64,000 nt of DNA from an uncultured Paraprevotella sp. (GTDB taxonomy: Bacteria > Bacteroidota > Bacteroidia > Bacteroidales > Bacteroidaceae), in the NCBI GenBank assembly GCA_944321345.1, contig CALUKY010000006.1, forward strand, positions 46,606 to 110,605, read 5' to 3'. The position numbers and the translations under genes are program-made. The notes under the pieces are model-generated. The model was not told where the DNA came from, searched no databases, and was given only the letters and a program-made list of their open reading frames with translations. Shown piece after piece: positions 1 through 64,000 of the stretch (positions are counted from its first letter, which is position 1; each line of letters opens with the position of its first letter).

Positions 1-10
1 ACTAAAAATA

Positions 11-59
11 TCAGCCATTCGGAAAGTGGAGCGTGTATCTCCATTTCCCGAATGGCTGA
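11..59. terminator. Long inverted repeat, likely terminator
   Basis: A 12-bp perfect stem (positions 11-22 with 48-59) with further pairing inside it is followed on the minus strand by a T-rich tract. It lies about 100 nt beyond the stop of the minus-strand membrane protein gene, and could also serve a gene entering from the left. Confidence 0.65.
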
Positions 60-162
60 CATTTCTCAAAATCAAAAAACACTTCGGATCGCACTCAACT
101 TATATGCCGCATATGCCTACGGCATTTTTCTTGTCAGGCAATCCAGAAGTGCTTCCGGAATC

Positions 163-897
163 TTATTTTCTATAGATATATTTTGCCAATCCATAAAGGT
201 ATCTCCGGAATCCCGGACGATACTTGAGCAAACGGTCAAACCAGCCCAAATGATGCCCGATAATACGTACGGCAAAACCCACATAATACATGGCAAACAG
301 TGTTCCTATTCCTATAATGTGCCACTGCCACTCTCCAAAGAAAGCATAGCAGGCTATGATTCCCAACAGAACCAGCGAAGTGTCTACCGCAATCTTGACT
401 CTAGGGAAGTCCATCCCCAACACACGGCTTACAGCCACCGGAAAACCTTCTCCCGGCATCGTGACACTACCGCATCGCACCTCCAAGGCAACTCCGGCGG
501 CCAAAACAGTACATCCAACCAACTGAGCCACTATCTTTTCCCAAAAAGCAACCGGTTCCAGCCAGGAAGTCAGATACATATTAAAGTCCAACAACATACC
601 GAAAACAAAACCAACCAGCAACTGAAACAACTGAACCGGATCAAATTTACGACGAAGCACTCCTATCTGACCGAAAACCAGCACTCCATTCATGATATAC
701 GTATATTCGCCGATGGTCAACGCCGGCACCATTCCGTCGGCCCCAGCTTCCTGAAATACATAAGGCAACACACTGATCACGCTTGATCCTAACATGCTCT
801 TCACGCACAGAGCCACTCCTAAAGTCATAATAAACAACGAAACAAGCAGAAGCAAATGCTGCCATACAAATGATACAATTTTTTCTTTTTTTGTCAT
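163..897 (-). CDS. YczE/YitT-like integral membrane protein (DUF6198 type)
   Basis: Predicted 244-residue inner-membrane protein with about six hydrophobic segments and a short, basic C-terminus. The conserved-looking segment VTMPGEGFPVAVSR in the second half is typical of the YczE/YyaS/YitT group, whose transport substrate is unknown. I chose the ATG giving MTKKEKIVSF, because the 11 residues upstream in the longer frame (to 930) look like untranslated leader and the hydrophobic core starts soon after this Met. It is a single-gene unit followed by a strong inverted repeat at 11-59. Family assignment rests on motif memory; no function should be inferred beyond membrane location. Confidence 0.8.
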   Translation of the reverse strand: MTKKEKIVSFVWQHLLLLVSLFIMTLGVALCVKSMLGSSVISVLPYVFQEAGADGMVPALTIGEYTYIMNGVLVFGQIGVLRRKFDPVQLFQLLVGFVFGMLLDFNMYLTSWLEPVAFWEKIVAQLVGCTVLAAGVALEVRCGSVTMPGEGFPVAVSRVLGMDFPRVKIAVDTSLVLLGIIACYAFFGEWQWHIIGIGTLFAMYYVGFAVRIIGHHLGWFDRLLKYRPGFRRYLYGLAKYIYRK

Positions 898-1230
898 TTT
901 ATTTTGTTTTAATACAATACAGTCAAGCATAAAATCTACAGGTCTGCATACAAGATAAAGTTTCCTTTGAAAAGTGCGGTTTCGAAACTAGCCTGCAGTT
1001 TTTTTATAAGAATTTGCTTTCAAAATTAAGCAAAAAAATGGGAATTTTCGTTTTTTTAGAGAAAAATAAGAATCTGATTATAATATAATTGAAAAAATCA
1101 ACCAATTGTTGACGACCTTCGATTCGAATCACAAACAAAAGATCGCAAGAAAACTTCCGGACCAACTTATAAAACAGAAATCCAGACGAGCAAAGAAAAA
1201 CAATATGTCAAGATATGCCCAAAGCAATAT

Positions 1231-1356
1231 CTAAGGCAAACAGATTATTTTACCATCATAAAGATACAAACCAGCCGGAAGCTTACGGGTAGCCTCGTAT
1301 TTGGTGACAGAGCGTAGCAACAAGAATCCACTTACAGAATATACATCTGATTGCAC
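1231..1356 (-). pseudogene. Relic of a secreted-protein C-terminal sorting tail
   Basis: A 41-codon open stretch bounded upstream by an in-frame TAG (1357-1359). The translation contains VYSVSGFLLLRS followed by LPAGLYLYDGK, the same build as the C-termini of the CotH and papain-like proteins at 46.5 and 49 kb (an IYxVSG strand, then PxGxYxVxGKK). It has no credible start codon, so I read it as the end of a deleted surface-protein gene. It lies just downstream of a signal-peptide fragment on the same strand (1427-1591), which may be the other end of that gene. Confidence 0.6.
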
Positions 1357-1426
1357 CTAGGAAAGAAACACATCATCAATATCTGTTGTTTCCTATTTAA
1401 AAGCTTCGATATAATTGGAATATAAA

Positions 1427-1591
1427 TTAATACTGGGTAGTACGGTCAATTTCATTAATCAAGACTTGCCCTTTTGTGTATGCTTCATTAAAAAGCGTAT
1501 CTCCACGAGTTACAGTTGCTGAAACCTGAGAAACAGATCCTGTTATCAGCAAAAAGAATAACAGACCGGCCAAGATAAATCGCTTCTTCAT
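1427..1591 (-). CDS. Small secreted peptide or 5' fragment of a secreted protein
   Basis: A 54-residue frame beginning MKKRFILAGLLFFLLITGS, a clear signal peptide with lysines, a hydrophobic core and a small-residue exit near residues 20-25. About 30 mature residues follow, then a TAA. No family is recognised. It could be a genuine small exported peptide, but the sorting-tail relic 70 bp further down the same strand suggests that both are ends of one gene that lost its middle. It is shorter than a typical ORF cutoff. Confidence 0.45.
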   Translation of the reverse strand: MKKRFILAGLLFFLLITGSVSQVSATVTRGDTLFNEAYTKGQVLINEIDRTTQY

Positions 1592-1769
1592 AAAATATAA
1601 GATTTTATTAAAACAAAATGTGCGGCCAAAATAAGCATTTTCATGGAAATCTCACTATTTTTGAAAAAAACAAGGAAAAATGGTGCAACATATTTCGGAT
1701 TTCCGCGTCTTTCACATAAAAACGGATCCGAAATTTCAAACTTATGTTTCACTTTTAATACCAGTATTT

Positions 1770-2255
1770 ATGAAAAAATATGCGCCGATCTGCCTGCTTT
1801 TTCTCGCCCAAAGCACTTTTGCGGGTAGTATAAAAGATATATTCAAGGAATTCAAGAAAACCGAAAACGCAGAGTTTGTCCATATTCCCAACATTGTCAT
1901 GCGCAGAGCAGCAATCTCCTCCGAAGACGATGAATTCATGCGGCATATTAAAGAGGTCAGAATCCTTACTTTGGACAATTGCAATGAAGAAAAGATTGCG
2001 AGATTTCTGCAAAAGACCAAGGAACTGGAGCAGCAGGGCTATGATCCGTATGTTAAAACCAAAGAAGACGATGAGAACATGTCTGTCCTGATTAAGGAAA
2101 AAAGAAATACAATCCGGGAGGTAGTTCTGGTAATGATCGACGGTCAGGATCTTTGTCTGATTCAGGTAGAAGGAAAGTTCAAAATGGAAGATATCTCCGG
2201 ACTCAGTGTTAAAGTAACGCCGTTAGGACATGGAGACAAACGAGTTCAAGAATAA
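1770..2255 (+). CDS. DUF4252 family exported protein, first copy
   Basis: A 161-residue protein with a signal peptide (MKKYAPICLLFLAQSTFA), starting at the ATG that gives this leader rather than at the earlier frame start at 1680. The body (SIKDIFKEF, then alternating helices and strands, ending VKVTPLGHGDK) fits the DUF4252 group, small periplasmic proteins common in Bacteroidetes. Its last 26 nt overlap the start of the ECF sigma gene, so translation is probably coupled. A second DUF4252 protein lies on the other side of the sigma/anti-sigma pair. Role unknown; the context suggests an envelope-stress or sensing unit. Confidence 0.75.
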   Translation: MKKYAPICLLFLAQSTFAGSIKDIFKEFKKTENAEFVHIPNIVMRRAAISSEDDEFMRHIKEVRILTLDNCNEEKIARFLQKTKELEQQGYDPYVKTKEDDENMSVLIKEKRNTIREVVLVMIDGQDLCLIQVEGKFKMEDISGLSVKVTPLGHGDKRVQE

Positions 2256-2736
2256 ATTTCTACCCCATCATGCCATGATGTACCGAACGGCTTATGCCTT
2301 TCTTCGCAACAGTCAGGAAGCGGAAGATATTCTTCAGGAGGCTTTTTTGAAACTGTGGCTCAAACGAGAGGAGCTGGATGCCATCGACAATACGGAAGCT
2401 TACTGCATCACTCTGGTGCGCCACCTGTGTCTGGACCTGATCCGGAACCGGAACAACCATCCTCACGAGGGCATAGAGGAATGTCACGCCATACAGCATT
2501 CCGCCAACCTGCAGAAAGAACTGGAACAGCATACCGAAGCGGAAACCGTGCGGACACTCATCAACCAATTGCCCGACACGCAACGGAAAGTGATCTGGCT
2601 TCGCGACATCAATGAATGTTCCTTTGAGGAAATCTCCCGGGTCACCGGACTGAACCCCATAAACATAAGGGCCACTCTGTCAAAAGCCAGAAAGAAAATA
2701 CGTGAACAATTTAACCGATGGATCAAGGAAATATGA
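2230..2736 (+). CDS. ECF-type RNA polymerase sigma factor
   Basis: A 168-residue sigma-70 family protein with only regions 2 and 4. Region 2 covers roughly residues 20-60 (AYAFLRNSQEAEDILQEAFL, then LVRHLCLDLIRNRNN); region 4 covers roughly residues 108-163 (LPDTQRKVIWLRDIN, then FEEISRVTGLNPINIRATLS). Size and layout are typical of ECF factors. The start overlaps the preceding DUF4252 gene by 26 nt, and the stop overlaps the next gene as ATGA. It probably drives its own operon, controlled by the downstream membrane protein. Confidence 0.92.
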   Translation: METNEFKNKFLPHHAMMYRTAYAFLRNSQEAEDILQEAFLKLWLKREELDAIDNTEAYCITLVRHLCLDLIRNRNNHPHEGIEECHAIQHSANLQKELEQHTEAETVRTLINQLPDTQRKVIWLRDINECSFEEISRVTGLNPINIRATLSKARKKIREQFNRWIKEI

Positions 2737-3251
2737 AAACGGATGATATAAAACAACTGCTGCAACGCTTCTACAACGGGCAGACCACACTGGAGGAAGA
2801 ACAGCAACTGATGCTTTTCTTCCAGGATGAGCAGGTTCCGGATGAATTGCAGGCAGACCGTGCCCTGTTTCAACAATATCTTTTTTTGAAGAGTGAAGAA
2901 GCTCCACTTCCCGCGGCACTGGAACAGCGCCTGGAGCGCCGGATCGACGCCTGGGAAAGCAACCGACAGACCGTATCATCCGGACAGCGGCGGAAATGGT
3001 ACTGGATCAGCGGATGGGCGGCGGCTCTGATTCTGGCCATCGGCATCGGGTTCCATCAGACAAGACCGCACACAGCGGTGGAGATGCAGGACACCTGCAA
3101 GTCGCCCGAACAGGCTTATGCCGAAACATGCCGTGCCTTAAAACAGCTGGCCGAGGTTATGGAAAAAAGCGAAGACGAGCTTCAAAAAGCCAACAAGGCC
3201 AACCGGCAAATAAAAGAAGTGTTACACTCAATAAACAATCTGAAAAAATGA
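2733..3251 (+). CDS. Likely membrane anti-sigma factor
   Basis: A 172-residue protein with a helical N-terminal cytoplasmic half, one transmembrane helix near the middle (WISGWAAALILAIGIGF) and a C-terminal coiled-coil-like tail ending in KANRQIKEVLHSINNLKK. I chose the ATG at 2733 because it forms an ATGA overlap with the sigma stop; an ATG at 2718 is also possible. No zinc anti-sigma motif is visible. Position directly after an ECF sigma gene and single-pass topology support an anti-sigma role by inference. Confidence 0.7.
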   Translation: MKTDDIKQLLQRFYNGQTTLEEEQQLMLFFQDEQVPDELQADRALFQQYLFLKSEEAPLPAALEQRLERRIDAWESNRQTVSSGQRRKWYWISGWAAALILAIGIGFHQTRPHTAVEMQDTCKSPEQAYAETCRALKQLAEVMEKSEDELQKANKANRQIKEVLHSINNLKK

Positions 3252-3709
3252 AACATCGTATTCTTATCCTGTTATTATGCCTCATGTGTGGCATAGCTCA
3301 TGCCCAGAGGCAGGACGACGTTTTCAAGAAAATATCTGATATGGATCATGTAACGTCTGTCTACATATCTCCAAGAATGTTTCAGCTCATGAGCAAAATG
3401 GAAGATGAAGACAAGAGTATGAAAGAACTGATTTCTCGCATCAGAAACCTGCAGATTCTGTCGTCATCAACCCCTTCTGCCATAAGCGTCATGCGCCGGG
3501 AAATGAACGCGCTCCATAAAAACAAGGGATATGAGGAACTGGTCCGCGTCAAGGAAGGCAAAGAATCCTCTGTCATTTCCAGTAAAAAGCAGGGCAATAT
3601 GTATGACTATATACTGACCTCCGACTCCCCGGACGAGTATACCATCATATTCCTGCAAGGCAACTTCTCGCTCGAGGAAGTTCAGTTTATCATGGACAGC
3701 ATGCCGTAA
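3248..3709 (+). CDS. DUF4252 family exported protein, second copy
   Basis: A 153-residue protein with signal peptide MKHRILILLLCLMCGIAHA and a body (VTSVYISPRMFQLMSKM, then LQGNFSLEEVQFIMDSMP) typical of DUF4252. It starts in an ATGA overlap with the anti-sigma candidate. With the copy at 1770 it flanks the sigma/anti-sigma pair, so both may be the sensed or sensing periplasmic components. The two copies share fold-level features but little sequence. Confidence 0.82.
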   Translation: MKHRILILLLCLMCGIAHAQRQDDVFKKISDMDHVTSVYISPRMFQLMSKMEDEDKSMKELISRIRNLQILSSSTPSAISVMRREMNALHKNKGYEELVRVKEGKESSVISSKKQGNMYDYILTSDSPDEYTIIFLQGNFSLEEVQFIMDSMP

Positions 3710-3747
3710 CCTCAGAAGATTCTTGTCCGTAAAAACGCATCCACCGT

Positions 3748-5076
3748 ATGAAAAGATATATTTTTGCCGGTACGCTCTTCATAGTCCAGCAGGCGTTTGC
3801 AAACAGCGACGCTTGCCGGGCGTTTTGTATTGGAAAAAGTGCCCCATTGCCCCAAACGGAACAAGCGGACAGCACCTCTCAGAAACTACGCCATCATATT
3901 GCTTTTGATTTCCGGCCGGACTATATCTTGCCCACCAACAACTATCAGAGAGGAGCAGGCGGCGTAGTCCCACCAAGCACTACGCTGGCCGTGAATCTGA
4001 AATATGGTTTCCGTTTTGCGCCGGATTCATATTTCGGCAGGAATTATCCGCACACGGTGCAAGGAATCGGCGTGGGCTACCACACCTTCTTCAATCCGTC
4101 GGAGATGGGGAATCCGTTGGCGGTCTATGTATTCCAGACCTCACGCATCGCCACGATCTCGCGCCGGCTGTCTTTGGATTATGAATGGAATTTCGGCGTT
4201 TCTTTGGGATGGAAAAAATATGATCCGGAAAAGAATCCCACAAATACAGCTGTTGGCTCTTTTGCAAATGCGTATATCAATCTGGGGCTGTTGCTCAACT
4301 GGCAACTGTCTTCGCGCACTCAACTCCTGCTGGGGGCAGGATTCACGCATTTTTCCAACGGAAACACCCGCTACCCGAACGCAGGCATCAACACGGCCGG
4401 AGCCTATTTGGGCATCAGCCAGGAACTGGGTAAAGACAAATCTTACGGCACTACCCTGCTCTCACCGGATCAGGAGTGGAAAAGCAAATCCTTTCGGGAA
4501 CGGATGACTTACGACGTGGTGCTTTACGGCGCTGTACGCAAAAAAGGAATTCTTCCGGACGGGGTAACTCCGGTCATCGCTCCGGGAGTATTCGCTGTGG
4601 GCGGAGTCAACTTCACGCCCCTTTACCGGGTGAACCGTTATTTCCGCACCGGAATCTCGCTCGACGTGCAATATGATGAAAGTGCCAATATCGTAAATCA
4701 TATAGCCAATCCCGATGGTGCGACTGCCGGCTTTGAAGCGAAATTCTACAAACCTCCTTTCCGCGAACAGTTTGGTGTGGGACTGTCTGCCCGTGCGGAG
4801 CTGGTCATGCCCATATTTTCCATCAACTTCGGCATCGGAAAGAATCTGATTTGTAAAGGAGCTGACACCAATGCCTCTTATCAGATTTTAGCTCTGAAAA
4901 CGGACATCACCCGAAGATTCTTCATGCATGTGGGCTATCAACTCTACCGTTTCAAGGATCCCAACAATCTGATGATCGGCATCGGCTACCGTTTCGGCCG
5001 GCGCACCACAAAACCGGAGAGCAGACACCAAAGCACACCGGCTCCGGCAAAGAAAATAAAGAGCAGGGTGCCTTGA
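3748..5076 (+). CDS. PagL-like outer-membrane acyloxyacyl hydrolase / lipid A deacylase-related protein
   Basis: A 442-residue exported protein: signal peptide (residues 1-18), many amphipathic beta strands, and a segment with H201, S203 and N204 followed by NAGIN. This resembles the His-Ser active site of PagL lipid A 3-O-deacylases, in the consensus HxSNG. At twice the length of classical PagL it belongs to the larger Bacteroidetes form. It is the fifth gene of the ECF operon and suggests that the regulon remodels the outer membrane. Its 3' end overlaps the convergent PepSY gene by 91 bp. Catalysis is inferred. Confidence 0.62.
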   Translation: MKRYIFAGTLFIVQQAFANSDACRAFCIGKSAPLPQTEQADSTSQKLRHHIAFDFRPDYILPTNNYQRGAGGVVPPSTTLAVNLKYGFRFAPDSYFGRNYPHTVQGIGVGYHTFFNPSEMGNPLAVYVFQTSRIATISRRLSLDYEWNFGVSLGWKKYDPEKNPTNTAVGSFANAYINLGLLLNWQLSSRTQLLLGAGFTHFSNGNTRYPNAGINTAGAYLGISQELGKDKSYGTTLLSPDQEWKSKSFRERMTYDVVLYGAVRKKGILPDGVTPVIAPGVFAVGGVNFTPLYRVNRYFRTGISLDVQYDESANIVNHIANPDGATAGFEAKFYKPPFREQFGVGLSARAELVMPIFSINFGIGKNLICKGADTNASYQILALKTDITRRFFMHVGYQLYRFKDPNNLMIGIGYRFGRRTTKPESRHQSTPAPAKKIKSRVP

Positions 5077-6473
5077 CCCAGACAGGTGTAGATGCGACCG
5101 GTATGAATCTCCTGCGCCACATTCCAAAGCGACATGGGGAGTAAAGAGAGTTGCCGGGGCATGGGCAGCTTGTCGGTGCCACGATTATACTCCACCGCAA
5201 ACGGAGCACCGGAGAAATCGGCACTATATCCCGACACGGCGTATTTGCCAAACGGAGGACCTGCCGTTTCCAGGGCCGGTTCGCCCGTAAAATAGTCATA
5301 AGACACACCTTGCCGACGATCCCACACATACAGACCGCTGAAAGAACCCATCAGCCAACACCCGGCAGTATCTTTCTGCCATACATTCAGTCCCATGACA
5401 CTCACCGGAGGAGTCTGTGGCAAGGGCTGTGCCACCGCATCCAAGGACGAAAGCGAATAAATGCCTTCTGAGGTGGAAAGCAGCCAGTCGCCGCAAGCCT
5501 CATCATAGCGGAGCATACGGAGTTTGTCCTGCCAGGGATTGGAATCATCGAGCGAAGTATAGGGCACGATCGGAGCACGCCCGTAAACCAAAGCGATGAG
5601 CAGAGGCGGACGAAGGCACCAGCCGCTAAACGCTACGAAGAGAAGCAATACAAAGGTGTAGCGCCCGAACCGGTCGTGCAGGTTCAGGCTGTGTTTCAAC
5701 ACCTGAAGAGACAAGCGGGGATTACTTCCCGTACGTTTCTTTCTGCGGATATGCTTCGGCAAAAGCCAGTAAATTACTCCCGTCACGCAAAGTATGATAA
5801 AAATCACCGCCACGGCATCGACCACTAATTTTCCTCCCAACCCGAACAGTTCGCCACTGTGCAACAGCCATACCAGACAAAACAGAGATACCCGTCCGTC
5901 ATAATCGGACGGAGCCGCCAACTGAACCTTCTGAAAGGTAGTATATGGAGCCGAAGAAATGTACAGGTAAGAACGCCCCACCGCAATCAGCGTATCGCCA
6001 CGAAAAGTCAGATCGGAAAGTTTCTCGTCTTTACCCAAAGAAAACGGACAGGTACGCCAACAATTGCCCGCCTTATCATAACGATAAAGTCCGAACTGCC
6101 CTGCGGCCCACAGCGAGCCGTCGGGCAAAGACGCTACGGCTTTGATATTACGGTAATCCGCTCCAGCCGGCAATCCGGCATTAAAATCCGTCACGCTGCA
6201 GCCCGTTGAGTCCGTCAGCCAAATACCACTGCCACCATAAATCAGAACATGTTTTGCGGAATCGGGCGTTACATAGGGACAGGTGCCACGCAAAAGTCCG
6301 CGGTTCCAGTTACGGTACAAATAATCATCCGGCAACAGCGAACGGCTGACCTGATAATCCGCCACAGCCCGACGATGATTCAGAATGATACCGCTCACTC
6401 CAAACATCAGCATAAAAAAGCAAAAAATCAGTCCGAACCATTTATGATGTTTCTTCCAGGTTATCCGTTTCAT
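4986..6473 (-). CDS. PepSY-associated transmembrane protein
   Basis: A 495-residue inner-membrane protein. The N-terminus (KKHHKWFGLIFCFFMLMFGV, then SGIILNHR) is the hallmark of PepSY_TM proteins, which are often linked to iron or ferric-reductase functions. A large extracytoplasmic loop has propeller-like segments (DGSLWAAGQFGLYRYD). Further membrane helices lie around VVDAVAVIFIILCVTGVIYW, YTFVLLLFVAFSGWCL and near the C-terminus. A promoter with a perfect -7 box is at 6527-6534. The gene converges on the PagL-like gene with a 91-bp overlap. Substrate unknown. Confidence 0.78.
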   Translation of the reverse strand: MKRITWKKHHKWFGLIFCFFMLMFGVSGIILNHRRAVADYQVSRSLLPDDYLYRNWNRGLLRGTCPYVTPDSAKHVLIYGGSGIWLTDSTGCSVTDFNAGLPAGADYRNIKAVASLPDGSLWAAGQFGLYRYDKAGNCWRTCPFSLGKDEKLSDLTFRGDTLIAVGRSYLYISSAPYTTFQKVQLAAPSDYDGRVSLFCLVWLLHSGELFGLGGKLVVDAVAVIFIILCVTGVIYWLLPKHIRRKKRTGSNPRLSLQVLKHSLNLHDRFGRYTFVLLLFVAFSGWCLRPPLLIALVYGRAPIVPYTSLDDSNPWQDKLRMLRYDEACGDWLLSTSEGIYSLSSLDAVAQPLPQTPPVSVMGLNVWQKDTAGCWLMGSFSGLYVWDRRQGVSYDYFTGEPALETAGPPFGKYAVSGYSADFSGAPFAVEYNRGTDKLPMPRQLSLLPMSLWNVAQEIHTGRIYTCLGQGTLLFIFFAGAGVLWCLLSGFVVRRPKR

Positions 6474-6481
6474 TTTCTCTT

Positions 6482-6534
6482 TAAAAGGTTTTTAAATGGG
6501 CTTTAAAAGCATTTTAAACACAACTGCAAAAGTA
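6482..6534 (-). promoter_or_regulatory. Promoter and TTTAAA-repeat leader of the PepSY gene
   Basis: On the minus strand a perfect Bacteroidetes -7 box (TACTTTTG, 6527-6534) follows a TTG element 21 nt upstream. The leader between it and the ATG holds four TTTAAA-containing units spaced about 10-12 bp. A similar arrangement occurs before clpS at 42613-42653. Confidence 0.65.
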
Positions 6535-6673
6535 CAACCAACAAGAAGCTCGATGCAAGATTCTATCATTCTTTTAACAGATGTTTTCATGGAGTATCCT
6601 CATTTATGAGGACTCAGAGAGTTTTCCTTTGAAACAGTCAACTCTTATTCTCCACTTTTCTCCATAGTTGAAG

Positions 6674-6704
6674 TTGCACAAATAAGAACTGCAAATTATC
6701 TTTG
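6674..6704 (+). promoter_or_regulatory. Promoter of the methyltransferase gene
   Basis: TTG at 6674-6676, a 20-nt spacer and a perfect -7 box TATCTTTG at 6697-6704. The start codon lies only 20 nt downstream, giving a very short leader. Confidence 0.7.
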
Positions 6705-6723
6705 TTTTATTTTCTCATGAATA

Positions 6724-7494
6724 ATGATCCTCAAAAGAAAAACTATGGATGAAATGGAACTGATGATGCACCTGCATCTGAATAACGAACGACAAGGTCC
6801 CGGTAGCGAAACTACTACCCTGCTGGCCTTGCAACTGGCACAAGTAGACCGAAACCGCTCTTATAAAATAGCAGACATCGGTTGCGGTACAGGAGCCCAA
6901 ACCCTCACTCTGGCCCAATCTCTTCAAGGAGAGATTCTGGCCGTCGATTTGTTTCCAGAGTTCCTGACCAAGCTGGAAGAACGCCTGCAAAGCCAAACGC
7001 TCACCGCCTCGGTAACCCCAATCTGCGCTTCTATGGACCAACTGCCCTTTGAAACCGGAACACTGGATCTGATCTGGTCGGAAGGAGCGGTATATAACAT
7101 GGGATTCCAGAAAGGAGTTATTTATTGGAAGGATTTTCTAAAAAGTGGTGGCATACTGGCAGTTTCCGAGATTTCATGGACCACCAACCAGCGCCCTCAG
7201 GAGCTGGAAGAGTTCTGGAACGGAGAATATCCGGAGACGGATACCGCTTCGGAGAAAATAAAGATTCTAGAGGATGCCGGCTATAAGGTACTGGGACATT
7301 TCATACTGTCTGAAAACTGTTGGATGGAAAATTATTATGAACCGCTCCTGAAAAGTCATCCTCACTTTCTAAAAGAATTTGGCAACTGCCATACAGCGCA
7401 TAAAATCGTAGCGACCGATCTGCAGGAAGTTGAATTCTATAAAAAGTACAAGGATTATTACAGCTACGGTTTCTACATCGCACAAAAACCATAA
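6724..7494 (+). CDS. Class I SAM-dependent methyltransferase
   Basis: A 256-residue cytoplasmic enzyme with the SAM-binding motif I DIGCGTG at residues 51-57, an acidic motif II region (ILAVDLFPEF) and a motif IV-like stretch (LDLIWSEGAVYNMGF). The fold is the Methyltransf_11/25 type seen in many small-molecule methylases; substrate cannot be told. Starts at 6724 and 6745 are both possible; I kept the first because a promoter lies directly upstream. It stands alone, with no obvious operon partner. Confidence 0.85.
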   Translation: MILKRKTMDEMELMMHLHLNNERQGPGSETTTLLALQLAQVDRNRSYKIADIGCGTGAQTLTLAQSLQGEILAVDLFPEFLTKLEERLQSQTLTASVTPICASMDQLPFETGTLDLIWSEGAVYNMGFQKGVIYWKDFLKSGGILAVSEISWTTNQRPQELEEFWNGEYPETDTASEKIKILEDAGYKVLGHFILSENCWMENYYEPLLKSHPHFLKEFGNCHTAHKIVATDLQEVEFYKKYKDYYSYGFYIAQKP

Positions 7495-7529
7495 GCACAG
7501 ACCGTTTCGGACTTGACCAGCCGAAACGG

Positions 7530-8060
7530 TCATTTCTTTTTGGGCGCTCGCAGTTTTCTCAACGCATGTTGACGGGCAGCCACGACACTTGGTGCCGGAT
7601 CTTCAGAAAGATACTCCAAAGACAATTCCAATTCCTGTTTTAATTCCGGATAGAATCCACAAAGACAGGCCGCCAGATGAATCATATAGGAACGGTCGCC
7701 TGCCGTGTATTTCCGGTCAGCCAAATGGCATAGACAAAAATCCAACAGATCGCCCCGTAAGTTCTCTTTTGTAGAAAGATCCTGCAATAACGAAAGGACC
7801 AAGCCCAACCGCACCGGAACTTCGGGCGACAAGGCCAGACGGACAAGCTCTTCATAACGGGAGGACAGATACAGCGTTTTGTCCTCCAGACTCAAATGAC
7901 TGAATATCCAAGCGACATTCGTACAGGTCCGAGTATCGTCTGCCCGAAGCAGAAGATCGCAGAGCTCCGAAATTCCCGCCTCATCGTGATGCAGATTCTG
8001 CACCCATATCAGCACTTCGGCCTTGGACATTCTTCTTTCCAACACATGAATATCTTTCAT
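7530..8060 (-). CDS. Helical repeat (HEAT-like) protein linked to recD2
   Basis: A 176-residue, mostly helical protein with repeated leucine-rich helix pairs (AWIFSHLSLEDKTLYLSS, VPVRLGLVLSLLQDLS, IHLAACLCGFYPELKQEL), like a short HEAT/ARM solenoid, and a basic C-terminus (LRKLRAPKKK). No catalytic motif. It starts in a 4-nt ATGA overlap with the recD2 stop, so it is co-translated with the helicase. It may act as a binding partner of RecD2 or a neighbour protein; this is inference only. Confidence 0.6.
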   Translation of the reverse strand: MKDIHVLERRMSKAEVLIWVQNLHHDEAGISELCDLLLRADDTRTCTNVAWIFSHLSLEDKTLYLSSRYEELVRLALSPEVPVRLGLVLSLLQDLSTKENLRGDLLDFCLCHLADRKYTAGDRSYMIHLAACLCGFYPELKQELELSLEYLSEDPAPSVVAARQHALRKLRAPKKK

Positions 8061-10279
8061 CGCTTTTCTTTATTGTTTTCAGAAAACAGACTGGGGTTGG
8101 CAGCACGTAGCAGATCCTCCTGCGGAAGCATATAGTCGGAAGCTCCGCCTGTTGCCACAAGGCTCAACCGTTCTTTCAGACGGGTGTTGCGCTGTTGCAC
8201 CGTCATATTGCGTACAGCATAAGCCAAAGCCTTGGCCGTACCCACCAGCACACAGATTTTCTTGGCGCGGGTGATGCCCGTATAAATCAGATTGCGTTGC
8301 AGCATCACATAGTGCGACATGAGCACCGGCATCACCACAATGGGATATTCCGACCCCTGCGACTTATGGATTGTAGTAGCATAAGCCAGCGTCAGCTCAT
8401 CGAGCTCCGAATATTCGTACTCCACCAGCTTTCCGTCAAAATCCGCCAGCAAGGTACGGTCGTCCGTATCAATCTCCTGCACGTAGCCCAAATCTCCGTT
8501 GAACACTTCCTTGTCGTAGTTGTTGCGTATCTGCATCACACGGTCGCCCTGCCGGAAACTGTATCCACCCCGGCTCAATGCCGTTTTCGAAGGATTCAAT
8601 GCCTCCTGCAAAAGCATGTTCAGATTGGCGGCACCCACATGACCCCGCTGCATGGGAGTGAGCACCTGAATCTTGTTCTGATCCATATGATAGGCCTTGG
8701 GCAGACGGTCACGCACCAGACTCACGATGGTTTGTGCCACCTGTTCCGGGTCTTCCATCGGCATGAAAAAGAAGTCACTGTCCGCTCCGTTGCTGACATT
8801 CGGATAAAGCCCGCGGTTAATGGCATGGGCATTCATCACGATGCGGCTGGACTGCGCCTGACGGAAAATGCGGGTGAGCCGCACCACGGGAATACTCTCC
8901 GACTCAATGATGTCGCGCAGCACATTGCCGGCGCCCACACTGGGCAACTGGTCGATATCGCCCACTAATACCAGACACATGGAATTGGGTATCGCCTTCA
9001 TCAGGCTGTTCATCAGAATGATGTCTATCATCGAGCACTCGTCCACAATCAGTGCATCGCCTTCCAGCGGATTGTCCTCATTACGTTTGTATCCGTCCAT
9101 CGGGTTGAACTCCAGCAGGCGGTGGATGGTCTTGGCTTCCATACCCGTAGCCTCGGTCATACGCTTGGCCGCACGTCCGGTAGGCGCCGCCAACAGGATG
9201 CGGAGTCCGGCCGAGCGTAAGGAAGCGATGATACCTTGCGTAGTGGTGGTCTTTCCGGTTCCGGGACCTCCCGTAAGTACCATCACTTTGGAAGACAGCG
9301 CCTGACGGATGGCCGCCAACTGCACTTCATCATAGGTAATGCCGCTCTGCGCGCTCAATTTCTCGGGACCGAAACAGCCGGTCACCTGCTGATTGCATGT
9401 GTCGGACAAAAGAGTCCGCAAACGGTTGGCCGTACCGCATTCTGCATAATAGAAAGGAGGCAGATAAATGGCCTCGTCCTCCAGAATCACATCCTTGGTA
9501 GCAATCATGTCGGCCAGCGCACGGCGCACCGGTTCTTCCTCGGCTTCGAGCAGCGAACAGGCGGTCTTGACCAACTGTTCCTCCACGGCATACACATGTC
9601 CGTCATTCGACAACTGGCTCAGCGTATAGGCTATTCCGCTCCGGCAGCGGCGCAGATCGTTCTTCTCGTAGCCCATCTTTCCGGCTATGGTATCGGCGGT
9701 CTTGAAACCGATGCCCCAGATGTCGTCGGCCAGGCGATAGGGATTTTCCTTCACCTGATTGATGCTCTCCTTGCCGTATGCCCGGAATATCTTGGCGGCA
9801 AAAGCCGTGCTCACACCGTAACTTTGCAGAAAGAGCATCACATTCTTGATCTCTTTCTGCCGTTCCCAACTCTCGCGGATTTTCTCCACCCGTTTGGTTC
9901 CGATACCGGGCACCTCGAGCAGACGCTCTATATCGGTTTCGATCACCTCTATCGTATCCAGTCCAAACTGACGCACGATGAACTGGGCATACTTCGGACC
10001 AATGCCCTTCACCAGTCCGCTTCCTAAATATTTTTCAATGCCATAAAGAGTGGCGGGCATCACTTCCTCCCAACTCTTCACCATGAACTGACCGCCGTAT
10101 TTCTTGTCCATCTTCCAGTTGCCTTCGCAAAGCAACACACTGCCCACGGGCACATCGAGCAACGTACCTACCAGAGTTACCGGTTCGCGATAACCCTTTA
10201 CCTGAGCCTTCATCACCGAATAACCGTTTTCGGGATTCTGATAGGTGATATGCTCTATGACACAACGGATCTTTATCAT
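8057..10279 (-). CDS. recD2: RecD2-type ATP-dependent DNA helicase
   Basis: A 740-residue SF1B 5'-3' helicase. Order: N-terminal OB-like region, helix-hairpin-helix motifs (LVKGIGPKYA near residue 90; VPGIGTKRVEKI near 124), Walker A GGPGTGKTT at 337-345, Walker B VDECSM, and a C-terminal UvrD_C_2 part with TIHKSQGSEYP. Length and HhH content match RecD2 rather than RecBCD RecD. It has a downstream ATGA-coupled helical protein. No RecB or RecC is adjacent; the AddAB pair at 17-23 kb is separate, which fits a stand-alone repair helicase. Confidence 0.93.
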   Translation of the reverse strand: MIKIRCVIEHITYQNPENGYSVMKAQVKGYREPVTLVGTLLDVPVGSVLLCEGNWKMDKKYGGQFMVKSWEEVMPATLYGIEKYLGSGLVKGIGPKYAQFIVRQFGLDTIEVIETDIERLLEVPGIGTKRVEKIRESWERQKEIKNVMLFLQSYGVSTAFAAKIFRAYGKESINQVKENPYRLADDIWGIGFKTADTIAGKMGYEKNDLRRCRSGIAYTLSQLSNDGHVYAVEEQLVKTACSLLEAEEEPVRRALADMIATKDVILEDEAIYLPPFYYAECGTANRLRTLLSDTCNQQVTGCFGPEKLSAQSGITYDEVQLAAIRQALSSKVMVLTGGPGTGKTTTTQGIIASLRSAGLRILLAAPTGRAAKRMTEATGMEAKTIHRLLEFNPMDGYKRNEDNPLEGDALIVDECSMIDIILMNSLMKAIPNSMCLVLVGDIDQLPSVGAGNVLRDIIESESIPVVRLTRIFRQAQSSRIVMNAHAINRGLYPNVSNGADSDFFFMPMEDPEQVAQTIVSLVRDRLPKAYHMDQNKIQVLTPMQRGHVGAANLNMLLQEALNPSKTALSRGGYSFRQGDRVMQIRNNYDKEVFNGDLGYVQEIDTDDRTLLADFDGKLVEYEYSELDELTLAYATTIHKSQGSEYPIVVMPVLMSHYVMLQRNLIYTGITRAKKICVLVGTAKALAYAVRNMTVQQRNTRLKERLSLVATGGASDYMLPQEDLLRAANPSLFSENNKEKR

Positions 10280-10431
10280 GGTTTCCTTGTTTCGTTTTTT
10301 CCTTTCTTGCCTACAAAATTAAGACTTGTTTCGTTTTCAACCAAAAATGAAATTCTGATATGAGCAGAAAAGACTGAAAATATTCGGAAAGCGGTACGGA
10401 TTTAAAAAGGAAACAACAGGTCTGGCAGCTT

Positions 10432-10469
10432 CAGACAAAAATCATCAAAATGACTCTGATTTTTGTCTG
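10432..10469. other. 13-bp perfect hairpin upstream of the TonB receptor
   Basis: Positions 10432-10444 and 10457-10469 are perfect inverted repeats with a 12-nt loop; a T-run follows at 10475-10480. A smaller palindrome (TCATCAGGATGA) lies just downstream. It sits in the 373-bp gap between the divergent recD2 and the TonB receptor gene. It could be an attenuator, operator or end of a small transcript; the sequence does not decide. Confidence 0.5.
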
Positions 10470-10598
10470 GGATGTTTTTTGAAAGTCATCAGGATGATTT
10501 TTCCATAGGGATTGTTTCAAAAAAATGTCCTTCAAAGATACCCACAAAATGGTAACAAAAACCGTAATCGAGGTATTCCTGTTTTAGTGTATTTTCAA

Positions 10599-10606
10599 TA
10601 TGTTTG
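10599..10606 (+). promoter_or_regulatory. -7 box of the TonB receptor operon
   Basis: TATGTTTG matches TAnnTTTG perfectly and lies 47 nt before the ATG at 10653. A T-rich stretch about 20 nt upstream could supply the -33 element. Confidence 0.6.
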
Positions 10607-10652
10607 CCATGTCAAAAGAATTTCATAACAACTATAACCCAAAAAACAGAAT

Positions 10653-12551
10653 ATGCTACCCAATAATAGAATAAAATATCTGTGTCTGCTTTCTCTGATC
10701 CCCATTCACATGGCCGGGCAGGAAAACAAAGACTCCATCCGTTCCAGACATCTGGATGCGGTAGTAATAACCGGAGCACGAAACGAAACCGACGTGCGTC
10801 ATCTGTCGCAAACTGTTTCCGTAATCAACCGGAAACAGATTGAAGAGGCCATGCAGCCCTCTCTGCTACCGACATTGAACGAACAGGTTCCGGGATTGTT
10901 TGTCACATCGCGCGGCATTTTGGGCTATGGCGTATCAAACGGAGCAGCCGGGAACATTTCTTTGCGCGGCCTGAGCGGTAGTTCCGGCCGTATGATGGTT
11001 CTGATAGACGGACATCCGCAATATGCCGGAATCTTCGGACATCCCATTTCGGATGCTTACCAGTCATTCCTTGCCGAACGGGTGGAAGTATTGCGCGGAC
11101 CGGCTTCGGTTCTCTATGGCTCGAATGCCATGGGTGGCGTGATCAATATCGTTACCCGAAAGATGCCGCAGGACGGAATCAGAACGCAACTTCGTGCAGG
11201 ATACGGCTCCTACAATACTTTGGAAACAGAAGCCACAAACCGTGTGCGTAAAGGGCGCTTCACAAGTGTGGTGTCCGCTTCGTACAACCGTACGGACGGT
11301 CATCGTGCCGATATGGAATTTGAACAATACGGAGGATACGCCAAACTGGGCTATGAAATGACACCACACTGGAATCTGCGCGGAGATGTCAACCTAACCC
11401 ATTTCAACGCCTCCTATCCCGGTCCGACTGATGCTCCACTGGTGGATGGCGACCAACGTATCACTCGGGGAATAACTTCCGGAGCTGTGGAAAACCATTA
11501 TGAAAGGACCTCCGGAGCTGTAAGCTTTTTCTACAACTGGGGCAACCACTGGATTAATGACGGGTACACTCCCAGCCAGGGTGAGGGACCACAGGATGAC
11601 CGTTTCCGTTCATTCGACAACATGATGGGGCTGTCTTTATACCAAAGTATGCAATGCTTTGCCGGAAACCGCATAACGGTGGGATTTGATTGGTTCCGCT
11701 ATGGCGGACACGCATGGAGCCAATATGTCAGCGGGGACAGGAACGGCACCCGGTCTGATCTGGTAGACAAACACGAAAACGAACTGGCGGGATATATGGA
11801 TTTGCGCCAGGATCTGGCCCGATGGATCACCCTGAATGCCGGACTCCGTGCCGATCATCATTCCCGTATCGGCACAGAATGGGTTCCGCAAGCGGGCATG
11901 GCCTTTCATCTGCCTCATGACATAGAACTGAAGGCATCAGCTACCAAGGGCTTCCGCTATCCCATTCTACGGGAAATGTATATGTTTCCTCCGCAAAACC
12001 CGGACCTGAAACCGGAATCCATGTGGAACTACGAACTGGCTTTTTCCCAACAGTTGTTTCACGGCAGACTGTCCTACGGAATCAACCTGTTCTACATAGA
12101 CGGCAAAAATCTGATACAGACACTGCCCAATCCGAATGGAAGCGGTATGCTAAACCAAAACTCCGGAACTTTCAAAAATACAGGGGTGGAAATACAGACC
12201 TCATGGCACATCAACAGACACTGGTCGGCCGATGCCAACTACAGCTATCTGCACCTGAAAAATCCGATTGTAGCGGCTCCCGAGCATAAGTTATACGCAG
12301 GAGGCAACTTCACACAAGGACGCTGGCATGCCGCAACCGGCATACAATATATAGCAGGACTCTATACCAGTGTATCTCCTGTCAGAACGGAGCATTTCGT
12401 GCATTGGAACCTGACCGCCTCTTTCCGTCTCACCAACTGGTTCAACATTTATATGCGCGGCGAGAACCTGCTGGCTCAGGAATACGAAATCAATGCGGGT
12501 TATCCCATGCCACGTGCTACGGTAAGCGCCGGCTTCAATATACAAATCTGA
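10653..12551 (+). CDS. TonB-dependent outer-membrane receptor
   Basis: A 632-residue receptor with an N-terminal signal peptide, a plug domain (LDAVVITGARNETDVRHLS, later GNISLRGLSG and LRGPASVLYGSNAMGGVINI) and a 22-strand barrel ending in aromatic-terminated strands (FNIQI). The size matches siderophore/cobalamin/metal receptors rather than ~1000-residue SusC proteins, and no SusD partner follows. The next two genes encode lipoproteins, a DUF362 protein and a cyclophilin-like protein, likely in the same operon. Ligand unknown; iron, haem, corrinoid or another metal chelate is plausible. Confidence 0.92.
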   Translation: MLPNNRIKYLCLLSLIPIHMAGQENKDSIRSRHLDAVVITGARNETDVRHLSQTVSVINRKQIEEAMQPSLLPTLNEQVPGLFVTSRGILGYGVSNGAAGNISLRGLSGSSGRMMVLIDGHPQYAGIFGHPISDAYQSFLAERVEVLRGPASVLYGSNAMGGVINIVTRKMPQDGIRTQLRAGYGSYNTLETEATNRVRKGRFTSVVSASYNRTDGHRADMEFEQYGGYAKLGYEMTPHWNLRGDVNLTHFNASYPGPTDAPLVDGDQRITRGITSGAVENHYERTSGAVSFFYNWGNHWINDGYTPSQGEGPQDDRFRSFDNMMGLSLYQSMQCFAGNRITVGFDWFRYGGHAWSQYVSGDRNGTRSDLVDKHENELAGYMDLRQDLARWITLNAGLRADHHSRIGTEWVPQAGMAFHLPHDIELKASATKGFRYPILREMYMFPPQNPDLKPESMWNYELAFSQQLFHGRLSYGINLFYIDGKNLIQTLPNPNGSGMLNQNSGTFKNTGVEIQTSWHINRHWSADANYSYLHLKNPIVAAPEHKLYAGGNFTQGRWHAATGIQYIAGLYTSVSPVRTEHFVHWNLTASFRLTNWFNIYMRGENLLAQEYEINAGYPMPRATVSAGFNIQI

Positions 12552-12603
12552 TCTGACCATTATGAAAAGAATAGCGGATATTATCAACCAAAAACACAGA
12601 AGT

Positions 12604-13584
12604 ATGAAAAAGAATTTTATCAGTATGATGCTGGCCGCACTCTTTACAGCCATCCTTCCGGCCTGTGCCCAGAACAGTATGAGCGGACAACAGGAAGCCT
12701 CTCCGGCAGACACAAACAAGGTTCCGGAAGTATATCTGTTTCAAGAAATCTCCTCCGAGAATCTGATCAAGATCTATGAGGCTTTGGGACGCAAAGCCAC
12801 GGGTAAAGTAGCCGTAAAACTGTCTACCGGAGAACCCGGAGGACACAACTTTCTGCAGCCCGCACTCATCAAAGGACTGGTACAAAAGGTATACGGAACC
12901 ATTGTGGAATGCAACACGGCATACGGCGGAGGACGTTCCAACACAGAAAGCCACCTGAAAGCAGCCAAGGACCACGGCTTCACAGCCATAGCTCCGGTAG
13001 ACATCATGGATGCGGATGGCGAAACAGAACTGCCGGTTAAAGGCGGCAAACACCTGACCCGAGACATTGTGGGAAAGAATTTTCTGAATTATGATTTCAC
13101 CATCGTCCTGTCGCATTTTAAAGGACATGCCATGGGAGGCTTCGGAGGTGCCATCAAGAATATGTCCATCGGCATCGCTTCTTCCAACGGCAAACGCCTG
13201 ATCCACTCTGCCGGAACCAGCACAACCGACTGGGGACATCCGGAACAGGATGACTTTCTGGAGTCTATGGCAGAAGCCGCCAAAGCTGTAGCGGACCACT
13301 GCGGCAACAGGATTCTTTATATCAGCGTAGCCAACAATCTGTCTGTAGACTGCGACTGTGATTCCTCTCCCGAAGATCCGAAAATGGGCGATATCGGTAT
13401 TCTGGCCTCACTCGATCCCGTAGCCTTGGACCGTGCCTGCACAGATCTGGTGCGCAACTCTAAAGACCACGGAAAAATTCATCTTATAGAGCGGATTGAC
13501 TCACGCCACGGCATGCACACTCTGGATCACGCAGAAGCCATTGGTTTGGGAAGCCAAAAATATCAACTCATCCCGTTAGACTGA
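12604..13584 (+). CDS. DUF362 family lipoprotein
   Basis: A 326-residue protein. The ATG at 12604 gives a lipoprotein leader (MKKNFISMMLAALFTAILPA, then C); an upstream in-frame ATG at 12562 is less likely. The body has DUF362 features: GGHNFLQPALIKGLV, FTIVLSHFKGHAMGGFGGAI and a cysteine-rich NNLSVDCDCDSSPEDPKMGD segment. DUF362 proteins are often found with ferredoxin domains; here no FxxCxxC ferredoxin module is present. It lies 52 nt after the receptor gene. Exported, lipid-anchored DUF362 beside a TonB receptor suggests handling of the imported ligand, by inference. Confidence 0.8.
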   Translation: MKKNFISMMLAALFTAILPACAQNSMSGQQEASPADTNKVPEVYLFQEISSENLIKIYEALGRKATGKVAVKLSTGEPGGHNFLQPALIKGLVQKVYGTIVECNTAYGGGRSNTESHLKAAKDHGFTAIAPVDIMDADGETELPVKGGKHLTRDIVGKNFLNYDFTIVLSHFKGHAMGGFGGAIKNMSIGIASSNGKRLIHSAGTSTTDWGHPEQDDFLESMAEAAKAVADHCGNRILYISVANNLSVDCDCDSSPEDPKMGDIGILASLDPVALDRACTDLVRNSKDHGKIHLIERIDSRHGMHTLDHAEAIGLGSQKYQLIPLD

Positions 13585-13609
13585 TGTTTCACACCAAAAC
13601 ATAATGCCT

Positions 13610-14224
13610 ATGAAAAAACTTGCATTCTTCTTGTTCATCCCCATGGCCTGCACCTCGCTGCCGGCATGCAGCCCGATGGATGACGAGCCGGTTCCTCCTC
13701 CTATTCAGGAAGAGCAGACAGGGAATGACTCAACGGATGTGTCGGACGATGAAGCAACAAATCCGGAAGACAGCATTCCGGAAACTCCGACATCCAATGA
13801 CAGCATTCCAAGTGTAAACCCACCCGAAGACAACGATAATGAAGAAGGAGAAATTATGGAAAGCAACAAAATCAAACTGACCGTAAACGGCAAATCCTTT
13901 ACGGCAACCTTAGAAGAGAATTCCTCGGCAGAGGCACTAAGAGCGCTGCTTGAGTCTGGAGATCTGAGCATACGGATGAACGATTATGGCGATATGGAAA
14001 AAGTAGGATCTTTAGGCACGTCACTTCCGCGTAATGACAGGCAGATTACCACACGACCGGGAGATCTGATTCTTTACTTAGGAAACACGCTTACCATCTA
14101 TTATGATACAAACTCCTGGAGCTTTACCCGTCTGGGAAGGTTGGATGGAGTTTCTACCCGTCAGGAAGTGCTGGAACTGCTTGGCGGAAAAGGGGAAGTA
14201 ACTGTAACCCTTTCCATCAAATAA
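13610..14224 (+). CDS. Cyclophilin-like fold lipoprotein
   Basis: About 204 residues. A short lipoprotein leader ends LPAC, then comes an acidic, Ser/Thr/Pro-rich linker (to about residue 83), and then a C-terminal domain (IKLTVNGKSFTATLEENSSA, GSLGTSLPRNDRQI, PGDLILYLGNTLTIYYDTNS) matching the cyclophilin-like (PF18050-type) domain of many bacterial exported proteins. These are not shown to be prolyl isomerases. An ATG two codons earlier (13604) is equally possible. Third gene of the receptor operon, ended by a strong terminator at 14274-14328. Confidence 0.82.
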   Translation: MKKLAFFLFIPMACTSLPACSPMDDEPVPPPIQEEQTGNDSTDVSDDEATNPEDSIPETPTSNDSIPSVNPPEDNDNEEGEIMESNKIKLTVNGKSFTATLEENSSAEALRALLESGDLSIRMNDYGDMEKVGSLGTSLPRNDRQITTRPGDLILYLGNTLTIYYDTNSWSFTRLGRLDGVSTRQEVLELLGGKGEVTVTLSIK

Positions 14225-14273
14225 AGCAGTGTACAAAATTGCGTCTTGTTTTTGATTCTGTTAAAGCCCCCCG

Positions 14274-14328
14274 CAGGGTTCTGATGCATTCCTGTCTCTA
14301 CGGGAAGAATCAGGACCCTGTTTTTTTT
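14274..14328 (+). terminator. Rho-independent terminator
   Basis: A 12-bp stem (14274-14285 with 14309-14320, one G-U pair) is followed at once by eight T. It closes the receptor/DUF362/cyclophilin-like operon. Confidence 0.92.
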
Positions 14329-14422
14329 ATGAAATAAAAGGGAAAAACGAAATCCGGTTTACAGAACATTTTGTACCTTTAACTGGAAAAACAAAAATGA
14401 CCGAATAATAAAAATAAAAACA

Positions 14423-15184
14423 ATGAAAGGGAAACTGATTTTTATCACCGGAGCCACAAGCGGCATCGGCGAGGCCTGCGCCCGAAAATTTGCCGATATG
14501 GGCAGCAATCTGATACTGAACGGACGAAACACCGAAAAGCTGGAAGCTCTGAAAAAGGAACTTACAGCACGGGGCGTGGAAGTGCTCACCCTGCCGTTTG
14601 ATGTGCGTAATCGTGAGGACATGCGCCGCGCCGTAGACTCTTTGGAGGGTAAATGGCAACAGATAGACGTGCTGGTGAACAATGCCGGACTGGTGCTCGG
14701 CATGGACAAGGAGCATGAAGGATCGCTCGACGAGTGGGACATCGTAATCGACACCAACATCAAGGCGCTGCTGGCCATGACGCGTATGATTGTGCCGGGC
14801 ATGGTGGAGCGCCAGAGAGGACACATCATCAACATCGGTTCCATTGCCGGCGACGCGGCTTATGCCGGAGGCAGTGTGTACTGCGCCACCAAGGCAGCCG
14901 TAAAAGCGCTCTCGGACGGACTGCGCATTGATCTGGTAGACACTCCGCTGCGTGTGACGAATGTCAAACCGGGCATGGTGGAGACAAACTTCTCCGTAGT
15001 GCGTTTCCGTGGCGACAAGGACAAGGCCGATGCGGTCTACAACGGCATCCGCCCACTCACCGGTGAGGACATTGCCGAAGTAGTATACTATGCGGCTTCG
15101 GCACCCGAACATGTGCAGATTGCCGAAGTGCTGGTCATGCCTACTTATCAGGCCACAGGTACTGTTTGTCACCGTCAGTTATAG
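14423..15184 (+). CDS. Short-chain dehydrogenase/reductase (YdfG-like)
   Basis: A 253-residue classical SDR enzyme: cofactor loop TGATSGIG (residues 10-16), NNAG (86-89), and catalytic S140, Y153 and K157 in the order S-x12-Y-x3-K. The NGRN turn after strand 2 (basic residue after the GxxxGxG region) favours NADP(H). Its closest remembered relatives are the E. coli YdfG-type 3-hydroxy acid / L-allo-threonine dehydrogenases, including a C-terminal ASAPEHVQIAEVLVMPT segment. It was probably followed originally by a MATE transporter, of which only the start remains. Confidence 0.9.
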   Translation: MKGKLIFITGATSGIGEACARKFADMGSNLILNGRNTEKLEALKKELTARGVEVLTLPFDVRNREDMRRAVDSLEGKWQQIDVLVNNAGLVLGMDKEHEGSLDEWDIVIDTNIKALLAMTRMIVPGMVERQRGHIINIGSIAGDAAYAGGSVYCATKAAVKALSDGLRIDLVDTPLRVTNVKPGMVETNFSVVRFRGDKDKADAVYNGIRPLTGEDIAEVVYYAASAPEHVQIAEVLVMPTYQATGTVCHRQL

Positions 15185-15198
15185 TCACCTTCTGAATC

Positions 15199-15303
15199 AT
15201 GACAGAACTGACGAAAAGAAATCTTACCGAAGGAAGTATCACGGGTACGATGCTGCGCTTTGCCTGGCCACTGATGCCAGACAAAGCGCAGACGTCATGG
15301 TGA
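15199..15303 (+). pseudogene. 5' remnant of a MATE efflux transporter gene
   Basis: A 34-codon frame begins MTELTKRNLTEGSITGTMLR and runs into FAWPLM, the usual N-terminus of MATE multidrug/Na+ antiporters (~450 residues), then hits TGA after an unrelated DKAQTSW. The rest of the transporter is absent, and the next gene is on the other strand. This is a deletion remnant 14 nt after the SDR gene. Confidence 0.75.
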
Positions 15304-15335
15304 GTTTATCATCTGCACATCCGAGAACAACTGTA

Positions 15336-15950
15336 TCAGGAATTTTGAGATTCAATCTTCATCGTCTGCATCTGTTCCTTAGTAATACCTAAGCGTTTGC
15401 CGTAAATGGTCCAATATCTATTGGCCGCCCACTGGAAAATCTTTTTCGGCAAAGGCATTGTAGCGCAGAAAGTTCGATAAGTACCTCTCTCTATCGAACG
15501 GGCAAGTTTGCGAATGTTACGCACCGCAATAAAACGGAAAGGAGAGTCCAGAATGGCTTCACCGCTGCCCAGCATCAACTGCGCTCCCAGACGGTATCCG
15601 TTACGGCGGCAGAACAGTTCCATCATCTGCATGGCTACTTTATTCTGTTTATACTCCAGAAAGCCACAATTGATTAGAATGGATATTACAGGTCTATGCT
15701 GTGGCGGATTCGCCTCGAGTACTTTTAAAAATTCAAGTACCCCTACCGGAAGAGCGTCTGCATATAACGGAAAGACCAACAACAAATCGGAATATCCATC
15801 TAAAGTAGCACAAAGTTCCAGATGATTTTTTCGGGTAATATTTTGATAGGTCACCTCGTTGGAAGAATAACGCATAAAGATTTCAGCATAGCGTTTTGAA
15901 TTGGATTTCGGAGCCCGTGGGCTACCATTTAGGATCAGTACTTTTTCCAT
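15336..15950 (-). CDS. Flavodoxin-fold NAD(P)H-dependent oxidoreductase
   Basis: A 204-residue protein with an N-terminal flavodoxin-type nucleotide loop (MEKVLILNGSPRAPKSNSKR) and a second strand-loop (DLLLVFPLYADALPVGVLEF) expected to line the FMN site. Its C-terminal third (residues ~140-204) is basic and helical, longer than in minimal flavodoxins. It overlaps the upstream gene by 16 nt, so the two are a co-expressed pair of flavodoxin-like proteins. Electron donor and substrate unknown. Confidence 0.75.
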   Translation of the reverse strand: MEKVLILNGSPRAPKSNSKRYAEIFMRYSSNEVTYQNITRKNHLELCATLDGYSDLLLVFPLYADALPVGVLEFLKVLEANPPQHRPVISILINCGFLEYKQNKVAMQMMELFCRRNGYRLGAQLMLGSGEAILDSPFRFIAVRNIRKLARSIERGTYRTFCATMPLPKKIFQWAANRYWTIYGKRLGITKEQMQTMKIESQNS

Positions 15951-16453
15951 TGTGCAACAAATTCTTTAGCCAGGTCGTTTACCTGGGATTCGGTAGTAAA
16001 CAGTATCTCAAAACTCTCAAAATTCATGTTATAAGCATTGCGTATAACAAGCTGGCGGAATATCTGACGCTCTTCCTCTTCTATTTCTGTGTCTGCATAA
16101 ACTATAATGGTTGCCTTCTTCGGTGTCACGGCACGCTGTACATGATGCGTTTCCCGGCAATGGATGCGGATAAAAGCCTGTTGCACCGGAATGGCCCGTT
16201 CGAGCATGGTCTTCATGACACTATCATAGCTTCCATAACGCAATCGGCTCACATAAAGAAGCCTGTCACTGGCAGCGATACAAGGATAAATCCGTGTAGC
16301 GTCATCACGAATCACACAACGGCCGGGAGTCTTCGTCCAGCAACCAAAACAACCGACACAGTTGGCAATCTTCAACGCAGACAGATCAAAGTATCTGATA
16401 TCATCAGCAAGAATTGGAAAATGTAACGGCCTGTCACTTAAAATCAGTTTCAT
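15935..16453 (-). CDS. Flavodoxin-fold protein with a Cys-rich motif
   Basis: A 172-residue protein of the NAD(P)H-dependent FMN reductase / iron-sulfur flavoprotein group. The segment ANCVGCFGCWTKTPGRCVI (residues ~31-49) has four cysteines in the order CxxCxxC...C typical of that group, followed by RDDATRIYPCIAASD. The first beta-loop normally binding FMN phosphate is degenerate (LILSDRPLHFP), so its FMN binding is uncertain. It is the first gene of a two-gene minus-strand unit with the oxidoreductase downstream. Confidence 0.7.
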   Translation of the reverse strand: MKLILSDRPLHFPILADDIRYFDLSALKIANCVGCFGCWTKTPGRCVIRDDATRIYPCIAASDRLLYVSRLRYGSYDSVMKTMLERAIPVQQAFIRIHCRETHHVQRAVTPKKATIIVYADTEIEEEERQIFRQLVIRNAYNMNFESFEILFTTESQVNDLAKEFVAQWKKY

Positions 16454-16726
16454 AGTTATGGTTTTAATATTTTAGTTATGACTACCTTTCAGGCTTTAAA
16501 TGCAGAAAGAAGCCAAATGCAAATATAAAAGTTCAAATTGCTATCAGAAATAATCACCTGGACAATCTCTTTAAGAAATAAGTTTTTTTCACAGAATAGC
16601 ATCAAAATAATACTTTGAACTTCAATTTATCAGAAAAACAATGTTTTTCAGAACAATCACAAATCAGGCATATAATGAAAAACATAACGGACAAATCAGG
16701 CAAAAGAAAAGGACTAAAAAGGACCA

Positions 16727-16756
16727 TTTGACAACAAACAAAAACTCCTTAATTTG
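16727..16756 (+). promoter_or_regulatory. Promoter of the 202-residue gene
   Basis: TTTG at 16727-16730 and a near-consensus -7 box TTAATTTG at 16749-16756 (18-nt spacer). The ATG is only 17 nt after the box. The rest of the 319-bp gap (16454-16772) is AT-rich with no other signal I can support. Confidence 0.6.
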
Positions 16757-16772
16757 CAAAAATTACACATAA

Positions 16773-17381
16773 ATGCAAAAAGGAATAAAAAATTCAGACA
16801 TTATCTATTTACGCCATGCTATCGAATCTGCTTTGGACAGAAAGTTTCAAACTCCAAAAGATTTTACTTTCTTATCCGAATGCATATTTGAAAGGCAACA
16901 TGTAAACATCAGTCCCACTACACTGAAGCGCCTATGGAATTATCTGAAGAATGAGCAGGTCGTCCCCAGCCGATCCACTCTAAATATCCTTTCTTCTTTT
17001 CTGGACTTCAACGATTGGGATGACTTTCGGAAAAATGCATTTGAATGCGAACAGAAATCTGCCACACGTATTATCAGAAAACCTCTGATCAAAGCAGAAG
17101 GACTTACACCGGGGCAGTTCATCCGATTATATTGGAATCACAATAATTCCTGCGAACTGGAATATATAGGGAAACAACAATTCCATGTAATAGATACTTC
17201 GTGTGAGTTTCTGAAGCCAAACGACCAATTTCATTGTTCGATAATCATCAAAAACGAACCTCTTTATGGTACGAATCTGCAACGCGAAGGCAATTTGATA
17301 GAAGCGTTTGTCATTGGTACACAACGTGGAATTAATTTTTCAATAGTCAACAAAAAAGAAAAAAAAGGGAATAAGGGATGA
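16773..17381 (+). CDS. Conserved Bacteroidales protein of unknown function
   Basis: A 202-residue protein. The N-terminal half (LRHAIESALDRKFQTPKDF, ISPTTLKRLWNYL, STLNILSSFLDFNDWDDF) has a two-helix plus 'SPTTLKRLW' pattern that I have seen in many Bacteroides proteins and that resembles a helix-turn-helix unit. The C-terminal half is beta-rich, with no recognised motif. A regulatory role is possible but unproven. It has its own promoter and a terminator whose stem begins at its stop codon, so it is monocistronic. Confidence 0.65.
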   Translation: MQKGIKNSDIIYLRHAIESALDRKFQTPKDFTFLSECIFERQHVNISPTTLKRLWNYLKNEQVVPSRSTLNILSSFLDFNDWDDFRKNAFECEQKSATRIIRKPLIKAEGLTPGQFIRLYWNHNNSCELEYIGKQQFHVIDTSCEFLKPNDQFHCSIIIKNEPLYGTNLQREGNLIEAFVIGTQRGINFSIVNKKEKKGNKG

Positions 17382-17414
17382 AGCTTGAAATAAAGCTTCA
17401 TCCCCTACTTTTTT
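17375..17414 (+). terminator. Rho-independent terminator overlapping a stop codon
   Basis: A 12-bp perfect stem (17375-17386 with 17393-17404) with a 6-nt loop, followed by six T at 17409-17414. The TGA of the 202-residue gene lies inside the left arm. Confidence 0.85.
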
Positions 17415-17483
17415 ATCTCCTTGCATACTCAATCTTCCAAAAGATTTTTCTATCTTTATTCCAAAATAAACAAGATACCTGCT

Positions 17484-20400
17484 ATGGAACAAAATCCTCA
17501 CTTATTAGTATATCGCGCCTCGGCCGGTTCGGGCAAGACCTTTACTCTGGCTGTGGAATACATCTGCCAGCTTATCGAAGATCCGTTTGCTTACCGGCGT
17601 ATTCTGGCCGTGACCTTTACCAACAAGGCAACCACAGAAATGAAAGAACGCATCCTGAGCCAGCTTTACGGCATTGCCCATAATGATCCCGCCTCAAAAG
17701 ATTATCTCGAAAAAATCAGGGAACACTCTTCCAAATCGGATGCTGAAATCCGCGAAGCTGCTGCCCAGGCCTTGAAAAACATCATCCATGACTACAGCCG
17801 CTTCCGCATCGAAACGATCGACTCTTTCTTCCAGTCGGTGATGCGCAATTTGGCTCGTGAACTGGAATTAGGTGCCAACCTGAATATCGAGCTGAACAAT
17901 AGCGAAGTGCTGAGCGATGCCGTCGACTCGATGATTGAGAAACTGGACCGCCGTTCTCCGGTGCTTCACTGGTTACTGGAATATATCGAAAACCGCATCA
18001 GTGACAACAGCCGTTGGAACGTGTCGGGCGAAATCAAGTCGTTCGGAAAAAACATCTTCAACGAAGTGTATCTGGAAAAAGGACAGAATCTGCGCGAGAA
18101 GTTAGGAGATACTTCATTCATAGCCGGATATCGCAAACGCCTGAGTCAGCTGAAACAGGAAACGGAGGAAATTATGCAGGGATTCAGCCAGCACTTTGAG
18201 GAAGTACTGCAACAGCATGGTTTGGAACCTAACGATCTGAAGAGCGGACGAAGCGGCATCGGAAGTTATTTCCGGAAACTGGCCAACGGCAACTTCAAGG
18301 AAGATGTGCGGAACGCTACTGTTGAGAAATGTCTCGAAGCACCGGAAAACTGGACCACCAAAACCTCTGTCAACAGAGATGTCATCATCGGGCTGGCACA
18401 GTCGGAACTGATGGAGACGCTGGCTACCGCTGAGGAACTACGCCCCCGGGCGAACTTGAAAGTGAACTCCTGCGCGCTGGCCTCACGTTATCTGTATAAC
18501 CTGCCCTTGCTGGTGCATATTGATCAGGAAGTGCGCCGCATGAACGAAGCGCACAACCGTTTTCTCCTGTCGGATACGAACGCTCTGCTTCACGGACTGA
18601 TCCGCGAAGGCGATGCCTCGTTCATCTATGAGAAAATCGGTACGACCATCGATGTGGTGATGATCGATGAGTTTCAGGACACCTCGCGCATGCAGTGGGA
18701 GAACTTCCATCTGCTGTTGGAAGAGTGTCTGGCACAAAAGGACGGCAGTCTGATTGTGGGAGACATCAAGCAGAGTATCTACCGCTGGCGAAACGGAGAC
18801 TGGCGTATTCTGGCCGGATTGGACCACGACCCGAGCTTCCGCGTACATACAAAGCCACTGAATACCAACTGGCGTAGTGAAGCGAACATCATTCATTTCA
18901 ATAACCTGTTCTTTACGGAAACCTGCCGACAGATGGCTAAGGAGGATGCCAGTATCGGCAAGGAGGGTTATCCGCAAATACGAGATATTTATAAAGATGT
19001 GGTTCAGGAAACAGAAAAGCAGGAAAAGGGTTTTGTGCGCGTTTCACTCATTCCCGACAACCATGACCGGGAGACTTATCAGGAAACCGTTTTGCATGAA
19101 TTAGGCAAGCAGGTGGATGAACTGGTACAGAGCGGTATTCAAGAGAATGAGATTGCCATTCTGATCCGAAAGAACAACCTGATTCCGCTCATCGCGGACT
19201 ATTTCGACAAGAATACACCTTATCATATTGTATCGGACGAGGCTTTCTGCATGGATGCCTCCACGGCGGTGTGCATGCTGGTGGACTGCCTGCGCTATTT
19301 AGCCAATCCGGACGACCGCATCGCCTGTGCCCGTCTGGCTGTGGCTTACCAGCACGACGTTTTGGAAAAGGATATAGATCTGAACACCGTTTTGCTGAAC
19401 CGGGTGGAAGACTATCTGCCGCAAGCCTTTACCGAACAAATAGAGAAATGGCGTCTGCTACCGCTGTACGAACTGCTGGAACAGCTCTTCATTCTCTTTG
19501 AAATGAAACGGATACAGAAACAGGACGCTTATATCTGTGCGTTCTATGATGCCGTGACCGAATATCTGCAGAACAAATCGTCGGAACTGACGGCCTTCAT
19601 CACCTATTGGGACGAGACGCTGCATTCCAAGACAATCCCTTCGGGAGAACTTTCGGGCATCCGCATCCTTTCCATTCACAAGTCCAAGGGACTGGAGTTC
19701 CACACGGTACTGCTACCGTTCTGCGACTGGAAAACGGAGAATGAAACCACCAGTCATCTGATCTGGTGCACCGTACCGCAAGACCAGCAGGTGGCTCCCG
19801 TTTTCGATGAACTCGACCTCATTCCGGTAAACTATTCATCGGCCATGAAAGAATCCGTGTTCCGCGACAGTTATCTGGATGAGCAGCACAACCTGTGGGT
19901 GGACAATATGAATCTGCTCTACGTGGCGTTCACCCGTGCCCGCCAAAACCTGTTTGTGTGGGGACGGCAGGGAGGAACGGGCATCGTGTCGCAATGGTTG
20001 GAAGAGGCCCTGAAAAAACTCTCGGAAAAAGGAGAAGTCACTCAGCGCCACAAAGAAGCCGCAAGCAAAGCGGACAGCGAGAAAGAGCAGGTCACTACCT
20101 CCGTCTTCGAATACGGAGCGCTCGCGGCTCCCGAACGGAAGGATAAGGAGAATGACAAGGCAGCCTCGGGCAACCGTCTGACCACCCCGCGCACAGCCGT
20201 TACCATCTCTTTGGATTCCTTGCAGGAGCAAACCGACATTGAGTTCCGACAGTCCAACCGTTCGGCCGCTTTCATGGATTCCGAAGGCGATGAGGACGAG
20301 GTGAACTATGCCGACCGAGGAAGTCTCCTGCACTATCTTTTTGCCTGCATCAAACAGGCCGATGACTTGGAGGGAGCCCTCGAGCAACTGCGCTTCGAAG

Positions 20401-20747
20401 GTCTGTTCCGCTCGGAAGAAGAGGAATCCCAGGTGGCTCGCATTGCCCGAAAGGTATTGGAGATGCCGCAAATCAAGGATTGGTTCGGTCCGGAATGGGA
20501 AGTATATAACGAGTGCACCATCATCAGCCCGACAGCAGACGGCGGTGTCCGCTCCGAGCGACCGGATCGTGTGATGAAAAAGGACGACCGCCTGGTTGTG
20601 ATTGATTTCAAGTTTGCCCGCAAGAATCCCCGTCATGCCGAGCAGGTACGCGAATACATGCAACTACTGCATCAGATGGGTTATGCGCAGGTAAACGGAT
20701 ACCTGCTCTATGGATACAGTCAGGAACTGGAAGAGATTACGGAATAA
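17484..20747 (+). CDS. addA: AddA-like UvrD helicase/nuclease subunit
   Basis: About 1087 residues from the ATG at 17484 (MEQNPHLLVYRASAGSGKTF); the frame open from 17421 adds an unlikely leader. Walker A ASAGSGKT is at residues 12-19. Later come VMIDEFQDTSRMQW (Walker B), VGDIKQSIYRWRNGD, ILSIHKSKGLEFHTVLLPF and LLYVAFTRARQNLF (SF1 motifs). The C-terminus holds a PD-(D/E)xK nuclease (RPDRVMKKDDRLVVIDFKFA). With the next gene it forms the Bacteroidetes version of the AddAB/RecBCD double-strand-break resection complex. Confidence 0.9.
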   Translation: MEQNPHLLVYRASAGSGKTFTLAVEYICQLIEDPFAYRRILAVTFTNKATTEMKERILSQLYGIAHNDPASKDYLEKIREHSSKSDAEIREAAAQALKNIIHDYSRFRIETIDSFFQSVMRNLARELELGANLNIELNNSEVLSDAVDSMIEKLDRRSPVLHWLLEYIENRISDNSRWNVSGEIKSFGKNIFNEVYLEKGQNLREKLGDTSFIAGYRKRLSQLKQETEEIMQGFSQHFEEVLQQHGLEPNDLKSGRSGIGSYFRKLANGNFKEDVRNATVEKCLEAPENWTTKTSVNRDVIIGLAQSELMETLATAEELRPRANLKVNSCALASRYLYNLPLLVHIDQEVRRMNEAHNRFLLSDTNALLHGLIREGDASFIYEKIGTTIDVVMIDEFQDTSRMQWENFHLLLEECLAQKDGSLIVGDIKQSIYRWRNGDWRILAGLDHDPSFRVHTKPLNTNWRSEANIIHFNNLFFTETCRQMAKEDASIGKEGYPQIRDIYKDVVQETEKQEKGFVRVSLIPDNHDRETYQETVLHELGKQVDELVQSGIQENEIAILIRKNNLIPLIADYFDKNTPYHIVSDEAFCMDASTAVCMLVDCLRYLANPDDRIACARLAVAYQHDVLEKDIDLNTVLLNRVEDYLPQAFTEQIEKWRLLPLYELLEQLFILFEMKRIQKQDAYICAFYDAVTEYLQNKSSELTAFITYWDETLHSKTIPSGELSGIRILSIHKSKGLEFHTVLLPFCDWKTENETTSHLIWCTVPQDQQVAPVFDELDLIPVNYSSAMKESVFRDSYLDEQHNLWVDNMNLLYVAFTRARQNLFVWGRQGGTGIVSQWLEEALKKLSEKGEVTQRHKEAASKADSEKEQVTTSVFEYGALAAPERKDKENDKAASGNRLTTPRTAVTISLDSLQEQTDIEFRQSNRSAAFMDSEGDEDEVNYADRGSLLHYLFACIKQADDLEGALEQLRFEGLFRSEEEESQVARIARKVLEMPQIKDWFGPEWEVYNECTIISPTADGGVRSERPDRVMKKDDRLVVIDFKFARKNPRHAEQVREYMQLLHQMGYAQVNGYLLYGYSQELEEITE

Positions 20748-20772
20748 AGTGTCCCACATAAACGAATAGCAA

Positions 20773-23652
20773 ATGGAAACTTTCTTAAAGCAAGTAGCAA
20801 CAGACCTATATAAAAAGACCGGCGGCGACCTATCGCACACCGCCGTGGTCTTTCCAAACAAACGTGCGGCCCTGTTCTTCAACGAGTATCTGGCACAGGA
20901 AGCCGGTCACCCCATCTGGTCACCGGCCTATGTAAGCATCAGCGAACTGTTCCGCCAATGCTCTTCCCTGCAAATCGGCGACCCGGTAAAGCTGGTGTGC
21001 GAGCTCTATAAGATTTTCCGAAACGCCACAGGAAGCCAGGAATCCCTCGATGCCTTTTACTACTGGGGCGAGCTACTCATCAGTGATTTTGACGATGCGG
21101 ACAAGAATATGGCCGACACAAAAACACTGTTCAGCAACCTGAGCGAACTGAATGAACTGACAGACCGTGTGGAGTTTCTCGAGGAGGGACAGAAGGAGGC
21201 ACTGAGCCAGTTCTTCCGGAACTTCTCCATCGAACAGAGCACAGAACTGAAAGACCGCTTCTCGCGTCTGTGGTCGCAGTTGGGAAACATCTACCGCGAG
21301 TTCCGGGATGTACTGCACCGTCAGGGACTGGCCTACGAAGGAATGCTCTATCGGGAAGTCATCGAACAGCTGGATGTCACGACGCTTCCTCATCAGCGCT
21401 ATGTGTTCGTGGGATTCAACGTACTGAACAAGGTGGAGCATACTCTCTTTACCCGCCTTCATGAAGCGGGCATGGCCTCTTTCTACTGGGACTATGATGA
21501 ATTCTATCTGCAGAAGCATCCGCACGAGGCCGGCGAATTCATCCGTCGCAATCTTCGGGATTTCCCGTCCGAACTGCCTCCGGAACTTTTCCGGAATCTG
21601 AACAGCCCGAAGGAAATCACTTATGTGGAGTCCTCGACCGAAAACGCCCAGATCCGTTATCTGCCCCAATGGCTCGGCGAAAATCTTACCGAACAGGAAA
21701 AGGAAACAGCGGTAGTCCTCTGCAACGAGGCACTGTTGCCTTCCATGCTTCATGCCCTGCCAGGCGAGGTGCGCCATGTGAACATCACCATGGGATTCCC
21801 CATGTCGCAGACACCGGCCTACAGTTTTCTGAACGCGTTGCTGCAACTGCACACCGAAGGTTACAACCCAAACAACGGACGCTTTCTCTTTGCCGAGGTT
21901 GTGAGTCTGCTGAAGCATCCTTATACCCGCATGCTTTCGGAGCAAGCCGATGAGCTGGCCCGCAAGCTTATTACGGACAACCGTTTCTTTCCGCACCCCT
22001 CCGAACTGCAACAGGATGAGGTGCTCCGATTGCTCTTTACCCCACGCACACAGAATGCCGCCCTGTGCCAACTGGTGAGCGATGCGCTGAAACAAGTAGC
22101 CTTGGTATATAAAAATAAACCGAAGGAAAAGGACAACGAGGCCTTTGACCAGCTCTACCGCGAAGCACTGTTCAAAGCCTATACCCAGATTAACCGTTTC
22201 CACTCTCTGATCGAAAGTGGAGAGCTGGAAGTCACGCCACAGACATTGGTGCGACTGGTCAATCGGATGATGTCTTCCAGCAGCATTCCTTTCCACGGCG
22301 AACCGGCCATCGGACTGCAGGTAATGGGTGTGCTCGAAACCCGTAATCTGGACTTCCGTCACCTGATTCTACTTTCCGTGAACGAAGGACAACTGCCCAA
22401 AGCCGGCGGAGACACGTCCTTTATTCCATACAATCTGCGCAAGGCTTTCGGCATGACCACCATCGATCATAAGATTGCGGTGTTCGCCTACTATTTCTAC
22501 CGCCTGTTGCAACGCGCCGAAAAAGTCAGTCTGGTTTACAACACCACCAGCGACGGTCTGAACCGTGGAGAAATGTCGCGCTTCATGCTCCAGTTCCTCA
22601 TCGAATGGGGCTACGATATCAAACGGGTCAAACTCGAAGCCGCCCAATCCCCACAGGGAAGCGAAGAGATTCTCATCCGCAAGACCCCGGAAATCATGAA
22701 GCGTCTGCAAAGCATCTACGACCAGCGGGTGAATCCGCGGGCCCTGATTTCCCCGTCGGCTCTGAACTGCTATATGGACTGTTCGCTGAAGTTCTATTAT
22801 AAATATGTAGCCGGCCTCACCGCCCCCGAAGAGGTCAACTCCGAAATCGACTCGGCTCTGTTCGGAACCATCTTCCACGATGCCGCCGAGCATATCTATA
22901 AGGATCTGACGACCCGCAACGGAGTCATCACCCGCCAGCTGTTGACGAACCTGCTCAGTAAAGAGCAGGAACACACGCTGCGAGAGTATATCGACCGCGG
23001 ATTCCGTGAGCACTTCTTCAATCTGCCAGAGAACGAGCGACCGGAATATAACGGTATCCAATACATCAATTCCGAGGTAATCTACCGCTACATCCGTCAG
23101 CTTTTGGAGAAAGACCTCCAATATGCTCCTTTCTCGCTGGTCGGCTCTGAGGTGAAAGTACGCGAAAACATCCGGATTGCCACCCCGAAAGGTGAGATTC
23201 ACAGTTGCATCGGCGGTACGATCGACCGCATGGACTTAAAGGAAAACTGTCTGCGCATCGTAGACTACAAGACGGGAGGAAAGAGCGGTTCCACCACCAG
23301 TGTTGAGGCTTTGTTCGAACCGTCGAAAAACCGTTCGGGCTACATTTTCCAGACATTCCTCTATGCCGCCATTTTATGTGAGCAGTCTGAAGAGAAATTC
23401 AAGGACAAGGACATCACACCGGTATTGCTCTATATCCACGAAGCAGCCAATGAAGACTATTCTCCGGTCATCAAGATGGGTGAAGCCCGCAAGAAAGAAG
23501 AGGTAACCGATTTCCGGAAATTCAATACGGACTTCCGCACGCATCTGAAAACACTGCTCGAAGAGATTTTCAATCCTGACGGTGAATTCCGACAGACTGA
23601 GATAGAAGAGAAATGCGCTTACTGCGATTTCAAGAACTTATGTAAGAAATAA
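20773..23652 (+). CDS. addB: AddB-like nuclease subunit with Fe-S cysteines
   Basis: A 959-residue partner of AddA, 25 nt downstream. The N-terminal part is a degenerate UvrD-like region (TAVVFPNKRAALFFNEYL) without a normal Walker A. The C-terminal part has a PD-(D/E)xK nuclease (IGGTIDRMDLKENCLRIVDY, then KTGGKSG). Cysteines at ALNCYMDCSLKFYYKYVAGL and the C-terminal EEKCAYCDFKNLCKK supply the usual 4Fe-4S-clasped nuclease fold. These are the defining AddB features. Together with AddA it would process DNA ends for RecA. Confidence 0.88.
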   Translation: METFLKQVATDLYKKTGGDLSHTAVVFPNKRAALFFNEYLAQEAGHPIWSPAYVSISELFRQCSSLQIGDPVKLVCELYKIFRNATGSQESLDAFYYWGELLISDFDDADKNMADTKTLFSNLSELNELTDRVEFLEEGQKEALSQFFRNFSIEQSTELKDRFSRLWSQLGNIYREFRDVLHRQGLAYEGMLYREVIEQLDVTTLPHQRYVFVGFNVLNKVEHTLFTRLHEAGMASFYWDYDEFYLQKHPHEAGEFIRRNLRDFPSELPPELFRNLNSPKEITYVESSTENAQIRYLPQWLGENLTEQEKETAVVLCNEALLPSMLHALPGEVRHVNITMGFPMSQTPAYSFLNALLQLHTEGYNPNNGRFLFAEVVSLLKHPYTRMLSEQADELARKLITDNRFFPHPSELQQDEVLRLLFTPRTQNAALCQLVSDALKQVALVYKNKPKEKDNEAFDQLYREALFKAYTQINRFHSLIESGELEVTPQTLVRLVNRMMSSSSIPFHGEPAIGLQVMGVLETRNLDFRHLILLSVNEGQLPKAGGDTSFIPYNLRKAFGMTTIDHKIAVFAYYFYRLLQRAEKVSLVYNTTSDGLNRGEMSRFMLQFLIEWGYDIKRVKLEAAQSPQGSEEILIRKTPEIMKRLQSIYDQRVNPRALISPSALNCYMDCSLKFYYKYVAGLTAPEEVNSEIDSALFGTIFHDAAEHIYKDLTTRNGVITRQLLTNLLSKEQEHTLREYIDRGFREHFFNLPENERPEYNGIQYINSEVIYRYIRQLLEKDLQYAPFSLVGSEVKVRENIRIATPKGEIHSCIGGTIDRMDLKENCLRIVDYKTGGKSGSTTSVEALFEPSKNRSGYIFQTFLYAAILCEQSEEKFKDKDITPVLLYIHEAANEDYSPVIKMGEARKKEEVTDFRKFNTDFRTHLKTLLEEIFNPDGEFRQTEIEEKCAYCDFKNLCKK

Positions 23653-23712
23653 ACAAGGCTCAGATAAGACGATCAGCCAGTCATTCTTATAAATGATAAA
23701 GAAAAACAGATC

Positions 23713-24510
23713 ATGGAACATCAAACAATACAGACTCCCGATTTTCAGGGAAAAGTGTGCGTGATTACCGGCGCGGCTGCCGGTATCGGCCGCTGCCTGA
23801 CCGAAACCTTTGCCACCTTGGGCGCACGTGTGTACTATATCGACAAGCAACTGCATGACAAGCCTCATCCCGAAACCGTACGGGAACGGATATTTCCTTT
23901 TGAGGGCGACATTGCCGAAGAAGAAACCCTGAACCGTTTTGCCGACTGGGTGCTGGAACGGGAGGACCAGATAGACATTCTCATCAACAATGCCTGTCTG
24001 ATGCTCGGAGGTGTTCTGTCGGGATGCAGCTATGCCGATTTCCTGTATGTGCAGCGGGTTGGAGTCGCCGCCCCATACTGGCTGACCCAACTCTTCAAGG
24101 AACACTTCCGCAAAGGAGCGAGCATCGTCAACCTCTCCTCTACCCGAGCGTTCCAATCACAGGCCGACACCGAAAGCTATTCGGCCGCCAAAGGAGGCAT
24201 CACAGCGCTGACTCATGCCTTGGCCGTCAGTCTGCGAGGCATAGCCCGGGTTAACGCCATAGCACCGGGTTGGATCGAAACGCAGCCTTATCATCCCGAA
24301 CAGAGTGGTGAAACTCCGGAATATGCTCCGGCTGATCTGTTGCAACATCCTTCGCAGCGCATCGGTACCCCCGAAGACATTGCCCGTGCAGCTGTATTCC
24401 TCTGCCAACCGGAAAATGATTTCGTAAACGGAATCTGCCTTACGGTGGACGGAGGCATGACGCATCAGATGATTTACCACAACGACTGTAACTGGAAGAT
24501 GGACGTATGA
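23713..24510 (+). CDS. SDR family oxidoreductase
   Basis: A 265-residue classical short-chain dehydrogenase: TGAAAGIG cofactor loop (residues 19-26), NNAC in place of the usual NNAG, catalytic SSTRAFQSQADTESYSAAKGG with Tyr and Lys in the YxxxK spacing, and a C-terminal FVNGICLTVDGGMT. The acidic YYIDKQ after strand 2 suggests NAD(H). Its stop overlaps the LOG-family gene as ATGA, indicating a two-gene unit. Substrate unknown. Confidence 0.87.
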   Translation: MEHQTIQTPDFQGKVCVITGAAAGIGRCLTETFATLGARVYYIDKQLHDKPHPETVRERIFPFEGDIAEEETLNRFADWVLEREDQIDILINNACLMLGGVLSGCSYADFLYVQRVGVAAPYWLTQLFKEHFRKGASIVNLSSTRAFQSQADTESYSAAKGGITALTHALAVSLRGIARVNAIAPGWIETQPYHPEQSGETPEYAPADLLQHPSQRIGTPEDIARAAVFLCQPENDFVNGICLTVDGGMTHQMIYHNDCNWKMDV

Positions 24511-25643
24511 AACACATTGAAATCAACACACCCGAAGAAGCTCTCCAACTGTTGAAGAGCCAAAAACACATCAAAGGATATGCCTTCCAAAGCATCGATT
24601 TCAGTCCGTTCAAGGCAGAAGCGGCAGGATGCACCTTCCAAAACTGTCTGTTCTTGGGCGGTCATCTGCCTTTGGACATGCAGCGGGCCGTAGAAACGGA
24701 GAATCTGGTTTTTCCGAACATACAGGTGCCTTTCAATCCTTTTATCGGGCATCTGTATGATGCCTCCACGCTCTATGCCCACTACGTACCCGGACAACCG
24801 GAAACTTTCAAGCAGACATTCGATCAGATTGTCTACCGTCATTACCTCACGCTCGGCAAGGAAATGTCATCGGCCATCGACATTAAGGAAACTCTGGCAC
24901 GCACCCTGCACGACCATTCCATCAGCAACGCCCTGCATGAGTTTCTGAGTCAGTATGACGAGCGGAGTATTGTGGGCATCATGGGCGGTCACGGTCTGAA
25001 ACGCACGGACACCTGTTACCGGCAAATCGTCAGCCTCAGCAAACAGCTCACCGAAGAGGGTTTTCTGATGATCAGTGGCGGAGGTCCCGGGGCGATGGAA
25101 GCCACCCATCTGGGTGCGTGGATGGCCGGAAAGACAGAAGCAGAACTGAAAACAGCGCTGGAATTTCTGGAACAGGCCCCAACCTTTGACCATCCGCTCT
25201 GGCTCGACACCGCCTTCGGGATAATGCAACGCTTCCCTCAGACACAGTATCAAAGCCTGGGCATACCCACATGGCTCTACGGTCATGAGCCGGCCACACC
25301 CTTTGCCACCCACATAGCCAAGTATTTCGACAACAGTATCCGCGAGGACGGTATTCTGACCATTGCCAAGGGCGGCATTGTCTACACCCCGGGCAGTGCC
25401 GGCACCATGCAGGAGATTTTCCAGGACGCCACGCAGAACCATTACGAAAGCTTCGGTTATGCCAGTCCGATGATTTTCATGGGCGAGGAGTTTTGGACAC
25501 AGGAAATTCCGGTCTACCCCTTGTTGAGTTCTTTGATGGAACGGGGCAGATACCGGAATCTGTTACTTACTCTGACCGACAAACAAGCAGAGATGGTACG
25601 CGTGTTGAAGGCATTCCGTAACGCATCGCCCCAAGGGTCCTAA
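24507..25643 (+). CDS. LOG-fold (lysine decarboxylase-like) nucleotide-binding protein
   Basis: A 378-residue protein. The second half carries the LOG/TIGR00730-type signatures: GIMGGHGLKRTD, MISGGGPGAMEATHLGAW (the PGGxGTxxE-related nucleotide loop) and TPGSAGTMQEIFQDA. LOG proteins cleave nucleoside monophosphates to release the base. The N-terminal ~130 residues are an extra region not found in short LOG proteins. It is ATGA-coupled to the SDR gene and converges with a minus-strand gene, overlapping by 4 nt. Confidence 0.72.
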   Translation: MKHIEINTPEEALQLLKSQKHIKGYAFQSIDFSPFKAEAAGCTFQNCLFLGGHLPLDMQRAVETENLVFPNIQVPFNPFIGHLYDASTLYAHYVPGQPETFKQTFDQIVYRHYLTLGKEMSSAIDIKETLARTLHDHSISNALHEFLSQYDERSIVGIMGGHGLKRTDTCYRQIVSLSKQLTEEGFLMISGGGPGAMEATHLGAWMAGKTEAELKTALEFLEQAPTFDHPLWLDTAFGIMQRFPQTQYQSLGIPTWLYGHEPATPFATHIAKYFDNSIREDGILTIAKGGIVYTPGSAGTMQEIFQDATQNHYESFGYASPMIFMGEEFWTQEIPVYPLLSSLMERGRYRNLLLTLTDKQAEMVRVLKAFRNASPQGS

Positions 25644-26563
25644 TCCCACGTGAACTCTTCGTTACTTCGATCATTCAGGTCTATACATGCCTCTTCAGCA
25701 AACAGTGCTTGCTCCTCTGAACAACATTCCTGCAAAAACAACTGAAAATCCGGATGACCGTAAAAAATAAAAGTTGTGTGAATACCCGGAAAAAAATTCC
25801 GAAGCCGGTTTATCTGCCGTTTTATCGCCTGGAGCTTATCCAGGCGGTAATTCGGTTCCGGAAAGGCAATCAGTATCACCTTGGGCATTGATTTCTCCAG
25901 TTTCGCAGCCACCTGCTTCCAACGTATCTCTCCCGAGATCAGATCGTCAATACTCAGTTCTGCTATCGGAGCAGAATAATAAGAATCATCATTCAGATAG
26001 GCTCCCAGAATCTTTTCGGCGAAATACCGCGCTTCTTCTTTTTTTCCGCTTACAGCCAGAAATCTTTCGGAATCCGTCTGCAGATATCTGCGATGCAGCA
26101 GACGGACAAGCTTGAGCGGTACAGACCGATTGAAGTTCTTCCGGCAGAACTCATCCCACGCAGAGCATTTCATCATATAGGCCGCAAAGAACCATTTCTC
26201 GGACGACGGATCCAATAATACCAAATCCGCCCTACTAACCCCTATACCCGGATCAGAAAACTTTCCAAACCAAGTTGGACTACCATTCCGATAAACGAAA
26301 ATATAAAATTCTATATAATCCAGAGAAGATACTACAGGCACCTGAAAATGAATTCGTCGCGGCCCCTTCCCACCCAAATATCGGGCATCTACTCCTTCCA
26401 GAATAAAGTTTTCCGAGAAAACACGCACCGCCAGTTCATAGGTTTCGGGAGGAAATTCCGGGAACACAACCTGAATATCATAAAAGTAGTCCATATATTC
26501 AGGCTGATATTTACTGTCATCGTCCAAAGACAATTCAACACGTACATAAGGTTTTCTTTCCAT
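25640..26563 (-). CDS. Hypothetical protein, unknown family
   Basis: A 307-residue soluble protein without signal peptide or membrane helix. The first ~135 residues are beta-rich (VRVELSLDDDSKYQPEYMDY, YIEFYIFVYRNG); the rest is helical with a strand-turn VILIAFPEPNYRLDKLQAIK, and it ends in an acidic patch. I recognise no family. It borders the accessory stretch with GIY-YIG and McrBC genes, so it may be part of that region, but nothing in it shows a defence function. Confidence 0.5.
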   Translation of the reverse strand: MERKPYVRVELSLDDDSKYQPEYMDYFYDIQVVFPEFPPETYELAVRVFSENFILEGVDARYLGGKGPRRIHFQVPVVSSLDYIEFYIFVYRNGSPTWFGKFSDPGIGVSRADLVLLDPSSEKWFFAAYMMKCSAWDEFCRKNFNRSVPLKLVRLLHRRYLQTDSERFLAVSGKKEEARYFAEKILGAYLNDDSYYSAPIAELSIDDLISGEIRWKQVAAKLEKSMPKVILIAFPEPNYRLDKLQAIKRQINRLRNFFPGIHTTFIFYGHPDFQLFLQECCSEEQALFAEEACIDLNDRSNEEFTWD

Positions 26564-26589
26564 AAAACAACAAATTAATAGGATTAAAC

Positions 26590-26933
26590 ATACATTTTTG
26601 ATAAAAAAACATGTTTCCCAAGGTTATTGTATTTCCTCAGTAACGCCTCCTTATCGGACACATTCATCAGAAACTTTTCTTGGGAAACATACAAAAAGAC
26701 CTCTCCTTCCCCAGTCGAAAGAGAGGTATGCAGCCAGTAAGTCAAAGAGCACAGCAATCCTGTCCGCCACAAACTGCGGCAGCATTCCGGATGATGATTT
26801 CCTTTTCACTAATGGAGTTTTCTACCACCGGAATCAGCAAAGCATAAAGAATTGCTTGTTTTGCATCTTTGAATACTGTTTGTTGTTTTATGTTTTATTG
26901 AACTAAAGGATAAGGCGCACGCTGCGCCCTACT
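26590..26933 (-). ncRNA. Candidate small structured transcript
   Basis: The 444-bp gap 26564-27007 has no convincing gene, yet a near-ideal minus-strand promoter (26940-26970) fires into it. Downstream come a GC-rich hairpin (GGCGCA/TGCGCC, about 26912-26926), a 7-bp hairpin with T-run (26692-26727), and a 12-bp perfect inverted repeat (26611-26622 with 26679-26690) followed by seven T on the minus strand. Possible peptides are a 10-residue frame, a start-less frame ending in VCGGQDCCAL, and a 62-codon frame (26584-26772), none compelling. I read it as a non-coding RNA or peptide-encoding RNA. Confidence 0.45.
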
Positions 26934-26939
26934 CCGTTG

Positions 26940-26970
26940 CAAATATAGTTTGTGATTTCGCGTTTTGCAA
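26940..26970 (-). promoter_or_regulatory. Strong promoter of an orphan transcript
   Basis: On the minus strand TTG (26968-26970), a 20-nt spacer and TATATTTG (26940-26947) give a full Bacteroidetes consensus promoter firing leftward into the gene-poor stretch 26590-26933. Confidence 0.65.
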
Positions 26971-27007
26971 GAGAATTTGAAAAAGAAATTACTGATTACG
27001 TAAAAAA

Positions 27008-27694
27008 CTATCCTTCTCTCTCATTTCTCAAATCACTCAGTTTTTTCCCCTGATAACTGAAATATTTAGGCCCTTGATAAGCACCGGAAGCGATTTGCTT
27101 TTCTTCCGGAAGGAAATTCACTGTAAAAGCAGAAAGACTGTACAGACGTCCTTCGTATTCTATCTTATCATCACTGGCCACACGGACAGAAAGATTCAGA
27201 GGATCAAAAGTTACGGTATCACCTACGTTCAAACCGATCATGTGGAATTTGAATGGCGGTTTGGGTGCTTTACGCTGTTTCTCTTTTTTCTCCTTTTCGA
27301 ACTTATGGTCCTCTTCCTTATTTTTACTGACAACAGGTTTACCGTCTATGTATATCGTCAATTCTGAATCATCCAGCAAATCCGCAATATCACGCATGAT
27401 ATCCAAGGCGACAGAAGGAGCAATATTGAAGAACTCGCGGTTCTGTCTGATGCGTAAATCGGTCAACCGGTCGATCTGTTTATGTATTTGCTTCTCAACT
27501 TCAGAATACTTGCATGTTTTTAAAGTGGCATAAATTTCAAAAGGCAAAGGCACCGCCGTATTGTCCAACTCCTTACTGCGAACATCTACCGGCCGGGAAC
27601 TTTTTCCTATTTTTACCCAATCCACACGGAAACTGGGATTGGTCAATATATATACATACCCTAATTTGTCTTTTTCCATAATTTCGTTTTTCAT
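27008..27694 (-). CDS. GIY-YIG/T5orf172-type protein with a RAMA-like C-terminal domain
   Basis: A 228-residue protein. The N-terminus (GYVYILTNPSFRVDWVKIGK, then SRPVDVRSKEL and PFEIYATLK) fits the T5orf172 branch of GIY-YIG nucleases. After a charged linker (KFEKEKKEKQRKAPKPP, residues ~127-145) comes a domain with IGLNVGDTVTFDPLNL, DDKIEYEGRLYSLSAFTV and PKYFSYQGKKLSDLRNE, resembling the RAMA/DUF4357 module associated with reading modified DNA or restriction systems. It probably cuts or binds DNA. It lies near McrBC, with glycerate kinase between. Confidence 0.72.
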   Translation of the reverse strand: MKNEIMEKDKLGYVYILTNPSFRVDWVKIGKSSRPVDVRSKELDNTAVPLPFEIYATLKTCKYSEVEKQIHKQIDRLTDLRIRQNREFFNIAPSVALDIMRDIADLLDDSELTIYIDGKPVVSKNKEEDHKFEKEKKEKQRKAPKPPFKFHMIGLNVGDTVTFDPLNLSVRVASDDKIEYEGRLYSLSAFTVNFLPEEKQIASGAYQGPKYFSYQGKKLSDLRNEREG

Positions 27695-27817
27695 TTCATA
27701 TTACAAAAATAGGCAAATGAATTTATATGCCTTATAAAAAGACTCTTTTTCTTTGTTTTTGTAAAGCTGTGACTTTTCTTTTATACCTTTGCATGGAGAA
27801 AACAAAAGCAGAAAGTC

Positions 27818-28885
27818 ATGAAGATTGTATTGGCCATAGATTCATTCAAGGGATGCCTCAGTTCGCAAGAAGTAGAAGAAACATTTGCCGGAGCTCTGCA
27901 ACAGCAGGGTGCCGAAATCATAGCCCTGCCCATGTCAGACGGAGGGGAAGGAATGCTCGAAGCTTTTATCTCGGCTCTGCAAGGCAGCTTTATAGATGCA
28001 CCAGCTCACGACCCGTTGATGCGCCCTATCCGCGCCCGTTATGGACGAACTGCTGACGGTACCGCTGTCATCGAAACGGCACGGGCTTGCGGACTCACTC
28101 TCATGACCGCAGAAGAACGCAATCCGCTTCTCGCCACGACTTATGGTGTCGGTGAGCTGATTGCCCATGCCATAAAACAAGGTAGCCGAAACTTCATCAT
28201 CGGATTGGGAGGAAGCGGAACCAGCGATGCCGGAACGGGAATGCTTCAGGCCTTGGCTGATAACTTTACCACCAGTCAAAAAATAGAGGAACTTCCAGAC
28301 AGTTGTCTGAAGGAATGCCACTTTACATTGGCTTGCGACGTTCGCAATCCATTGTATGGTCTGCACGGAGCCGCGCATATCTTCGGTCCACAAAAAGGGG
28401 CTACACCCGAAATGGTCAACCAGCTGGATGAACGGGCCAAACGGTTTGCCCAAGAATCGGCCAGACGAATGGGAATAGACTTATCGCAACATCCCGGTGC
28501 CGGAGCTGCCGGCGGACTGGGGTATGCCTTTCTGCAATATTTCCACACCCGCAAGGAATCGGGAGCCGACCTTCTGCTCGATCTCATACACTTTGACCAA
28601 CAACTAAAAGGAACAGATCTGGTGATTGCCGGAGAAGGACACGCCGACTACCAAACACTTATGGGTAAACTGCCCGAACGTGTTCTGCGCCGTGCCCAAA
28701 AGCAGAACATTCCCGTTTGGCTTTTGGCCGGACAGGCTGACGATACCCCCAAATTACTTGAAGCCGGCTTTACTAAAGTGGACAGCATTACTCCTAAAGA
28801 AATGCCACTTGAAGAAGCTCTGCAAGCTGAAACGGCAAAAAAGAATATCAGAAAGTTTATACAGAAGATACAAAAGCAAGAATAG
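27818..28885 (+). CDS. glxK: Glycerate kinase
   Basis: A 355-residue enzyme of the GarK/GlxK family: N-terminal MKIVLAIDSFKGCLSSQEVE, MSDGGEGML, IGLGGSGTSDAGTGMLQAL and GAGAAGGLGYAF are all family signatures. It phosphorylates D-glycerate (to 2- or 3-phosphoglycerate) and feeds glycolysis. It is the only metabolic gene within the accessory stretch and reads opposite to its neighbours. The symbol is by family; the product's phosphate position cannot be told from sequence. Confidence 0.92.
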   Translation: MKIVLAIDSFKGCLSSQEVEETFAGALQQQGAEIIALPMSDGGEGMLEAFISALQGSFIDAPAHDPLMRPIRARYGRTADGTAVIETARACGLTLMTAEERNPLLATTYGVGELIAHAIKQGSRNFIIGLGGSGTSDAGTGMLQALADNFTTSQKIEELPDSCLKECHFTLACDVRNPLYGLHGAAHIFGPQKGATPEMVNQLDERAKRFAQESARRMGIDLSQHPGAGAAGGLGYAFLQYFHTRKESGADLLLDLIHFDQQLKGTDLVIAGEGHADYQTLMGKLPERVLRRAQKQNIPVWLLAGQADDTPKLLEAGFTKVDSITPKEMPLEEALQAETAKKNIRKFIQKIQKQE

Positions 28886-28910
28886 AATCTATTCTTTTCC
28901 CAGACAAAAA

Positions 28911-29126
28911 TTATTTTTCCAGTTCTTCGTATAAAGAGACTGGCCCCAGATGCCATTTTTTTGTATGCTCTTCCTCCATCTCCCGATAGAGTTCAGAGGC
29001 GTAAACTTTTTTAAGTGCTTCCACAATGCTGACTTTCTCATCTTCTGCCAAGAAGCAAGTTAGCCAGCTAACCTTTGAAGGAAGCAACAAATACAAATTA
29101 TCTTGATTTATGGATAAATTCATCAT
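28911..29126 (-). CDS. Small helical protein of a DUF3990-type module
   Basis: A 71-residue acidic protein ending VSIVEALKKVYASELYREME, then EEHTKKWHLGPVSLYEELEK. This pattern (xEALxxxYxSELYxxLxxxxT...LYExL) is what I recall of the small partner encoded beside DUF3990/DUF3791 proteins. It starts in an ATGA overlap with the remnant upstream. The complete module is thought to be toxin-antitoxin-like; here only this partner is intact. Assignment is from memory and tentative. Confidence 0.5.
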   Translation of the reverse strand: MMNLSINQDNLYLLLPSKVSWLTCFLAEDEKVSIVEALKKVYASELYREMEEEHTKKWHLGPVSLYEELEK

Positions 29127-29281
29127 AAACGAACCTCCTCGACCTCTATATAATTAAAATACTTCAATGCCAGCTCTGTATGAAACAGACATTGATCCAC
29201 CAACTTATAAGTTTTCATCTCTGCAATCAATCCTAATAAAAATATCCGTATTTCTGAAACAAAAGCGGACAGCCTGATCAT
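29123..29281 (-). pseudogene. C-terminal remnant of a DUF3990-like protein
   Basis: A 52-codon frame whose end, MKTYKLVDQCLFHTELALKY followed by FNYIEVEEV, resembles the C-terminus of DUF3990 proteins (DQxCFHTExALxYLxF...EEV), an ADP-ribosyltransferase-like family of ~150-200 residues. The rest of the gene is missing; the frame is reached through a 14-codon frame (29322-29281) that begins in an ATGA overlap with the mcrC stop. It is probably a fusion scar joining mcrC to a truncated module. Confidence 0.45.
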
Positions 29282-29318
29282 GCAACAAACTTCCTAAAAA
29301 GCCAAAGCTGAAAAGCCA

Positions 29319-30368
29319 TCATATTTTATAATGGGGGATTTCTTTTAGCTGTTCCTCAATCTTACTAAAATCCTGACTTAAATCCAACGTCTTTACCATA
29401 AAGATATTACCATCATGATTTGTGAACTGTGCATCCGGTTGAATATCACTTGATGTTTTTGCATATAGCAACAAGCCATCAACCAAACCTGTATGATATT
29501 GGTCTTCATTTGTGACATAAGTATGTATCTGATAAAAATTAGGAGAATGTATACTGACTTTTTCCCAATGTTCTTGAGTCGTTTTACTATAATATTTTGT
29601 ATCGATAATCAATGTTCTTTCACCTAAAGCAAGTGTTATGTCTGTCTGCATTATTGGAAGCATTGCAGCAGATGTACTCTCGTTCTCACACATATTCCAC
29701 TTGATCTGTTTTGCCCGTGGTCTATATTCTGGAAACTTCTTTTTATAGAACTCCATAACAAACCGTTGGAAAAGCAGATTCATGTGCGCATCTGAGAAAC
29801 TCTCCATTTTCACATGACCGGTTTCGGTTGTTAGCAGTCTGCTTTGCAACAAGAAATAACATAAACTATGCAACATCTGATAAGTTCGTGTATTTCTGTC
29901 ATATCGCAACATGTTCCAGCGTATTGATGCTGGTGAGATCTCGTCTACCGTTTCAAAATAAATCATCAGTTTTCTCAACTTTACTTTTCTTTCAGTTGAT
30001 ACATCCGAATGCCTGAGCAACAAGAACACACATGACTTAAGTATCTGATTGAATACATTATTCTCTGAGAATGTATCAAATTCACATACCAAACGCATAT
30101 CTCTTGCCATACGTTTCTTTAAAGTATTCTGCAATAACAACTTCCCACGTAATGTCTGCAGATCGTCTTCCTGTACAATATATTGACGGTGAAGTCCTTG
30201 TTTCAAAAGACAGGCAATACCCAAGGAAAGAATCTCTGCGAACAAATCATGAATATCCTTAAACTCCTCGCCGGTTATATGCTCATAATTATTGTGCCTC
30301 AATTCCTTGAAAGCATAAGTAAGCATATAATACACATTTTTTATCGGTATGCCTTTGTCTATTATCAT
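29319..30368 (-). CDS. mcrC: McrC-family nuclease subunit of McrBC
   Basis: A 349-residue protein of the McrC family. The N-terminal half is the usual helical adaptor (IPIKNVYYMLTYAF); the C-terminal half contains a PD-(D/E)xK nuclease centre (MQTDITLALGERTLIIDTKY). It needs McrB to translocate and cut modified DNA. Its start overlaps the mcrB stop (ATGA, 30365-30368), giving the canonical mcrB-mcrC order. Downstream it runs by overlapping stops and starts into the small module at 28911-29281. Confidence 0.9.
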   Translation of the reverse strand: MIIDKGIPIKNVYYMLTYAFKELRHNNYEHITGEEFKDIHDLFAEILSLGIACLLKQGLHRQYIVQEDDLQTLRGKLLLQNTLKKRMARDMRLVCEFDTFSENNVFNQILKSCVFLLLRHSDVSTERKVKLRKLMIYFETVDEISPASIRWNMLRYDRNTRTYQMLHSLCYFLLQSRLLTTETGHVKMESFSDAHMNLLFQRFVMEFYKKKFPEYRPRAKQIKWNMCENESTSAAMLPIMQTDITLALGERTLIIDTKYYSKTTQEHWEKVSIHSPNFYQIHTYVTNEDQYHTGLVDGLLLYAKTSSDIQPDAQFTNHDGNIFMVKTLDLSQDFSKIEEQLKEIPHYKI

Positions 30369-32716
30369 GAGAGTTTACTTTTTATAAGGTCTATTTGCAT
30401 TTTACTTTTCTGCGGATCATCAAACCAATATTCTTTCAACATTGGTGCTATATCATAGTTTATTACATTTTCCAACCATTGCTCATTGACTTCTTTCTGA
30501 TTGCAGAAATAACTATGACCAATGCAGAAGCCTGCTCCCAATGAATCATCATGCGCAATTTCCTTATTCAGATTCTCTACAGCTTCAATAACTTTATCGA
30601 AGATTTCATTGTGAAGACCTGACTGATATTGCCGAAAGCCATCTGTAGAAAAACCCGGCTCCATCTCAAAGAAACTGAATCGACGACGCAAAGCGTAATC
30701 TATCATAGCCAAGCTACGGTCTGCCGTATTCATCATACCAATAATGTAAATATTCTCGGGTACCGCAAATTCTTCACCGTTATAAGCCAATTTAATATTC
30801 TTCCCACGATAGCTATTCTCGATGAGCATTAACAGTTCTCCAAAAATCTTACTCAGGTTTCCTCGATTAATCTCATCAATAATAAAGAAATAATCTCTTC
30901 CAGGATTGGCCTTTGCTTTCTTACAAAAACTATAAAAGGCACCAGACCTCAACACAAAACCGCCATCAACAGTTGGCTTATATCCCATAATGAAATCCTC
31001 ATAAGAGAAATTCTGATGAAACTGTACCATCTCAATCTGTTCTTCATCCTCTACACCAAGCATGGAATAAGCAAGTCTTTTGGCTGTAAATGTTTTACCC
31101 ACACCCGGTGCTCCCTGTAGGATCACATTCTTTTTCAATCGTAGTAATGCAACAAGACTATTATATGATGATTCATCCATAAAGACCTCAGAAAGGAATT
31201 TTTCTTTAGTATAAAAGGGTAAAGACTTTGCAATTGGGGGATTATTCGTTTCACGAATCGTATCCAGCAACTGTTCATATTCTGATTCTGATAATGAGAA
31301 AAATGAACCTTGCGGATTCTTAAGATACTGCATATTTTGCAAACCCTCCAACGCTTTGATTGTTGCGAAATCAATTGGATTCTTCAAAGATTCCTTCTTT
31401 TTAAACTCTATGGTCTTTCCGTCTTGTTCTCTGGAAACTTCTGCAAGGGCTACAATTTGCTTTACAGGAGTAGACTCATAACCAATAACGGCATCACCAA
31501 CTTTTGCATCCATAAAATTCTGAAAAACACGACGCTGTTTTCCATTTTCATTATAGAGATTATATTCTACCGGAGCACCAACGGCCAAATCATTCATACT
31601 CCATATTTTGGGATTGGATACCAGCCACCAATATCGTTTCTCCTCGGGACCATGAAACAAAGATTCCAGTTTCTGCACATATTCCGGATACTTGCTTATA
31701 TCCGTCAATGTCTTCAATACCGATTTGCCCGGTGCATCCCACTCACCGATATGGGTCCATTCAACCTTGCGAATATTTTGAAAATCTTCATAACCTTCAT
31801 CATAGATATAATCGGACTTTACGATACCACGCCCTACAATCTTACTGACTCCGGATTTTACATAAACAATATCACCCGGATTTACAGCATGAACAAATTC
31901 CCATACGGCAAGACCATCATTCCTAAAACTTGAATCTGGCTTATTATAAACCTCCTTCATCCGCTCCCGAACATGGTCTAAAGAACTATATTGGCTTAAA
32001 TTCTTCAGGTCTTCCCAACCAATACAAATAATATTGTCATGCTGACAACGATCCCATTTAGACCCACCTTCTCCAGGAGCATACATCCAATATTTCTGAC
32101 TTGACATATTCGGTTCATTGGGAGCCTTCTCTTGTTCAATCATCTTAACCAACTGATCGGCAAATGCAAACAAATCAGTACTTTCCTTCTTCTGAAGAAG
32201 AAAATTCTGAATCTCCGGTATACTTCTTTGCGTCACTTCCGTCATACCCAGCTTTGCTGCAGCTGTTTTCAACATAGAACGGTTATAAATGGGAATCAGT
32301 TTTTCATTAGAATACAAAAATGCAATCTTCCATTTGAATACTTCTCCCAAAGTGGTATTCTGATCAATTGCTTCCCATTCTCCTTTTTGAGCATGATGCG
32401 CAATCTTAACGATTTCACCTCTAATCGTCTCGTATGCTTCTTGTGCCGTATGACCATTCTTGGCATACCACGCATAAGTATCGTCGCACATGATATGTGC
32501 CGCATTTTCTTTGGGACGCTCATTATATTTATAAATGCCAAACTTATAGGAAGAACCTCCCCATATAGAACCTAGTTCCGAAGTTTTACTTTCTACCCAA
32601 TAACAAAAAGAGTCTGATCTGTTCAGATTCGTATATTTCTCTAAAGGCATACTTGACAAAGTTTCCAAAGGGAATACGGACAGGAAATCATTAAGTAAAT
32701 TACGTTTATCTTTCAT
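30365..32716 (-). CDS. mcrB: McrB-like AAA+ GTPase with multiple N-terminal reader domains
   Basis: 783 residues. Region 1 (~1-200) is helical, of unknown fold. Region 2 (~207-330: YWMYAPGEGGSKW, IICIGWEDLKNL, PGDIVYVKSGVSKIVGRG) is EVE/PUA-like. Region 3 (~362-435: YWWLVSNPKIWSM, AKVGDAVIGYESTPVKQIVA) is a second EVE-like domain. Then comes the McrB motor: Walker A GAPGVGKT at 535-542, Walker B FFIIDEINRG, and the MNTADRSLAMIDYALRRRF sensor. McrB binds modified cytosines and hydrolyses GTP. Two EVE-like readers suggest recognition of bulky or hypermodified phage DNA. Confidence 0.9.
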   Translation of the reverse strand: MKDKRNLLNDFLSVFPLETLSSMPLEKYTNLNRSDSFCYWVESKTSELGSIWGGSSYKFGIYKYNERPKENAAHIMCDDTYAWYAKNGHTAQEAYETIRGEIVKIAHHAQKGEWEAIDQNTTLGEVFKWKIAFLYSNEKLIPIYNRSMLKTAAAKLGMTEVTQRSIPEIQNFLLQKKESTDLFAFADQLVKMIEQEKAPNEPNMSSQKYWMYAPGEGGSKWDRCQHDNIICIGWEDLKNLSQYSSLDHVRERMKEVYNKPDSSFRNDGLAVWEFVHAVNPGDIVYVKSGVSKIVGRGIVKSDYIYDEGYEDFQNIRKVEWTHIGEWDAPGKSVLKTLTDISKYPEYVQKLESLFHGPEEKRYWWLVSNPKIWSMNDLAVGAPVEYNLYNENGKQRRVFQNFMDAKVGDAVIGYESTPVKQIVALAEVSREQDGKTIEFKKKESLKNPIDFATIKALEGLQNMQYLKNPQGSFFSLSESEYEQLLDTIRETNNPPIAKSLPFYTKEKFLSEVFMDESSYNSLVALLRLKKNVILQGAPGVGKTFTAKRLAYSMLGVEDEEQIEMVQFHQNFSYEDFIMGYKPTVDGGFVLRSGAFYSFCKKAKANPGRDYFFIIDEINRGNLSKIFGELLMLIENSYRGKNIKLAYNGEEFAVPENIYIIGMMNTADRSLAMIDYALRRRFSFFEMEPGFSTDGFRQYQSGLHNEIFDKVIEAVENLNKEIAHDDSLGAGFCIGHSYFCNQKEVNEQWLENVINYDIAPMLKEYWFDDPQKSKMQIDLIKSKLS

Positions 32717-32842
32717 GATGAATCTGTTTATTACTTTTTACATTTGCCACATTCTTCCTATATCAGAAGATTTACAATTAGTTTTCCACACCTATCTATA
32801 ACTGCAACAGTCCGTTTCAGTTTTTCATAGGCACCTTGATAG

Positions 32843-32850
32843 CAAAGATA
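32843..32850 (-). promoter_or_regulatory. -7 box of the mcrBC operon
   Basis: TATCTTTG on the minus strand matches TAnnTTTG, 127 nt upstream of the mcrB start. No clear -33 element is visible. The remainder of 32717-33002 holds nothing else I can support. Confidence 0.45.
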
Positions 32851-33002
32851 TAAAATTATCTGAATAGTTCTATCTGCATAAGCATACGATATTACTTTCG
32901 ATCGTTTCTCTTCAGATATTACACTCTGACAAGCTTTGGCAAAATAAACAAGACTCTTTCATATCTAATCAAGACAGAATATTCAAATCGTAGTAAGAAA
33001 TG

Positions 33003-33050
33003 CTAAAATAAAGAGCCTCAAGCCTGATGACATGCATCTGCTTGAGGCTC
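33003..33050 (-). terminator. Terminator of the sialic acid operon
   Basis: An 11-bp perfect stem (33013-33023 with 33040-33050) followed on the minus strand by TTTATTTT. It lies 38 nt after the last gene of the nan operon. Confidence 0.88.
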
Positions 33051-33087
33051 TCAATCTGGAAAATTCCCCTATCGGCGATAGTATTTC

Positions 33088-33534
33088 TTATATTTTGATC
33101 TTTCCGATCAGTTTCCGGATCTTGCCTGTTCCGATAACCGGAGCATGCGGGTCTTCCGGCCATACGATCAGGAACTGTCCCGGATGCAGGGTTACAAAAC
33201 TGGTCGGCCGATCAGAGTAAAGGGCGCAATCTCCCTCCTTCTGATAAGGCTGTTTTTCGTCTTGTAAATCCTCCAACGCTTTCCAGCCAATGGTTTCCTC
33301 TCCTTCCAGCAAGACATGAACATCGATATAGTCACGATGCACCTCCAAGACTTGCTCCTCGGCCGAAACACAGGTCGGATTTACATTGTTGATAAAAAGA
33401 CGGTCACCGTCAAGTTCTATTCTGCCACACTCAGTATGCAGCAGATCGTGGCTTTTCACATAATCAAAGAACTTTTTGAACAGAGGATGAAGCCCCTCGA
33501 TACGCTCACTATTCTGTAAATTGGAAAGTATCAT
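33088..33534 (-). CDS. YhcH/YjgK/YiaL family protein
   Basis: A 148-residue cupin-like protein of the YhcH/YiaL (DUF386) family: HRDYIDVHVLLEGEETIGW, FVTLHPGQFLIVWPEDPHAP and LIGKIKI are typical. E. coli yhcH is part of the nan sialic acid regulon, and family members are suspected to act on sugar intermediates (for example as anomerases). It is the last gene of the five-gene nan operon, 35 nt after nanT, which strengthens the link with sialic acid use. Confidence 0.9.
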   Translation of the reverse strand: MILSNLQNSERIEGLHPLFKKFFDYVKSHDLLHTECGRIELDGDRLFINNVNPTCVSAEEQVLEVHRDYIDVHVLLEGEETIGWKALEDLQDEKQPYQKEGDCALYSDRPTSFVTLHPGQFLIVWPEDPHAPVIGTGKIRKLIGKIKI

Positions 33535-33569
33535 CTTTTTTCGTTTTTAATTATTCATGAAATGATTCT

Positions 33570-34799
33570 TTAATCCGCATTGTCTGTTTTCGGACGTAAA
33601 AAGAACAGCAGACAGCAAACCACCACGGCGATCACGACACTCAACATGGCGAAACCGGTTCCAAGATTTCCGCCATCGGTCCACTGGCCCAAAAGATCGG
33701 TAATGGCCGCACCGGCAAACACTCCGGTCATGTTCATCACACCGTAAGCCGTGGCACGCTGACGGGAAGACACGAACTGGCAAAGTATCGGCATATTGTT
33801 TGCATCGAACATACCGAAACCCACACCGAAGAGCAAGCCCGCTCCTACCGCCGAAACCACATGATGACCCATGCCCAACAACAACAGCGAAGGTATGGTC
33901 AGTCCCAAACCAATAGCGCTTGTATAGACTCTTCCTTTAAGGTTTTTCTGTACCCAGCGGTCGGAAAGACTACCTCCCAACAACACCCCTATAAAAGAAG
34001 AAACGGCTATGGTTATCGTAGAAATCGGGCCGGCCTCGGACATCGGCATTCCCAGATTCTCAGAGAAAAGGGTCGGCAACCAGTTTTTGGTGGCCCATCC
34101 CGGCAGACTGGATGCTGCAAAATATAGCAGAATGACCCAGAACGCCCCGCAGCCCATCAGTTTCTTCAGACTGGTCAGAACGCTGTCCTTGGGCGCTGAC
34201 GCTTCCTGATGCTGCAATTCGCTCTCGCGCTTTTTGTCTTTCAGGAAAAATATCAGAATCACGGCATATACAATACCGACCACGCCAAACCAATGGAAGG
34301 TGGTCTGCCAGGAGAAAGCCGCGGCCACAGTCGCCCCGAAACCACCGATTGCCTGACCGGTATAAAGTCCGGTCATATGAAGACCGACAGCCAGAGAACG
34401 TGATTTTCCGGAATGATAATCGGCTATCAGCGACAAGCCGGCAGGGATGTACAGCGCCTCGCTCACTCCCATCAAGGCACGCAACCAGTAAATCTGGTCA
34501 AAGGTCTGCGCCACTCCCATAAGGTAGGTCACGGAAGACCATACAAAAAGGCTTCCCACAATCAGCCATTTCCGGTTCAGGCGGTCGCCGATCATTCCGG
34601 CCACGGGACTCATCAGTCCGTAAATCCAAAGGAAAATAGCCATCAGACGGCCGAAATTGGTTGCCGACTGCAACTCTACAATATCAATCTGCATGGAGTC
34701 CTTCATGGTACTGAGCATCTGCCGGTCCATATAATTAAGAAGCGCTACCCCCCAAAGCAAAGCAACCACAATCCAGGGATATATTTTTTTGTCTTTCAT
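33570..34799 (-). CDS. nanT: MFS transporter, likely sialic acid permease
   Basis: A 409-residue major facilitator protein with about 12 membrane helices. The first helix carries LNYMDRQMLSTM, a D-R pair typical of anion:cation symporters (ACS), and MIGDRLNRKW forms the cytoplasmic loop. Bacteroides use an MFS NanT for free N-acetylneuraminate uptake across the inner membrane. It lies between nanE and the yhcH-type gene in the nan operon; substrate is assigned from this context. Confidence 0.85.
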   Translation of the reverse strand: MKDKKIYPWIVVALLWGVALLNYMDRQMLSTMKDSMQIDIVELQSATNFGRLMAIFLWIYGLMSPVAGMIGDRLNRKWLIVGSLFVWSSVTYLMGVAQTFDQIYWLRALMGVSEALYIPAGLSLIADYHSGKSRSLAVGLHMTGLYTGQAIGGFGATVAAAFSWQTTFHWFGVVGIVYAVILIFFLKDKKRESELQHQEASAPKDSVLTSLKKLMGCGAFWVILLYFAASSLPGWATKNWLPTLFSENLGMPMSEAGPISTITIAVSSFIGVLLGGSLSDRWVQKNLKGRVYTSAIGLGLTIPSLLLLGMGHHVVSAVGAGLLFGVGFGMFDANNMPILCQFVSSRQRATAYGVMNMTGVFAGAAITDLLGQWTDGGNLGTGFAMLSVVIAVVVCCLLFFLRPKTDNAD

Positions 34800-34892
34800 G
34801 TTCTATGTGTAAATCAGTTTATTCATGGTAAAACAAAACACGGTTCTGTACGAGAATCTGAAAAGATGCCCGTACAGAATCCGTGCCAACGA

Positions 34893-36080
34893 TCAGTCAC
34901 GGGCCAGAATCTCCTGACAAAGCTGATAGGCCTTGGTCATCATTCTCGGAATATGGAACGGCCCTTTAAACAGATTACCCTTGGCCGGCTGTGCCACACT
35001 GCCGTCACGGTGCAGGTAGCCATACCATTCACCGTATTCGGAATCCGGGAAATGGGCATAGGTCCAGTCGCTGATCATCCGGTGCATTTTCAAATAACGC
35101 TCATTGCCGGTAAGCTTGTAGGCATAGAGAGTGGCAATGATCGCTTCGGTCTGAGGCCACCAGAACTTCATGTCCTGCGCATAATCCTGTGAAGGCAGAT
35201 TCTTGCAGTCTCTGAAATTAATGATACCGCCATATTGCTCATCCCAGCCCCAGTCCCACGACCAGTCCAGAATAGTCAGCGCCAGATCGGTCAGTCTCTG
35301 ATCTCCGCCACGGGCTTCGGCCACATCAAAGAGGAACCATGCCGTTTCGATACAGTGCCCTGGATTAATCGTACGGCCGCTCAGCGTATCGATGAACTCG
35401 CCATTCGGTCCGACGGTTTCGAGCAGGGCCTTGAACTCCGGATGCACAAAATAAGTGCTGAGCGCATGAACCGACTCATCAATCTGAAGATCAAGCTCCG
35501 GATCCTCAATCACCTTCTTGATACATGACGCCACATTAATCATAATCATGGTGATGGAGTGTCCCTGCGCCTGCACCGTAGGCAAATATTTCGGTTCCAG
35601 AATGCCCGGTGTATCTAGGAAACGACGCATATCCTTAAAAATGGCAAGTGCCTTACGGGCATACTCCTCACTACCGGTTGCCACCGCATACTCAGCCATG
35701 GCGATGGCCGAAAAACTTTCGCTGAACACATAACGGCGCAGGCGCAACGGTGTTCCGTCGGCCGCAACCTCAAAATACATGCGGCGGTTTTCATCAAAAC
35801 AGTGCTTCTCGATAAAGTCCAGAGTCATCTTGGCGGCATCAAGCCACTCCTGTTTCTTTTCCACATGATTATAGGCAAAGCAGCAGGTAAAGGCAAAACG
35901 TCCCTGAAACCATACCGACTTGGTGGTATCCATCAGGCTTCCGTCCCGGTTCAGACAGGTATAGATGCCTCCATGCTGACGGTCCAGACCATTCTTCAGC
36001 CAGAAAGGCATGATATCTTCCGTAAGATCAGCCTTATATTTCTCCGCCCAATAGGCCAGATATATCTTTTCGTCCATCAT
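34893..36080 (-). CDS. nanE: AGE-family N-acylglucosamine 2-epimerase
   Basis: A 395-residue (alpha/alpha)6-barrel epimerase of the AGE (renin-binding protein) family: QHGGIYTCLNRDGSLMD, SVWFQGRFAF, NPGHCIETAWFLFD and FWWPQTEAI contain the expected active-site arginine and histidines. In Bacteroides the NanE step converts ManNAc to GlcNAc without phosphorylation, unlike the E. coli NanK-NanE route. It starts 5 nt after nanL, so the two are closely coupled. Confidence 0.92.
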   Translation of the reverse strand: MMDEKIYLAYWAEKYKADLTEDIMPFWLKNGLDRQHGGIYTCLNRDGSLMDTTKSVWFQGRFAFTCCFAYNHVEKKQEWLDAAKMTLDFIEKHCFDENRRMYFEVAADGTPLRLRRYVFSESFSAIAMAEYAVATGSEEYARKALAIFKDMRRFLDTPGILEPKYLPTVQAQGHSITMIMINVASCIKKVIEDPELDLQIDESVHALSTYFVHPEFKALLETVGPNGEFIDTLSGRTINPGHCIETAWFLFDVAEARGGDQRLTDLALTILDWSWDWGWDEQYGGIINFRDCKNLPSQDYAQDMKFWWPQTEAIIATLYAYKLTGNERYLKMHRMISDWTYAHFPDSEYGEWYGYLHRDGSVAQPAKGNLFKGPFHIPRMMTKAYQLCQEILARD

Positions 36081-36085
36081 GCCTC

Positions 36086-37003
36086 TTAGAATTTGTTACA
36101 ACGTTCAAAGAAATTAATGGCTTCCAGCTCCTGTTTCATTCTTGCCTCTTCTTCATCGGTCATATTCTGGAACGGTGTTCTGTTCTTTCCCAAATCCAGA
36201 CCGATCAGCTTCATGATACGCTTTCCGGCCACAATATTTCCACGATAATGACAAATGACATTGATCACGTCCTGTGAGAAATTCTGCAATTCACGGGCTT
36301 TCTCAATGTCTCCGGCCTTCCAGGCATCGATAATACCTACGAGATTGATACCGTTGTAGTTGGTGGTTCCGCCGATACCTCCCTGAGCGCCACCCATAGC
36401 GAGCGAAGGCAGAATGGTCTCGTCCTGACCGTGCAGCATGTCATATTTGCCATTCTTATACAGACGGCACTGGTTGTATTCATAGATACTCTCATAGGTG
36501 TATTTGATTCCGGCAAAATTTGGAATGCGTCCGTCCACAGCCTCAAGCAAAGCAGTCATAGGCAGGAAGGCGCCGTTGAAGGCCGGAATATGGTAATAAT
36601 AGAAAGGCAGATCCGGAGCACCGGCCGCAATCTCCTCACAATATTTCACCAGTTCCTCAATGCGGTTGATTTTCGGAAACGGAGGAGCCATAGCACCGAT
36701 TCCCCAAGCTCCGCACTTCTGAGCGTGTTCAGCCAACATCTTGCTTGATTTCACGCAACAGTTTCCCACATGCACGATTACCTTGAAGCCTTCCGGAGCC
36801 GCCTGAATCCATGCCTCGGTCAGTTTCATACGCTCTTCATCCGTAAGCATATAACCTTCTCCCGAAGAACCGTTTATGAAAACGCCTTTCAGACCATTTT
36901 TGGCCAACATCTGCGCATAGGCAGGAATCGGCTCGTAATTCACTTCTCCATTTTCATAAAAGGGAGTAAAAGGAGCATCAATCAATCCAATAATTTTTTC
37001 CAT
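36086..37003 (-). CDS. nanL: N-acetylneuraminate lyase
   Basis: A 305-residue class I aldolase of the DapA/NanA family: FINGSSGEGYMLTDEERMKL (substrate loop), FYYYHIPAFNG with the catalytic tyrosine, and GIKYTYES with the Schiff-base lysine. It cleaves Neu5Ac into ManNAc and pyruvate. The product passes to the AGE-type epimerase encoded immediately downstream. The gap to nanM upstream is 79 nt with no terminator. Confidence 0.94.
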   Translation of the reverse strand: MEKIIGLIDAPFTPFYENGEVNYEPIPAYAQMLAKNGLKGVFINGSSGEGYMLTDEERMKLTEAWIQAAPEGFKVIVHVGNCCVKSSKMLAEHAQKCGAWGIGAMAPPFPKINRIEELVKYCEEIAAGAPDLPFYYYHIPAFNGAFLPMTALLEAVDGRIPNFAGIKYTYESIYEYNQCRLYKNGKYDMLHGQDETILPSLAMGGAQGGIGGTTNYNGINLVGIIDAWKAGDIEKARELQNFSQDVINVICHYRGNIVAGKRIMKLIGLDLGKNRTPFQNMTDEEEARMKQELEAINFFERCNKF

Positions 37004-37082
37004 AATGTTACATGTTTAAGGGTTATATATCTATTTCAATATTTCAACAAAAATAAAAAGAAAGAAGAAAAATACAAAAGAT

Positions 37083-38159
37083 TTATGGACGAAAAACAAA
37101 AACCTTACTGCTTCTGATACCCGGCTTGATTTCTCCGCATACCATATAAAACGCACCGTCTTTTTCCAACAGCACGCCACCGGCACGGGCCATCTGCTCC
37201 GGACCTTCAGTAATATTCCATACCTTTTTGTCCGGCTGATAAGAAAGCAGATCGCGGTTAAAACAATACCATTCAGGATCCTTTTTCATATAACCTTCCG
37301 GAGCACGTCCTTCCATGGCATCCTTAAAGATCTGATAGTTTACTCCGCCGGTAAGCAAAAGGCTGCCGCCATGCACTACTCCGACCGCTCCGACCAGACA
37401 ACGGGGCATACCGGCTTCATAATCCGGCAATTCCGTCTCGTACTCCCATTGATTCTTACGGACATCATATCGCAACACATCATTAGCCAATGCACAGCTG
37501 TCCGGACGTACCGACTCAAAACCGCCAAACAGATACAGCAGACTGTCATCGGCCAACAATACCGGTTGCACCCGTTGCTGTCCCGGATAGTCCGCCAGTC
37601 GCTCCCATACCGGAGCCTGACCCGCATCCAACGGTAAAGAAAACAGGTTGCGGGCCTTGCCCTGCTGATTTCCACCGGTAACATAAATCCGGTTTCCGCA
37701 TCGTGTTGCGGCTCCGTTGTCCACCAGTGACGGCATGGAAGGAAGCATACGGACCGTAAAAGAATCCTTGCCACTCACTTTCTCTATCCGGAAAACAGCA
37801 GCCGTCACCGAATCGGCATTCATACCTCCCATACAAAGCAATCCATCTTCCGTTTCAGCCATAGCTCCGTATGCCACCGGAAAAGGCAGATCGGACTGGC
37901 GGATCCATTCTGAAGAAGGATCGGCCGTATTCAGCGCATAGACTTCCCGATAATAGACTTTCTGCCCTCCCTCTGCTGCCGGTACATCCGGGAAATTACA
38001 TCCTCCGGCCACAACCAGCCAGTCGCCCACAAAACCGGCAAAGGGTGCAGATACACCGGCTTCTATCGGGTAATCCGGCAACTGCGTCACTTCTTTTTTC
38101 TTATCTGTTGTACAGGCTCCCAGCAGGAGCAACATAAATAACCACCAGTTTTTTTTCAT
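37083..38159 (-). CDS. nanM: NanM-like sialic acid mutarotase (cyclically permuted Kelch)
   Basis: A 358-residue exported protein: lipoprotein-type leader (MKKNWWLFMLLLLGA, then C) and Kelch repeats (GDWLVVAGGCNFPD, DGLLCMGGMNADSV, GNRIYVTGGNQQGKARN, DSLLYLFGGFES). It belongs to the cyclically permuted mutarotase family, related to E. coli NanM, which speeds alpha-to-beta Neu5Ac conversion. It is the first gene of the nan operon. Lipid anchoring places it at the envelope, before uptake. Confidence 0.88.
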   Translation of the reverse strand: MKKNWWLFMLLLLGACTTDKKKEVTQLPDYPIEAGVSAPFAGFVGDWLVVAGGCNFPDVPAAEGGQKVYYREVYALNTADPSSEWIRQSDLPFPVAYGAMAETEDGLLCMGGMNADSVTAAVFRIEKVSGKDSFTVRMLPSMPSLVDNGAATRCGNRIYVTGGNQQGKARNLFSLPLDAGQAPVWERLADYPGQQRVQPVLLADDSLLYLFGGFESVRPDSCALANDVLRYDVRKNQWEYETELPDYEAGMPRCLVGAVGVVHGGSLLLTGGVNYQIFKDAMEGRAPEGYMKKDPEWYCFNRDLLSYQPDKKVWNITEGPEQMARAGGVLLEKDGAFYMVCGEIKPGIRSSKVFVFRP

Positions 38160-38188
38160 AAAGTTTTTGATTTACGTTTTTTTCAGAC

Positions 38189-38221
38189 CAAACTTATTCC
38201 AAATATGAATATACCCTTCAA
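38189..38221 (-). promoter_or_regulatory. Promoter of the nan operon
   Basis: On the minus strand TTG (38219-38221), a 22-nt spacer and a perfect -7 box TAAGTTTG (38189-38196), 29 nt before the nanM start. The 22-bp repeat array begins about 10 bp upstream of its -33 element. Confidence 0.6.
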
Positions 38222-38230
38222 GCCGCGTCA

Positions 38231-38320
38231 GTACTGTGGGCAAAGTACTGAAGTACCTTGGGCAAAGTATTGCAGTACCTTGGGCAAAGTACTGAAGTAC
38301 TTCGGGCAGAGTACTGAAGA
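38231..38320. repeat. 22-bp-period tandem repeat array 1
   Basis: Four units with core GGGCAAAG at 38238, 38260 and 38282, and GGGCAGAG at 38304, exactly 22 bp apart. Between cores lie arms built on GTAC (for example AAGTACTGAAGTACTT), which can fold as short hairpins. A second array with the same period and core but different arms is at 46261-46350. The array lies between the regulator gene and the nan promoter. The 22-bp period excludes coding use. Confidence 0.85.
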
Positions 38321-38414
38321 AAGATTCCATGTTATTTTTCAAATGGCAAATTGCGCTGGTTCACGTTTCCCTCGTAACTGTCGAATTTAAAGTTCTCGGT
38401 AATGCCCGCTTTTT

Positions 38415-39041
38415 TCATTGTCCGGAACATGCCAGATAGCCACCGGCCTCTTTGCGTACCCGCCCCTGCTCCAGCAGTAAGGAAAGGGCACGCGAAAGCG
38501 ACGGGCGCGCCACTCCCATAATGAAAGCCACCTCCTGAATGTTTTGGATACTGCCGTGCGTTTTCAGGTAACTCAGGATGCGGGTAGGCAGACTCTGCAA
38601 GGCAAACTCGTTCAGCTTGCGGCTGAGGAACACACTGCGGTCGGATATGTTTTCCAGAAAACGGCGCAGCACGGTGCGGTCGGCTTCCATCATTTCCAGA
38701 AACACTTCGCGGGAGATGAACCACACCCGGCAGTCGGTCGCGGCAATGAGAGTTACCGGAAAACGGTTTTCGGAACCGTACAGAAAGGCAGGGGCCAGAA
38801 TCTCGGGAGCATGCAGCGTTTCGATTACGATTTCCTTTCCCTCATCATGGGTCATGCGGGCAGAGACACTACCCGAACAGAGCAGCATCAGCGAACGGCA
38901 GGGATCGCCCTGCAAGGCGATCAGGTCACCTTCGTGATAGGTCCGGATTCGGTTGGCCGATTGCTGAAGCAAACAGTCTATGCGGTTGCGGTCGGCTTCG
39001 GCAAAAAGCGAAAAATCGTATAAATCATAGAATGTAGGCAT
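38415..39041 (-). CDS. Crp/Fnr family transcription regulator, HcpR-like by context
   Basis: 208 residues. The N-terminal cyclic-nucleotide-binding-like domain (YHEGDLIALQGDPCRSLMLL, then GSVSA) lacks the Fnr cysteine cluster; the C-terminal winged helix-turn-helix includes IQEVAFIMGVARPSLSRALS. It is divergent from hcp, with two palindromes in the shared region, one just 26 bp upstream of its own start. In anaerobes Crp/Fnr proteins called HcpR commonly control hcp in response to NO; that role is inferred here. Confidence 0.85.
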   Translation of the reverse strand: MPTFYDLYDFSLFAEADRNRIDCLLQQSANRIRTYHEGDLIALQGDPCRSLMLLCSGSVSARMTHDEGKEIVIETLHAPEILAPAFLYGSENRFPVTLIAATDCRVWFISREVFLEMMEADRTVLRRFLENISDRSVFLSRKLNEFALQSLPTRILSYLKTHGSIQNIQEVAFIMGVARPSLSRALSLLLEQGRVRKEAGGYLACSGQ

Positions 39042-39066
39042 AGTTTAACTTTCATTATTATGCGGT

Positions 39067-39080
39067 GTAACATAGATTAC
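39067..39080. promoter_or_regulatory. Candidate Crp/Fnr operator near the regulator gene
   Basis: GTAACATAGATTAC is an inverted repeat of GTAA/TTAC with a 6-nt spacer, placed 26 bp upstream of the regulator start. The position suits autoregulation. Confidence 0.4.
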
Positions 39081-39240
39081 GCGCCACTTTGGAAACGACG
39101 GCTATATTTGCGCCGGAAACAGTTGCCGGAAGCTGTGCTTTATCGCCGGCACAAGAGAGCAATGGTGTCCCGGGAAGCATTATCCGGAATCGGAATTTCG
39201 CAGAGCTTCATACAGTGGGCGTAATGGCGGTATAAAAATA

Positions 39241-39256
39241 GTGATTTTTCCATCAC
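39241..39256. promoter_or_regulatory. Candidate Crp/Fnr operator upstream of hcp
   Basis: GTGATTTTTCCATCAC is a perfect GTGAT/ATCAC palindrome with a 6-nt spacer, the geometry of Crp/Fnr sites, 65 bp before the hcp start. Confidence 0.5.
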
Positions 39257-39320
39257 AACAACACAGACCGGCCCGGATAAACGATAAAAGATAACAACAA
39301 TTAAAGAACGACAGATTATT

Positions 39321-40979
39321 ATGGAACAGAAAATGTTTTGCTTCCAGTGTCAGGAAGCGGCTCAGGGAAAAGGATGTATTTTAAAGGGTGTTTGCGGTAA
39401 GACGGCACCGACCTCGGCAGCCATGGACTTGCTGCTTTATGTGGTGAAAGGCATCAGTGTGGCTACGGAAGCGCTGCGTACAAACGGCCAGCCGGTGGGC
39501 AGCGACGTGAACCGTTTCGTGACGGATGCATTGTTTTCTACCATCACAAATGCCAACTTTGATGAGGTTTCCATCTGGCAACGGGTGCAGCGGGGCTTGC
39601 TGATACGCGGCAGTTTGGCGCAGCAGGCAGCAGAAGCGGGTGTGACTCTGCCACAGGCGGATGTGCTTATCTGGCACGGTGCTTCGGACGAAGAATTGAA
39701 AGCAAAAGCGGCTACCGTGGGAGTAACCAGCGAGACAGACCCAGACAAGCGGTCGCTCAAGGAACTGGTGCTTTACGGACTGAAGGGAATGGCGGCTTAT
39801 CACGACCATGCCATCCGTTTGGGATATGAGGACGAGAGCATTCATGCGTTCCTGCAACGGGCACTCAGCCGGACCACCGTGGGAAATCTTTCCGTGGCCG
39901 AACTGACGGCGCTGGCATTAGAAACGGGTGCCGTAGGCGTACAGGTGATGGCATTGCTCGACCGGGCGCATACGGAATCGTACGGTCATCCGGAGATTAC
40001 GGAAGTGAGCATCGGAGTGCGCCAGAACCCGGGTATTCTGATCAGCGGGCATGATCTGCACGATCTGGAGGAGCTGTTGCGCCAGACCGAAGGTACGGGG
40101 GTGGATATCTACACGCACGGCGAGATGCTGCCGGCTCATTATTATCCGGCATTCAAGAAATACGCTCACTTTGCAGGTAACTATGGTAATGCGTGGTGGA
40201 AGCAGCGCGAGGAGTTTGCCGCCTTCAACGGTCCGATTGTCTTCACCACCAACTGTATCGTACCGCCCGCAGCCGACGCGCCTTATCGCGACAAGATTTT
40301 CACGGCCAACGCCACCGGTTATCCGGGTTGCCGCCATCTGACGGAGGATGCCGACGGAAGGAAGGACTTCTCCGAAGTGATTGCTTTAGCAAAAAACTGT
40401 CCGTCGCCGACACAGATTGAAACCGGAAGCATCGTGGGCGGCTTTGCACATAACCAGGTGCTGCAACTGGCCGACAAGGTGGTCGAGGCGGTCAAGAGCG
40501 GAGCCATCCGTAAGTTTGTGGTGATGGCGGGTTGTGACGGACGCATGAAGAGCCGCAATTATTACACGGACTTTGCACGTGCCTTGCCGCAGGATTGTGT
40601 CATTCTGACAGCCGGATGCGCCAAATACAAGTACAACAAACTGGATTTGGGAAATATCGGAGGCATCCCGCGTGTGCTCGATGCCGGGCAGTGCAACGAC
40701 AGTTACTCGCTGGCGGTCATCGCGCTCAAACTGAAGGAGGTGTTCGCTCTGGAGGACATCAACGAACTGCCCATTGTCTACAACATTGCGTGGTATGAGC
40801 AGAAAGCGGTCATCGTCCTGCTGGCACTGCTGCATCTGGGCGTAAAGCACATTCATCTGGGTCCTACCCTGCCGGCCTTCCTTTCGCCCAATGTAGCTCA
40901 GGTGCTCGTAGAGCAGTTCGGCATCGGAGGCATCAATACCGTAGACGAGGATCTGAAAGCGTTCGGACTGACTTGCTGA
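39321..40979 (+). CDS. hcp: Hybrid cluster protein (hydroxylamine reductase)
   Basis: A 552-residue Hcp. The N-terminal cysteines C7, C10, C19 and C25 follow the C-x2-C-x8-C-x5-C pattern of cluster 1. Hybrid-cluster ligands are visible in [18 protein letters not shown] and the later MAGCDGR and [11 protein letters not shown] segments. Hcp reduces NO or hydroxylamine under anaerobic nitrosative stress. It stands divergent from a Crp/Fnr regulator and is followed by the iron-centre repair gene, a functionally consistent trio. Confidence 0.95.
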
Positions 40980-41102
40980 GCAGAGTCAAGAATGGCTCAA
41001 AAAAACTTCAAAAGGTCGCAAAAGACTTCTGATTCAGGAAATAAAGAAAAACGGTTGTTTTTAATGTAACCTTTATTCAAGAACTTAATAAAGAAAACGA
41101 AA

Positions 41103-41864
41103 ATGACAAATAAAGAAGATTTGTTGCGTACGCCCATCGGAACTCTGGTGGCACGCGATTTCAATACAACAAGAGTGTTCAAACAGTTCGGTCTGGATTT
41201 CTGCTGCCACGGTCAGGACGATCTGGTCACGGCCTGCCGCCGTCAGCAGGCAGATGACGACGAGGTGGTCCGCAGCCTGGAACAGTTGCACACCATGCCG
41301 CAAGAAGGCGGAAGCATCCCCTTCGCTTCGTGGCCGCTCGACCTGCTGATGGACTATATTCTGAAGATTCATCACCGCGGCATCCGCACACGCGGTCCGC
41401 AGTTGTTGGAACTGGTCCGCAAGGTGGCTCAGGTGCATGGCAGCACCCATCCCGAACTGTTGGAGTTGCAACAGCTGATCGAGGAATCGCTCACCGATCT
41501 GGAAGCGCATCTCCAAAAGGAGGAACAGGTACTCTTCCCTTATCTCTATGAGCTGTTCGAGGCTTCGGCCGAAGGACGCATGCTGGAGCCGATGCACTGC
41601 GGCAGTATTGCCAATCCCATCCGGGTGATGCATCTGGAACATGAGCATGAGGGCGACCGCTATCTGCACATCCGCAGTCTGACGGACAACTTCACGACAC
41701 CGGCAGACGGTTGCGCGTCCTACCGCCTGATGATGCAGGAACTGGAAGCGTTTGTCGACGCGCTCTTCGAACACATCCATCTGGAGAACAACATCCTCTT
41801 CCCGGAATTTCTGAAGCTGGAGGAGCGCCACACCGCCGGAGGTCCTGTTTACCGCATCGATTGA
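41103..41864 (+). CDS. ric: RIC/YtfE/ScdA iron-sulfur cluster repair protein
   Basis: 253 residues. The N-terminal ScdA_N domain (TPIGTLVARDFNTTRVFKQF, then LDFCCHG) is followed by a hemerythrin-like di-iron domain with histidines and glutamates in ILKIHHRG, HLQKEEQVLFPYL, MHLEHEHEGD and FEHIHLENNILFPEF. It repairs Fe-S clusters after NO or oxidative damage. Located 123 nt after hcp and followed by its own terminator, it completes a nitrosative-stress locus. Confidence 0.94.
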   Translation: MTNKEDLLRTPIGTLVARDFNTTRVFKQFGLDFCCHGQDDLVTACRRQQADDDEVVRSLEQLHTMPQEGGSIPFASWPLDLLMDYILKIHHRGIRTRGPQLLELVRKVAQVHGSTHPELLELQQLIEESLTDLEAHLQKEEQVLFPYLYELFEASAEGRMLEPMHCGSIANPIRVMHLEHEHEGDRYLHIRSLTDNFTTPADGCASYRLMMQELEAFVDALFEHIHLENNILFPEFLKLEERHTAGGPVYRID

Positions 41865-41943
41865 GGTTGCCATTCAGACGGAAGGATCTGCCGTCAGACA
41901 AACGGGAAGCATCACCATCTGTAACTGAAGATTCCCTGTAAGA

Positions 41944-41968
41944 AAGCCGGATTTTTCCGGCTTTTTTT
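41944..41968 (+). terminator. Terminator of ric
   Basis: A 7-bp stem (41944-41950 with 41957-41963) and a run of T. The -7 box of the next gene begins two bases after it. Confidence 0.8.
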
Positions 41969-41969
41969 A

Positions 41970-41977
41970 TAGCTTTG
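41970..41977 (+). promoter_or_regulatory. -7 box of the 186-residue gene
   Basis: TAGCTTTG is a perfect TAnnTTTG match, 28 nt before the ATG at 42006. Its -33 region lies inside the ric terminator, a very compact junction. Confidence 0.55.
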
Positions 41978-42005
41978 CAAGAAGAATCATTTTCATTTGA
42001 CACAC

Positions 42006-42566
42006 ATGGAATATAAAGACTATCTGGCGGCTTTCGAACAGAAGCTGCAAAATGAATTGCTGAAATTGTGTACCACCTGCAAGATGCTCGACGGCGTTTT
42101 GCTGGCTACGGACGATATAGACGAACACTGGAACAAGCTGGCCCCGGAATATCTGGCGGACGCTGTGGGACAGGTACAGCAGTACCCTACCGTTTCGGTG
42201 GCATGGGCGGCTTATTTAGGCATGGCCATCGCCTATGGTTGGGATGCCGACTGGAATACCACTTCAAAGGCTCCTTATCAGGCGTTCTACGGAGAGCAGG
42301 GATTTGATGATATGGACGAGTTTATCGTGCGCGATCTGCTGGGCATAGCGCTCGACAGCGAAGAGGTTGCCGTATTGGAGCGTATGGTGCGCAGTTGCGC
42401 CCAGAAATGTGTGGACATGATCCGTCGCGAACAGATCGAACCACAGAGCCCGCTGGCTTACCACGTGTTTGCCACAGCTTCAAAGACCATGTATCGCATC
42501 GGCGCCGCACTGGAATTAAAGCGTTTGGGTTACAAGTTCGAGAAGATGGACCTGCCGAGCTGCTGA
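42006..42566 (+). CDS. Conserved hypothetical protein
   Basis: A 186-residue soluble protein starting at the ATG at 42006 (MEYKDYLAAFEQKLQNELLK); the frame is open from a TTG three codons earlier. It is mainly helical, with a tryptophan-rich middle (VSVAWAAYLGMAIAYGWDAD) and two cysteines near the N-terminus (LCTTCKML). I do not recognise the family. It follows the nitrosative-stress genes but has its own promoter, so a link is not shown. Confidence 0.65.
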   Translation: MEYKDYLAAFEQKLQNELLKLCTTCKMLDGVLLATDDIDEHWNKLAPEYLADAVGQVQQYPTVSVAWAAYLGMAIAYGWDADWNTTSKAPYQAFYGEQGFDDMDEFIVRDLLGIALDSEEVAVLERMVRSCAQKCVDMIRREQIEPQSPLAYHVFATASKTMYRIGAALELKRLGYKFEKMDLPSC

Positions 42567-42612
42567 CAGATTTCAATATAGGAACGGGCACCACGGTTCT
42601 TTTGAGCAACCC

Positions 42613-42653
42613 TTTTGCAAAGCGTTTAAAAGGCTTTTAAAACAGCTTTAAAA
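42613..42653 (+). promoter_or_regulatory. TTTTGCA plus TTTAAAA repeats in the clpS leader
   Basis: TTTTGCA (42613-42619) is followed by GTTTAAAA (42624), GCTTTTAAA (42633) and GCTTTAAAA (42645). The same order of elements occurs in the PepSY gene leader at 6482-6534 on the other strand. There is no full -7 consensus here, so promoter status is uncertain. Confidence 0.4.
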
Positions 42654-42750
42654 CGGATTCCGGAAAAGTCGATGCAAAAGAATTATGGTACGTCTGAAGA
42701 GATAAAGGAATAAAAAGCATTCAACAAATCAACTGCAAAACAAAGACAAC

Positions 42751-43065
42751 ATGGAACAGCAACAAAGCAGTTCGCAGGCCAAAGAGCGCGTGGACCTGAA
42801 GGAACCGCGACGCTTCAAGGTGGTGATCCACAATGATGACTTTACAACCATGGATTTCGTGGTGCTGGTGCTCAAGACGGTGTTCTATAAATCGGAAGCC
42901 GAATCGGAACAGCTCATGCTGTTCGTGCATCAGAAGGGCTCGGCCGTGGTGGGCATCTATTCCTACGACATGGCACGCACCAAGGTGCAGAAGGCCACTG
43001 ACATGGCGCGCCGTGAAGGATTTCCGCTGCGCCTGAGTGTTTTACCCGAAGACGAAGAACTATAG
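42751..43065 (+). CDS. clpS: ClpS adaptor protein
   Basis: A 104-residue N-end-rule adaptor: an N-terminal flexible part, then PRRFKVVIHNDDFTTMDFVV with the N-degron-binding Asn-Asp pair, and VHQKGSAVVGIYSYDMARTK. ClpS delivers substrates with destabilising N-terminal residues to ClpAP. It lies 4 nt before clpA, with aat next, so all three N-end-rule components are one operon. Confidence 0.94.
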   Translation: MEQQQSSSQAKERVDLKEPRRFKVVIHNDDFTTMDFVVLVLKTVFYKSEAESEQLMLFVHQKGSAVVGIYSYDMARTKVQKATDMARREGFPLRLSVLPEDEEL

Positions 43066-43069
43066 CAAA

Positions 43070-45574
43070 ATGAAACAGACTTATTATAGCCAGAAGGCAC
43101 TGAACCGGGCCCGTGACCTGGCGGAATCGATGCGCCATGAATATATCACGCCGGAACATCTCTTGGGAGGCATGCTGGTGCAGCAGGGCTTTATGATGGC
43201 ACTGGATTATGTAGGAGGCGATGCCGAAGAACTGTCGATAGCTCTGTATGATTACCTGGACCACGAAATGGAACCGGTACCGGAGGGAATGGACTATGAA
43301 CTGGAAGTTTCCGTTCAGACCACCCAGCTGATCCAGATGGCCTGTCTCATGGCCGAGCATGCCGATCAGGACACCATAGACATACCGCATCTGGTACAGG
43401 GACTCCTGGCGCTCGAGGATTCGCAGGCCAATTATCTGCTGCAACGATGCATCAACGGACAGAAAACGGAATTCCTCAGCGAACTGGTTACGGAATATGC
43501 GGCCATCAAGGATCTGAAAGTGCCGGATGCCGCACCAGAAGCCGATTATCCGGACGAGGAAACACCCGAAGCGGAGCCATGGCGCCGCATGGTGGTGTGC
43601 CTGAACGACCTGGTGGAGCAGCACAATCCGCTCATCGGCCGTGAAGAGGAAATGGAGCGCACCATCCGGGTACTCTGCCGTAAGGACAAGAACAACCCGC
43701 TGCACGTGGGCGAACCGGGTGTGGGAAAGACTGCCCTGGCCTATGGACTGGCTGCCCGCATCGAAAGCGGACAGGTGCCGGAACGCCTCATCGGAAACCG
43801 GATTTACGAACTGGATCTGGGAGGTATGGTGGCCGGAACCCAGTATCGTGGTGAATTTGAGAAACGGTTGAAGAACGTGATGGAGGGACTTCGTAAAGAG
43901 GGAAATGCCATTGTGTATATCGACGAATTTCATAATCTGGTGGGCGCGGGCAGCTCGAACGAGGGATCGCTTGATGCGTCCAACCTGTTGAAACCGTATA
44001 TGGAAACAGGAGAAATCCGTTTCATGGGGGCTACCACTTACGAGGAATATAACCGCTACCTGGCCAAGAGCAAGGGACTGATGCGCCGTTTCCAACAGAT
44101 TGACATTGCCGAACCGAGCGTGGAAGAGGCTACGGCCATTGTAGAGGGACTGAAGAAACGGTATGAGGAATTCCATGGAGTGACGTACGACGAGGGCGTT
44201 GTGGCTTATGCCGTGCAGACCAGTGCCCGCTTTATCAACGACCGCTTCCTGCCGGACAAAGCCATTGACCTGATAGACGAGGCGGGTGCTTACCGCGAAA
44301 TGCATCCGGCTGCAGACGGTTCACGACTCGTAGACCGGGATCTGGTTCAGGAGATTCTGGCACGGATCTGCAAGGTGGACAATCTGACGGTGCAGGAAGA
44401 AGGAGCCGAGGAGCTGATGCATCTGCCGGAGCGGATGGCGCAGCGCATCTTCGGACAACAGGAGGCAGTGCAGGCAGTGGCCGAGGCCGTACAGCTGGCC
44501 AAAGCAGGACTGACCGACGAGAACAAACCGATTGCGAGTCTGCTTTTCGTGGGACCGACCGGTGTGGGTAAAACGGAGGTGGCCCGGGTACTGGCCGACG
44601 AACTGCATCTGCCGCTCGTGCGCTTCGATATGAGTGAATATACGGAAAAGCATACCGTGGCCAAACTGATCGGTTCGCCGGCGGGATATGTGGGCTACGA
44701 CGACGGCGGACTGCTCACCGACGCCATCCGCAAAACGCCGAACTGTGTGCTGCTGCTCGACGAGATCGAGAAGGCGCATCCGGACATCTTCAACATTCTG
44801 TTGCAGGTGATGGACTATGCCGTGCTGACGGACAACAAGGGACGGAAGTCGGACTGCCGCCATCTGATTCTGCTCATGACTTCGAATGCCGGTGCTCAGT
44901 ATGCGCATCAGGCTTCGGTAGGTTTCGGACGCGCAGTCGAAGCGGGCGAAGCGATGATGAAACAGGTGAAACGGACCTTCAAGCCGGAGTTCCTGAACCG
45001 TCTGTCGGGCACCATCATCTTCCATGATATGAACGAAGAGATGGCGCACTGCATCCTGAACAAGAAACTAGGTGAGCTGAACAGCAAGCTGACAGGCAAA
45101 GGTGTGGAGATGACCGTAACTGATACCGCACACGGCTGGCTCCTGTCGCAGAGCATGACGCGAGAATATGGAGCACGTGAGATGGACCGTGTCATCGGTC
45201 GTCACCTCAAACCGCTGCTCATGCGGGCCCTGATTGGCAGAAAACTGAAAGCCGGAAACACGGCGGTCATAGAACTGACCGAAGGAACCTTGCAACTTTC
45301 AGTTAAGGAGCCGCAACCGGAAAAAGAAAAGAAGCAGCGTAAAGCGAAAGCAACGGCAACAGAAGAAACGCCGCAGCTCGCCCAGCCAACAAAGGTACAG
45401 ACTTCCAAAAAGCAATCTCCGAATAAAGAGGAAACTCCGTTGCCCACCCGGACAACAGAAGCGCAAACCTCTTCAAAGAAGATGCCGTCTAAAGAAGAAA
45501 AAGCATCGCCTGACAAAAAGAAGAAAACGGCTTCCAAGCAAAAGAAACAAGACAAGAAATCCAAACAAGAATAA
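43070..45574 (+). CDS. clpA: ClpA AAA+ unfoldase with a long lysine-rich tail
   Basis: 834 residues from the ATG at 43070. N-domain with YITPEHLLGGML; first AAA module with Walker A GEPGVGKT (214-221); second with GPTGVGKT. The VGFG loop before MKQVKRTFKPEFLNRL is in the ClpP-docking position. After the normal end (~746) is an 88-residue low-complexity tail rich in Lys, Glu, Thr and Ser, ending KKQDKKSKQE. E. coli ClpA lacks such a tail. Function: unfolds proteins for ClpP, including ClpS-delivered N-degrons. Confidence 0.94.
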   Translation: MKQTYYSQKALNRARDLAESMRHEYITPEHLLGGMLVQQGFMMALDYVGGDAEELSIALYDYLDHEMEPVPEGMDYELEVSVQTTQLIQMACLMAEHADQDTIDIPHLVQGLLALEDSQANYLLQRCINGQKTEFLSELVTEYAAIKDLKVPDAAPEADYPDEETPEAEPWRRMVVCLNDLVEQHNPLIGREEEMERTIRVLCRKDKNNPLHVGEPGVGKTALAYGLAARIESGQVPERLIGNRIYELDLGGMVAGTQYRGEFEKRLKNVMEGLRKEGNAIVYIDEFHNLVGAGSSNEGSLDASNLLKPYMETGEIRFMGATTYEEYNRYLAKSKGLMRRFQQIDIAEPSVEEATAIVEGLKKRYEEFHGVTYDEGVVAYAVQTSARFINDRFLPDKAIDLIDEAGAYREMHPAADGSRLVDRDLVQEILARICKVDNLTVQEEGAEELMHLPERMAQRIFGQQEAVQAVAEAVQLAKAGLTDENKPIASLLFVGPTGVGKTEVARVLADELHLPLVRFDMSEYTEKHTVAKLIGSPAGYVGYDDGGLLTDAIRKTPNCVLLLDEIEKAHPDIFNILLQVMDYAVLTDNKGRKSDCRHLILLMTSNAGAQYAHQASVGFGRAVEAGEAMMKQVKRTFKPEFLNRLSGTIIFHDMNEEMAHCILNKKLGELNSKLTGKGVEMTVTDTAHGWLLSQSMTREYGAREMDRVIGRHLKPLLMRALIGRKLKAGNTAVIELTEGTLQLSVKEPQPEKEKKQRKAKATATEETPQLAQPTKVQTSKKQSPNKEETPLPTRTTEAQTSSKKMPSKEEKASPDKKKKTASKQKKQDKKSKQE

Positions 45575-45579
45575 AAAAT

Positions 45580-46230
45580 ATGGTATTCCAACTGACTGAT
45601 GAAATCGGTTTCCCGGACCCGAAACTGGGTGATCCGGACGGACTGCTCGCCGTGGGCGGCGACCTCTCGGTGGACCGTCTGCTGCTGGCTTACTCCTACG
45701 GCATCTTCCCGTGGTATGCGTTTCGCGACGGGGTGATCCAATGGTGGTGCCCGATGGACCGCTTCGTGATCTTCCCGAGCGAGATTCATATCTCCCACTC
45801 CATGCGCAATCTGATGAATAAAGGTTGCTATCGGGTGAGCTTCAACGAGGCGTTTGAGGAGGTGATCCGTCACTGCGGCGAGCTGCGCATACAGGAAGAA
45901 GGAGCATGGCTCGGACCGGAAATAATGGAAGCCTACACCCGTCTGTTCGAACAGAATCTGGCGGCAAGCGTAGAAGTATGGGAAGGCAACCGTTTAGTTG
46001 GCGGTCTCTACGGGGTGTGCATCGGAAAATGTTTCTTTGGCGAGAGCATGTTCTCCCTGGTTCCGAGTGCTTCCAAACTGGCGCTCATCCGTCTGGCACA
46101 ATTTCTCGACAGTCACGGAGGCATACTAATCGACTGCCAGTTTGAAACGCCTCATCTGAAAACTATGGGCGGCAGACATATTTCCTACGAAGAGTATATG
46201 GCTCTGCTGAACAAAGACAACAACAAATAA
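45580..46230 (+). CDS. aat: Leucyl/phenylalanyl-tRNA-protein transferase
   Basis: A 216-residue Aat: PDGLLAVGGDLSVDRLLLAY, GIFPWYAF, WWCPMDRFVI, GGLYGVCIGKCFFGESMFS and IDCQFETPHLKTMGGRHIS are all family signatures. It adds Leu or Phe to proteins with N-terminal Lys or Arg, making them ClpS-ClpAP substrates. Encoded 5 nt after clpA; the three genes form a self-contained N-degron pathway operon. Confidence 0.96.
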   Translation: MVFQLTDEIGFPDPKLGDPDGLLAVGGDLSVDRLLLAYSYGIFPWYAFRDGVIQWWCPMDRFVIFPSEIHISHSMRNLMNKGCYRVSFNEAFEEVIRHCGELRIQEEGAWLGPEIMEAYTRLFEQNLAASVEVWEGNRLVGGLYGVCIGKCFFGESMFSLVPSASKLALIRLAQFLDSHGGILIDCQFETPHLKTMGGRHISYEEYMALLNKDNNK

Positions 46231-46260
46231 AATTCCGTCGGACATTAACTGTGCCTCAGT

Positions 46261-46350
46261 CCTCTGGGCAAAGGACTGGAATCCTCTGCCTGAAGGACTC
46301 TAATCCTTTGGGCAGAGGACACTAATCCTCCGGGCAAAGGATTTGAGTAT
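46261..46350. repeat. 22-bp-period tandem repeat array 2
   Basis: Four units at exact 22-bp steps: cores GGGCAAAG (46266), the diverged GCCTGAAG (46288), GGGCAGAG (46310) and GGGCAAAG (46332). Arms are built on AGGA/TCCT instead of the GTAC of array 1, but still pair: AAGGA/TCCTT in unit 2 and GAGGA/TCCTC in unit 3. It lies in the 279-bp gap between two gene ends. Confidence 0.85.
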
Positions 46351-46410
46351 CGGAAAATCAGAGTCACAGGAAAAAGAACATAGCTCCGATCATCGGAAAC
46401 AGACATTACA

Positions 46411-46462
46411 AACATAAGGCGGTTCCAGCCAGGAAATGATCCTGTTGGAACCGCCTTATGTT
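46411..46462. terminator. Strong hairpin between converging genes
   Basis: A 17-bp perfect inverted repeat (46411-46427 with 46446-46462) with an 18-nt loop, between the ends of aat (+) and the cotH gene (-). It may act as a bidirectional terminator, though the flanking T-run is short. Confidence 0.75.
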
Positions 46463-46509
46463 TTGACTGGTCAGAGTCTATGGCCAGTCCTCTCAGACAT
46501 ACGCTTCAC

Positions 46510-48828
46510 TTACCGCACGACAACCTTGTGTCCCTGTACCAGATAGACACCCGGAACATCCATGGCAATACGATTCACGCCAGCCTGTAAGGCTACGTTT
46601 CGCACACAAACTCCAGAAATATTATAAATAGACAGTGTCTGGCCTTCATGACTACGGATCAGGATATAACCGTCACCTCCAGTTACCGCCATTTCTTCCG
46701 TTTCATAAACAGAAGATACTCCGGTCGGAGTCGGATCATAATGATACTGCTTGTCCAAAAAAGCCACTCGTTCATCAATCCACTCTTTCAGATAATCCAA
46801 CTCAGAATCAAAATCCATATAGATTCCGTTACTTCCATTCCATCGGTCTATTTCACGGCTGTCTGCTCCACTGATCTGGAACAGATTTACATAACGTTCA
46901 AAACGATGGTAAAGGCTATCCGGATCAAAATAAACAGGACGCAGACTGGCATATCGGGCCGCAAGCTGTTCATTCCAGTTTTCATAATCATATTCCATCA
47001 GACGCTTATAGAGAGTGTGCTCACCATGTTCGTGCGCCCAAAGGTAGGAAATAAAATCTGAGGCTGCATAGTCTCGTGTAAAGTCACTACCGTCCCAACG
47101 ACGTCCCCAGGTTCCGTCCAGGTCCCAGGGCGACATACTCATCATTTTGGAGTCCTGAACATTATAGTGATGCAGGAACATATTTTTTCCATGATTATCT
47201 GTGGCCATCATCAATTCGATAAACAGATAATAATCCAAAAATACCGGAAGATCAAACTGTTCACCCACCTGTGCCATAAAAGTCATTCTGTTTCCTGCAG
47301 CAACCACATTGATGCCTTCAGCCAATGGTTCCCAGTCAATCGGTTCTCCATCCCCAAAATCAGGATACTGCATCTCCCAGTTATCCCACGTATCTCTATA
47401 GTTATCATAAGACGCAACAGGTTCCATAGGATAATACTTGCTATCCAGATCATGCCCCATCAACACGGAATATCCCCATTGTTCGGATTTATACAAAGCG
47501 CCACGGATAGTTGCAGGCTCCCATGCAACGTCACTCTCCTTGATCTTTTTCAGTTTGAGCTGTTTGCGGTCAAGCTTCTCGGTCATACAGTATAATCCGT
47601 TATACTTGCCGTTCAGGAAAGTCTCCACAAAGCGTCCGCGGGTACCGTTATGAGCTTCGGGTTCATCGACAAAATGATAGGGTGGCATGGAAAAATCATT
47701 CCATAAATCTGTTGATACGCGATTTCGCATACGGGCGGGATCAATAGCCATGGCATCGAGAATCCAGTTATTGTCTTCGCGCAAGCCAAAGAAACTGGCA
47801 TCCAAAGACTCCCCGGCCTCATCCGTAATCTTCACGGCATACGCCTTTTTATTCAATCCCGATGCTGTAGCGCCACGATAACGGAACTTAGCCTGATATA
47901 AGGCATCCTCTCCTTCGGTATCGGGGTCAGTAACCCGAATGGTACCCGGCACATACTCATATCTGTTAAAACCGGAACCCGTAAATTCAACAATCGGGAG
48001 GAAGGTAAAAGTAAGCTCTGCCTGAGCTACAATCTCTCCTGTCTGAAGGTTATTTACGGTAACCGGATAATGTGTTCCACTCTGAAAATTTTCAAAAAGA
48101 ACGGTTTCGGCCAAAGGCTTCTCCCCAATGCTCACCTCCATATTCTCGGAATCTTTCAGATAAGCCGTACAACTGACCTCATAATTCTGTTGTTTCATGT
48201 ACTTTTCTGAAACACTCTGAAGATAGCAGTTGCCTTCGGCATCAAACACGGCCCGTTTGCCGTTGATTACCAAAGAATCTACCAATTGGGTAATATTAAA
48301 CTTGCCTTCTTCTTCCTGATCCATCACCAGATTTCCAGACTCGTCATAAGCGCAAAAAAGTTCATTTTCGCCATAGGACGCATACTGCTGATAGGTTCCT
48401 ACTATATAGGAATCTTTACGGGCATCCAGCACATGAGAATTGTTTTCCACACTCCGGATCACATAATAACCGTTTTCATATTCGAAGGTCCACAAAGACG
48501 CATCACCCTGAATATCGGAAGTCAGATCCACATAGCGTTTGTAGTCTGTGCGTTCATTATCAAAAGTAAGATATTTCTGGGAACTGGCATTCTGTATGGT
48601 ATATTTTCCGTCAGACGTTTCTGTTACATACCAGTAGGCAGCCAGGGATTCTTCATCGTTCGTGTCATAAAAAACAGGGATACGCTGTCCTGAAACCTGA
48701 CCGTCTACGACACTTCCCTGCATCCAGTAAGCACACATCAAGCGGTATTTCTTACCCTGCTCAAAAAGTGGTTTTGCCCAACTGAAAGCGGGCAGCGCAA
48801 CTAGAAGGAATAAAAAAGTGCGTTTCAT
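46510..48828 (-). CDS. Secreted CotH-kinase family protein
   Basis: 772 residues with signal peptide MKRTFLFLLVALPAFSWA. The first ~190 residues form beta-trefoil-like or lectin-like repeats (YWYVTETSDGKYTIQNASSQ). The CotH domain covers ~290-650: FRYRGATASGLNKKAYAVKI, WILDAMAIDPARMRNRVSTD, MATDNHGKNMFLHHY and MSPWDLDGTWG with the acidic catalytic residues of CotH-type secreted kinases. The C-terminus (LSIYNISGVCVRNV, VPGVYLVQGHKVVVR) is a sorting-tail-like module. Same strand as the larger papain-like protein upstream. Target unknown. Confidence 0.85.
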   Translation of the reverse strand: MKRTFLFLLVALPAFSWAKPLFEQGKKYRLMCAYWMQGSVVDGQVSGQRIPVFYDTNDEESLAAYWYVTETSDGKYTIQNASSQKYLTFDNERTDYKRYVDLTSDIQGDASLWTFEYENGYYVIRSVENNSHVLDARKDSYIVGTYQQYASYGENELFCAYDESGNLVMDQEEEGKFNITQLVDSLVINGKRAVFDAEGNCYLQSVSEKYMKQQNYEVSCTAYLKDSENMEVSIGEKPLAETVLFENFQSGTHYPVTVNNLQTGEIVAQAELTFTFLPIVEFTGSGFNRYEYVPGTIRVTDPDTEGEDALYQAKFRYRGATASGLNKKAYAVKITDEAGESLDASFFGLREDNNWILDAMAIDPARMRNRVSTDLWNDFSMPPYHFVDEPEAHNGTRGRFVETFLNGKYNGLYCMTEKLDRKQLKLKKIKESDVAWEPATIRGALYKSEQWGYSVLMGHDLDSKYYPMEPVASYDNYRDTWDNWEMQYPDFGDGEPIDWEPLAEGINVVAAGNRMTFMAQVGEQFDLPVFLDYYLFIELMMATDNHGKNMFLHHYNVQDSKMMSMSPWDLDGTWGRRWDGSDFTRDYAASDFISYLWAHEHGEHTLYKRLMEYDYENWNEQLAARYASLRPVYFDPDSLYHRFERYVNLFQISGADSREIDRWNGSNGIYMDFDSELDYLKEWIDERVAFLDKQYHYDPTPTGVSSVYETEEMAVTGGDGYILIRSHEGQTLSIYNISGVCVRNVALQAGVNRIAMDVPGVYLVQGHKVVVR

Positions 48829-48934
48829 GTTTGTTCATTTTATGAAGATATAACATGCAAATCTAGTTTTTTTGTAAAACATTCGCAACTTTTACGGCTG
48901 TTTTTAGAAAAGATATACCCTGAAAAACAAAAAA

Positions 48935-48976
48935 GAATCGCATTCCGTATAGAAACATGGAATGCGATTCTTTTTT
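48935..48976 (-). terminator. Terminator of the papain-like protein gene
   Basis: A 12-bp perfect stem (48935-48946 with 48959-48970) flanked by six T in each direction. It separates the papain-like gene from the cotH gene, so the two are not a simple operon. Confidence 0.88.
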
Positions 48977-48994
48977 CACATAAATTACAGGAGA

Positions 48995-51900
48995 TCAATA
49001 TACCATCACTTTCTTTCCATTAACAATATAAATGCCTTTGGACAACGGAATACGCACGGTGCCCTGAATATCCCGATCAAAACAAGTCATACCGGAAACA
49101 GATACAACCCGCACGCGTTGCGGTTCGTCGGATGTAACCTCAAGAATACCGTTCCGCACAACAAAATTCAGCTTATGGTCCGCAACAGGACTTTCACATT
49201 TTTCCATGTCGGTTGTCGGGCTGCCATACTCTTCAAAGATCTTGCGGTGCAGATAGAAACGTCCTAAAGTAAGACAACTTTTTCCACTCATATTGGCGAG
49301 AATTCCCAAAGAAACCTCCTGTCCTTCTTCATGAACAATAAAGCCCAGTTCCATATTGGACAGTGGAGCGTAAGCCAAAGATTCATGAGCCAACTTCTCG
49401 GTATCAGGAAGTCCTTCGCCGGATGCAGCCACCAGATAGGAACCGTCCGCCGCAAACTCCCAATGCTTTTCGACTCCCAACAAATAATAACCCGTCGGCA
49501 AAGTCACAGTCTGATACAGTTTATGATTCTGAATGCTTTCCGAGAATCCGTCCCATAAAGTAGTCAGAGTCATGGCCGATTCCTTTCCTGCATCGACGTG
49601 GAAACCAGTAACGACCTCTGATGTACTTACTGTATTCTTCAGTTTCCATCCCGACTCTGGCGTACCCTGTTCCAATTCCAGGAAACGTGCGGAATTTGCC
49701 GTATTAACTGTGTTTTGGGTGCTTCGGAACGGTGCCACATAATTGGTGAGATATTCATCCGTACAGTCTACAAGCTTCAGGGTATTCAGGCAGAATATAC
49801 CTTTCGACGAACTCCATGCATCACCGGAAGGACCGAAATTCACACGCTTACCCACATTTCCGTTCGTAGTAGCATCCTGAACATCTCCAGAGTTCTGATT
49901 AAACTGATAATAGACACTCAGTCCGTCATGCTGCATGGCCGCCGGGATATCATCGATGAGGTTATTACCAAACTCCAGAATCTTGGCATCTGTCAGCGCA
50001 GAATTCCAGACTCTGAATTCATCAATAACCGCATTCATCGGGGCCTCTTCACCGCTAATGCAGAAAGGAGCCTGAGATCCGGCGTATTTAAATCCGGACA
50101 CACTGGTAGAAGTCACCCGTTGACCATCTTTATAAATGTATACACTACCCATCTTAAAGACCACCGCATAGTGATGCCACTGACCGGTAGTAACCAGTCC
50201 TACCGGAGAAGAAACGACTTCATTATTGACCGTTACCGACAAGGTTCCGTCGGCAGCTGTTTCTATCAGCACACCATTCTTATCATTTCCTATCCGATGA
50301 GCCCGGATTCCATTTCCTTTTGCATACATCCACCAGTCAATGGTAAAATTACGTGCATCGGAAGTAATCGGATCTTTTTGAAGCTGTACATATTCACGGC
50401 CACCGTTAAAATTCAATCCGTTCTTACCGTCGGCATTACAAACCACAATAGCGCGTTCCTGCTCCTGTACATTTCCGCCCTGTTCATTATAGGCTGTCAG
50501 ACGAACTTTATAAATACCCGGATACTTCATTTCTATAGCCCGATTCTGATCATGCACCAGAATATAATGCGCATCATTCTCAATCTCCCACTTCCAATAA
50601 ACAGGGTCATACAAGCTTTGGTCTTCCAGATTAACCTGCTCTCCCTTAATGACAATCTGCGGACTGATACTGAAATCAACCTCCGGAGCAACTTCAGAAA
50701 CATGCACCGTCTTGGTCAGGACACTGCTTTCTCCAGCCGCATTCGTCACCGTAAGAGTCACTTCATAATCGCCCGGTTCAGAATAAACGGCCAAGGCGTT
50801 GACTGTGTGTGCCGTTTCTTTCTGCGCTCCCGGCATGTTCCATGTATATTGGAAACCGGATCCATTCTCTGTTTCATTGATCAGGCTGACTCCTGTACCG
50901 GCAGCCACAACTTCCGAACTGAATTTGAAACGGGCTTCCGGAACCGGCTGCTCCAAAACCGTAATCGTTTTGGAAACTGTCTTCGTTCTTCCCAGAAAAT
51001 CTGATACCGTCAGGGATATGTTCTGTTCTCCGGATCTGGTAAGCAAAAATTCCGGATTTTCTACCTGCGCTGTATTTTCTGCCATATCGCCGATCTTCCA
51101 TTCTCTGGACACAATGCATCCGGTAGTAAGATCATTCAGTTGGATGATAGAACCCACATAATAAGGACCGTCTGAAAGCGTAAACTGAACAGAAGGATAT
51201 GGTTTCTGACGGAAGAAAGAAATATCTCCCAGCCTTTCCTGACTTCCTTTTAAGGTACGGATCGAATAATGTCCGGCAGCATCGGTAAGTTCCTCAGTTT
51301 CATCCATGCGGATGTCTGTCATAAGTCCGGTTTCTTCTTTCGGATTCTCCAGTTCTACATACATATAGGTACGTATCTGACTCTGGCTGCGAGGATAATT
51401 CCATAAACGGAAAACATCCAACTGGCCGTTCAGGCCATTAGCCGATTCGTCTCCTACTTTCAGTGTTCCAAAACCTCCTAATCCGGAATAAGCCGAAAAG
51501 ATGCTGCCTTCTTTCTTACCGTTAACATACGCAATCATCTCTCCCTTATTGATGACAACAGCTACATGGGCCCATTTTCCCGGTTGCAGACAACCCTTTC
51601 GTGTCGTTATACGGTTTCCGATATCCCAACCGACAACCAATTCTCCGGCAGACGTCGTATGCAACAGGAATTGTCCCCACCCCGGACCGATCTGCTGATT
51701 CCAGTCAGAAACAGTACTTGGTTTGATCCAGAACTCCATGGTAGCCTGATCCTGCCGTGTCGGCAACAGATCCACAATCTCAAAGCCGGAATTGTCAAAA
51801 GAACGCACATAGTTCCTTTCAGGCATCACACCAGTGAAGTCAACAGACTCTGCAACAATCCGGTTCGATAAGGCCGCCTCGTCATTTATCTGATATTGAG

Positions 51901-53536
51901 CAGCAAGTTCATAATATCCCTTACGTTCCGTTTGATAAGAAGTTGCTTCGGAACCCAAATCAGCTATTTCCTCACCGTCACAAAACAGCTTATATCCCTT
52001 AAGCGCATAAGGAGATGATGCCGGAGCATTCCAGGAGAGTTTCCCCTCATGCAACATCAAATTGCGCGGAGCATTCAACGGTTCTCCAGGAACAACCACA
52101 GAGATGACGGTACGGTTGCCCTTGTTTTCCACCTTTACTCCTTCAGCCTTTATATCAAACGGAAATTCTATTCCATTTTTCTCAAATTCATAATCAATCA
52201 ATGAACAGGCATGTATCTTGCCCTCTCCATCGGCAGACGCCTTGGAGTCGATCACCAGAAAGTACTTCAAGGGCTTACGCGTATCGAAAGAAGCGGACAG
52301 ATCGGTCATGTCATAACCAAACTCCATCGGCTCATAATGCATCCCGTCGGCCCATCGGCCCAACATCGGCACTTCGGCATCCACTCCGTTACCGTCGCCG
52401 TCGCCCGCATACTTGAAATGCTCAAACTGTACCATCCGTTCCGGCTCACGCGCATTCACATCGGCCGAAATACCGCCACTGATACAGATTTCGCTTCGTT
52501 TGCTGTATGCCATTTTAATTTTAAAGGTACGGAACGGACGATAATTCTTTCTCACATGATATACTTCGGGATAGTAATAAGCATCCGAGCCATCCCAGGA
52601 CACCGCATTCTTATAAGGACAATAAATAAATCCATTGTTGCACCACTGGCTACCCCAGGAATTGACCACAATCCAGGCTCCCACCTCATCCTTGTCTTTT
52701 TCTCCGGCAATACCGTTTCCGTCCAGATCAAACTCGATACGGTCATCATAGCCCACAATAGTCAGAGCATGATCGACCGTCTTACCCCAGTTCTGCACAT
52801 AATATTGATTGGTAACACCGGCCTCATCATTGATATCAGTTTTGGGAATACGCTGCCAATTACCACCACTGGCCACACCAATACCGCAAATACCACCGGC
52901 CTTGAAATCCGTATCTCCGTTATGATTCCAGATCCAACTCTTTACAGCCTCACGGCCTTCTTCCGTTTGTACGCTCAGCGGAAAGTTAGCATTTCGGCTA
53001 ATACGGTTGCACATAGCAGCATACCATTTGTCATAACCCTGCATCCAACCGAAATCCGGATCTGAAGTATCCTGATTTCCAAAAAGACGCGAATAGGTTC
53101 TTCCACCGTAAACCGGCACATTCGGAATACCGTTAGCCATTGCCATTCCTTCTTTTCCGGAATTGGAATTGGTCAGCAACCAGGTGAAGTGAGTAGGATA
53201 CTGATTCTCTTCAAGCGAGGCATCCGCTCCGCGGAATGCATTAATCTCATAATTGAACATATAGCCGATACGCGAAGCCGAGCCGCACGAACCGCCATCT
53301 TGATTGAATACCGGAGGGAAATACGGTGTTTCCGCATTGTTCACCCGTTCCGGACGAGTCTGGGTTGCTTTGGTACGACTCACCATGCTATGCTCTATAC
53401 CCAACGTCGGATCCGGGTTGAGCAAAGGAGTATAATCAGGATATTTTTGATAATCCACCGGCACCTGAGCCGATAAAGGATCGGTTGTAGCCATAGCGGC
53501 CATACAGAGCAATGTTGAAAGGTACTTATGTTTCAT
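48995..53536 (-). CDS. Large secreted papain-family (C1) peptidase with LamG and PKD domains
   Basis: About 1513 residues; start at 53536 gives a signal peptide (MKHKYLSTLLCMAAMATTDP, then LSA). C1 peptidase (~70-320): catalytic Cys84 in QDGGSCGSAS, His256 in DHALTIVGYD, Asn292 in VVNSWGSQW. Next come an FN3-like region (~520-590), a LamG domain (~610-770, MEFWIKPSTVSDWNQ), PKD repeats (~800-1060), a second LamG (~1085-1250) and a C-terminal sorting-tail-like module (VSVSGMTCFD, LSKGIYIVNGKKVMVY). Probably a surface protease with carbohydrate- or protein-binding arms. Confidence 0.87.
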   Translation of the reverse strand: MKHKYLSTLLCMAAMATTDPLSAQVPVDYQKYPDYTPLLNPDPTLGIEHSMVSRTKATQTRPERVNNAETPYFPPVFNQDGGSCGSASRIGYMFNYEINAFRGADASLEENQYPTHFTWLLTNSNSGKEGMAMANGIPNVPVYGGRTYSRLFGNQDTSDPDFGWMQGYDKWYAAMCNRISRNANFPLSVQTEEGREAVKSWIWNHNGDTDFKAGGICGIGVASGGNWQRIPKTDINDEAGVTNQYYVQNWGKTVDHALTIVGYDDRIEFDLDGNGIAGEKDKDEVGAWIVVNSWGSQWCNNGFIYCPYKNAVSWDGSDAYYYPEVYHVRKNYRPFRTFKIKMAYSKRSEICISGGISADVNAREPERMVQFEHFKYAGDGDGNGVDAEVPMLGRWADGMHYEPMEFGYDMTDLSASFDTRKPLKYFLVIDSKASADGEGKIHACSLIDYEFEKNGIEFPFDIKAEGVKVENKGNRTVISVVVPGEPLNAPRNLMLHEGKLSWNAPASSPYALKGYKLFCDGEEIADLGSEATSYQTERKGYYELAAQYQINDEAALSNRIVAESVDFTGVMPERNYVRSFDNSGFEIVDLLPTRQDQATMEFWIKPSTVSDWNQQIGPGWGQFLLHTTSAGELVVGWDIGNRITTRKGCLQPGKWAHVAVVINKGEMIAYVNGKKEGSIFSAYSGLGGFGTLKVGDESANGLNGQLDVFRLWNYPRSQSQIRTYMYVELENPKEETGLMTDIRMDETEELTDAAGHYSIRTLKGSQERLGDISFFRQKPYPSVQFTLSDGPYYVGSIIQLNDLTTGCIVSREWKIGDMAENTAQVENPEFLLTRSGEQNISLTVSDFLGRTKTVSKTITVLEQPVPEARFKFSSEVVAAGTGVSLINETENGSGFQYTWNMPGAQKETAHTVNALAVYSEPGDYEVTLTVTNAAGESSVLTKTVHVSEVAPEVDFSISPQIVIKGEQVNLEDQSLYDPVYWKWEIENDAHYILVHDQNRAIEMKYPGIYKVRLTAYNEQGGNVQEQERAIVVCNADGKNGLNFNGGREYVQLQKDPITSDARNFTIDWWMYAKGNGIRAHRIGNDKNGVLIETAADGTLSVTVNNEVVSSPVGLVTTGQWHHYAVVFKMGSVYIYKDGQRVTSTSVSGFKYAGSQAPFCISGEEAPMNAVIDEFRVWNSALTDAKILEFGNNLIDDIPAAMQHDGLSVYYQFNQNSGDVQDATTNGNVGKRVNFGPSGDAWSSSKGIFCLNTLKLVDCTDEYLTNYVAPFRSTQNTVNTANSARFLELEQGTPESGWKLKNTVSTSEVVTGFHVDAGKESAMTLTTLWDGFSESIQNHKLYQTVTLPTGYYLLGVEKHWEFAADGSYLVAASGEGLPDTEKLAHESLAYAPLSNMELGFIVHEEGQEVSLGILANMSGKSCLTLGRFYLHRKIFEEYGSPTTDMEKCESPVADHKLNFVVRNGILEVTSDEPQRVRVVSVSGMTCFDRDIQGTVRIPLSKGIYIVNGKKVMVY

Positions 53537-53827
53537 AAGTTTTACATGATAATTTTTAAATAATTGGCAATTAAGTTTTCGGGGCGTTAAATGTAAGAAA
53601 CTTAAAGTAAAGCCAAATAGTTTTGCCGGAAGATTAACCAAAATTCAGATAACTCGAAAGGTTTTAGCACAGCTTAACCATAAATTAAAAGCAGCATCAT
53701 ACGTCCTTGACTTATTGCGCTAAATCAAGAAAAAAACATCTTCCGCTCTTTTTCTTTCCGGTTCTTTTTCCTTTTCCATATATTTGCAATAACCTAATTT
53801 ACCCAATCTATAAAAAACAGAAAAGTC

Positions 53828-55864
53828 ATGATGAAATACACTTTATCCAAGGGACTTGTCCTGATGGCTCTGGCCGGAAGCTTTTCCGTACCGGGGTCTG
53901 CACGAAATATCTTTTCGGGAAGCACAGTTCCGTCAGCCGGTCTTATCCAATCACCTTTGTATCCTGAATTCAAGGAAACCTCTTTCCGTTTCATGACCTA
54001 CAATATCCGCAATGGAAAAGGAATGGATAACCGCACGGACTATCAGCGTACGGCAGATGAGATTATCCGTTGCGGAGCCGATTTTGTGGCCGTTCAGGAA
54101 GTAGACAGCGCCACCAACCGAAGCAACGGACGTTATGTGTTGGGCGAACTGGCCTGGTATACCCAAATGTTTCCGGTATTCAGTGAAGCAATCCCCTTGA
54201 AAGGCGGTAGCTATGGCATTGGACTGCTCTGCCGAAAACGCCCGTTAAACACATTACGTATTCCGATGCCGGGACGCGAAGAAGCCCGTACTTTGCTCAT
54301 TGCCGAATTTGAATCATTCTATCTGGCCTGTACCCACTGGTCACTAAATGCAGAGGATCGGAAAGCTTCCCAGGAAAAATTACGTCAGGTGGTTGCTTCC
54401 CTGAAAAAAAAGCCTCTTATTCTGGCCGGTGACCTGAACGCAACTCCCGACAGTCCGGAAATAAAGAAACTGAAAAAAGACTTTACGCTGGTGAATGATC
54501 CCAAGCAACCTACTTTTCCGGCAAACAAACCGAAAAAAACCATTGACTATATTGCTGTATGGAAACCTACAGCCCATCAACTTTACTGGTCCAAACGACA
54601 AACACGGGTACTGGAGGCCAAGACTGCTTCAGATCATCGGCCGGTTGTATCCGAATTCCGTATCAAGACCCCGGCACACCGTTTTTTCTACGGTAAACCT
54701 TATTTACAAAACCCTAGCAATAACGGAATTACCATCATGTTTCAAACGCGCCGTCCCTCATACTGCTGGATAGAATTCACCACCGATTCCCTACTGGCAG
54801 CACATGGTGATGCAGCCCCCCAAAAAGCACGTAGCCTGATTGGCGGCCAAGTGATTTGTCATGATATAGAACAGAAAATCCGTCTGAATGATCTGAAAGA
54901 GGGCACCACCTATTATTATCGGGTCTGCGCTCAGGAGCTGTTAGAGAATCGGGCTTATTTTAAAGCCTTTGGCGACACGATACGCACTCCATATTATCGG
55001 TTTACCTTACCCGCCTTGGATACCGATGATTTTACAGCCATTATCTTAAATGACATGCACTGCTCCGATCAGGTAGAACAGAAAATGTCTGCTCTGGCAA
55101 AAACTATACCTCACGATATCGTATTTTTCAATGGAGATTGGCTGCCGGAACCGGCAGACAGATATGAAGCCATCGTAAACATCAACCGCCTGGCAGAACG
55201 GTTTGAAGGCTCTACACATCCAATTTTCTTTATACGTGGAAATCATGAAATCAGAAACGCCTATTCATCGGGCATGCCTTCCCTGTTTGACAATCCGCCC
55301 CTACCTTATATATTGGAAACCAAACACGAAAACTCGGACGCATCCGACGAACAAACCGGCTGGCAAGTATCTTCGCCAAACGAAGCCCAAAAGCCATATG
55401 GAGCTTTCAGTTGGGGAGACACACGCTTTGTTTACCTGGACTGCGGCGAAGACAAACCGGATAACACGTGGGTGTATTACGGATTAAATGACTTCACGGA
55501 GTTCCGCAAAGAACAGGCCACCTTTCTGAAAAAAGAAATCCGCAGCCGCGAATTCCGTCGCGCAGACCGCCATATTCTTCTAGGGCATATTCCCTTATGG
55601 GGCAATACGGACAAATATCAACCGTCGCCGGCCCTCTGGTGTCCTATTTTGAAAAAATCATCCTGGGACATAGGCCTTTTTGCTCATACACATCACTTTA
55701 AATACTACCAGAGAAATAGCATCAAGAATCCATTCCCGATATATATAGGTGGTGGTAAAAAGGTAGAAACAGCCACAATGGCCGTACTCCGCAAAGAAGG
55801 GAAAAGACTTACGCTGAAAGTCTACAATGCCAAAGGAAAGCTCTTGAAAGAAGTCGATTTATAA
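53828..55864 (+). CDS. Exported EEP nuclease/phosphatase fused to a metallophosphoesterase
   Basis: 678 residues with a signal peptide. Residues ~50-285 are an endonuclease/exonuclease/phosphatase domain (MTYNIRNGKG, VAVQEVD, LAGDLNATPDS, TASDHRPVVS). A ~100-residue FN3/purple-acid-phosphatase-like linker follows (TYYYRVCAQ). Residues ~400-655 are a calcineurin-like phosphoesterase (ILNDMHCSDQ, FFNGDW, IRGNHE, LLGHIPLWG, AHTHH). Both metal sites look complete. Two hydrolases in one exported chain suggest phosphodiester scavenging, for example phosphate release from nucleic acid or sugar phosphates. A 291-bp AT-rich gap before it shows no clear promoter. Confidence 0.85.
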   Translation: MMKYTLSKGLVLMALAGSFSVPGSARNIFSGSTVPSAGLIQSPLYPEFKETSFRFMTYNIRNGKGMDNRTDYQRTADEIIRCGADFVAVQEVDSATNRSNGRYVLGELAWYTQMFPVFSEAIPLKGGSYGIGLLCRKRPLNTLRIPMPGREEARTLLIAEFESFYLACTHWSLNAEDRKASQEKLRQVVASLKKKPLILAGDLNATPDSPEIKKLKKDFTLVNDPKQPTFPANKPKKTIDYIAVWKPTAHQLYWSKRQTRVLEAKTASDHRPVVSEFRIKTPAHRFFYGKPYLQNPSNNGITIMFQTRRPSYCWIEFTTDSLLAAHGDAAPQKARSLIGGQVICHDIEQKIRLNDLKEGTTYYYRVCAQELLENRAYFKAFGDTIRTPYYRFTLPALDTDDFTAIILNDMHCSDQVEQKMSALAKTIPHDIVFFNGDWLPEPADRYEAIVNINRLAERFEGSTHPIFFIRGNHEIRNAYSSGMPSLFDNPPLPYILETKHENSDASDEQTGWQVSSPNEAQKPYGAFSWGDTRFVYLDCGEDKPDNTWVYYGLNDFTEFRKEQATFLKKEIRSREFRRADRHILLGHIPLWGNTDKYQPSPALWCPILKKSSWDIGLFAHTHHFKYYQRNSIKNPFPIYIGGGKKVETATMAVLRKEGKRLTLKVYNAKGKLLKEVDL

Positions 55865-55894
55865 GAGATTCAAACAAATTTAATTTCAAAAATT

Positions 55895-56392
55895 ATGAGA
55901 AAGCAAAATTTGAGATTGCGTGTTCCTTCCAAACTCTTTATGCTGGCCGCAATCTTGACATTAGGATTTGGAAATGCCTCCTGCTCCAGACCAAAAACGC
56001 CGCAGGAGAAAGAAAATGCCGCACAGGACAGCACCATTGCGGAAGAAACGATGACCCAAACGAAAGAAAATGCAACAACACAGCATACCGCACCAAAAGC
56101 GGAAAGCCGGAAAGAAAAACAGGAACTGATCATTCCGGGATCAAGCACCGATACAGAAACCGTAACCGAATTTCTGAAAATGTTTTATGCCCGCTTTGTA
56201 TTTGATGGAGAAAGTATGGACAGGGTGGCTTCGGATATATGTACTCCTAAACTCCTGAAATATCTGGAAAAACAATATGACTATGACTGTTTGGGAGCTC
56301 CATGCTACGCCATATGGTGTTTTCGCACCGATATGCAGGACGGAAATACAAGATGGACGAAGTGGTTCGCGTGGAATCCCATGGCATTCTGA
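55895..56392 (+). CDS. Lipoprotein, DUF3828-like, possibly truncated
   Basis: A 165-residue lipoprotein candidate (hydrophobic MLAAILTLGFGNASC) with an acidic, Thr/Gln-rich linker to ~85 and a helical domain (TVTEFLKMFYARFVFDGESM, LLKYLEKQYDYDCLGAPCYA). The YDYDC...YAIWxFRTxxQDG pattern is familiar from Bacteroides DUF3828-like proteins, which continue ~40 residues further. Here the frame ends abruptly in TRWTKWFAWNPMAF, and another frame offers MDEVVRVESHG, suggesting a recent frameshift. It lies 30 nt after the fusion hydrolase, likely the same transcript. Confidence 0.55.
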   Translation: MRKQNLRLRVPSKLFMLAAILTLGFGNASCSRPKTPQEKENAAQDSTIAEETMTQTKENATTQHTAPKAESRKEKQELIIPGSSTDTETVTEFLKMFYARFVFDGESMDRVASDICTPKLLKYLEKQYDYDCLGAPCYAIWCFRTDMQDGNTRWTKWFAWNPMAF

Positions 56393-56440
56393 AATCAAAT
56401 ACCGTCTCCCCAAAGTTATAGATTGCAGCTATGGCACTTA

Positions 56441-56495
56441 AAAGGGTCGTAGCAAGCTCTGTATAGAGAAATGATACGACCCTTTCTTTTTCTTT
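56441..56495 (+). terminator. Rho-independent terminator
   Basis: An 11-bp perfect stem (56441-56451 with 56475-56485) followed by a T-rich tract. It ends the fusion hydrolase/lipoprotein unit. Confidence 0.85.
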
Positions 56496-56589
56496 AGCCT
56501 TTTTCAGGATGCTCATTTTTCAAATTATAAATTCATCCTTTCAGAAAATGTATTTTGATGCATCCTTTATTTATTAATAGAACTCCACC

Positions 56590-57603
56590 TTATTTAAGAT
56601 AAGTGCGGAAGAATGTCTCGATCTTGTCATAAGGAATCACACCGGCCTGATTGTCATACAGGTCCACATGACTGGCCCCCGGAATAATCATCAGCTCCTT
56701 GTTGTTGCCTGTGAGTTTCTTGAAGGCATCCTCAGAGAAATAGCGTGAATGAGCCTTCTCGCCGTGAATCATCAGCACGGCACTGCGGATTTCGTTGCTG
56801 TAGGCCAACAGCGGCATATTGAGGAATGACAAGGAAGAAGTGACATTCCAGCCTTCGTTGGAGTTGAGCGAACGCTTGTGATAGCCGCGCGGAGTCTTGT
56901 AATAGTCATAATAGTCTTTGACAAACTGCGGCGCATCTGCAGGCAGCGGGTCTACCACACCTCCGGCACGTGCAGCCACTCCCTTGCGGGCATCCTCAGT
57001 GCGCTGGGCATTCAGCTTGCGGCGCAATTCATAGCGTCCGTCGGCATCCATCGCGTCAAAATAACCGTTGGCTGTAACACGGCTCATGTCGTACATGGTT
57101 ACCGTCACCGTAGCCTTGATACGGGTGTCAATAGCTGCCGCATTGAGCGCCATGCCGCCCCATCCGCAAATACCGATAATGCCGATACGCTCCGGATCTA
57201 CATCCGACCGCAAGGAAAGGAAATCCACAGCGGCACTGAAATCTTCGGTATTGATATCGGGCGAAGCCACATAACGAGGCTCGCCGCCACTCTCACCGGT
57301 ATAGGACGGATCGAATGCAATGGTCAGAAAACCACGCTCGGCCATGGTCTGGGCATACAGTCCGGAAGACTGTTCCTTAACGGCTCCGAACGGTCCGCTC
57401 ACCGCCAGTGCGGGCATAGGTCCCTCCACTCCTTGGGGTTTATACAGATCGGCAACGAGTGTAATGCCGAAACGGTTCTTGAACTCTACACGCTCCACCG
57501 TCACCCGGTCGCTCGGAGCAAAAGTCTTCTCATTTTCCTGTGCTTGCATATGAGTCATCATAAGCGTCATTATTAAAAGAAACAAATAAGTTTTTCGAAT
57601 CAT
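56590..57603 (-). CDS. Exported alpha/beta hydrolase (dienelactone hydrolase-like)
   Basis: 337 residues with a signal peptide (MIRKTYLFLLIMTLMMTHMQ). Fold features: FGITLVADLYKP, GFLTIAFDPSYTGESGG, the nucleophile elbow GICGWGG with cysteine in the nucleophile place, and the histidine in IPGASHVDLYD. A Cys nucleophile is seen in dienelactone hydrolases and some relatives. It lies 5 nt after an acetyltransferase gene and is divergent from an AraC regulator. Substrate unknown. Confidence 0.8.
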   Translation of the reverse strand: MIRKTYLFLLIMTLMMTHMQAQENEKTFAPSDRVTVERVEFKNRFGITLVADLYKPQGVEGPMPALAVSGPFGAVKEQSSGLYAQTMAERGFLTIAFDPSYTGESGGEPRYVASPDINTEDFSAAVDFLSLRSDVDPERIGIIGICGWGGMALNAAAIDTRIKATVTVTMYDMSRVTANGYFDAMDADGRYELRRKLNAQRTEDARKGVAARAGGVVDPLPADAPQFVKDYYDYYKTPRGYHKRSLNSNEGWNVTSSLSFLNMPLLAYSNEIRSAVLMIHGEKAHSRYFSEDAFKKLTGNNKELMIIPGASHVDLYDNQAGVIPYDKIETFFRTYLK

Positions 57604-57608
57604 ATTCT

Positions 57609-58184
57609 TTATTTTTCGGGGTTATCTATTCTCTTGATGATTCGTGCCGGCACACCGCCCACAATCGTATTGGCCGGCACATCACGGCTCACCACTGCCC
57701 CGGCAGCCACCACCGCATTGTCGCCGATGGTCACCCCCTGCAGGATGGTGGCATTGGAGCCCACCCAAACATTGCGTCCCAGCACAATCGATGCCGGATA
57801 AGTCGTACCGCGGTCGGCCGGTTCCAGCCCGTGATTCAAAGTGGCAAACACCACATTGTGCCCTATCTGGCATCCGTCACCCAAAGTCACGCCACCGTGA
57901 TCCTGAAAATGACAGCAGGCATTAATGAACACATTCTCTCCCACATGAATATTCTTACCGAAATCGGAATAGAACGGAGGGAATACCCGCAGGGTATCAG
58001 GCACCGGGTGGCCAAACAGTTCACCCAGCAGAGCGCGTATCTCTTCCTGTGAGTGCCAGGCCGAATTCAGCCGGAAAGTCACCCGGCGTGCCTCTTCGCT
58101 CATCTCGTTCATCAGGCGGTGCATCCCTTCGGTGTTCAAAGGTCCGCGGGTAGGCACATAATCCAAAAATTCTTTTAATGTCAT
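57609..58184 (-). CDS. Sugar O-acetyltransferase (LacA/Maa type)
   Basis: A 191-residue left-handed beta-helix enzyme: hexapeptide repeats (GENVFINACCHFQDHGGVTL, IGHNVVFATLNH, GSNATILQGVTIGDNAVVAA) and a C-terminal VPANTIVGGVPARIIKRI. The N-terminal maltose-acetyltransferase helices are shortened but present. It uses acetyl-CoA to acetylate sugars or related hydroxyls. It is first in a two-gene unit with the exported hydrolase, both probably controlled by the divergent AraC regulator. Confidence 0.9.
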   Translation of the reverse strand: MTLKEFLDYVPTRGPLNTEGMHRLMNEMSEEARRVTFRLNSAWHSQEEIRALLGELFGHPVPDTLRVFPPFYSDFGKNIHVGENVFINACCHFQDHGGVTLGDGCQIGHNVVFATLNHGLEPADRGTTYPASIVLGRNVWVGSNATILQGVTIGDNAVVAAGAVVSRDVPANTIVGGVPARIIKRIDNPEK

Positions 58185-58409
58185 GTTTCTTGTTTATTAT
58201 TGATTCTGTTCTTGCTCTATTTTCTGTTTATGACAAATACTGGCTTTCTTCCAACAGTCTGCGTCTGTCGAAGGCAAAAGTAGTTCAAAAATCAGAGGCT
58301 GTTTGTAGACAAATTCAAGAAGAAAGTACCCGGATTACGGATTTCAATCTGAAAACTCTTTTTCTATTCTGTGAAATATGTACTTTTGTAAGGAGAAAAA
58401 GAATGCGAT

Positions 58410-59318
58410 ATGAGTGAAAATATAATCCGATTGAACTCTGTTGATCAGTATTGCCAGCTGTTCGGTCTGCCCGACGGACATCCGCTGATCCGTGTTGCAG
58501 ATTTGAAAGATGCTACACGATGGCCCACACACTTCACCATTCATTACGGAGTGTATGCGCTGTTTCTGAAAGACACGCGCTGCGGAGATATCCGTTACGG
58601 CAAACAGACGTACGACTATCAGGAAGGCACAGTAACCAGTTTTGCTCCGGGCCAGGTGGTAGAAACCATCATGGAAGAAGGTACCCGCCCCAAAGCTTTG
58701 GGACTGCTTTTCCACCCTGATCTGATTCAGGGTACGGCATTGGCACGGGAAATCAAAACCTACAGTTTCTTTTCTTATGCCTCCTCTGAAGCCCTGCACC
58801 TTTCTGAAGAAGAAAAAGGCCTGTTTCAGGACTGTCTGCAACAGATTCGTCAGGAGTTGGAACGCCCGTCCGACCGTCTGAGCAAGCGTATCATGGCGCA
58901 CCACATCCAGTTGTTGCTGGATTATTGCCTGCGCTTCTACGAACGCCAGTTCCACACACGGACGCAAGTCAACCGCGATGTGCTGACGCGCTTTGAAAGT
59001 CTGCTCGACAATTATTTTCTGAGTGAACTTCCTCTGAAAGAAGGGCTGCCTACAGTGCGCTATTTTGCCGACAAGGTTTTCCTCTCACCCAACTATTTCG
59101 GCGATCTGATCAAGAAAGAAACCGGCATGACCGCTCAGGAACTGATCCGCAACAAACTGATTGAGCAAGCCAAGGAATATATTGTGGGTACGGACAAAAA
59201 ACTGAGCCAGATTGCCTATGAATTAGGATTCCAGTATTCACAGCATTTCAACCGTCTGTTCAAGAAATCCGTGGGATATACGCCTAACGAATATCGCAAA
59301 ATGCAATGCACACCATAA
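58410..59318 (+). CDS. AraC family transcription regulator
   Basis: 302 residues. The N-terminal cupin-like sensor domain (PTHFTIHYGVYALFLKD, VTSFAPGQVVETI) is followed by a C-terminal double helix-turn-helix (YFADKVFLSPNYFGDLIKKE, LSQIAYELGFQYSQHFNRLF, GYTPNEYRK). Divergent from the acetyltransferase/hydrolase pair, with a 225-bp intergenic region. This layout usually means local regulation of the divergent genes; inducer unknown. It is the last clearly chromosomal gene before the AT-rich element. Confidence 0.93.
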   Translation: MSENIIRLNSVDQYCQLFGLPDGHPLIRVADLKDATRWPTHFTIHYGVYALFLKDTRCGDIRYGKQTYDYQEGTVTSFAPGQVVETIMEEGTRPKALGLLFHPDLIQGTALAREIKTYSFFSYASSEALHLSEEEKGLFQDCLQQIRQELERPSDRLSKRIMAHHIQLLLDYCLRFYERQFHTRTQVNRDVLTRFESLLDNYFLSELPLKEGLPTVRYFADKVFLSPNYFGDLIKKETGMTAQELIRNKLIEQAKEYIVGTDKKLSQIAYELGFQYSQHFNRLFKKSVGYTPNEYRKMQCTP

Positions 59319-59340
59319 AAACATGCTGACCAAACCTAAA

Positions 59341-59383
59341 AACCGTCCCGACGACTTGATCAAGTCATCGGGACGGTTTTTTT
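59341..59383 (+). terminator. Terminator of the AraC regulator gene
   Basis: An 18-bp stem (59341-59358 with 59361-59378, one mismatch) followed by seven T. It marks the last chromosomal-looking base pattern before the AT-rich tract. Confidence 0.92.
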
Positions 59384-59611
59384 AGAGTATATCCATTATT
59401 GAAAAATCCTATCCGGACTTTATTTCTCAGAATCTGCCATTTCGTAGATTGGCTCTTACAGAAAACAAAAAAGTACGGGCATCAAAACATAATGTGATAT
59501 TTGGGGGTTAAGACAATGCTGTATGACGGCTTGCGTATCAATGAGTTACGAAAATAGGTGGGTATCCCCAAAAAAAAACGAAATGTGACATAACGCTACA
59601 TCAGTGTTACA

Positions 59612-59640
59612 TCTAAACGGTCTAAACGATATTCTAAACG
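59612..59640 (+). repeat. Three TCTAAACG direct repeats
   Basis: TCTAAACG occurs at 59612, 59621 and 59633; the inverted element GTTTAG recurs at 59723 and 59735. The pattern resembles recombinase or repressor binding sites near the element border. Confidence 0.6.
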
Positions 59641-59674
59641 GCATTAATGCGACATAAGAGTAATAAACGTGTAA

Positions 59675-59715
59675 AAGGGGCTATAATAGGCATTTACGGC
59701 TTGTTATAGCCCCTT
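59675..59715 (+). terminator. 12-bp perfect hairpin
   Basis: Arms 59675-59686 and 59704-59715 are perfectly complementary around a 17-nt loop. The following T content is modest, so it may be a terminator or another structural signal. Confidence 0.6.
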
Positions 59716-59790
59716 ATTCAGTGTTTAGGTAACTGTTTAGACGGCTTTTTAGACATGCCTAGATAGGAAAAAAACAAAAGGTTATTAAAG

Positions 59791-60073
59791 TGTTAAAAAT
59801 GAGTTGGGCATACCCTTTGGGCATACCTTTGGACATACCCCCGATTAAGCGCCTTTGAAGTGCCCTTGCTTCATATTATAAAAGTTGGGCATACCTTTTT
59901 AACCGTTTTTTTGTGCGGTTTGTTATGAGGTATTTCCGCTTGAATGGTGTTTTGTGTGGTTTTTCATGTGATTTAAGGGGGGATAGTACGTTATAACATT
60001 TGTCCTTTATTCATCTATTTAGTTGATTATTATAGATTTATACAGATTGTCGTATTAAAATTGTGTGTGTGCG
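59791..60073 (+). repeat. 283-bp direct repeat, copy A (GGGCATACC type)
   Basis: By eye roughly 80-85% identical over its length to copy B at 60235-60517. It contains GGGCATACC three times and GGACATACC once, an AACCG/CGGTT hairpin and a CCGC/GTGG hairpin followed by T-runs, then an AT-rich end finishing in a GTGTGTG tract. Confidence 0.85.
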
Positions 60074-60188
60074 TTGTTTTTTATACTCAAAAGAATCTAT
60101 GTAAGTATAGTTTAGATCATTATATATTGCCATAAAGTGTACAGATTACTACTGTATATTATTTGTTATTTATTTGATTATGTTTACA

Positions 60189-60196
60189 TATATTTG
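60189..60196 (+). promoter_or_regulatory. -7-like box before repeat copy B
   Basis: TATATTTG is a perfect TAnnTTTG match; a TTTG lies 23 nt upstream (60162-60165). A transcript from here would cross copy B, which has terminator-like hairpins. Confidence 0.4.
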
Positions 60197-60234
60197 CATA
60201 AAATTATACCATAGGACGAATAGAATAAATTTAA

Positions 60235-60517
60235 TGTTAAAAAAAAGTTGGGGATACCCTTTGGGGATACCTTTGGGGATACCCCCCTATTAAGTGTTCT
60301 TAAGCGCCATTACTTCGTATCATAAAAGTTGGGGATACCTTTTTAACTGTTTTTTTGTGCGGTTTGTTATGTGGTATTTCCGCTTGAATGGTGTTTTAGG
60401 CGGTTTTTTGTGTGATTTAAAGGGGGATAATACGTTATATCATTTATTTTTTAGGTTTATATTTAGTTGATTATTACAGATTTACATAGATTGTCGCATT
60501 AAAAATGTGTGTGTCGC
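60235..60517 (+). repeat. 283-bp direct repeat, copy B (GGGGATACC type)
   Basis: Same length and order of elements as copy A, 444 bp downstream. All four internal motifs read GGGGATACC instead of GGGCATACC or GGACATACC. The hairpin AACTG/CGGTT keeps pairing by a G-U pair, and CCGC/GCGG followed by TTTTTT is a fair terminator. Confidence 0.85.
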
Positions 60518-60634
60518 TTCTTAAATAATAAAAGAAATATAGTAAATTTCTTTAGTGTGATTGATTTACAAACCAAAAAAGGAAAGCCCGGAAGAATAAT
60601 TCCTCCGGGCTTCTGTTTCTTATTTGTTAGCATA

Positions 60635-60850
60635 CTATTCCGATGACTTACAGCATTCACGTAGGCTTTCCAGTAGAAAACGTACGTTGTAGACATCATT
60701 AATAATTTCATCATTACTACCGCCTCCTGTAGGGTCTAGGTAACTGATTGTAGCGGTAAAGAGCACATGATCTAACGAGGTGGCTAATTCCTCAGGGGTG
60801 CACGTACAGAAAAGTTTCTCTATTTCTTTCATATTGCAGTTTGGCTTCAT
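60635..60850 (-). CDS. Small phage-region protein, unknown
   Basis: A 71-residue acidic protein (MKPNCNMKEIEKLFCTCTPE, YLDPTGGGSNDEIINDVYNV, ending LRECCKSSE). No family recognised. It begins 3 nt after the stop of the 78-residue gene, so the two are co-translated. An internal ATG (60832) could be the true start. The helical, small, cysteine-containing character is common in phage early or accessory genes. Confidence 0.5.
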   Translation of the reverse strand: MKPNCNMKEIEKLFCTCTPEELATSLDHVLFTATISYLDPTGGGSNDEIINDVYNVRFLLESLRECCKSSE

Positions 60851-60853
60851 GGT

Positions 60854-61090
60854 TTATCCCTCCTGTCCGTTTAGTTTAACCTCTGTTCTGTATTCTGTAG
60901 TTTGACTGATCTTTATCTTTAAAGCATCAGACATAAAGCTATAAACTACAAGAACAAAAGCCTGAATAGAATCATAATACAGACTTCTTAGGTTGTTAGT
61001 CTGTTCCTGTTCCTCTGCTCCAGAACTACTTAATAACTCAAAATCTCGGATTGTGTCTGCAAGGAGTACAGACAAAGCATTTTTTTTCAT
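60854..61090 (-). CDS. Small helical phage-region protein, unknown
   Basis: A 78-residue protein (MKKNALSVLLADTIRDFELL, then an acidic loop, LYYDSIQAFVLVVYSFMSDA, and a basic end). Start chosen at 61090; the frame is open to 61108. It is preceded on its strand by a promoter and a structured leader with a terminator-like hairpin (61112-61184), so its expression may be attenuated. First gene of a two-gene minus-strand unit in the element. No family recognised. Confidence 0.5.
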   Translation of the reverse strand: MKKNALSVLLADTIRDFELLSSSGAEEQEQTNNLRSLYYDSIQAFVLVVYSFMSDALKIKISQTTEYRTEVKLNGQEG

Positions 61091-61111
61091 AATTAAAAAA
61101 GAAAACAAAAA

Positions 61112-61184
61112 GCCCCTTTGTTACGGTGTCCTACACGATGATAAAACGTGCGTGGCCGTTTCCAGTACCACCACCGACAAAGGG
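61112..61184 (-). ncRNA. Structured leader RNA with terminator-like base stem
   Basis: On the minus strand a base stem (9 bp CCCCTTTGT/ACAAAGGGG plus 5 bp CGGTG/CACCG after a 2-nt bulge) encloses two hairpins, GTGG/CCAC and CACG/CGTG. The base stem is followed by CTTTTTGTTTTC. This three-way-junction shape with a T-run lies between a promoter and the 78-residue gene, as expected of an attenuator, riboswitch-like element or small RNA. I do not recognise the family. Confidence 0.55.
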
Positions 61185-61238
61185 GTATAATAATATTTTC
61201 TTTTCTCAAAATCATATATTTATCATTTTTAGGATATG

Positions 61239-61269
61239 CAAAAGTAGGCATTAAATTTATACGAAGCAA
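61239..61269 (-). promoter_or_regulatory. Promoter of the leader RNA and small-gene unit
   Basis: On the minus strand TTG (61267-61269), a 20-nt spacer and the perfect -7 box TACTTTTG (61239-61246). The predicted start is about 45 nt before the structured RNA. Confidence 0.65.
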
Positions 61270-61370
61270 GAAAAATGCTGTTTTTATGTTTATGAAGAAT
61301 CTCAAAACGCTGATAAACAGGATATAACTATATGATAATAGAAACTATCCCCCCAAAAAAAAGTATGTAA

Positions 61371-61437
61371 TAGTTACACACTTTTATGTAACGGTTACAC
61401 ACTTTTTTGTGAAACGGTTACATAGATTTTATATTTG
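61371..61437 (+). promoter_or_regulatory. Operator-rich promoter of the capsid operon
   Basis: TTTG (61406-61409), a 20-nt spacer and TATATTTG (61430-61437) form a full promoter 19 nt before the protease ATG. Around it are two GTTACACACTTTT repeats and the palindrome TGTAACGGTTACA, followed by another GGTTACA. Sites overlapping the -33 region suggest repressor control. Confidence 0.65.
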
Positions 61438-61455
61438 CAGAAAAACCTAAAGGCA

Positions 61456-62439
61456 ATGAAAAAAAATAGTTTTATAGTATCAGATGAATCAAAAAACTGT
61501 TACGGGATGGTTGTTAAAACGGACGGAATCAATCTGGAAGCGTTTCGGAAAAATCCTGTAATGTTATACATGCACGAACGGAAAACGGTTGTAGGTAGAT
61601 GGGAAAACTTGAGAGTTGAAGACTCAAAACTGCTTGCAGACGCTGTTTTTGACGATACAACAGAGTTAGGAAAAAATGTAAAGGCACAAGTAGAAAAAGG
61701 TTTCTTGCGCTCTGCTTCGATAGGAATTGAAATCGTAAACGAACAAGAAATAAACGGTGTAAGGACTGTTACAGAAAGTGTTCTTACTGAAATTTCCATA
61801 GTAGACATACCAGGGAATAAAAACGCTGTTAAATTACGCTATTCAGGCGGAAATGTATATTTAAGACTTGAAACTCCACACAAAATTAAGAGCCTGAGAA
61901 ATGAGCTGATCAGCCTCCTACAATTGGATGCCAAAGCAACGGATGAAGATATAATAAACCACATTCAGGAGTTATTAAATCATCCGGATCAGGCGACAAT
62001 AGATGTAGAAAACGCTATCAGTAATGGATTGATAAACGCAGAAGAACGTTATAACTTTATAAGTCTGGCAAGGGTTAGCCCGTCCGTATTCAATCGTTTT
62101 ATTGACGGAGAGAAAAAAAAGAATGAAACCAGTATAGAACACGTTTTAAACAAGGCTTTCAAGGATGGAAGATTGAAATATACCCAACAAAAGGATGTGT
62201 ATCGAAAAATCGGTCTTAAAATGGGTTTAGACGTACTTTCTGAGTTGTTGGATACCGTTGCAATAGTCAAACCATCAGACATTCTTAAAATGGCACGGGG
62301 TACGACTTCCTCCAATCAACAAGAAAATGAAATTCCGACAGATCCGGTTGAAAAGCTGAGATATTACAGGAAATATAAACCTGAATATCTAAAGGAACAC
62401 CCGGAAGTATATGAACAACTACTTAAAGCATTAAAATAA
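61456..62439 (+). CDS. Phage prohead (head maturation) protease
   Basis: 327 residues from the ATG at 61456. The first ~140 residues carry the HK97-type prohead protease core (FRKNPVMLYMHERKTVVGRW, KGFLRSASIGIEIV, LTEISIVDIPGNKNAVKLRY). The C-terminal half is helical, probably a scaffold-like or linker region removed in maturation. It lies 7 nt before the capsid gene. No portal or terminase gene precedes it: the upstream neighbour is a promoter and then minus-strand small genes, unusual for a phage head operon. Confidence 0.82.
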   Translation: MKKNSFIVSDESKNCYGMVVKTDGINLEAFRKNPVMLYMHERKTVVGRWENLRVEDSKLLADAVFDDTTELGKNVKAQVEKGFLRSASIGIEIVNEQEINGVRTVTESVLTEISIVDIPGNKNAVKLRYSGGNVYLRLETPHKIKSLRNELISLLQLDAKATDEDIINHIQELLNHPDQATIDVENAISNGLINAEERYNFISLARVSPSVFNRFIDGEKKKNETSIEHVLNKAFKDGRLKYTQQKDVYRKIGLKMGLDVLSELLDTVAIVKPSDILKMARGTTSSNQQENEIPTDPVEKLRYYRKYKPEYLKEHPEVYEQLLKALK

Positions 62440-62446
62440 AATCAAC

Positions 62447-63442
62447 ATGGCATTAAACAAACAAATTTGGGTAAGTCAATTAAAAGAGAATTTTTACCCT
62501 GAAAGAAACTTCTTAACTAAGGTTACAGATTTTACAGATGATGTTGATGCAAATACACTGCATATAGCATCAGCCGGAATAGATCCAAAAGTTCTGATCA
62601 ATAACAAAACCTATCCGATAAAAGTAATTGAACGTGAGGATCAGGATAACCAGATACCGCTAGATACGTTTGATACAGAAAATACCGTTGTGCGGCATAT
62701 CGAGGAAGCGGAATACAGTTACGGCAAACTTGAAAGCGTGATCAGACAACACCGACTAACGCTCCAGACAAGCACTGCACAAAAGGCAATCCATGCTTTT
62801 GCACCTCTGAACGATACACCCGACACACCCATAGTAGAAACAACAGGTGAAGTTGTCAACGGCAGAAAAAGAATGAAGTTTGCAGATATACTCACATTGA
62901 AAGAGAAATTTGATAATGCGCTGGTTCCGCTCAACGACAGATATATAGTTCTTCATCCTACTCATGTAACAGATCTTATGCTGGAGGATTTACAGCTGTT
63001 TAAGGATCTTACAGAAATCCGTGATGGAGAACCGATTAAATTTGCCGGATTTGGTACCTTTCAATTTCCTTATATGCCTAAATATTCAAGAACAGGACCG
63101 GAAGATCCGCTTACTAAGTCTGATTTCAATGTAGAAAGCAAGAATGCGTCAATAGTCAGTGTTGCATTCCAAAAGTATGAAGTAATGAAAGCAGACGGTA
63201 CACTGGATATGTTTTCACGTTTAGATGATCCGGAAGAACGTGGCAGTATTATAGGCTTCCAAAAACGCTTTATTGCTATGCCTATCAGAAATAAGGGAAT
63301 CGGGGCTATTGTTAGTGTGGATGAATCACAAAACACCAGCGCTGCACCTTTGAAAACTCAAAAAAGCATGATGCAAAACGAGACTTTAAACAAGACCCTT
63401 TCAGAAAGCAAAGAAGACGATGAACAAGGCGAATTAGAATAA
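62447..63442 (+). CDS. Phage major capsid protein
   Basis: 331 residues. The N-terminus (ALNKQIWVSQLKENFYPERN, FLTKVTDFTDDV) and the order of beta segments (IHAFAPLNDTP, DRYIVLHPTHVTDLMLED, FAGFGTFQFPYMPKYSR, FQKRFIAMPIRNKGIGAIVS) fit HK97-fold major capsid proteins of Bacteroidetes phages. The C-terminal ~40 residues are an acidic tail (LSESKEDDEQGELE). Directly after the protease gene, as in tailed-phage head modules. Confidence 0.8.
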   Translation: MALNKQIWVSQLKENFYPERNFLTKVTDFTDDVDANTLHIASAGIDPKVLINNKTYPIKVIEREDQDNQIPLDTFDTENTVVRHIEEAEYSYGKLESVIRQHRLTLQTSTAQKAIHAFAPLNDTPDTPIVETTGEVVNGRKRMKFADILTLKEKFDNALVPLNDRYIVLHPTHVTDLMLEDLQLFKDLTEIRDGEPIKFAGFGTFQFPYMPKYSRTGPEDPLTKSDFNVESKNASIVSVAFQKYEVMKADGTLDMFSRLDDPEERGSIIGFQKRFIAMPIRNKGIGAIVSVDESQNTSAAPLKTQKSMMQNETLNKTLSESKEDDEQGELE

Positions 63443-63462
63443 ACAAAATATTAATCGGATAA

Positions 63463-63708
63463 ATGAATAAGACAGAATTACCACTAAGAATAGGACTTAG
63501 TTACAAGTTCAGGCTATATTATGTTATGCAAACCTTGGATAAATATGCAAAATCAGGGCTTTCAAACCGTGAAGTTTATCGTAAGTACATTTATCCGGTT
63601 TTGGGTATTAGCGAAAAAACAATGTATAACATGATTAATAACTCGTGTAAGGAGAAATATCAGCTGACAGAAACAGAAAAGCATTATTTCAAGCAATCAT
63701 TGCTGTAG
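63463..63708 (+). CDS. Small HTH-like protein of the capsid operon
   Basis: An 81-residue basic protein. The stretch SNREVYRKYIYPVLGISEKT followed by MYNMIN reads like a helix-turn-helix, so DNA binding is plausible. It lies 20 nt after the capsid gene as the last gene of the three-gene unit, where a phage would normally carry head-tail connector genes. It could be a regulator or packaging-associated protein; family not recognised. Confidence 0.55.
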   Translation: MNKTELPLRIGLSYKFRLYYVMQTLDKYAKSGLSNREVYRKYIYPVLGISEKTMYNMINNSCKEKYQLTETEKHYFKQSLL

Positions 63709-63788
63709 ATGATGGTTATGTAACGAACTGGCACGTTTAAGTGATTTTATTACTAAATGTGTCAGTTTTTATATAGTGCAAAAAAAAT

Positions 63789-63870
63789 ACAAATCGTTTT
63801 GTGTTAATGGAAATAAAGATAGGTTAATTAACAACATTTCGTTTTGCATTACAGATCACAAATCGTTTTG
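63789..63870 (+). repeat. Three iteron-like ACAAATCGTTTTG repeats
   Basis: Perfect copies at 63789-63801 and 63858-63870 and a two-mismatch copy (ACATTTCGTTTTG) at 63834-63846. Such spaced 13-bp repeats suit replication-initiator, integrase-arm or packaging sites. No gene lies between 63709 and 64000. Confidence 0.65.
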
Positions 63871-63880
63871 CGGTCTGTAA
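63849..63880. other. 32-nt extended hairpin
   Basis: The segment folds on itself with 13 of 14 pairs (TTACAGA/TCTGTAA at the base, one A-C mismatch, one G-U) and includes the third iteron in its stem. Confidence 0.55.
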
Positions 63881-63908
63881 AAGGTGATCAAAAATTTGAC
63901 CACCTTTT
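63879..63908 (+). terminator. Hairpin with T-run after the capsid operon
   Basis: A 14-nt arm (63879-63892) pairs with 63895-63908 with one mismatch. The right arm ends in TTTT, fitting a terminator, although the distance from the last gene is 170 nt. Confidence 0.5.
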
Positions 63909-63911
63909 GTT

Positions 63912-63925
63912 CTTTCCGCGGAAAG
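63912..63925. other. 14-bp perfect palindrome
   Basis: CTTTCCGCGGAAAG is fully self-complementary. It lies beside a short stretch faintly resembling a tRNA 3' end (read on the minus strand), a possible attachment-site context. Confidence 0.4.
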
Positions 63926-64000
63926 GGAGGCTCTCGAACCTACATATTCAAGAAATATCATAAAATTGCAAATCATTAATAATCAAGCACTATTTGGAGT

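Follow-up and report, generated by a model that had tools for sequence, protein, structure and literature searches.

In this study, we identified two tandem 283-bp repeats, A and B, within a 4,406-bp mobile element in the 64-kb stretch of Paraprevotella DNA that was analyzed (the window), and we propose, with a probability of roughly 0.7, that they are two versions of a transposition-enhancer-like site for helper transposases, so that one satellite carries two specificities. The boundaries of the element, the architecture of its arrays, and the covariation between array boxes and phage transposases are direct observations on the sequences compared here.

Repeats A (59791..60073) and B (60235..60517) are direct repeats on the + strand. 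They are in register at a spacing of 444 bp, with identities of 88% across 59791-59842 and 86% across 59858-60070, and the twin repeats with four boxes each that the initial annotation described are therefore real. In both, boxes 1-3 follow one another at 12-13 bp intervals and box 4 sits 56 bp past box 3, all on the + strand. Module A is of the C-type: boxes A1 (59806..59814), A2 (59819..59827), and A4 (59887..59895) read GGGCATACC, and A3 (59831..59839) is the off-type GGACATACC. Module B is of the G-type and uniform, with GGGGATACC in B1 (60250..60258), B2 (60263..60271), B3 (60275..60283), and B4 (60331..60339). A fifth G-type box (GGGGATACC, 59561..59569, - strand), single and inverted, was absent from the earlier list and stands beside the left-end site of the element. 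The motif GGGSATACC occurs 10 times in the window against 0.52 occurrences expected from shuffling, and eight of the 10 fall within 59561-60339. Comparison of A with B shows differences at 44 of the 247 positions outside the boxes and at 5 of the 36 within them. Four of the five within-box differences fall on position 4, one in each box and each from C to G (P = 8.5e-5 for this placement, position 4 having been chosen only after the initial annotation had drawn attention to it). The concerted change noticed earlier is thus borne out, and the possibility that the motif differences are as random as the rest was checked and did not hold; random drift was rejected because the position-4 bases change together in all four boxes.

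The repeats belong to a complete satellite-like element (59474..63879, + strand) with the ends 5'-TACGGGCATC...GCGGTCTGTA-3', which resemble those of phages and of two related contigs, L051 and L052. The target-site duplication AAAG is present on the left (59470..59473) and on the right (63880..63883), and the GC content is 35% in the element versus 48% in the window to its left. The left-end AAAACGAAATGTG site (59575..59587, + strand), a putative transposase end-binding site, occurs likewise in L051 and in phage C67, and as ACAAAATGTG in phage G61; AAAACGAAA / AAAACGATT sites lie at the right end (63837..63869, - strand). On the - strand, the element contains a 71-aa ORF (60635..60850; 59% identity across 68 aa to an ORF of G61, a G-type phage), a 78-aa ORF without convincing family match (60854..61090), and a c4-2 RNA (RF02944, 61110..61186; 55.4 bits). 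These are followed on the + strand by genes for a prohead protease (Peptidase_S78 / Mu-I-like, 61456..62439), a major head protein (phrog_267, 62447..63442), and an 81-aa HTH-like protein (63463..63708), with a counterpart in phages G61 and G105 (48-50% identity across 56 aa) whose gene seems to close their early operon. The sampled phages have only distant counterparts of the capsid protein and protease, with identities of about 35-37% at best. Among the ORFs of the element, we found no gene for a transposase, MuB, terminase, portal, or tail protein, nor did we see in its 4,406 bp a Rep or Par gene, either of which the initial annotation had considered as a partner. The host assembly (91% complete) gave no match to the transposase of contig L061, which carries G61, at E 0.001. 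The element is a discrete mobile element without a full replication and virion gene set of its own, which is what characterizes a phage satellite. Judging from its gene content and ends, it is most likely transposed and packaged by Mu-like phages, to which it would contribute its own protease and capsid.

There are relatives that likewise encode a protease and a capsid protein. Two of them, L053 (4,133 bp, with a GTTG duplication) and L057 (3,946 bp, with a GTTT duplication, inserted in an IS30-like transposase gene), share the same plan and are located in chromosomes; another three (L051, L052, and L054) are contigs roughly 4 kb in length. The L052 contig starts and stops exactly at the element ends and the L054 contig does so to within one base, as expected of an element that is present in several places or free. 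In L051 and L052, only one array is present, and its boxes belong to a third type, GGGTATACC; that of L051 comprises three boxes and lacks the fourth. No T-type helper for these two was found. Among 11 elements or loci scanned, an array is clear in the window and L051, possible in L056, L023, and L024, and absent from L053, L054, L055, L057, L022, and L025; with six of 11 lacking it, arrays are therefore not universal in the satellite group. Near the right side of a satellite-like element, L056 has three inverted boxes at 12-bp steps (about 12288-12320, - strand), GGGTGGACA once and GGACGGACA twice, which places two position-4 types in one series. L023 (1112-1144) and L024 (830-862) have GAGTTACG three times at 11-bp spacing upstream of a related protease gene, possibly a further array type. 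L060 matched the box pattern in a manner that looks like chance. The c4-2 RNA lies just upstream of the protease gene in five of the six elements scanned for it, namely those of the window, L053 (9553-9629), L054 (919-994), L055 (9550-9625), and L057 (9555-9630), on the - strand throughout, and was not found in the sixth, L051. In P1 and P7, c4 RNA acts on the antirepressor mRNA, and by analogy the c4-2 RNA could target the antirepressor mRNA of a helper.

A search with the box pattern led to the 37-kb contig L061, whose left end is colinear with that of the satellite. The phage on it, G61, is Mu-like, with a transposase (phrog_310), MuB (phrog_296), a repressor, and G-type boxes, and its relative C67 (L067) has C-type boxes. 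The distance from the first box to the left end is 345 bp in G61, C67, and the satellite L051, 346 bp in G105, and 332 bp in the window. The left end of the window aligns with those of C67, G105, and G61 with scores of 74, 72, and 32 (shuffle maxima -12, -4, and -16), and the left end of L051 with scores of 168, 160, and 106 (shuffles at most -6). Alignment of modules A and B with four modules from phages gives scores of 58-82 versus shuffle maxima of 10-20; the masked boxes contribute as many as 36 points to the real scores and none to the shuffles, and at least 22 points are left after subtraction. Percent identity is a weak discriminator (66-71% between the left end of the window and the phages, 63-65% for shuffles), and the scores alone separate clearly. 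A DNA similarity search of the phage collection with the repeat region returned no match, as did one with the left end of C67.

The array is present in 20 of 23 phage upstream regions, among which L061 and L104 represent one phage, L120 is near L115 and L116, L118 has only three boxes, and the array of L112 was recognized by eye; the three regions without an array come from records whose start is 3.1-3.7 kb away from the transposase. Its layout comprises three boxes about 12 bp apart and usually one or two further boxes, and many arrays surround a AAAACGAAATG site. The box sequence is nearly uniform inside one phage and varies among phages; the modules of G105 and C67, for example, are 83% identical outside the boxes, with G boxes in the former versus C boxes in the latter. 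The array is found at position 732 in hankyphage p00 and near 385 in Porphyromonas gingivalis phages with a full left end, and in G61 and the P. gingivalis phages the left end is on one side of it and the repressor gene on the other. Some further features of these phages were observed. A tRNA-like sequence follows the array module at about 11100-11017 in L061, at about 7214-7298 in L067, and at 10153-10233 in L105, and the satellite module stops right where this sequence begins in the phages; of the copies in L061, L137 (which holds the L067 stretch), and L105, that in L105 alone passes the Rfam threshold. In two P. gingivalis phages, Pg012 (L154, about 486) and Pg013 (L156, about 150), a TG-type array is followed by one box of another type (GGGAATAGT and GGGGATAGT, respectively), perhaps the trace of a specificity change. 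The early genes of G61 (L135), G105 (L125), and C67 (L138) are closely related and the head modules of G61 and G105 are very different from that of C67; TerL is 82% identical between G61 and G105 versus about 30% to C67, which indicates module exchange.

The type of the boxes follows the N-terminal winged helix of the phage transposase and not TerS or the repressor. Ten closely related transposable phages of P. gingivalis include six with G, one with C, and three with TG boxes, and nine transposase columns, all at residues 15-35, split the six G-type phages from the other four. The transposases of G105 and C67 are 95% identical and have the helices TYKKY (G boxes) and TYDKY (C boxes), respectively. 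In a covariation analysis, the information on box base 4 at residue 47 (G61 numbering) exceeds that of shuffles by 1.01 bits (n=44), compared with 0.40 bits for the next transposase column. The best columns of the other proteins reach 0.29-0.33 bits: MuB (46 sequences), the second ATPase (45), the repressor (47), TerS (16), and TerL (15). Of the six proteins scanned, the MuA-like transposase alone has a column that tracks the box strongly, and this column lies in the recognition helix. For box position 7, residue 48 ranks first; for positions 6 and 5, residues 54 and 51, respectively, rank within the first six. The remaining box positions, chiefly 8 and 9, point to scattered transposase columns, which probably reflect shared ancestry.

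From these data, a simple rule can be formulated, in which K or R at residue 47 corresponds to G at box position 4, D to C, and other residues, mostly hydrophobic or aromatic, to T. The set from which the rule was read fits in 18 of 19 phages, p00 and x117 being near-identical, and the exception is x110 (K with T). After the rule had been formed, new phages were fetched by transposase profile, and 77 of 80 loci were examined (in L171, L186, and L217, the match or the upstream stretch was too short). An array was obtained from 35 of the 77 upstream regions, from which we dropped L216 (an unrelated tandem repeat), L160 and L162 (phages already used), L178 (near-identical to x106), and L212, L238, and L239 (residue unreadable). 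The 28 remaining phages, which are not mutually independent (e.g., L184 and L194 are near-identical in the helix), fit by majority base in 27 cases, with three of four boxes agreeing in L166 and five of six in L231. The exception, L234, combines K with two G and three T boxes. L206, L232, and L233 were re-registered by one base by hand with their residues already seen, and 24 of 25 phages fit without these three; the register chosen manually for L193, which has a run of G, is uncertain. Taken together (n=45), K or R occurs with G in 21 phages and with T in one, D with C in six, and other residues with T in 17; the association of K/R with G has a Fisher p of 5.8e-12, a value that ignores relatedness. 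These 45 are the readable residues among 50 aligned transposases (49 non-redundant; L231, L234, L212, and L239, truncated in this alignment, are absent), and the box consensus sequences were entered by hand. On a quick tree from which the first 100 residues were left out (44 rows), and which joins the long branches L218 and L226, 14 base changes and 14 residue-class changes are needed. Independent pairs number 12; on average, 11.6 of these show agreement, the remainder show no difference, and not one runs the other way (median p 0.0005). For C versus D, all four independent pairs agree, a number too small for a test.

The N-terminal domain is predicted by AlphaFold2 to fold as a winged helix (mean pLDDT 77 and 80), and residue 47 falls within its second helix. 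In Foldseek, the DNA-binding domain of Mu transposase (1tns) ranks 14 and 8 with weak values (E 0.4-0.5, TM 0.40-0.51), and MarR- and SarA-type winged helices outrank it by E-value; the likeness of the predicted fold to 1tns is suggestive only. Pfam gave no match to a Mu DNA-binding domain in the N-terminal domain, and a search with the N-terminal profile against the sequences of solved structures returned nothing relevant.

The main rival to a reading with two helpers is a succession of helpers, in which one array (B or A) is in use and the other is a drifting relic of an earlier helper. The single off-type box in A beside the uniform B would suit such a history, as would the single third-type arrays of L051 and L052. 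However, A keeps C at all four position-4 bases despite an 18% flanking difference from B, and we consider the relic unlikely, though worth keeping in mind. The arrays might also act as decoys that titrate the helper transposase and mainly hinder the helper instead of aiding transposition of the satellite. This idea draws on the number of sites, since two arrays and the fifth inverted box make nine versus about four to six per phage. It appears quite improbable with array A at nearly the phage distance from the end (332 versus 345-346 bp), as a working site would be.

A pac site read by the terminase small subunit would agree with the initiation of hankyphage packaging at the left end, as stated in the available part of PMC12135933, and with the TerS, TerL, and portal proteins of G61 and G105, both G-type, which are far more alike than they are to those of C67. 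We nevertheless rejected TerS as the reader of the boxes, and a pac site is very unlikely: TerS is 100% identical in Pg013 (TG boxes) and Pg008 (G boxes), TerS of the G-type phage G107 is 72% identical to that of C-type C67 and 35% to that of G-type G61, and the best TerS column reaches 0.32 bits in the 16 phages available. The initial annotation had proposed a sequence-specific partner with two specificities, and the evidence points that way; the packaging protein that it offered as one candidate fails on the identical TerS with different boxes. The phage repressor was likewise rejected as the reader. Its gene is near the array, and its alleles in the P. gingivalis phages show some grouping by box type, as an operator that sets immunity specificity would lead one to expect, but the repressor of G-type Pg007 is only 69% identical to that of Pg008 when those of the other G-type phages are 100% identical to it, G61 and G105 share boxes with repressors at 29% identity, G61 and C67 differ in boxes with repressors at 73%, and the best repressor column carries 0.29 bits (n=47). 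We regard an operator as very improbable. The small RNAs that had been suggested as an alternative, on the grounds of common hairpins and supported by the equal length, strand, and order of A and B, can practically be set aside: both repeats fold no better than shuffles (z = -1.43 for A and -0.23 for B). Promoter-like matches across the element are at chance level (19 versus 16.1 expected, for a sigma-70 type that does not cover Bacteroidota promoters), so that the promoter-like box noted in B by the initial annotation stays a candidate.

Our preferred reading, a pair of enhancer-like sites, has its closest precedent in Mu. According to the parts of PMC3562280 and PMC5977238 available to us, an enhancer (O1-O2) near the left end is linked to the ends by the I-alpha domain of MuA in an assembly said to guard against wrong-end pairing (PMC3562280), and this enhancer sits right of the repressor gene (PMC5977238). 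The phage array resembles it in its place near the left end, its several sites, its separation from the end-binding sites, and its apparent reading by the N-terminal winged helix of the transposase. It differs in lying left of the repressor gene, between this gene and the left end, and in consisting of direct boxes at 12-bp spacing with a phage-specific sequence. The enhancers of Mu and D108 differ in specificity.

As for satellites, cfPICIs carry an integrase together with terminase, portal, and capsid genes; no integrase, terminase, or portal gene was found in our element. Known types comprise P4-like satellites, PICI, cfPICI, PLE, and PICMI, as named in the available part of PMC11389934. 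The element shares with them its small size, capsid genes of its own, and an apparent dependence on a helper, and is distinguished by its length of about 4 kb, a protease and capsid only, phage-transposon ends, and a 4-bp target duplication. MITEs, as described in the same part of PMC11389934, have no protein-coding genes and are moved by the transposase of another element through common ends. The element resembles them in sharing its ends with phages and in being moved, presumably, by a helper transposase; unlike MITEs, it has protease and capsid ORFs and a c4-2 RNA and is presumably packaged. The published transposable phages of P. gingivalis are bounded by 4-bp repeats (PMC10367356, in part). 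They and hankyphage p00 (PMC12135933, PMC10367356) resemble the satellite in the kind of box array close to their left end and differ from it as complete phages with one specificity each; the available parts of these two papers do not mention the array.

We propose a mechanism for the two modules based on these comparisons. In the Mu-like phages of Bacteroidota, the MuA-like transposase would read a single module near the left end through its N-terminal winged helix, with the recognition helix deciding, chiefly through residue 47, which box sequence is accepted. By analogy with Mu, the phage-specific array may serve as an enhancer-like docking site through which the transposase prefers its own DNA. 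A satellite that encodes no transposase has to match the key of its helper, and tandem C-type and G-type modules would allow docking by two transposase specificities, that is, by two kinds of helper. The sampled related phages include both G-type and C-type, and the satellite has one array of each. Physical binding, enhancer function, dependence on a helper, packaging, and the present-day use of both arrays are what the sequence patterns suggest. A and B are 86% identical outside the boxes versus 70-77% between either and the phage modules; being closer to each other than to the sampled phage modules, they indicate that the second specificity arose or was converted within the satellite lineage and was not newly acquired from any of the phages sampled. 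One specificity thus stems from a duplication followed by a coordinated box change, or from conversion, in this lineage, and selection by a second helper would produce such a duplication and change.

More broadly, we lean toward the view that transposable phages of Bacteroidota possess a fast-evolving lock-and-key of recognition helix and box for self-recognition or incompatibility, governed by one main rule of residue and base, which capsid-encoding satellites of about 4 kb exploit, one of them with two keys for two helpers. Among the open-licence papers listed in literature searches, as far as titles and the openings of abstracts go, none describes a satellite of Mu-like phages, and none of those listed reports such a relation between transposase and box. 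If this view is correct, one transposase residue would predict one base of the docking site across many gut and oral phages, and the pairs of phage and element that engage in mobilization could be read from sequence. It would also tie a group of satellites to transposable phages, with one satellite keeping two helper specificities side by side.
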